Positions 1-21,004 of a stretch of DNA of 21,004 bases are shown piece after piece. This stretch comes from a virus. The notes under the pieces were generated by a model. That model searched no databases. It was not told the origin of the DNA and worked only from the letters and a program-made list of their open reading frames with translations. The position numbers and the translations under genes were made by a program. The stretch covers positions 1 to 21,004 of the IMG/VR virus record IMGVR_UViG_3300046674_000412. One strand, given 5' to 3'. Position 1 is the stretch's first letter; every line of letters starts with the position of its first letter.

Positions 1-1
1 G

Positions 2-184
2 GCTGAATCGCTGCGTGAAACAGCAACACACCTGTGGCCAAGGGCTCAGGGTGCCGGTCCGACCGGCGATCAAGGTGGCAAGGCCACGAAAAAATGGGGC
101 GAGTACACGGAAACCGAGCGCGCTGCGCTGGCCCGTGACAACCCCGAGCAGTTCAAAAAACTCTTGGCCACCAAAGGAACCTAA
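2..184 (+). CDS. C-terminal end of scaffold-like head protein (partial)
   Basis: This is the last 60 codons of a gene that begins before the window; the frame is open from the first bases to the TAA at 182-184. The tail of the protein is charged and helical, with a KKWGEYTETERAALARDNP stretch followed by EQFKKLLATKGT. That kind of ending is common in phage scaffold or capsid-assembly proteins, which sit directly upstream of the major capsid gene, as here. The call rests on position and composition because no catalytic domain is visible in the fragment. It could instead be the end of a combined protease-scaffold gene. Confidence 0.6.
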   Translation, partial: AESLRETATHLWPRAQGAGPTGDQGGKATKKWGEYTETERAALARDNPEQFKKLLATKGT

Positions 185-187
185 TCC

Positions 188-1165
188 ATGGCAACGACCC
201 AGCTGGCGGACATCTTTGTCGCCGATTACTACGGCGCTCTGGCGCCGGTCAACTCTCCGGAAAAGACTGCTGTCTTTGAGTCGGGCATCATCACCAAGTC
301 CCCCGAGCTCGATGCCATTGCGCAGAACGGCCAGGGCACCTCGGAAATCAGCTACTGGCAAGACCTGGATGCTGACGAAGAACCGAACATCTCCAACGAC
401 AACCCGGATGACCTGGGTGAAGTTGGCAAGGCAGAGCAGGGCAGCATGCGCGCCCGCACCCTGTACCTCAACAAAGGCTACGGCGTAGCGGATTTGACCT
501 CGGAGCTTGCCAACTCCGAACCGATGCAGCACATCCGCAACCGTTTCGGCACCTACTGGACTCGCCGCTGGCAGCGTTACCTGCTCGGTGCAGCCCGAGG
601 CGTGATAGCTTCGAACATCTTGAATGATGCCGGTGACATGGTTGTCGACGCCGGTGCGACCATCAGCGCCGGCGCGTTCCAAGATGCTGCCTTCACTTCG
701 GGCGATGCTGCTGATGTGTTTGCTGCTATCGGCGTGCACTCCGTGGTGATGAACCAGATGGTCAAGCAGGATCTCATCGAGTACCTGCGCGACTCCGACG
801 GCAAGATCATCCTGGCTACCTATCTTGGCAAGCCTGTGTTCATGGATGACAGCCTGGTCTACGGCCCTGGCCGCTACCTGTCTGTCTTCTTCGGTCAGGG
901 TGCGTTCGGTTACGGCGAAGGCAATCCAACCGTGCCTGTCGAGCTGGAGCGCAAAGCTTCCGGTGGTAACGGTGGTGGCGCTGAGGTCTTGTGGGAGCGG
1001 AAGACACTCATCCTGCAACCGGCTGGCTTCAGCTGGAAGGGCAGCACCAACCAGAACCTCAGCCCCACCGCCGTGCAGTACGCCGCTGCAGCAAACTGGG
1101 AGCGGGTCTTCGACCGCAAGCAAGTTCCGTTTGCCGCCGTGATCAGCGGCACTGCCACCCCGTAA
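188..1165 (+). CDS. Major capsid protein
   Basis: A 325-residue protein that should form the icosahedral shell, presumably with the HK97 fold used by tailed phages. The N-terminus (MATTQLADIFVADYYGALA) and the segment around residues 60-125, with LNKGYGVADLTSELA and RNRFGTYWTRRWQRYL, match my memory of a capsid family common in Pseudomonas and Burkholderia siphophages. Position agrees: it follows the scaffold-like gene and precedes the connector genes. An AAAGGA ribosome site lies at 172-177. There is no long N-terminal delta-like domain, consistent with a separate scaffold. A strong hairpin follows the stop codon. Confidence 0.9.
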   Translation: MATTQLADIFVADYYGALAPVNSPEKTAVFESGIITKSPELDAIAQNGQGTSEISYWQDLDADEEPNISNDNPDDLGEVGKAEQGSMRARTLYLNKGYGVADLTSELANSEPMQHIRNRFGTYWTRRWQRYLLGAARGVIASNILNDAGDMVVDAGATISAGAFQDAAFTSGDAADVFAAIGVHSVVMNQMVKQDLIEYLRDSDGKIILATYLGKPVFMDDSLVYGPGRYLSVFFGQGAFGYGEGNPTVPVELERKASGGNGGGAEVLWERKTLILQPAGFSWKGSTNQNLSPTAVQYAAAANWERVFDRKQVPFAAVISGTATP

Positions 1166-1172
1166 GCCAACC

Positions 1173-1203
1173 TCGGCGGGGCGCCATGCGGCGCTCCAGC
1201 CGA
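1173..1203 (+). other. Strong intergenic hairpin without U-tract
   Basis: After the capsid stop, arms at 1173-1185 and 1190-1203 can pair over 13 base pairs, including one G-U pair and a bulged A at 1198, around an ATGC loop. No T-run follows, so it is not a normal intrinsic terminator. An RNA stability or processing element at the 3' end of the capsid message would fit, since capsid is needed in excess. That role is inference. Confidence 0.5.
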
Positions 1204-1216
1204 AACGGAGAGAATC

Positions 1217-1657
1217 ATGAAGGTTATCTATACCGACAAGCCAGGCTTGGAGCCTGGGGTTTGCTATCGCCTGACCGATGAGTTCTTCGGCGTCATTAGC
1301 GCAGCGACCAAGGTCATTGTCGACGGTGATTTTCCGCACATCACGGCGGCCTATCAGCGCGTTGGCATCGCAGTTGATGACGGCAAGCAATCCGCAGGGC
1401 CGCGCGAGGATGGGCCGACGGTCGCCGAGTTCGTCGCTGCCGGCTACAAGGCGAGCAACTATCCGCCTGAAGGCTATGTCTCCCGCAGCACTGCGGAAGA
1501 AGTAGCAGAGGCGATGAAGATCGAGCAGGCCGCACCGGAAACCGACCCTCTGAAAATGAAGGTCCCCGAGCTGAAAGAGTGGCTCACCGCCAAGGGCATT
1601 GCCTTCGACGCGACCGCTAAGAAAGAAGACCTGCTGGCCCTGGTGCCAGCGGAATAA
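1217..1657 (+). CDS. Phage head-region protein with C-terminal HeH/LEM-like motif
   Basis: A 146-residue protein of unproven role, encoded between the capsid and the connector genes. The last ~37 residues contain KMKVPELKEWLTAKGI followed by KKEDLLALVP. This is the helix-extended loop-helix (HeH/LEM, SAP-like) pattern, a small nucleic-acid or protein binding fold often found at the C-terminus of phage proteins next to the capsid gene. Residues 60-100 form a hydrophilic link region. A GGAG ribosome site at 1207-1210 lies six bases before the ATG. It may be a minor head or decoration component; the exact role is unknown. Confidence 0.75.
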   Translation: MKVIYTDKPGLEPGVCYRLTDEFFGVISAATKVIVDGDFPHITAAYQRVGIAVDDGKQSAGPREDGPTVAEFVAAGYKASNYPPEGYVSRSTAEEVAEAMKIEQAAPETDPLKMKVPELKEWLTAKGIAFDATAKKEDLLALVPAE

Positions 1658-1667
1658 GGACACGCAA

Positions 1668-2045
1668 ATGACCGACTTCATCACTGTTGCCGATGTTGAT
1701 GCCTCGCTGGGTCCTGGCTGGGCCGGCACGTTTGATCCGGTCCTTGCCGTGACCATGGCCAACGCCTGGCTAACGGCCCAGATTCAGCGGGTTGTTCCTG
1801 ATCCGGTTCCGGCCGAGATCAAAACAGCCGGCGCCCAGGTCGCGAAAGAGGCGGCGGTGGGCAATTTGTACAAGGCCACCCAGAAGGAAGTGCTCAGCAA
1901 GACGGTGTCCGCTCAGTCTGGCACCTCGACGAGCAAGACTTACGCTGCCGGGTCAACGGACCTGTCTGCCGGCGAGAACTTCGCCTTGGCGCTGCTGGTG
2001 CCCTGGACCAAGCGTTCTGGCGTGATGATGCTAAAAAGGATCTGA
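1668..2045 (+). CDS. Head-tail connector (adaptor-like) protein, DnaT-like family
   Basis: A 125-residue protein read from the ATG at 1668, which has TAAGGA just upstream; an earlier in-frame ATG at 1599 lies inside the previous gene and has no ribosome site. It is helical with a conserved-looking ending, GENFALALLVPWTKRSG. The pattern and position fit the small proteins at this locus that databases label putative DnaT-like ssDNA binding or gp6-like head-tail connectors. The DnaT label comes from distant similarity and probably does not reflect function. By position it would sit under the portal ring as head-completion or adaptor protein. Confidence 0.65.
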   Translation: MTDFITVADVDASLGPGWAGTFDPVLAVTMANAWLTAQIQRVVPDPVPAEIKTAGAQVAKEAAVGNLYKATQKEVLSKTVSAQSGTSTSKTYAAGSTDLSAGENFALALLVPWTKRSGVMMLKRI

Positions 2046-2047
2046 CC

Positions 2048-2437
2048 ATGGGGATGCGCGACGAGATTCAGGCTGAGATGGCCGAGGCGTTCGATGATCC
2101 CGACGGTCTGGCCGATGCCGTGAAGCCAGTGGCTGGCATCCGGAAGGTGGTAGGTGAATACGACCCCAGTACTGGCACGGCGCCTGAAGTGACCACTACC
2201 TACGGCGGCCGTGGAGTGTTCGGCAGCTACCTGGCCAGGGAAATCGACGGGTCGTTGATCCAGACGACCGACGAAAAGCTGCTCATCTTGCAAAACGAGT
2301 TGTTCGTCACGGTTGATGGAGCGCCGACGGCGATGATTGCTGAACCGAAAATCGGCGATATCGTCGGCGGGAAACGCGCTTTGAACGTCAGCCAGGACCC
2401 GGTCGGCGCTACCTGGACAGTCCAATTGAGGGTTTGA
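2048..2437 (+). CDS. Head closure / stopper-like protein
   Basis: A 129-residue protein, two bases after the previous stop, with an AAAAGGA ribosome site at 2034-2040. A second Met at codon 3 is an alternative start. The first third is helical (MRDEIQAEMAEAFDDPDGLADAV). The rest is beta-rich, including LLILQNELFVTVDGAP and IGDIVGGKRALNV, typical of the small beta-barrel stopper proteins (lambda gpFII, SPP1 gp16 type) that bind the tail. The function is inferred from fold pattern and from its place between connector and gp10-like genes. Confidence 0.6.
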   Translation: MGMRDEIQAEMAEAFDDPDGLADAVKPVAGIRKVVGEYDPSTGTAPEVTTTYGGRGVFGSYLAREIDGSLIQTTDEKLLILQNELFVTVDGAPTAMIAEPKIGDIVGGKRALNVSQDPVGATWTVQLRV

Positions 2438-2439
2438 AG

Positions 2440-3036
2440 ATGGCAAACAATCGCACCGGCCAATCCGGCAGCTTCGCGCTGAGCCTCGCCGAGTTCGCGG
2501 CTCAAGCCACGGAGGCCATCGACGCCAGTCTGCGCGAGATCATCATCGAGGTCGGTAGCAGCGTCATCCGCATGTCTCCGGTGGGTAACCCTGAGATCTG
2601 GGCGCAGAACGCAGTGGCCAGCCAATACAACAAGGCCGTGGATGATCACAACAGTGACCTGCGCAGCGATCCGGCCAACCTGACAAAGGCTGGTCGACTT
2701 AAGCCAGGGCGCAAGCTGAACGACGGCATGGATATCGTGGCCCCTGAAGGCTACGTCGGCGGGCGGTTCCGGGCGAACTGGCACCTCTCCATTGATGTAG
2801 TGGAGAGCGTGACCTTTGACGAGGTTGATCCAGGCGGGCAAGCAACAATCGCTGCATTGGTTTCGGCTGTCAGCGACTTCACCGCCGGACAGACTGCCTA
2901 CCTGATCAACAACTTGCCGTATGCCATTCCGCTTGAGTTCGGGCATTCGACCCAGGCACCCGGCGGCATGGTCCGCATCACCGTGGCCCGCTTCCAGCAG
3001 ATCGTGCAGGAGGCCATCAGGAACAACCAGATATGA
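2440..3036 (+). CDS. HK97 gp10-like tail completion / neck protein
   Basis: A 198-residue protein. The ATG at 2440 is preferred because GAGGG at 2428-2432 lies seven bases upstream; a TTG at 2434 would add two residues and overlap the previous stop. Residues ~155-195 carry NLPYAIPLEFGHSTQAPGG followed by MVRITVARFQQIV, the hallmark YA..LE.GHS.QAP..M ending of the HK97 gp10 / tail-completion family. The first part is helical, and the middle (GGRFRANWHLSID) is also typical. It joins head and tail at the neck. The stop overlaps the next start (ATGA), suggesting translational coupling. Confidence 0.85.
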   Translation: MANNRTGQSGSFALSLAEFAAQATEAIDASLREIIIEVGSSVIRMSPVGNPEIWAQNAVASQYNKAVDDHNSDLRSDPANLTKAGRLKPGRKLNDGMDIVAPEGYVGGRFRANWHLSIDVVESVTFDEVDPGGQATIAALVSAVSDFTAGQTAYLINNLPYAIPLEFGHSTQAPGGMVRITVARFQQIVQEAIRNNQI

Positions 3037-3449
3037 GCCACAACATCATTGCCTCAATCTACGAGGCCAAGCTGATCAACTGGGCGAAAGCATTGCCGGT
3101 GCCGCTGAAGGTCGTCGTCGAGAATGAAGCGTATACGCCTGCGAACGGCGTGACCTACCTGAAGGCGTTCACGCTGCCGGCCGATACCGCGAGCAACACG
3201 CTCGGCGGCGACCACAAGCTGTACACCGGCGTGTTTCAGGTCAGCATCGTGACGCCATCGGGCAAGTACCGCGGCGCAGCGGGCGTGATCGCTGATCAGA
3301 TCGCGGCGCTATTCCCTCTGTACGAGCGGAACACGAAGGGCGCACTGACCGTTGTGACGATGACGCCGGTCGATCCAGGCCCCGGCATTCCAGACGACAC
3401 CACCTATACGGTGCCGGTTTCGTTTTTGTACCGAGCCGACACCAACTGA
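3033..3449 (+). CDS. Tail terminator protein (lambda gpU-like)
   Basis: A 138-residue protein whose ATG overlaps the stop of the gp10-like gene. It begins with a helix (IIASIYEAKLINWAK), then shows beta-rich segments with KLYTGVFQVSIVTPSG and a final TTYTVPVSFLYRAD strand. This matches the DUF4128 / phage tail terminator group, which caps the growing tail tube and fixes its length, as lambda gpU does. It lies just before the tail tube gene, the usual place. A terminator hairpin follows at 3473-3494. Confidence 0.8.
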   Translation: MSHNIIASIYEAKLINWAKALPVPLKVVVENEAYTPANGVTYLKAFTLPADTASNTLGGDHKLYTGVFQVSIVTPSGKYRGAAGVIADQIAALFPLYERNTKGALTVVTMTPVDPGPGIPDDTTYTVPVSFLYRADTN

Positions 3450-3472
3450 ATTAGCCCGTTGGGCAAACCCAG

Positions 3473-3494
3473 AACCCGCCATTGAGCGGGTTTT
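3473..3494 (+). terminator. Intrinsic terminator between tail terminator and tail tube genes
   Basis: AACCCGC at 3473-3479 pairs with GCGGGTT at 3486-3492 around a CATTGA loop, followed by TTTTG. The U-run is short, so it is probably leaky. It stands 26 bases before the tail tube ATG and closely resembles the hairpins at 12652 and 19075. It splits the head genes from the tail genes. Confidence 0.7.
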
Positions 3495-3519
3495 GTCATT
3501 TCTGCAAAGAGGAAAACCC

Positions 3520-4167
3520 ATGAGTGTCAAAATTCCCAACGGCACTACGTTCGAGATCGCGGCCACGCTGAGCCTCGCGAAACCTTTCACTGCAATCAGC
3601 AACGCCAAGCCCGCAGTGCTGACTGCTGCCGCGCACGGCTTGGCCGATGGCGACGTGATCGTAATTGATTCCGCCTGGGCGAAGCTGAACGGTCGCCCGG
3701 CTCGCGTCATCGACTCGGAAATCGGCGAGTTCGCGGCTGAAGGCGTTGATACCACCAGCGTGAAGAGCTACCCGGCCGGCTCCGGTGCAGGCACTGTCCG
3801 CACCGCATCTGGCTGGACGCAGATCGCGCAAATCACTGAGCCAGCTGCCAACGGCGGCGAACAGCAATTCCTCACGTACGGCTTCCTCGAAGACGATGAT
3901 GACCGTCAACTGCCCACCACCAAGTCGGCCAGCAGCATGACGCTGCCGGTTGCTGATGATCCGGCTCAAGCGTACGTCGCGATTGTCGAGGCTGCGGACG
4001 AAGATAAAGAGCCGCGCCTGGTCCGTGCAAACCTACCGGGCGGCGCGACCATTTACTACTACGCGTACGTGTCGATCACCGCGACCCCGACGCTGAGCCG
4101 CAACAACATCATGACGCGGACCATCACGCTGTCGTTCGCCTCCCGCCCAACTCGCTACAACGCCTAA
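3520..4167 (+). CDS. Major tail (tube) protein
   Basis: A 215-residue protein starting at the ATG preceded by AAGAGG; an upstream in-frame ATG at 3493 is inside the terminator T-run and is rejected. The sequence is beta-rich with an early AVLTAAAHGLADGDVIVID segment and a C-terminal NNIMTRTITLSFASRPTRY strand. That agrees with lambda gpV-like tail tube subunits, which stack as hexamers around the tape measure. It follows the tail terminator gene and precedes the chaperone pair, as expected. The HGLADGDVI motif is common in Pseudomonas siphophage tube proteins. Confidence 0.85.
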   Translation: MSVKIPNGTTFEIAATLSLAKPFTAISNAKPAVLTAAAHGLADGDVIVIDSAWAKLNGRPARVIDSEIGEFAAEGVDTTSVKSYPAGSGAGTVRTASGWTQIAQITEPAANGGEQQFLTYGFLEDDDDRQLPTTKSASSMTLPVADDPAQAYVAIVEAADEDKEPRLVRANLPGGATIYYYAYVSITATPTLSRNNIMTRTITLSFASRPTRYNA

Positions 4168-4176
4168 GGGGTTCCC

Positions 4177-4560
4177 ATGGCAAAGTTTTCCATCGCGCCG
4201 AAGCCGACGTTCACCGTTGATGTGGCGATCCCGCAGGTTGGCGACAAGCCGGCCATGGTGCCGTTCACCTTCAAGTATCGCGATCGCACGGCACTGGCTG
4301 AGCTGTTCGATGCCTGGAAGGCAAAAGCGGAAGAGCTCGGGGAGCGCTTCAAAGGAACTGAACCAACACTCGCGGAAATCACTGCGGCTGAAGTCGAGCA
4401 AGGTGTCGATCAGATCAGGGATTTGGTTGTTTCGTGGGGCTTCGGCGAAAAGCTCAACGATGAGTCGATCACAGCCTTGGTGAAGAGCTGCGTCGGTGTT
4501 TCAGATGCCGTGGTGAAGGCCTACAGCGAAGCCTTCGGCAAGGCCCGTCTGGGAAACTGA
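4177..4560 (+). CDS. Tail assembly chaperone (G-like, unshifted product)
   Basis: A 127-residue protein with AAGGGG five bases before its ATG. It has a short beta start, then a helical body (RDRTALAELFDAWKAKAEEL), typical of the TAC family. Chaperones of this type coat the tape measure and recruit tube subunits; they are not part of the virion. The gene ends with GGGAAAC directly followed by TGA, a canonical -1 slippery site, so a fraction of ribosomes should continue into the downstream frame and make the GT-like fusion. The unshifted form should be the more abundant one, as in lambda. Confidence 0.85.
   Translation: MAKFSIAPKPTFTVDVAIPQVGDKPAMVPFTFKYRDRTALAELFDAWKAKAEELGERFKGTEPTLAEITAAEVEQGVDQIRDLVVSWGFGEKLNDESITALVKSCVGVSDAVVKAYSEAFGKARLGN
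4551..4557 (+). other. Programmed -1 ribosomal frameshift site GGGAAAC
   Basis: The zero-frame codons are CTG GGA AAC TGA, giving the heptamer G GGA AAC (pattern X XXY YYZ). A -1 slip re-pairs both tRNAs on GGG and AAA and opens the downstream frame, which then reads LTAAARALYEADGDPEQ without a stop to 4880. Lambda uses GGGAAAG at the equivalent place. The slippery site touches the zero-frame stop codon, which may itself add a pause. No clear stimulatory stem-loop was identified. Confidence 0.9.
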
Positions 4561-4880
4561 CCGCCGCTGCCCGCGCGCTCTACGAGGCCGACGGCGACCC
4601 CGAGCAAATGGCGATGTTCGGCTTCTCGCCAGAGGACTACGACGAAACCTTCGAAGTTTGGCCGGACAACTGGAAGGCCTTCCTCGTCATGGATTCGATG
4701 GGGACTCAGTGGCGCACAGGCGCATGCGGCGCAACTGGACTCGATTACGGCGTCCTGCCGAACGTGATGAGGCTCGTCGGTGTTTCGGCGAAGGATCGCC
4801 CAGGTGTGTTTCAGGACATCCGCGTAATGGAATCGGAAGCCATCGCGATCATGGCCCAAGCCCGCGGCAACAGCCCGTGA
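4557..4880 (+). CDS. T-part of tail assembly chaperone, made as GT-like frameshift fusion (DUF1799-like)
   Basis: This is the second exon-like part of the chaperone, joined to 4177-4557 by the -1 shift to give a fused protein of about 234 residues. The segment adds 107 residues. The motif GFSPEDYDETFEVWPDNW, followed by TQWRTG, GATGLDYGVL and DIRVMESEA, is what I know from DUF1799 proteins encoded between tail tube and tape measure. A lone ATG at 4608 has no ribosome site, supporting expression only by frameshift. In lambda the T domain lets GT bind the tube protein while the G domain binds the tape measure; the same split is inferred here. Confidence 0.85.
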   Translation: MTAAARALYEADGDPEQMAMFGFSPEDYDETFEVWPDNWKAFLVMDSMGTQWRTGACGATGLDYGVLPNVMRLVGVSAKDRPGVFQDIRVMESEAIAIMAQARGNSP

Positions 4881-4888
4881 AAACGGGC
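4873..4888 (+). other. Hairpin over the stop codon of the chaperone T-part
   Basis: GCCCGT at 4873-4878 pairs perfectly with ACGGGC at 4883-4888 around a GAAA (GNRA-type) tetraloop that includes the TGA stop. No T-run follows, so it is not a terminator. It lies 19 bases before the tape measure ATG and could affect translation or message processing at this junction; that is inference. Confidence 0.45.
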
Positions 4889-4907
4889 ACTTATTCAAGG
4901 TGAGTCG

Positions 4908-7900
4908 ATGAACATTGCAGAACTCGGCATTAAGGTCGACTCGGCTGATGCTGCCCAGGCTGCGACCGATCTCGACAAGCTGACCAAATCCGGTGAGCGC
5001 GCAGAGCAATCCGCCGTTGGCCTGATGAAAGAGATGGAAGCGCTGGAGAAGTCGTTGTCGAAAGGCGCGACCACTACGCAGGAACTGGCCAAGCAGCGCG
5101 AGAGTCTGGCGAAACTCACCAAGACTGGCGCTTATGGCGAGGCAGAGTTTTCCAAGATCACCGCGCAGCTCGATAAGCAGCAGGTGGCCCTGGCCAAGTC
5201 GACGCTGGACGAGCAGAAGGCCCTGAATAGTCTGCTCGGCGCAATCGACCCGGCACGCGCGGCCATGGGCAAGCTCGACACCCAAGTCGAGCAGTTGGGC
5301 AAGCACCTCGACGCAGGCCGGATCAGCCAGGATCAGTACAACGCGGCCCTGGGTAAGATTGACGGTAACTATGCGGCGCTGGAGAAAACCGCCACCGGTT
5401 TCGACCGGCTGAAGCTTGGCACCCGCCAGGCGCAGGAAAACGTCGTACAGCTCGGCAACGCGTTGTCATCCGGCGATTGGGGTAGCGGCGTGCGAGCCGT
5501 CGCTCAGCTGGGCGCAGGTGCTGGCGCTTCTGCTGCTGGGCTGCTTGCCATCCTTGCGCCGATTGCACTGGCCACTGCCGCCGTCGGCGCTCTGGCTGTT
5601 GCCTATTACAAGGGCAGTGAAGAGCAGGATTCCTACAACAAGTCGCTGGTGATGACCGGTAGTTTCGCCGGTGTTAGCGCTGGTCAACTGGGCGAAATGG
5701 CCCGGCAGGTAAGCGCTACGGTGGGTACCACTGGCCAAGCTGCTGCTGTTCTCGCGCTGCTGGCTGACAACGGCAAGATCGCAGGCGAGAGTTTCACCGG
5801 CATCACCCAGGCCGCCGTTTCTATGCAGGAAGCGACGGGTAAGGCTGTCAGCGAAACCGTCGCCGAGTTCTCGAAGCTTGCCGACGATCCGGTGAAGGCA
5901 TCTGCTGCACTGAACGAGCAATACCACTACCTGACCGCCTCGGTTTACTCGCAGATCGCAGCACTGGAAGAGCAGGGCGACCACGCAGGCGCTGTGAAGC
6001 TGGCGACCGAGCAATACGCGGACGCAATCAACGAGCGCACGCCGAGAATCCTTGAAAACCTAAGCTTCTGGGAGAAGGGTTACAACGCTGTCGCGCGTGC
6101 GGCTGACAACCTGAAAAACATCGGTCGCAGCAACATCGGCTCCGATATTGAGCAGGCTCAGCGTGATCTGGCCCGGGCAGAGTCTGGGGATGTTGGCCTG
6201 TTTCAAAACAAGCAGGAAATGATCGACCTCTACCGCAACCGGCTGAATATGCTGGAGGACCAGAAGGCCGCTGAAGCAGACATTGCCAAGTACGACGGCG
6301 AGCAGGCCAAGGCACAGCAAAGCGCAGTCGTGGCGATGTCCAAAGTGGACGCGATCACCAAGTCTTCGCTGACCAATGAGCAGAAGCGCGCCGAGGCGAT
6401 CAAGGATTACAAGAAAAGCCTTGATGATATCCGGAAGGTAGACCCGAAAGACTCTCGGCTTGATCCGGCAGCAGTCGCCAAGAACATGGCGAACCTCAAC
6501 GACAAATTTAAGGACCCGAAGGCTGCCGCAGGCAGTGCTGACCTGACCAGCTTCAACAACGCGAAGAATGTATTGGCCGAAACCCTGGCCTACTACAAAA
6601 ACGCGGACAAGGAGCTCGAAGCATCGCAGCGGGCTGGGGTGATCTCTCAGGCCAGTTACACCGAGCAGCGCGTCAGCCTGCTGAAGCAACAGTCGGAAGA
6701 GGTTGCCCAGAGTTACCAGTCGGAAATCGATGCACTCGAAGCGGCCAAGGCAAAAAAGGGCACAACCGCGGCGCAGGTCATCCAGATCGATCAGAAGATC
6801 GCCGATGCCCGCAGCGCCATGGTCAAGGCGCAGCAGGATAGCGACAGCGAACTGTCGATCATCGCCACCAACGAAGAAGGTCGTCTGCGCAAGCAGACTC
6901 TGGCTGTCAGCACGTACACCAGCGCGCTGCAGCAACAGGTCGAGACACTTCGGCAGCAAGGGCTGCGAGCGGCTTCTGGCCTTGGCCAGGGTGACCGCCA
7001 GCGTGGGCTGACGGATCAGCAGAACGGTATCGATGACCGCTTCAATCAGCAGAGCCTTGAACTGGCCAACCAGTACGGCGACGGCTCGCGCGGTATGAGC
7101 CTCGATGAGTACACCCAGAAGCTGGCTGCGCTGAAAACCACCCAGCAGGACCTGCGCGACACTGTGCAATCCAACTATGACGAGATGACCGCCGCCCAAG
7201 GCAACTGGAGCGCCGGCGCGTCGTCGGCATGGCAGAACTACCTGGAGTCGGCGCGAGATGTTGCCGGGCAGACGAAAAGCTTGTTCAGCAACGCCTTCAG
7301 CTCGATGGAAGACGCGATCGTCAACTTCGCCATGACTGGGAAGGCGTCGTTCGGTGATTTCGCGAAGTCGATCATTGCAGACATGGCGCGCATAGCTACT
7401 CGTCAGGCCAGCTCGGCGCTGCTGGGTAGCTTGGTCGGCGCCGCCACCAGTTATTTCACTGGCAGCGGTACCGCTGCTTCGGCGGGATCTACTCAGGCAG
7501 GCTACGGCGGCGACCTTTCAGGCTTTACGCCGGTGGCCAGCGCTAAGGGCAACGTCTTCGACACGCCAGGCCTGAGCGCCTACTCGAACAGCGTGGTCAG
7601 CTCTCCGACCATCTTCCCGTTCGCCAAGGGTGCAGGACTGATGGGAGAGGCCGGACCGGAGGCGATCATGCCGCTGACCCGGACAGCCGGCGGTCAGCTC
7701 GGTGTGCGTGCGCTGAGCGGTGGCAGCAGCGGATCGAACATCAGCATCAACGCGCCGGTCACCGTGGCGATTCCGGATCGCAGCTCTGAAGGGATGCAAC
7801 TCGACCAGCAGGCGCTCTCGCAAAACCTCCAGACGCAGATGAAGGCCGCAGCAGAGAGAGCCGTGGCTGAGTCTTGGCGCGCTGGCGGTGTCAGTTTTCG

Positions 7901-7922
7901 CAACGTTAACGGGAGGGCCTGA
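4908..7922 (+). CDS. Tape measure protein (lambda gpH-like)
   Basis: A 1004-residue protein, the longest tail gene before J, with AAGGTGAG upstream of the ATG. The N-terminus (MNIAELGIKVDSADAAQAA) is typical of TMP_2-type tape measures. Residues ~192-236 are strongly hydrophobic and glycine/alanine rich, the membrane-active part likely used in DNA entry. Residues ~500-720 are long polar helices with coiled-coil character. Residues ~780-831 (SMEDAIVNFAMTGKASFGD) match the lambda tail C-terminal domain, and GEAGPEAIMPL near 913 is a near-universal ending motif. At about 1.5 angstrom per residue it predicts a tail near 150 nm. The stop overlaps the next start by one base. Confidence 0.95.
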   Translation: MNIAELGIKVDSADAAQAATDLDKLTKSGERAEQSAVGLMKEMEALEKSLSKGATTTQELAKQRESLAKLTKTGAYGEAEFSKITAQLDKQQVALAKSTLDEQKALNSLLGAIDPARAAMGKLDTQVEQLGKHLDAGRISQDQYNAALGKIDGNYAALEKTATGFDRLKLGTRQAQENVVQLGNALSSGDWGSGVRAVAQLGAGAGASAAGLLAILAPIALATAAVGALAVAYYKGSEEQDSYNKSLVMTGSFAGVSAGQLGEMARQVSATVGTTGQAAAVLALLADNGKIAGESFTGITQAAVSMQEATGKAVSETVAEFSKLADDPVKASAALNEQYHYLTASVYSQIAALEEQGDHAGAVKLATEQYADAINERTPRILENLSFWEKGYNAVARAADNLKNIGRSNIGSDIEQAQRDLARAESGDVGLFQNKQEMIDLYRNRLNMLEDQKAAEADIAKYDGEQAKAQQSAVVAMSKVDAITKSSLTNEQKRAEAIKDYKKSLDDIRKVDPKDSRLDPAAVAKNMANLNDKFKDPKAAAGSADLTSFNNAKNVLAETLAYYKNADKELEASQRAGVISQASYTEQRVSLLKQQSEEVAQSYQSEIDALEAAKAKKGTTAAQVIQIDQKIADARSAMVKAQQDSDSELSIIATNEEGRLRKQTLAVSTYTSALQQQVETLRQQGLRAASGLGQGDRQRGLTDQQNGIDDRFNQQSLELANQYGDGSRGMSLDEYTQKLAALKTTQQDLRDTVQSNYDEMTAAQGNWSAGASSAWQNYLESARDVAGQTKSLFSNAFSSMEDAIVNFAMTGKASFGDFAKSIIADMARIATRQASSALLGSLVGAATSYFTGSGTAASAGSTQAGYGGDLSGFTPVASAKGNVFDTPGLSAYSNSVVSSPTIFPFAKGAGLMGEAGPEAIMPLTRTAGGQLGVRALSGGSSGSNISINAPVTVAIPDRSSEGMQLDQQALSQNLQTQMKAAAERAVAESWRAGGVSFRNVNGRA

Positions 7923-8260
7923 TGGCGATCGAGACGTTCATTTGGCCAGCGCAGTACGGCGACTCACCCGAGATTACCTATCGGGTGCGCACCGCGCAGT
8001 TTGGTGACGGCTACAAACAGGAGTCCGGCGACGGGCCGAACAACAAACAGGACTCCTATCCGATCTCCTACACCGGGCCAAAGACCAAGGTGCTGGAGAT
8101 CATGAAGTTCTTTGATCGGCATGCCGGCGCCAAGGCGTTCCTCTGGACCACTCCACTTGGTGAACTGGGGTTGTTTACCTGCAAAAAGCCGGTTCCTACC
8201 CCGATGGGCGGGGGCGCATTCAAGCTCACGGCCACTTTCGACCGTGCATTCCAACCATAA
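7922..8260 (+). CDS. Minor tail protein M-like
   Basis: A 112-residue protein whose ATG shares a base with the tape measure stop; GGGAGGG at 7911-7917 is its ribosome site. It shows the phage_min_tail pattern: an IWPAQYGDSPEITYRVRTAQFGDGY start, then GAKAFLWTTPLGE and a final KLTATFDRAF strand. Lambda gpM acts at the tail tip, joining the initiator complex to the tube. Position between H and L homologues agrees. Length is close to that of lambda gpM (109 residues). Confidence 0.9.
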   Translation: MAIETFIWPAQYGDSPEITYRVRTAQFGDGYKQESGDGPNNKQDSYPISYTGPKTKVLEIMKFFDRHAGAKAFLWTTPLGELGLFTCKKPVPTPMGGGAFKLTATFDRAFQP

Positions 8261-8269
8261 GGGGCAACC

Positions 8270-9019
8270 ATGCCGTTGATCAGTGACATCCAGGTGCTTC
8301 AGCCTGGCAGCGAAGTGCTGCTCTTCGAATTGGACGGCTCGGACTACGGGGCGGATGTGCTGCGTTTTCACGGGCATGCCATCCCGCACACGCCTGAGGA
8401 GTTGATCGCCGCCGGCGCAGATGCTGACCAACTGCCCGCGAAGCCGATCTGGTTCCAGGGCAACGAGTACGGCGCCTGGCCAATGCAGATCGACGGCATA
8501 GAAGCCAACGGCGACGGGACCGCGGTACGGCCTTCGCTATCGGTCGGCAATGTCAACGGACGCATCACCGCGCTGTGTCTGGCCTTCGATGATCTGCTCG
8601 AGTTCAAGCTGACCATGCGCCACACCTTGGGTACGTATTTGGACGCGCAGAACTTTCCGGCAGGTAACCCTGGTGCTGATCCGACCCAGGAGACGATCGA
8701 GGTCTGGTACATCGACCAGAAAACGAACGAGGACGGGGAGACGGTCAGTTGGGAGCTTGCCAGCCCGGGTGATGTCGGCGGCGAATCCATCGGTCGGCAG
8801 GCAACCACCTTGTGCCACTGGTGCCTCACCGGCGGTTACCGCGGGCCGAACTGCGGCTACACCGGGCCGTACGTCACGAAAGACGGCGTCATCACTGACA
8901 ACCCTGAACTGGACGAGTGCGACGCCACATTGGGCCGGGGCTGCATCCCCCGTTTCGGTGAGGGCAATCCGCTGCCGTTTGGTGGCTTCCCTGCCGTTTC
9001 CCTGATCGCTCGGAGCTGA
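8270..9019 (+). CDS. Minor tail protein L-like with iron-sulfur cysteines
   Basis: A 249-residue tail tip protein with AAGGGG upstream. The N-terminal half is beta-rich (PSLSVGNVNGRITALC). The C-terminal domain has Cys182, Cys195, Cys217 and Cys225 in the arrangement C..GGYRGPNCGYTGP..DEC..GC, which corresponds to the four cysteines of lambda gpL that bind a [4Fe-4S] cluster. A further Cys185, three residues after Cys182, is extra in this protein. gpL forms part of the conical tip around the J hub. The gene is two bases from the K-like gene. Confidence 0.92.
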   Translation: MPLISDIQVLQPGSEVLLFELDGSDYGADVLRFHGHAIPHTPEELIAAGADADQLPAKPIWFQGNEYGAWPMQIDGIEANGDGTAVRPSLSVGNVNGRITALCLAFDDLLEFKLTMRHTLGTYLDAQNFPAGNPGADPTQETIEVWYIDQKTNEDGETVSWELASPGDVGGESIGRQATTLCHWCLTGGYRGPNCGYTGPYVTKDGVITDNPELDECDATLGRGCIPRFGEGNPLPFGGFPAVSLIARS

Positions 9020-9021
9020 CC

Positions 9022-9786
9022 ATGCGCAAGCACATCTTGAAAGCGATTCAGGCTCATGCGGCTGCCGAGTACCCGAAAGAGTGCTGCGGTGTGCTGCTGG
9101 GCATTGGGCGCAAACAGCAGTACTACCCGTGTCAGAACATCTCGACCGAACCGAACGAAGAGTTTCGAATCGATCCGGAGGAATACGCCGCGGCGGAAGA
9201 CATCGGCGAGGTGATCGGCATCGTTCACTCGCATCCTGATGCTACGAGCAGACCTTCGCCGCGGGACCTGGCCATGTGCGAAGCGACTGCGATGCCTTGG
9301 CATATCCTCAGCTGGCCCGAGGGCGACCTGCGGACAGTGATGCCGACTGGCGGTGTTCCGCTGTTGAAGCGGCCGTTCGTCCACGGTGCCTGGGACTGCT
9401 GGCAGGTCTGCGCCGATTGGTACAAACGCGAGTGGGGACTGGAGTTCGAAGCCTTCAAGCGCGCTGATGGTTGGTGGGAAAGCAAAGACAGCACCAGTCT
9501 GTACGAGGCGAACTACGAGGCGGCCGGCTTCTATAAAGTCGACCAGCCGCAGCGCGGAGACATGATCGTTATGGAAGTAGGGCGGACGGTGTACCCGAAC
9601 CACGCCGGGATTTTCCTCGGCACAGATCCGGTGCTGCCAGGTGAGGACTCGGTCACCTTCGGCCCCGGGCCTTTCCTGCTACACCACCTGTACGGGCGCC
9701 CGAGCGAGATCATCGTCTTCGGTGGGCCATGGCTGGACCGAACTCGCCTGATCCTCAGGCACAAAGATGCACAACCATTTACATGA
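9022..9786 (+). CDS. Tail assembly protein K-like: JAMM peptidase plus NlpC/P60 domain
   Basis: A 254-residue two-domain protein. Residues 1-~105 form a Mov34/MPN JAMM domain with Glu20 (PKECCG), His69, His71 and Asp82 in HSHPDATSRPSPRD, so the metal-binding site appears complete. Residues ~115-254 form an NlpC/P60 domain with the likely catalytic Cys126 (HGAWDCW) and His194 (YPNHAGIFLG); His221 is a possible third residue. In lambda-like phages gpK is needed for tail tip assembly and is suspected of peptidoglycan cleavage during entry. CGGAG at 9011-9015 is the ribosome site. It is followed by an accessory block instead of I, unlike lambda. Confidence 0.92.
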   Translation: MRKHILKAIQAHAAAEYPKECCGVLLGIGRKQQYYPCQNISTEPNEEFRIDPEEYAAAEDIGEVIGIVHSHPDATSRPSPRDLAMCEATAMPWHILSWPEGDLRTVMPTGGVPLLKRPFVHGAWDCWQVCADWYKREWGLEFEAFKRADGWWESKDSTSLYEANYEAAGFYKVDQPQRGDMIVMEVGRTVYPNHAGIFLGTDPVLPGEDSVTFGPGPFLLHHLYGRPSEIIVFGGPWLDRTRLILRHKDAQPFT

Positions 9787-9811
9787 TGCGGCCAAGCCGC
9801 GGGAGAACAAC

Positions 9812-9964
9812 ATGCAGAAGAAAGAGGAAGTGCGTTCGGAAGGCAAGCTAGGCAGCACCGAGTCGTCTACAAATACATCCTTGCGCGAGGATTGGAGGGT
9901 GCTGATGGTCAGGCACCCTCAAACCGGTTTTTACTACGCTGCCGGCCTTAAGCTCGGCCAGTAA
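9812..9964 (+). CDS. Small hypothetical protein after K
   Basis: A 50-residue protein. The ATG at 9812 is chosen because GGGAGAA lies five bases upstream; an in-frame ATG at 9767 would overlap K by 20 bases. The first half is polar and charged (MQKKEEVRSEGKLGSTE); the second half, REDWRVLMVRHPQTGFYYAA, looks like a folded beta segment. I do not recognise a family. Its last 17 bases overlap the end of a convergent minus-strand gene. It may be the first gene of the accessory block between K and I. Confidence 0.55.
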   Translation: MQKKEEVRSEGKLGSTESSTNTSLREDWRVLMVRHPQTGFYYAAGLKLGQ

Positions 9965-10196
9965 TCGCCTGAGACAGGTTATCGAGGTAGCTATCGTGCA
10001 GTGCTTTATCGATGCCCTCGAAACTTTCAGCCTTCAGATTTTTGAGGTCCTGGGAAATTACGCTAGCTATTGCATCGTTGCCGAATGCAAGACGCCGCCC
10101 GAGCACCGCTGCCGCGTTCAAGTTGAAAACAATTGCAGTCTTGAGTGCTAACTCTAATTCAGCCAGGCGTTGATCTACTGTTTTCTGATTACTCAC
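9948..10196 (-). CDS. Minus-strand small helical protein, unknown function
   Basis: An 82-residue protein on the strand opposite to the tail operon. It starts with GTG at 10196-10194 and has a perfect AGGAGG at 10207-10202, five bases upstream; the nearby ATG is followed directly by TGA in its own frame. The sequence is soluble and helical: QRLAELELALKTAIVFNLNA, then LKNLKAESFEGIDKAL. No domain is recognised. The ribosome site lies inside a TGACCT-CCT-AGGTCA dyad. Orientation and position suggest a moron expressed from the prophage rather than a virion gene. Confidence 0.65.
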   Translation of the reverse strand: MSNQKTVDQRLAELELALKTAIVFNLNAAAVLGRRLAFGNDAIASVISQDLKNLKAESFEGIDKALHDSYLDNLSQAITGRA

Positions 10197-10198
10197 AT

Positions 10199-10213
10199 TG
10201 ACCTCCTAGGTCA
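10199..10213. promoter_or_regulatory. Dyad over the ribosome site of the minus-strand gene
   Basis: TGACCT at 10199-10204 and AGGTCA at 10208-10213 are perfect inverted arms around CCT. On the minus strand this overlaps the AGGAGG ribosome site. It could be a DNA operator, or a small RNA hairpin that hides the ribosome site. No evidence separates the two. Confidence 0.4.
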
Positions 10214-10218
10214 TAAAC

Positions 10219-10271
10219 GCGCCGAAATTGGCGCAATCCCAGTCCTTGGGCTTGCAGGCAAAGGACTGGGA
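10219..10271. other. Two hairpins upstream of the minus-strand gene
   Basis: GCGCC at 10219-10223 pairs with GGCGC at 10230-10234. Next to it, TCCCAGTCCTT at 10237-10247 pairs with AAGGACTGGGA at 10261-10271 (11 bp, 13-base loop). Neither has a T-run on either strand, so they are not plain terminators. On the minus strand they lie in the 5' leader of the 82-residue gene. They could shape its leader RNA or bind a regulator. Confidence 0.45.
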
Positions 10272-10342
10272 AATCCATTGTGTGGAGGCAGGAGGCTACT
10301 ACGGAGGGTGGCGAGGCGTTACTGGGGATTCGTACAGGCGAG

Positions 10343-10362
10343 AAAACCCGGACGTCGCCGGG
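10343..10362 (-). terminator. Weak terminator after the minus-strand membrane protein gene
   Basis: Read on the minus strand, CCCGG at 10362-10358 pairs with CCGGG at 10351-10347 around a six-base loop and is followed by TTTT at 10346-10343. It stands 16 bases after the stop of the 53-residue gene. The stem is only five G/C pairs, so efficiency is uncertain. Confidence 0.45.
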
Positions 10363-10378
10363 CTCGTTAGGGAGTGAT

Positions 10379-10540
10379 TCAGCGCGAATCTGCTTTCCGC
10401 GCGCGCCGACGAGAGGATCCTTCACTTCGTTTACGAAGCCACGTAGCGATAGCGTGTATCGGATGGAGGACGGCAGCGAGCACGCCGAGAAAAAGGATGA
10501 TGAAAATGATGATCAGCGGGAAGCTTTCATGCGAGAACAT
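10379..10540 (-). CDS. Small single-span membrane protein (minus strand)
   Basis: A 53-residue protein. The ATG at 10540-10538 is preferred over one seven codons upstream because AGGAGT at 10553-10548 lies seven bases before it. Residues ~8-35 (PLIIIFIILFLGVLAAVLHP) form a clear transmembrane helix. The tail, WLRKRSEGSSRRRARKADSR, is strongly basic and should face the cytoplasm by the positive-inside rule. I recognise no family. Small phage inner-membrane proteins encoded by morons often act in superinfection exclusion or host interference, but nothing here proves that. A small regulatory or toxin-like protein is also possible. Confidence 0.6.
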   Translation of the reverse strand: MFSHESFPLIIIFIILFLGVLAAVLHPIHAIATWLRKRSEGSSRRRARKADSR

Positions 10541-10604
10541 GGTGGGTACTCCTGTAGTCACTATGTCGGAACCCGCAGACTAGACGCTTGGAGCGATGGT
10601 TTCG

Positions 10605-10620
10605 ATGAACGTATGTTCAT
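10605..10620. promoter_or_regulatory. Inverted repeat between divergent accessory genes
   Basis: ATGAAC at 10605-10610 and GTTCAT at 10615-10620 are perfect inverted arms around GTAT. The site lies in the 192-base gap between the minus-strand membrane protein gene and the plus-strand lipoprotein gene, the right place for a shared operator. A weak plus-strand promoter (TTGGAG, 18 bases, TATGTT) would overlap it; that promoter call is poor. Confidence 0.35.
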
Positions 10621-10732
10621 GCTCTGGCGCTTGAATTGTGATACGGCGCCTGAGAAAAGATTTTCGAAACGTACCGAAATCGCAGGGCATAACCGGTGAT
10701 ATCGTGCACCCTTTCCCACAGGAGTGACCTGC

Positions 10733-11131
10733 ATGAAATTATTCGTAGGGGCGTTGGCTGTTGCGATACTGGCTGGGTGTGCTACATCGCCCACGCCATC
10801 TAGCGAAGCCGACCAAGTTCCGCCGGCAAGACTGTTCTCATATCAGCAGCCAATCAGCGGTCAGTCGATTCTGATAGTGACTCGGGATACTGGATTTGTT
10901 GGTGGTGGCTGCAATACGACAGTGAGCATCGATGGCAGGAAATCAGCCGAAATAGGATCGGGAGAAACAGCGAAGTTTTTCGTCCCGGCAGGTGATCACA
11001 TCATTTCAGCGTCAGCATGTGGCAGCGGCCTGAAAGAGCGAGAGGCCAGCATCCAGCAGGGGGGCACAAAGCGTTTCCGAATATCCATCGACTCTGCGAT
11101 GAGCATGGATTTATCACCAACATCGTTTTAA
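10733..11131 (+). CDS. Phage-encoded lipoprotein
   Basis: A 132-residue protein from the ATG with AGGAG at 10720-10724, eight bases upstream. Residues 1-16 (MKLFVGALAVAILAGC) are a lipoprotein signal with lipobox LAGC, so Cys16 should be acylated. Ala17 at +2 favours the outer membrane. After a Pro/Ser linker, residues ~42-132 form a beta-rich domain with TTVSIDGRKSAEIGSG and KFFVPAGDHIISASA, like DUF2846/PEGA-type surface domains. Cys60 and Cys96 could form a disulfide. It is not a virion tail protein by sequence. Position between K and I recalls lipoproteins such as Cor of phi80-type phages that block re-infection; that role is inferred. Confidence 0.85.
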   Translation: MKLFVGALAVAILAGCATSPTPSSEADQVPPARLFSYQQPISGQSILIVTRDTGFVGGGCNTTVSIDGRKSAEIGSGETAKFFVPAGDHIISASACGSGLKEREASIQQGGTKRFRISIDSAMSMDLSPTSF

Positions 11132-11134
11132 AGG

Positions 11135-11158
11135 AAACCGCCTCAGGGCGGTTTTTTT
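11135..11158 (+). terminator. Strong intrinsic terminator after the lipoprotein gene
   Basis: AAACCGCC at 11135-11142 pairs perfectly with GGCGGTTT at 11147-11154 around a TCAG tetraloop, and the T-run extends to 11158. It starts four bases after the lipoprotein stop and 16 bases before the start of I. It would end transcripts of the accessory block; late transcription must read through it. Confidence 0.9.
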
Positions 11159-11174
11159 ACGAATGGAGAAACCT

Positions 11175-11765
11175 GTGACAGCGATTACCAGCACCAATCA
11201 GTCAATGACCACCATTTTGCTTTCGGGTCCGCTCATCAAGCCTTTCGGTCGAGTTCACTACAGGGAACTCGGGAGCAAATCGGTAGGAGAGGCATTCAAG
11301 GCCTTGAAGTGCACGCTGGCTGGGTTCGAGGCGGCTATCAAGGATCTTGAGCGGAGAGGCATACGCTTTGCGATATTTCGCAATCGCAAAAACGTGCCGG
11401 AGAAGGATTTTGCCCTGGGCGGCACCCAAGAAATTCGAATCGTCCCGGTGATCTCAGGCAGTAAGCGAGCCGGGTTACTTCAGACCATCATTGGAGCAGT
11501 GCTCGTGGTGGCTGGGACCTACTTTGGACAGCCTTGGGCGGTCCAAATGGGGGCAGCGCTTGCTATCGGCGGCGTCGTTCAAATGCTCAGCCCTCAAGCA
11601 TCAGGCCTTAAGCAAAGCGCATCCCCTGAGAACGCACCGTCCTACGCGTTCGGCAGCGCCAAAAACACCACTGCCAGCGGCAACCCGGTACCGATCTGCA
11701 TCGGCGAACGCCGGTGGGGCGGCATGATCATTTCCGCATCGATCCTTGCCGAAGACAAAGCCTGA
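11175..11765 (+). CDS. Tail assembly protein I-like
   Basis: A 196-residue protein. The GTG at 11175 is preferred because GGAG at 11165-11168 lies six bases upstream; an ATG at 11163 would contain that ribosome site. The N-terminal ~95 residues have a ubiquitin-like beta-grasp look (TTILLSGPLIKPFGR, VGEAFKALKCTLAGFE, EIRIVPVISG). A hydrophobic glycine-rich segment follows (TIIGAVLVVAGTYFG, AALAIGGVVQML). The end, NPVPICIGERRWGGMIISAS, is highly typical of lambda_tail_I. gpI works with L, K and J in tip assembly. In lambda J follows at once; here about 0.9 kb intervenes. Confidence 0.9.
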   Translation: MTAITSTNQSMTTILLSGPLIKPFGRVHYRELGSKSVGEAFKALKCTLAGFEAAIKDLERRGIRFAIFRNRKNVPEKDFALGGTQEIRIVPVISGSKRAGLLQTIIGAVLVVAGTYFGQPWAVQMGAALAIGGVVQMLSPQASGLKQSASPENAPSYAFGSAKNTTASGNPVPICIGERRWGGMIISASILAEDKA

Positions 11766-11768
11766 GCA

Positions 11769-11797
11769 TTGACAGCGTGACACTTTGATCGTATTTT
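11769..11797 (+). promoter_or_regulatory. Sigma70-type promoter after I
   Basis: TTGACA at 11769-11774 is a perfect -35 box, followed after exactly 17 bases by TATTTT at 11792-11797, which matches four of six bases of the -10 consensus. Transcription would start near 11804 and meet the first terminator only about 25 bases later. A promoter inside a late tail operon is the classic mark of a moron expressed in the prophage state. Start-site mapping would settle it. Confidence 0.65.
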
Positions 11798-11827
11798 TGA
11801 GCCATTGTGGACATTTTAGTAAGTAGG

Positions 11828-11848
11828 GCGCCTAAAGGCGCTTTTTTT
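11828..11848 (+). terminator. Leader terminator 1
   Basis: GCGCC at 11828-11832 pairs with GGCGC at 11837-11841 around TAAA, followed by seven T. It is the first of three in a row and is followed by TTGTGCC, a flank shared by all three. Confidence 0.8.
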
Positions 11849-11864
11849 GTGCCTGCTGAAATCT

Positions 11865-11881
11865 GCATCCAATCAGGATGC
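11865..11881 (+). other. Small hairpin in the KilA-N leader
   Basis: GCATCC at 11865-11870 pairs perfectly with GGATGC at 11876-11881 around AATCA. No T-run. It lies between leader terminators 1 and 2. Confidence 0.4.
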
Positions 11882-11895
11882 TGGACATAATGGAG

Positions 11896-11917
11896 GGGGA
11901 AATGACAGTATTTCCCC
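11896..11917 (+). promoter_or_regulatory. Hairpin hiding the ribosome site and start of a 15-codon reading frame
   Basis: GGGGAAAT at 11896-11903 pairs perfectly with ATTTCCCC at 11910-11917 around GACAGT. The 5' arm contains part of the purine-rich ribosome site (GGAGGGGG at 11892-11899) and two bases of the ATG at 11902. If it folds as RNA, it would block translation of the small frame. Confidence 0.5.
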
Positions 11918-11949
11918 ATGATGTGACAAAAGCACCCAGAGCGCCCTGA
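11902..11949 (+). CDS. Possible 15-residue leader peptide
   Basis: An ATG with a very strong GGAGGGGG ribosome site encodes MTVFPHDVTKAPRAP and stops at TGA 11947-11949, which lies in the loop of leader terminator 2. A short frame that ends inside a terminator hairpin resembles attenuation leader peptides. There is no run of one amino acid codon to suggest a sensed substrate. It may also be a remnant of a lost gene. Translation is unproven. Confidence 0.35.
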   Translation: MTVFPHDVTKAPRAP

Positions 11950-11961
11950 GCGCTTTTTTTT
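11938..11961 (+). terminator. Leader terminator 2
   Basis: GCGC at 11941-11944 pairs with GCGC at 11950-11953 around CCTGA; the stem extends outward by A-T, G-T and A-T pairs into the run of eight T at 11954-11961. The flank TGTGCCC follows. Confidence 0.75.
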
Positions 11962-11977
11962 GTGCCCAGAAAATGCC

Positions 11978-12014
11978 AAAGCCTCGAACGCCTAAAGCGT
12001 CTCGGGGCTTTTTT
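11978..12014 (+). terminator. Leader terminator 3
   Basis: A long stem runs from AAAGCCTCGAACGC at 11978-11991 to GCGT at 11997-12000 and TCGGGGCTTT at 12002-12011, with one bulged C at 12001, one G-T pair and a CTAAA loop. The T-run extends to 12014. It is the strongest of the three leader terminators. Confidence 0.85.
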
Positions 12015-12026
12015 GTGCCCGCGAAT

Positions 12027-12106
12027 CCCCCTTGGGGATACCCCGTGCAGGCTAGGTTCGCTACCGAAAAGGGTCGGTTTCGCTCCGCCTACGCCCCTGC
12101 CTGCAC
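12027..12106 (+). other. Structured non-coding stretch before the KilA-N gene
   Basis: A small dyad ATCCCC-CTT-GGGGAT lies near 12025-12039. Then GTGCAGGC at 12045-12052 pairs perfectly with GCCTGCAC at 12099-12106, enclosing possible inner pairs TAGG 12053-12056 with CCTA 12088-12091 and ACCG 12063-12066 with CGGT 12075-12078. This can fold as a closed multi-stem element ending 15 bases before the KilA-N ribosome site. It is not a tRNA. An RNA regulatory element or a recombination scar are both possible. Confidence 0.4.
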
Positions 12107-12133
12107 ATCTTTCCCAGGCGGAAGGAGCTCAAC

Positions 12134-12631
12134 ATGAACAACGTCATCCCATTTCACTACGAAGGTCAGGCTGTTCGCTTCAATAGCGAGGGCTGGATCA
12201 ATGCAACAGATGTGGCCAAACGGTTCAGTAAGAAGCCCGCCGAGTGGCTGCGCTTGCCCGACACAGCAAAGTATATGGGCGCGCTGGCCAGACATTTAAA
12301 TGTGGGGGAATCCCACCTTTTAACCCGCAGCACCAAAGGACGCAGTGGCGGTACGTGGCTGCACCCAAAGTTGGCCGTGTCTTTCGCCCGCTGGCTGGAT
12401 GTGGACTTCGCCGTTTGGTGCGACCTGCATATCGACGCATTGCTGCGCGGCGAATTGAACGAAAAGCAGCAGTTCGAGCGGGCATGCAAGAAGTTGGGTG
12501 ATGCGCAATCTGTGGCGAGTCTTAGTGGAAAGGAACTCGCCAAGTTTCGCTGGAAGAAGCCTGGGCTGGTTCATGAGGTCGAGTACTGGCGCGATCAGTT
12601 ACAGCTGACTTTAGGTCTCGACGCTGCATAA
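12134..12631 (+). CDS. KilA-N domain protein
   Basis: A 165-residue protein with GAAGGAG at 12121-12127, seven bases before the ATG. The KilA-N domain covers about residues 5-105, with FNSEGWINATDVAKRFSK near 17-34, AEWLRLPDTAKYM near 37-48 and GGTWLHPKLAVSFARWLD at 72-89. KilA-N is a DNA-binding domain of phage and large DNA virus proteins; P1 KilA is host-lethal when overexpressed. The C-terminal third (KQQFERACKKLGDAQSVA) is helical and may hold an oligomerisation or partner domain. The gene is flanked by terminators on both sides and preceded by a sigma70-type promoter, so it looks like an independent cassette inserted between I and J. Target unknown. Confidence 0.88.
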   Translation: MNNVIPFHYEGQAVRFNSEGWINATDVAKRFSKKPAEWLRLPDTAKYMGALARHLNVGESHLLTRSTKGRSGGTWLHPKLAVSFARWLDVDFAVWCDLHIDALLRGELNEKQQFERACKKLGDAQSVASLSGKELAKFRWKKPGLVHEVEYWRDQLQLTLGLDAA

Positions 12632-12651
12632 CGCTTCGGCAACATTCGGAT

Positions 12652-12676
12652 GCCCGCCAGCGAGCGGGTTTTTTTT
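12652..12676 (+). terminator. Terminator between the KilA-N gene and J
   Basis: GCCCGC at 12652-12657 pairs with GCGGGT at 12664-12669 (outer pair G-T) around CAGCGA, followed by eight T. It isolates the KilA-N cassette from J. An ATG at 12650 within it is in frame with J but is not the real start. Confidence 0.8.
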
Positions 12677-12691
12677 CGCCTGGAGGAAAGT

Positions 12692-15600
12692 ATGGGCGCA
12701 GCACAGAAGATCGACATCCACGGCGCGAAGGGCGGGGAGAGCAAACCAAAATCACCGACTGAGGCCAGCGATAGCCTGCGCTCGACTAACCTGGCCAAGC
12801 TACTGATCGCCGTGGGCGAGGGCGAGTTCGACGAAGTCCCAACCGATTACGACATCTATCTGGACAACACCCCGATCCGGGACGCGAGCGGTAACTACAA
12901 CTTCCCTAATGTGAAGTGGGACTGGCGCTCGGGTTCCGTCGACCAAACCTATATCCCTGGTATTCCATCGGTCGAAAACGAAACCACGCTCAACGTAGAG
13001 CTGCGCAGCGATTCGCCTTGGGTGCGATCGATCAGCAACATTCAGCTTTCAGCCGTGCGTGTCCGTCTGGCCTGGCCTGCACTGCAGCGCCAGGATGACG
13101 AAGGCAACATTGGCGGCTACCGAATCGACTACGCCATTGATGTGGCAACCGACGGCGGCGCCTATCAGCAGGTGCTGGTCGATGCCGTAGACGGCAAGAC
13201 CGCCACTCGTTACGAACGCTCGCCGCGCATCAACTTGCCGGACGCTACCGTCGGCTGGCAGATCCGCGTCCGCCGCCTGACGCCGAACCAGAACAGCAAC
13301 AAGATCGCTGACACCATGTTGATTGCCGGTTACACCGAGGTAATCGACGCAAAGCTGCGGTACCCAAACACCGCGCTGCTCTACATCGAATTTGATGCCG
13401 AGCAGTTCACCAACATTCCAGCCGTCACCGTGAAGTGTCGTGCGCGCAGATGGCAGGTGCCGAGTAATTACGACCCGATCGCCCGGACCTACACCGGGAC
13501 TTGGGACGGTTCCATGAAGCAGGCATGGACCAATAACCCGGCTTGGATCACTTACGGCATTTGCACTGAAGACCGTTTCGGCCTGGGCAAACGCATCAAG
13601 TCGTTCATGGTCGACAAATGGGAGCTCTATCGGATTGCGCAATATGCCGACCAACTGGTGCCGAATGGCCTCGGCGGTGTAGAGCCTCGCTTCCTTTGCG
13701 ACATGAACCTGCAGGGCAAGGCGGATGCCTGGTCGTTGCTGCGCGACATCGCCGGTATTTACCGAGGCATGACCTACTGGGCTCAGGGCCAACTGGTTAT
13801 GCAAGCGGACATGCCGCGCGCGCAGGACTTCGACTATGTGTTCACCCGCGCCAACGTCATCGACGGGAAGTTCTCCTACGGCAGCGCCTCGGCCAAGACT
13901 CGGTACACCCGGGCTCTGGTCAGCTACGACAACCCGGCGAACAACTACGACACCGATGTGATCCCCTTCGCGGACTTGGACCTTCAGCGCCGCATGGGTG
14001 ACAAGCCGACCGAGCTGAGTGCAATTGGCTGCACCCGTGCGTCCGAGGCGCAGCGCCGCGGCAAGTGGGCGATCCTCAGTAACAATCAAGACCGTACCAT
14101 TTCGTTTAAGACCGGCATGGAGGGGGTGATCCCGCTCCCGGGCCACATCATCCCTGTGGCCGATTCGCTGCTGGCGGGCCGTGAGGTCGGCGGACGCATC
14201 TCTGTCGTCGCTGGCCGTGTCGTGACGCTGGACCGTGACACCCAGGCCAAGGCCGGTGATCGCCTGATTATCAACCTGCCGGGTGGCAGGGCTGAAGGTC
14301 GCACTGTGCAAAGTGTGAACGGTCGCGCCGTGACCGTGACCACCAACTACAGCGAAGCACCACTGCCACAGCTGCAATGGGCATTGGACGCCGATGATTT
14401 GGCGATTCCGCTGTACCGCGTGCTGCGGACCAGGCGCACCGCCGAGGGCGACTTCGAAATCAGTGCTCTGCAGTACGACCCGAGCAAGTTCGCTTTTATC
14501 GACACCGGCGCACGCCTGGAAGAGCGGCCGATCAGCGTGATTCCGATCACCGTCGTTCCGGCGCCGGCCAGCGTGACCGTTACGTCAAACTCGGTGGTGT
14601 CCCAGGGCATCGCCGTGGCCACCATGACCATCACATGGCCTGCTGTGAATGGCGCAGTCGGCTACGACGTTGAGTGGCGTAAGGACAGCGGCAACTGGAT
14701 CAAGCTGCCGCGCACCGGTGCGACCGGTGTTGACGTGGTGGGCATCTACGCCGGTGCCTACGTGGCCCGTGTCCGCGCGGTGAGTGCCTTCGATATCTCG
14801 TCGATCTGGCGCAACTCGACCCTGACCAACCTGAGGGGCAAGGAGGGTCTGCCGCCGGCGCTCAGCTATCTGACGGCGACACCACTGTTGTTCGGTATCT
14901 ATCTGAAGTGGGGCTTCCCGGCTGGCGCAGAGGACACCCAGCGGACAGAGATCTGGCACGGCCCGACGACCAGTTTGGAAGCCGCTACCAAGCTGACAGA
15001 CTTGTCCTACCCGCAAAGCGATTTCTCGATGCTGGGCTTGCGCGCAGGCGTGACGCTCTACTTCTGGGGTCGCCTGGTGGATCGGATCGGCAATATCGGT
15101 CCGTGGTACCCGATTGGTATGGGCGTGCAGGGCCAATCGAGCGGCGACGCCGCGGCCATTCTGGAAATGATCGCTGGCGAGATTGGTCGGACAGAACTCG
15201 GAAAGGACATTCTGGACGAGATCGACAAAATCCCAGACCTGCAGGATCAGATCGACCAGCTCGATGACATTTTGCTGTACGACCCGGAAAAGACGTACGT
15301 CGCCTCGGACATGGTGCGGATGGGGCAACGGCTGTATCAGGCGGCTCAGACCGTGCCGGTCGATACCCCACCGCCAGATCCGGAATACTGGCTGGACATT
15401 GGCAAGTCCATCGAGACGGCAAACGGTCTGGCTGAGCAGGTTGCCTTCAACACTGCGGACATCATCGAACTTGACGGCGAGGTCACTGCCCAGGCCACGG
15501 CGTTCCAAGCCTTGCGCGCCTCATGGCGTGAGGACGACGGGAGCGGCGATCTGGCGGATGCCCTGAAGGGCTGGAGTAGCACCGCGGCCATAGCCACTGA

Positions 15601-16255
15601 GGAGAAGGTCCGAGCTTCGGAGAACCTCGCCAGCGCTCAGAAAATCACGACGCTGACGGCGGCAGTGGGTGAAAACGAAGCGAACGTGACGGATCTGCGG
15701 CAGGTCGTGGCCACCGACAGGGAAGCGACCGCCAAGGCGATCACCCAGGTCAACGCCAAAGTCGGAGAGAACGCTGCTGCCATTCAGGAGACTGCCGAGG
15801 CATTCGCAGATGTTGACGGCAACTTGCGCACGATGTGGTCGGTGAAAATGTCCGTCACTGCCAGCGGTCAATACGTTGCCGCAGGCATTGGTCTTGGTAT
15901 CGAGAACGTGAACGGGGTGTTTCAAAGCCAGTTCCTTGTGAGCGCCGATCGCTTCGCAATTGTAAACACCATCGCCGGCGGCGCCATCTCGGTTCCGTTT
16001 GCGGTGCAGGGTGGCCAGGTGTTCATGAACTCGGCGTTCATAGCAGATGGCACCATTACCAACGCCAAGATCGGCAGCTACATCAGCTCGACCAACTACA
16101 TCGCCGGCCAGCAAGGCTGGATTCTCAACAAGGACGGAACCCTGGAGATCAACGGCATCGTTCCTGGTCAGGGGCGGCTGGTAATCAACTCGCTACACGT
16201 CTCTGTCTACGACGCCAACAACGTGTTGCGTGTCCGGCTCGGCTATCTGGGGTGA
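12692..16255 (+). CDS. Tail tip / host specificity protein J-like
   Basis: A 1187-residue protein starting at the ATG with GGAGG at 12682-12686. The first ~600 residues match lambda gpJ-type hubs: LAKLLIAVGEGEFDEVP, FPNVKWDWRSGSVDQTYIPG, and near 241-300 NIPAVTVKCRARRW then AWITYGICTEDRFGLG. A fibronectin type III-like domain spans ~623-715. A short aromatic module at ~863-905 (YDPEKTYVASDMV, GQRLYQA, PDPEYW) resembles carbohydrate-binding CBM5/12 units. Residues ~930-1043 are helical coiled-coil sequence, and ~1045-1187 form a DUF1983-like beta end (FIADGTITNAKIGSYISS). It forms the central hub, contacts the host receptor and probably determines host range. Two small tip genes follow directly. 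Confidence 0.95.
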   Translation: MGAAQKIDIHGAKGGESKPKSPTEASDSLRSTNLAKLLIAVGEGEFDEVPTDYDIYLDNTPIRDASGNYNFPNVKWDWRSGSVDQTYIPGIPSVENETTLNVELRSDSPWVRSISNIQLSAVRVRLAWPALQRQDDEGNIGGYRIDYAIDVATDGGAYQQVLVDAVDGKTATRYERSPRINLPDATVGWQIRVRRLTPNQNSNKIADTMLIAGYTEVIDAKLRYPNTALLYIEFDAEQFTNIPAVTVKCRARRWQVPSNYDPIARTYTGTWDGSMKQAWTNNPAWITYGICTEDRFGLGKRIKSFMVDKWELYRIAQYADQLVPNGLGGVEPRFLCDMNLQGKADAWSLLRDIAGIYRGMTYWAQGQLVMQADMPRAQDFDYVFTRANVIDGKFSYGSASAKTRYTRALVSYDNPANNYDTDVIPFADLDLQRRMGDKPTELSAIGCTRASEAQRRGKWAILSNNQDRTISFKTGMEGVIPLPGHIIPVADSLLAGREVGGRISVVAGRVVTLDRDTQAKAGDRLIINLPGGRAEGRTVQSVNGRAVTVTTNYSEAPLPQLQWALDADDLAIPLYRVLRTRRTAEGDFEISALQYDPSKFAFIDTGARLEERPISVIPITVVPAPASVTVTSNSVVSQGIAVATMTITWPAVNGAVGYDVEWRKDSGNWIKLPRTGATGVDVVGIYAGAYVARVRAVSAFDISSIWRNSTLTNLRGKEGLPPALSYLTATPLLFGIYLKWGFPAGAEDTQRTEIWHGPTTSLEAATKLTDLSYPQSDFSMLGLRAGVTLYFWGRLVDRIGNIGPWYPIGMGVQGQSSGDAAAILEMIAGEIGRTELGKDILDEIDKIPDLQDQIDQLDDILLYDPEKTYVASDMVRMGQRLYQAAQTVPVDTPPPDPEYWLDIGKSIETANGLAEQVAFNTADIIELDGEVTAQATAFQALRASWREDDGSGDLADALKGWSSTAAIATEEKVRASENLASAQKITTLTAAVGENEANVTDLRQVVATDREATAKAITQVNAKVGENAAAIQETAEAFADVDGNLRTMWSVKMSVTASGQYVAAGIGLGIENVNGVFQSQFLVSADRFAIVNTIAGGAISVPFAVQGGQVFMNSAFIADGTITNAKIGSYISSTNYIAGQQGWILNKDGTLEINGIVPGQGRLVINSLHVSVYDANNVLRVRLGYLG

Positions 16256-16258
16256 ACT

Positions 16259-16615
16259 ATGGCTTCGTTTGGCCTTCGTGTTTTTGATGAAAACGGTAGC
16301 CTATCCATGGACACCAACAGCTTCACCTACCAGGTGATCTGGCAGGGCGTGATCGACTTCAGTGGGGCCACGCCCAGCTACACGCTGAATATCCCGGGCT
16401 TCAATCCGGCCAACTGCGTGTTCATGATGATTCCGACCAGGGCACAGGACGTGCAATCGTCAGAGACGGACGGGAGTGGAAACCAAAAGTCCTATCCGTT
16501 CGTCACCTCTTCGATGGGGCAGGTCGTTGTCCTGAGAAAAAATCCGTCTGCAAGCGTTTCCACTATTGGCTCAGCGGTTATCGCCAAGGGCTACGCGATC
16601 AGGTACTCAACATGA
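16259..16615 (+). CDS. Small tail tip/fibre-associated protein 1
   Basis: A 118-residue protein three bases after the J stop. It begins MASFGLRVFDENGSLSMDT and continues with beta segments (YQVIWQGVIDFSG, VVVLRKNPSASVS). Genes like this regularly follow J in siphophages of Pseudomonas and relatives, where they are thought to be tip or side-fibre parts; I believe they belong near the DUF6453 group, from memory. Its stop overlaps the next start (ATGA). Its N-terminus resembles that of the next protein. Confidence 0.65.
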   Translation: MASFGLRVFDENGSLSMDTNSFTYQVIWQGVIDFSGATPSYTLNIPGFNPANCVFMMIPTRAQDVQSSETDGSGNQKSYPFVTSSMGQVVVLRKNPSASVSTIGSAVIAKGYAIRYST

Positions 16616-17271
16616 GCTTTGGATTTCAGAGCATCAACGACAATGCATTTGTACAGATTGACGCCGAAGCCCCCAGGCTTTGTATGCTCACCAAGGGGGC
16701 GTACTCAGGGACTACCAATGCATCGGGAGTGTTTGCCAGAGCAATCACAAGCTCAGATCCACCACTAGTGTTTATCCACCCGGATCAGGGGGCGATCCAG
16801 GTTCCGATATCGGTGTGGTTCACCGGCGGACCGGGAAACTGGACCGGGTTCACCATGAAGGCATCCAACGTCAACGCGACGTTAAGCGGTCAGTATTTCG
16901 TGGCTGCATGGGCATCCATGGGGACGGCAGCCTATGGCCTGCGGTTGTGGGATCAGAACGCTACGCTGGTTTACGACAGCGGTGCGCCAGCGGTGGTCGT
17001 GACTTTTGCGGCAGGTAACTGGACGTACCTCGGTACCGAGCAGCTTACCGTTGGCCGCAGGTACTTCTGGGGAATTAACAAGGTGCTCGGTACAGGCGAG
17101 TACATCTCCTTGAATCCATTCGTCATGAACTGCCACAACGATGGGACTGGCGGCGGCTGCGCGCTGGGTGTCGATTACGCCAACGGCCGCATCATGATGT
17201 ACAGCCTCGCATTCACCGCCTGGACTGACCAAGGTCACCGTCCGTTCCTCTGCGCCAAATTACTGGCCTGA
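16612..17271 (+). CDS. Small tail tip/fibre-associated protein 2
   Basis: A 219-residue protein overlapping the previous gene by four bases, hence likely coupled. It starts MSFGFQSINDNAFVQIDAE, similar in pattern to the preceding protein (FG, hydrophobic, polar, then acidic-Asn). The rest is rich in beta strands, aromatics and glycine (WFTGGPGNWTGFTMKASN, VGRRYFWGINK), as expected for a virion surface protein. No catalytic motif is seen. A receptor-binding or fibre-attachment role is inferred from position between J and the fibre gene. Confidence 0.65.
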   Translation: MSFGFQSINDNAFVQIDAEAPRLCMLTKGAYSGTTNASGVFARAITSSDPPLVFIHPDQGAIQVPISVWFTGGPGNWTGFTMKASNVNATLSGQYFVAAWASMGTAAYGLRLWDQNATLVYDSGAPAVVVTFAAGNWTYLGTEQLTVGRRYFWGINKVLGTGEYISLNPFVMNCHNDGTGGGCALGVDYANGRIMMYSLAFTAWTDQGHRPFLCAKLLA

Positions 17272-17309
17272 CTTCTTTCGCTTCGCACAAATCTTTCTGG
17301 AGATACTCA

Positions 17310-18671
17310 ATGCCCTGGTACAAATCAGGAACGGTCTCTGTCGTCCTAAATTCGAACGTCGTGATCGGCACGGGTACCGCTTTTCTCGTCGGCGCGCGGG
17401 TTGGAGATGCTTTTCGCGGCCCGGACGGTGCTTGGTACGAAGTCACAGGCATCGCCAGCGATACCGCGATGTCGATCTCGCCGAACTACCAGGGTGCGAC
17501 CAATGCCACCGGCGTGTATGCACTGGCGCCCATGCAGGGCTACGTCAAGGATTCAGCCGATGCGCTGCGCGCGCTGGTCAATCAGTTCGGCGGCGTACTG
17601 GCTGTTCTCGGTAATGACCCAACGCAGACAGGTGTACGTCAGGCGCTCAATCTTTCTACGGCTGACGGGCTTGCAGAGGGGGCGACCAACAAATACCTGA
17701 CGACCCCCCGCGTTCTGGCTGTGCCGTTGACCGGTATCGACCTGGTGACGCCGGGTGCGATCGTTTCCACTGACACAATTATCAAGGCGTTTGGCAAGCT
17801 CCAGGCGAGCAAGGCGGACCTGGTAGGCGTGAGCAAGGTGGTTGCGATTGAGCAAGGTGGCACAGGCGCGGCCACAGCGGCCGGGGCGCGTGCCGTTCTT
17901 GGCGCCAGTGGCGGAAAGAACCTGCTGCTGAATCCAAAGTTCAGGATCAACCAGCGGCAATACGCATCAGGCGCGGCTGTAGCGGCTGGCCAGTACACCC
18001 TGGATCGTTGGCGAGTCGTCACCGCGGGGCAGTCTCTGACATTTGTCGCAGTTGGCGCAGGTAATCGAGTGACCTTCCCGGCCGGCGGTGGCGAGCAGGT
18101 CATTCTGGGTGAAAGCATTCGCGGCGGTGTTCACAGCTTGTCGTGGGTTGGCACCGCCACAGCCAAAGTGAACGGGGTCGCGATCACCAATGGCGGGCAA
18201 ACAGCCTCACTGCCAGCAGGAAGCAACGTCACGGTAACGTTTGCCGCCGGAACCGCTGAAGATGTGATGTTTGAGCGTGGCACTATCGCATCGACCTTCG
18301 AGGATCGCAGCTACGACCTTGAGTTGTTCCTGTGCCAGTACTACGGGTATGCACTTTCGCCTAGCGTTGCTGGGCAGCCGGTCTGCTCGGTCACTTTTAC
18401 TTACAGCAACTACCTGGCTATTGGGACATTAAAGTTTCCAAGAGCAATGAGGGTGAACCCTACTGCCAGTTTCTTGGCAGGTTCTCCTGCATCTTTCACT
18501 GTTACCGGCGGCGGTGGCGGCGGAATCGCATTGGACAACTTACAGGTCGCTGCAATCGGTAAAGAGTCATGCTTCCTTGGTGCCGCGATATCCACCTCCT
18601 TTGTCATGGGCTATGGCACTTTGCTGAACTTCGGTTCCTCTCCCAACCTATTCTTTTCGGCCGAGGTTTGA
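17310..18671 (+). CDS. Tail fibre protein
   Basis: A 453-residue protein with TGGAGA upstream of the ATG. Residues 1-~85 form an N-terminal anchor domain typical of Pseudomonas fibres (VIGTGTAFLVGARVGDAFRG, PDGAWYEVTGIASDTAMSIS, MQGYVKDSADALRALVNQFG). Residues ~170-200 contain the IEQGGTGAATAAGARAVLG motif seen in fibre shaft repeats. From ~202 (KNLLLNPKFRINQR) a C-terminal beta-rich receptor-binding region follows, with a GERGT/FEDRSYDLELFLCQYY-type segment near 330 and a glycine run (GGGGGG) near 403. It binds the cell surface. The next gene, fused at the stop codon, is its likely assembly partner. Confidence 0.9.
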   Translation: MPWYKSGTVSVVLNSNVVIGTGTAFLVGARVGDAFRGPDGAWYEVTGIASDTAMSISPNYQGATNATGVYALAPMQGYVKDSADALRALVNQFGGVLAVLGNDPTQTGVRQALNLSTADGLAEGATNKYLTTPRVLAVPLTGIDLVTPGAIVSTDTIIKAFGKLQASKADLVGVSKVVAIEQGGTGAATAAGARAVLGASGGKNLLLNPKFRINQRQYASGAAVAAGQYTLDRWRVVTAGQSLTFVAVGAGNRVTFPAGGGEQVILGESIRGGVHSLSWVGTATAKVNGVAITNGGQTASLPAGSNVTVTFAAGTAEDVMFERGTIASTFEDRSYDLELFLCQYYGYALSPSVAGQPVCSVTFTYSNYLAIGTLKFPRAMRVNPTASFLAGSPASFTVTGGGGGGIALDNLQVAAIGKESCFLGAAISTSFVMGYGTLLNFGSSPNLFFSAEV

Positions 18672-18672
18672 A

Positions 18673-19056
18673 ATGTACAAATATTCAGACGATGTGATCC
18701 TTCGCTTGTCCGATAGCGCTTACATCCCAAAAGACCCAGAAAATCGCGACTACTCGGAATACCTAGCTTGGGTTGAGTCCGGAGGGGTAACGCTTCCAGA
18801 GTTCACCGATGACGAGCTGGCTAGCCAAAAGCTACTGCTCGATGCCTCGATTGAAACTGCCTGGCGCGCGGCGGAGTTGTTGATTGTTGCGCGACAGATC
18901 GAAGCCATTGAGGAGGACGAGGCCGACGAGACGCCTCCTGATCTGCTGCTCGGAACGCGAAAGCAGTGGTTGAAGTATCGCGGCCAGGTCAATAACTGGA
19001 ATGAAGTCGCCGAGCTCTTCCCTGAATCAGGCGGCCGCCCGGCTCGGCCCGTTTAA
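18673..19056 (+). CDS. Tail fibre assembly protein-like
   Basis: A 127-residue protein starting one base after the fibre stop; GAGG at 18663-18666 serves as ribosome site. It begins MYKYSDDVILRLSDSAYIP with PENRDYSEYLAWVESGG, then has a helical, acidic centre (LIVARQIEAIEEDEADE) and ends with KQWLKYRGQVNNWNEV. This layout is that of the small chaperone-like proteins encoded right after many phage fibre genes, in which a W-x-x-Y/R-x-x-L type C-terminus is common. It probably helps fibre folding or attachment and may not be in the virion. Confidence 0.75.
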   Translation: MYKYSDDVILRLSDSAYIPKDPENRDYSEYLAWVESGGVTLPEFTDDELASQKLLLDASIETAWRAAELLIVARQIEAIEEDEADETPPDLLLGTRKQWLKYRGQVNNWNEVAELFPESGGRPARPV

Positions 19057-19074
19057 ACCATATGCAGCTGTAGG

Positions 19075-19099
19075 CCCGCCACTGAGCGGGATTTTTTTT
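19075..19099 (+). terminator. Terminator between fibre and lysis genes
   Basis: CCCGC at 19075-19079 pairs with GCGGG at 19086-19090 around CACTGA, then A and eight T. It differs from the hairpin at 3473 by one base in stem plus loop. It separates the fibre genes from the lysis genes. Confidence 0.8.
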
Positions 19100-19114
19100 G
19101 CCCGGAGAAAAGCA

Positions 19115-19540
19115 ATGACTGCAACCGATAATGAGCGCGACATCCTTGCCCGAACGCTGTGGGGTGAAGCCCGCGGCGAATCGCTGGCCGGACAGATCGC
19201 CGTGGCCTGGACCATTCGCAATCGTGTGAATGACGGGAAGACCAAGTCGTGGTGGGGTGAGGGTTACGCCGGCGTGTGTCAGAAGCCGTACCAGTTCAGC
19301 TGCTGGAACAAGAACGACCCGAACTACGTCTACCTGTCGGGCGCGAAGCCAATCCCGTTCCGTGAGTTTGCCCAGGTGCAGATCGCCGCTGACCAAGTGA
19401 TCGCTGGTGAAGTGCTAGACCCCACCGGTGGAGCCACGCACTACTACGCGACCACCATGTCGAAGGCTCCAGCCTGGGCTGCGAAAGCCAAGCAGACGCT
19501 GAGGCTCGGCCACCACGTGTTCTTCAAGGATGTGCCGTGA
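19115..19540 (+). CDS. Endolysin, SleB-type cell wall hydrolase
   Basis: A 141-residue enzyme. The ATG at 19115 has CGGAGAAAA just upstream; an earlier in-frame start at 19001 lies in the fibre-assembly gene. The sequence fits the Hydrolase_2/SleB family: DILARTLWGEARGE with the likely catalytic Glu18, AVAWTIRNRVNDG at 29-41, YQFSCW at 59-64 and GATHYYA around His109. This family cuts the glycan strands of peptidoglycan. No signal peptide or membrane anchor is present, so release needs a holin, which I do not see in the window. Its stop overlaps the next start (GTGA). Confidence 0.9.
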   Translation: MTATDNERDILARTLWGEARGESLAGQIAVAWTIRNRVNDGKTKSWWGEGYAGVCQKPYQFSCWNKNDPNYVYLSGAKPIPFREFAQVQIAADQVIAGEVLDPTGGATHYYATTMSKAPAWAAKAKQTLRLGHHVFFKDVP

Positions 19541-19867
19541 GTCCCGCGGTGTGGCGAGAGCTTGGCATTGGGTTTGAGGTACTCCTGCTACTGGCCGCCT
19601 GTGCCGGGCTTGGCATCTGGCTTGCCGCCGGGCGCTACCGGCCATTCTCGATGCTGCCAACACCGATGGCCAAAGCAGGGCAGGAAGCTCGGCGAACTGG
19701 TGCAGACCGGTGCGCTGCGGGAGCGGGACGATGCTTTGGCGCAGGCCCGAGCCAAGGAAGAGGCCCAGCCAGACTATTCCGCAGCCAATCGACTTCTGTG
19801 GGAGCGAACCGGTGGCGATCCTGCCCAAGCGGCTGCATCGATCATTGATCAGGATTTGGGGAGATGA
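19537..19867 (+). pseudogene. Inner-membrane spanin (Rz-like) broken by two apparent frameshifts
   Basis: A GTG start overlaps the endolysin stop. The first 36 codons give MSPAVWRELGIG, a transmembrane helix (FEVLLLLAACAGLGIWLAAG) and RYRP. The coherent sequence then moves to another frame: ILDAANTDGQSRAG is encoded at 19644-19684, and LGELVQTGALRERDDALAQA to SIIDQDLGR at 19688-19867 in the third frame. Adding one base after CC at 19642-19643 and one after GG at 19683-19684 restores a single ~110-residue i-spanin with one N-terminal helix and a polar periplasmic helix. As written, the first frame runs on to 19848 as unrelated sequence. The cause may be mutation or base-calling error. The restored stop overlaps the outer spanin start. 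Confidence 0.75.
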
Positions 19868-20118
19868 GGTTGCTGCTGATGGGACTGGGGGTGTTGCTGG
19901 CGGGGGGGGGCCGTGAGCCCGAGGTGCGCACTGTGCGGGTGGAGGTGCCTGTGCTGATTCCGTGCAAAACGCAGGAGGTCGCGGTGCCGCCTTGGGCAGA
20001 GGCCAGCCTGAAGCAAGCTGACCCGGCGGAGCTGAAGGTGCGGGCACTGCTGGCTGAGCGCCGACGGCGGATCGGCTATGAGCGGCAACTAGCAGCTGTG
20101 AACGAAGCCTGTCGGTGA
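19864..20118 (+). CDS. Outer-membrane spanin (Rz1-like) lacking its lipobox cysteine
   Basis: An 84-residue protein that overlaps the inner spanin frame by four bases. MRLLLMGLGVLLAGGGREPE has the form of a lipoprotein signal, but the expected Cys in LAGC is Gly; the codons there are part of nine G at 19902-19910. The rest fits Rz1-like proteins of Pseudomonas phages: VRVEVPVLIPC, a VPPWAEASLK Pro-containing part and a helical AELKVRALLAERRRRIGYER ending with EACR. An o-spanin must be lipidated to sit in the outer membrane, so as written it should not work. The only other upstream candidate, Cys34, is not in a lipobox. Confidence 0.75.
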   Translation: MRLLLMGLGVLLAGGGREPEVRTVRVEVPVLIPCKTQEVAVPPWAEASLKQADPAELKVRALLAERRRRIGYERQLAAVNEACR

Positions 20119-20125
20119 TAGACGG

Positions 20126-20437
20126 TCAATCCGATAAATCATCTACCGCATCATTATATTGACTGCGGAACAGCTCTTGCAGATACAGATAGCCAGCATC
20201 AGCGGTCTTGTACTTGAGTGTCTGTCCGTTGATCGTGGTGTAGAAAATAGGGCCTTCATAGACGTCAGGATAGACATTGACCTTTGAAAAGCCCAGAAAA
20301 GTCGCGGATACAGGGTTGATGTCATGCGTCATGAAATAAGCGCGTGCATGCTCTTTAGTTTGAGCTGGAGCAATGTAGTCCCACTCATCAAATCCGTTCT
20401 TCAATCTCACGCTGAAGAATCGAGATGATTTTGCCAT
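20126..20437 (-). CDS. Minus-strand hypothetical protein at the prophage end
   Basis: A 103-residue protein running against the lysis genes and ending eight bases from the spanin stop. AGGAG at 20450-20446 lies eight bases before its ATG. The sequence looks like a compact soluble fold: SRFFSVRLKNGFDEWDYIAP, KEHARAYFMTHDI, then TTINGQTLKYKTADAGYLYL. I recognise no family. It appears lower in GC than the lysis genes, suggesting a separate origin. Its place between lysis genes and the presumed attachment end is where prophages often carry host-benefit or defence genes. Confidence 0.7.
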   Translation of the reverse strand: MAKSSRFFSVRLKNGFDEWDYIAPAQTKEHARAYFMTHDINPVSATFLGFSKVNVYPDVYEGPIFYTTINGQTLKYKTADAGYLYLQELFRSQYNDAVDDLSD

Positions 20438-20593
20438 GCCATTAGCTCCTGTTGATCTTGGTTCATCCTAGGCTGCATATAGCGCTAGGGGATAATGGCT
20501 ATTTGGTGGCTTTAAGCGAATATTCAAGAGGGAATTCAAAAATAATGTTGGAATATGCTGAGTACCGTCACGGCAGATCCAAAGGCCAGGCAG

Positions 20594-20762
20594 CTAACCA
20601 GCGTCATGGTGCTTGCCGACGTGTTCAAGCGCGCTGATGAGCGCGCAGGAAGGCGCCACGAACATTGTCGGCGACGTCGGCAGAACTTCGTTGCTCAACC
20701 CAGTTCGAGAGTTCCAGGATGGCGGCCTCCAAGGCGAGTTGGTTTTCGTTGATCTTGTACAC
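20594..20762 (-). pseudogene. Possible short protein gene with a frameshift
   Basis: From a possible GTG at 20762-20760, the minus strand encodes YKINENQLALEAAILELSNW then VEQRSSADVADNVRGAFLRA and stops at 20627-20625. The composition is coding-like and helical. If one base were added near 20640, the frame would continue as LISALEHVGKHHDAG to a TAG at 20596-20594, which reads as a natural continuation. No clear ribosome site precedes the GTG. I do not recognise the protein. It may be a remnant or a real small gene hit by a one-base error. The open frame extends upstream to 20963, but that part looks non-coding. Confidence 0.35.
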
Positions 20763-20885
20763 AACAGGGAGGGAAGCAGGTCTGATGTGGCATCGCGATT
20801 CTTGGTTTTGAGGACAGCGTAGCACCGCGTTACATGAAGGATTTTTAACGATCGGCAGGACGCCGGAGGAGGGAGAAAACTGGAA

Positions 20886-20919
20886 AGTTTTGTAACGGTT
20901 ACTAAATAGTTTTGTAACG
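20886..20919. repeat. 12-bp direct repeat near the right end
   Basis: AGTTTTGTAACG occurs at 20886-20897 and again at 20908-20919, a spacing of 22 bases or about two helical turns. A partial inverted copy (TGTAACGC on the minus strand) lies at 20834-20827. Within the first copy, GTAAC-G-GTTAC at 20892-20902 is a small palindrome. The layout resembles arm-type integrase sites, but no integrase is visible to test this. Confidence 0.6.
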
Positions 20920-20957
20920 CATGCTAAAAACAAGGGGTGCCGCTCGAATCCCAGAAA

Positions 20958-20989
20958 CGACAAAGCCCTGAATAATCAGGGCTTTGTCG
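20958..20989. terminator. Hairpin with perfect 14-bp stem, likely bidirectional terminator
   Basis: CGACAAAGCCCTGA at 20958-20971 pairs perfectly with TCAGGGCTTTGTCG at 20976-20989 around ATAA. The A/T-containing flanks of the stem (AAAGCCC and GGGCTTT) are of a form common after host RNA and protein genes in Pseudomonas. No long T-run follows on either strand. The preceding bases include CTCGAATCCC (20943-20952), similar to a tRNA T-loop region, but without a matching stem. Confidence 0.55.
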
Positions 20990-21004
20990 GTACAAATATG
21001 GCGG

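Follow-up and report, generated by a model that had tools for sequence, protein, structure and literature searches.

Here we describe an RNA element of the int-alpA type in a viral sequence of 21,004 nucleotides (IMG/VR record IMGVR_UViG_3300046674_000412, positions 1 to 21,004; hereafter the window). The element occupies 12045–12128, immediately before the start codon of a KilA-N gene, and probably acts in cis as a switch on KilA-N translation, within a cassette that three terminators (T1–T3) would insulate. Covariation supports a three-way junction directly upstream of the start codon and, in comparisons across unrelated families, the loop of the third helix (L3) changes together with the leader that it faces. 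The original prediction, made from the letters of the window, had proposed that this leader controls the KilA-N gene. A control leader is probably present, although the part of it with strong comparative evidence is an RNA switch that acts on ribosome binding, an element that the prediction had not recognized. The features are listed in Table 1.

Table 1 Features of the KilA-N cassette and its surroundings in the window
Feature	Position	Strand	Evidence or remark
Unit A promoter, TTGACA-17-TATTTT	11769–11797	+	Scan; boxes kept in 11 aligned KilA-N cassettes
Terminator T1 (unit A)	11825–11848	+	Stem with T-run; about 57 bp from the start of the −35 box
Unit B, weaker paralogue of unit A	11882–11917	+	−35-like TGGACA (11882); dyad GGGGAAAT/ATTTCCCC
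15-codon frame in unit B	11902–11949	+	TGA inside the T2 loop
Terminator T2 (unit B)	11938–11961	+	Stem with T-run
Terminator T3	11980–12014	+	Stem with T-run; kept in 14 of 14 KilA-N cassettes compared
Small hairpin, ATCCCC-CTT-GGGGAT	12025–12039	+	Between T3 and the RNA element
Three-way junction, int-alpA type	12045–12106	+	Rfam RF02996, model R1, covariation
P1	12045–12052/12099–12106	+	
P2	12055–12057/12063–12065	+	J1/2 UA before P2
P3	12070–12073/12095–12098	+	J2/3 GAAA before P3
Loop L3	12074–12094	+	UCCGCCU (12084–12090) pairs with site 1; GCUCC (12082–12086) pairs with site 2
Site 1, AGGCGGA	12116–12122	+	Pseudoknot partner of L3
Shine–Dalgarno AGGAG (12123–12127) and site 2 GGAGC (12124–12128)	12123–12128	+	Can also pair with UCUUUCC (12108–12114)
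KilA-N gene, 165 amino acids	12134–12631	+	PF04383, 2.9e-20
Native I–J junction terminator	12652–12677	+	Occurs also between I and J in phages without KilA-N
Tail-tip gene J	12692–16255	+	Start most likely at 12692 rather than 12650

An int-alpA-type junction and the genes behind it

The Rfam model of the int-alpA RNA (RF02996) matches 12045–12119 with 36.6 bits, narrowly passing the gathering cut-off of 35.8. Close relatives of the window element score between 32.7 and 38 bits with this model, and relatives of the types found in phages D3 and PS-1 are missed by it. Two MAFFT alignments misplaced the types with a longer P3, and we thus built our own covariance model, R1, from type A4 and aligned the remaining types to it; the window element scores 61.8 bits with R1. 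Across 40 aligned distinct elements, 96.4% of the cells in P1, P2 and P3 are paired, compared with 77.0% in shuffles, and the covariation is 0.505 against 0.134 in shuffled alignments (0 of 500 shuffles; all slid controls ≤0.084).

The window element has the nested P1–P2–P3 structure by which RF02996 is recognized. There is no U-run right after P1 in the window, which has ACAUCUUUCCC at this place, and many relatives have short U-rich linkers. The element also does not lie between an integrase and an alpA gene, but between the tail genes I and J. The integrase–alpA setting is the source of the family name rather than a sequence criterion. By name, int-alpA occurs in only one paper of the literature that we searched, within a table of predicted small RNAs (sRNAs), without follow-up there.

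DNA that is around 92% identical precedes a Rha/P63C gene in phages YMC11/02/R656 and vB_PaeS-D14C, and diverged copies precede KilA-N genes in phages PS-1 and D3, in which the gene, orf11, encodes a relative of the window KilA-N protein. All four phages share the architecture of the window, with the element immediately before KilA-N or Rha and unannotated in their records; unlike the window, R656 and D14C carry two tandem copies. Searches with exact core patterns recovered 58 (first pattern) and 77 (second pattern) viral stretches and 5 genome contigs, including Desulfogranum, Pseudomonas, Brachymonas and an alphaproteobacterial metagenome-assembled genome, and these counts from IMG/VR and genome scans are lower bounds drawn from biased samples. 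A genus-wide genome search with R1, limited by first-look filters and by the rarity of such prophages, found the element in 3 of 149 genomes.

The element precedes genes for KilA-N, Rha, HNH homing-endonuclease, DUF927 primase-like and methyltransferase proteins, as well as terminase-region and island genes. Among 45 downstream proteins of different types, the domains found were HNH_3 (14), HNH (5) and HNH_5 (5), which are overlapping families, DUF927 (7), and KilA-N, Rha and DUF7487 (2 each); others include methyltransferase and LAGLIDADG-type domains. Genes can evidently move behind such leaders, as comparison of two pairs of viral stretches suggests: L182/L184 and L189/L209 share a leader, which is followed by an HNH gene in one pair and by a resident gene in the other, and in L184 the HNH frame stops where the resident gene goes on without a start of its own.

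Several arrangements of element and gene were observed besides. The HNH gene of L184 (467–1060), aligned with L189 from 9148, stands exactly between the common leader and the third codon of the resident gene (MARKRLSAPAIEKL), taking over both leader and start codon; the resident gene possibly encodes a terminase large subunit. In L005, L006, L090 and L137, and likewise in L019, L039, L049 and L058, two elements stand in tandem: a gene-less D3-type copy comes directly before an element of a second type, which has a Rha or KilA-N gene. The arrangement looks like the outcome of a replacement in which a new element–gene cassette took the place of the first element's gene. In L136, two copies with an identical P3 loop (7119–7168 and 8045–8094) lie on either side of a Rha gene, so that this phage may have two genes under common control.

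Complementarity of loop L3 to the ribosome-binding site

Immediately 5′ of the start codon, the leader carries sequence complementary to loop L3. Most families have two such sites, one upstream of the Shine–Dalgarno sequence (site 1) and one on it (site 2), and in most families no more than about 10 nt separate the end of site 2 from the start codon. A primase-like leader, for example, combines L3 GCCGUC with GACGGU and GGACGGC, and an HNH leader combines CUUCCGA with UCGGAAG and CGGAAG.

For each loop, we computed a score with the leader of its own gene and, by derangement, with the leaders of other families. With 16 families that are not fully independent by descent, each given by one representative with a hand-delimited loop, the own-leader score was 15.9 compared with 10.75 (s.d. 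0.56; 0 of 18,275 derangements), and the score for two disjoint sites was 28.3 compared with 19.4 (s.d. 0.85; 0 of 18,269 derangements). For an independent set, 23 loops delimited by script, neither score was reached by any of 20,000 derangements, and the outcome was again 0 of 20,000 in 21 Rfam-type members (the class of Pseudomonas genome G001). The search patterns cannot have created this match, because they fixed only the junction core and neither L3 nor the leader. A cruder version with whole-duplex energies, in which the P3 arms took part, gave a far weaker result: 4 of 20,000 shuffles were as good and many single elements were unremarkable. Because the G/C-rich P3 arms dominated that version, we used the loop alone instead.

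In the family of the window itself, the 7-bp helix with site 1 hardly varies, and support for this helix therefore comes from other families. The second pairing, of L3 with the Shine–Dalgarno sequence, is kept by a compensatory change in one member of the window's family (L046); in L109, the L3 pairing is shifted in register. With pseudoknots left out, the predicted minimum-energy fold favours a different pairing within the element, together with a UCUUUCC/GGAAGGA hairpin that covers the Shine–Dalgarno sequence. As a general feature, a hairpin at this place (P4) was rejected: taken over all leaders the signal is weak (mean z = −0.34), although it is clear in the Rfam-type members. Judged by covariation, the element pairs with the Shine–Dalgarno region of its own gene, as expected of a leader that sequesters the ribosome-binding site.

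Other KilA-N genes have a second, unrelated structured leader before their start, in L062, L070, L074 and L087 (around 2890–3000) and in phage HK544 (L004, 1180–1290). It is a long hairpin with an outer strand, such as CCTCAT, that is able to base-pair with the Shine–Dalgarno sequence (ATGAGG), and it has no Rfam match in L062, L070 and L074. Phage vB_Pae_U6 (L003) has a KilA-N gene without an int-alpA element, and around 2 kb from this gene, at 655–875 (minus strand), a C4 antisense RNA with its a1/b1 target and an isrK-like match.

An accessory cassette between tail genes I and J

The KilA-N cassette extends from the stop codon of I to around 12650 and, by comparison with related phages, is an accessory insertion (moron) between the tail genes I and J. 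We surveyed this junction in the 80 closest viral relatives of gene I, of which 77 are complete and 3 are ended by a contig edge. The site is empty (a short native junction) in 53 of the 77, holds other inserts in 23 and holds KilA-N in one (L245); on this evidence it is a hotspot of accessory DNA. The combination of promoter, GGCGC terminator and RNA element was seen in L245 alone among the 80, and the promoter unit and the int-alpA-type element are each missing from 76 of the 76 complete relatives without KilA-N. Morons are expected at sites that are empty in close relatives, as here, and to have a promoter and terminator of their own: in the window a promoter exists, terminators come straight after it and the terminator at the 3′ end was there before the insertion.

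In phages with an empty site, the native junction already contains a hairpin with a T-run and the Shine–Dalgarno sequence of J (GCCGCCC..GGCGGTTTTTTTTCGCCTGGAGGAAAGCATGG). The terminator first ascribed to KilA-N (12652–12669) is this old I–J terminator and thus not the gene's own. The C terminus of the KilA-N protein resembles ORF11CD3 with 22.8 bits, under the Pfam cut-off of 25. Elsewhere in the window, a second accessory cassette with a small lipoprotein gene (phrog_890) and a terminator behind it lies just before I (10724–11156), and between K and the lipoprotein gene there are open frames (9948–10196, minus strand; 10280–10699, plus strand) that have no Pfam or PHROG match.

The structures first proposed upstream of KilA-N are all present, namely the promoter after the I stop, the three intrinsic terminators and two other hairpins, GCATCC-AATCA-GGATGC (11865–11881), which was not seen among the relatives that we read, and GGGGAAAT-GACAGT-ATTTCCCC (11896–11917). 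A simple scan of 1.7 kb found 7 terminator-like sites compared with 2.3 expected by chance. One promoter of such quality was found where 0.7 are expected by chance; the boxes alone are therefore insufficient, and conservation must decide, as indeed it does. A TTGAC-N17/18-TANTTT promoter followed by a GGCGCC..GGCGCTTTTTTT terminator occurs in 11 of 11 I–J KilA-N cassettes with a variable spacer, and the −35 box is degenerate in one of these (L014). T3 has a predicted folding energy of −20.1 kcal/mol (z = −3.6), which 0 of 200 shuffles equalled. The numbers of promoter–terminator units and of terminators vary among relatives, some of which have unit B and others not.

The 15-codon frame exists and its length is kept in five relatives, but it carries no coding signal (63, 82 and 67 differences by codon position; 19 synonymous versus 110 non-synonymous). 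The expectation that the promoter is kept only with KilA-N fails in its strict form: in L318 (reverse strand, from 1453) the unit lies between I and J ahead of a gene for a 42-amino-acid membrane-like peptide, without KilA-N, and L319 has a unit without KilA-N at another place. A weaker form holds, in that the unit is absent from the 76 complete relatives of gene I that lack KilA-N. The promoter unit is thus one of a family of moron modules and is not specific to KilA-N. A search of annotated phages with the promoter–terminator interval alone gave no match. An isrK-like match at 11865–11960 (21.5 bits, where the cut-off is 50) and a Histone3 stem-loop match were taken as chance. Between T1/T2 and T3, L008, L029, L036, L037 and L038 have a conserved block of two stable hairpins (GTCGGGAAACCGACACCCTGAACCGGAAATGATCGANAGGTCATCCGGGCAGTAA; −22 to −24 kcal/mol in the four copies folded), which is present neither in the window nor in Rfam.

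Proposed mechanism, alternatives and known systems

We postulate that the junction presents L3, which would either tie up the ribosome-binding site (site 2) or sit on a decoy copy (site 1), with KilA-N made in only one of the two states. A two-state switch of this kind fits all three predicted pairings, of L3 with site 1, of L3 with site 2 and of UCUUUCC with the Shine–Dalgarno sequence. T1–T3 would stop both transcripts from the nearby promoter and read-in transcription in the lysogen, and would keep KilA-N silent outside the late phase. To reach J and the genes that follow, late transcription has to read through these terminators, presumably by antitermination; on the late mRNA, the RNA switch would then set the output of KilA-N.

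A rival reading, which takes up the attenuated leader of the original prediction, places the control in transcription: the promoter at 11769 would be KilA-N's own and T1–T3 would be regulated stops that open in several steps on a signal, in an antitermination-dependent manner resembling pR′–tR′. The promoter–terminator units are indeed conserved, with boxes and T1 at nearly fixed spacing even though the spacer varies, T3 present in every cassette compared and no promoter unit where the cassette is missing. However, we found no antitermination or attenuation device, whether an antiterminator fold, a utilization site or a coding leader peptide (the 15-codon frame being the candidate); terminator number varies, and the unit also accompanies genes other than KilA-N or stands without it (L318 and L319). 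We consider this reading unlikely. The other original proposal, a pile of junction remnants from lost cassettes, holds in part and has a better, although still less than even, prospect of being correct. Units A and B would be leftovers of earlier morons with deleted genes and would have no present role, in keeping with the different inserts at this hotspot, the varying number of units, the optional unit B, the similarity of T1 to the native junction terminator and the repetition of TTTTTTGTGCC behind T1, T2 and T3. Against this, the distance from the start of the −35 box to the terminator stem is 57 bp in both units, and the promoter hexamers are constrained while the spacer is free. Such an origin of the two units and the RNA switch can be true together.

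A stand-alone small RNA that acts in trans is what the Rfam type of int-alpA ('Gene; sRNA') would imply, and unit A, a promoter with a terminator around 20 nt past the start, might itself be the gene of an sRNA of about 45 nt. The position of the element, mostly no more than about 40 nt from a start codon, the match of its loop to the leader of that very gene and the lack of a terminator U-run after P1 in the window copy make this improbable. Still less probable, and rejected as the main reading, is a DNA element for self-immunity. Prophages encode BstA, a protein that has a KilA-N-like domain and, at the start of its gene, an element of 63 bp for self-immunity, aba; aba is DNA-based, and its terminal CCCGCC direct repeats overlap the start codon (PMC8585504). 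The window likewise combines a KilA-N protein and a short element at the gene start, and PADLOC gives a weak match of 30 residues. Yet no terminal CCCGCC repeats and no overlap with the start codon are present in 12040–12170, the window protein has 165 amino acids (KilA-N and an ORF11CD3-like domain) rather than the 307 of the two-domain BstA, conservation tracks RNA pairing, and the element also stands ahead of HNH, primase-like and methyltransferase genes.

Beyond the KilA-N switch, we tentatively suggest, as an idea that we would not yet favour over its negation, that int-alpA-type RNAs constitute one large class of translation switches in phages and islands, riboswitch-like or controlled by a host factor. 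In this class a conserved three-way junction would toggle an anti-Shine–Dalgarno loop between a decoy and the real site on one common signal. The genes controlled would be those for homing endonucleases and antirepressor-like proteins as well as replication genes. A family that is catalogued as an sRNA with no assigned function would thereby gain a concrete and testable role, that of gating translation of the gene that follows. It would also tie together the leaders of seemingly unrelated KilA-N, Rha, HNH, primase-like and terminase-region genes, and suggests one expression lock common to mobile phage genes. Because D3, a laboratory phage of Pseudomonas aeruginosa, has a copy of the element, the idea is directly testable.

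The window element shares with RF02996 the nested fold of three helices and the core (UA, GAAA and CU), and the members of that family found in genomes show complementarity of L3 to the Shine–Dalgarno sequence as in the window. It differs from the sRNA gene in an integrase–alpA setting that Rfam describes in being the leader of a moron among tail genes, with no U-run after P1. RNA structures have been shown or implicated in lowering translation of mobE and segB, which are stand-alone homing endonuclease genes of phages (PMC3014915). The genes mobE of Aeh1 and segB and I-TevI of T4 are mobile phage genes with a ribosome-binding site that is folded away (PMC3014915), as proposed here for KilA-N, and many of the genes behind int-alpA-type elements are HNH homing endonucleases. 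Those structures are hairpins, some with an internal late promoter, whereas the window element belongs to one conserved pseudoknotted family that is common to unrelated genes. The folding of the ribosome-binding site in these stand-alone endonuclease genes is the functional precedent for the proposed KilA-N switch.
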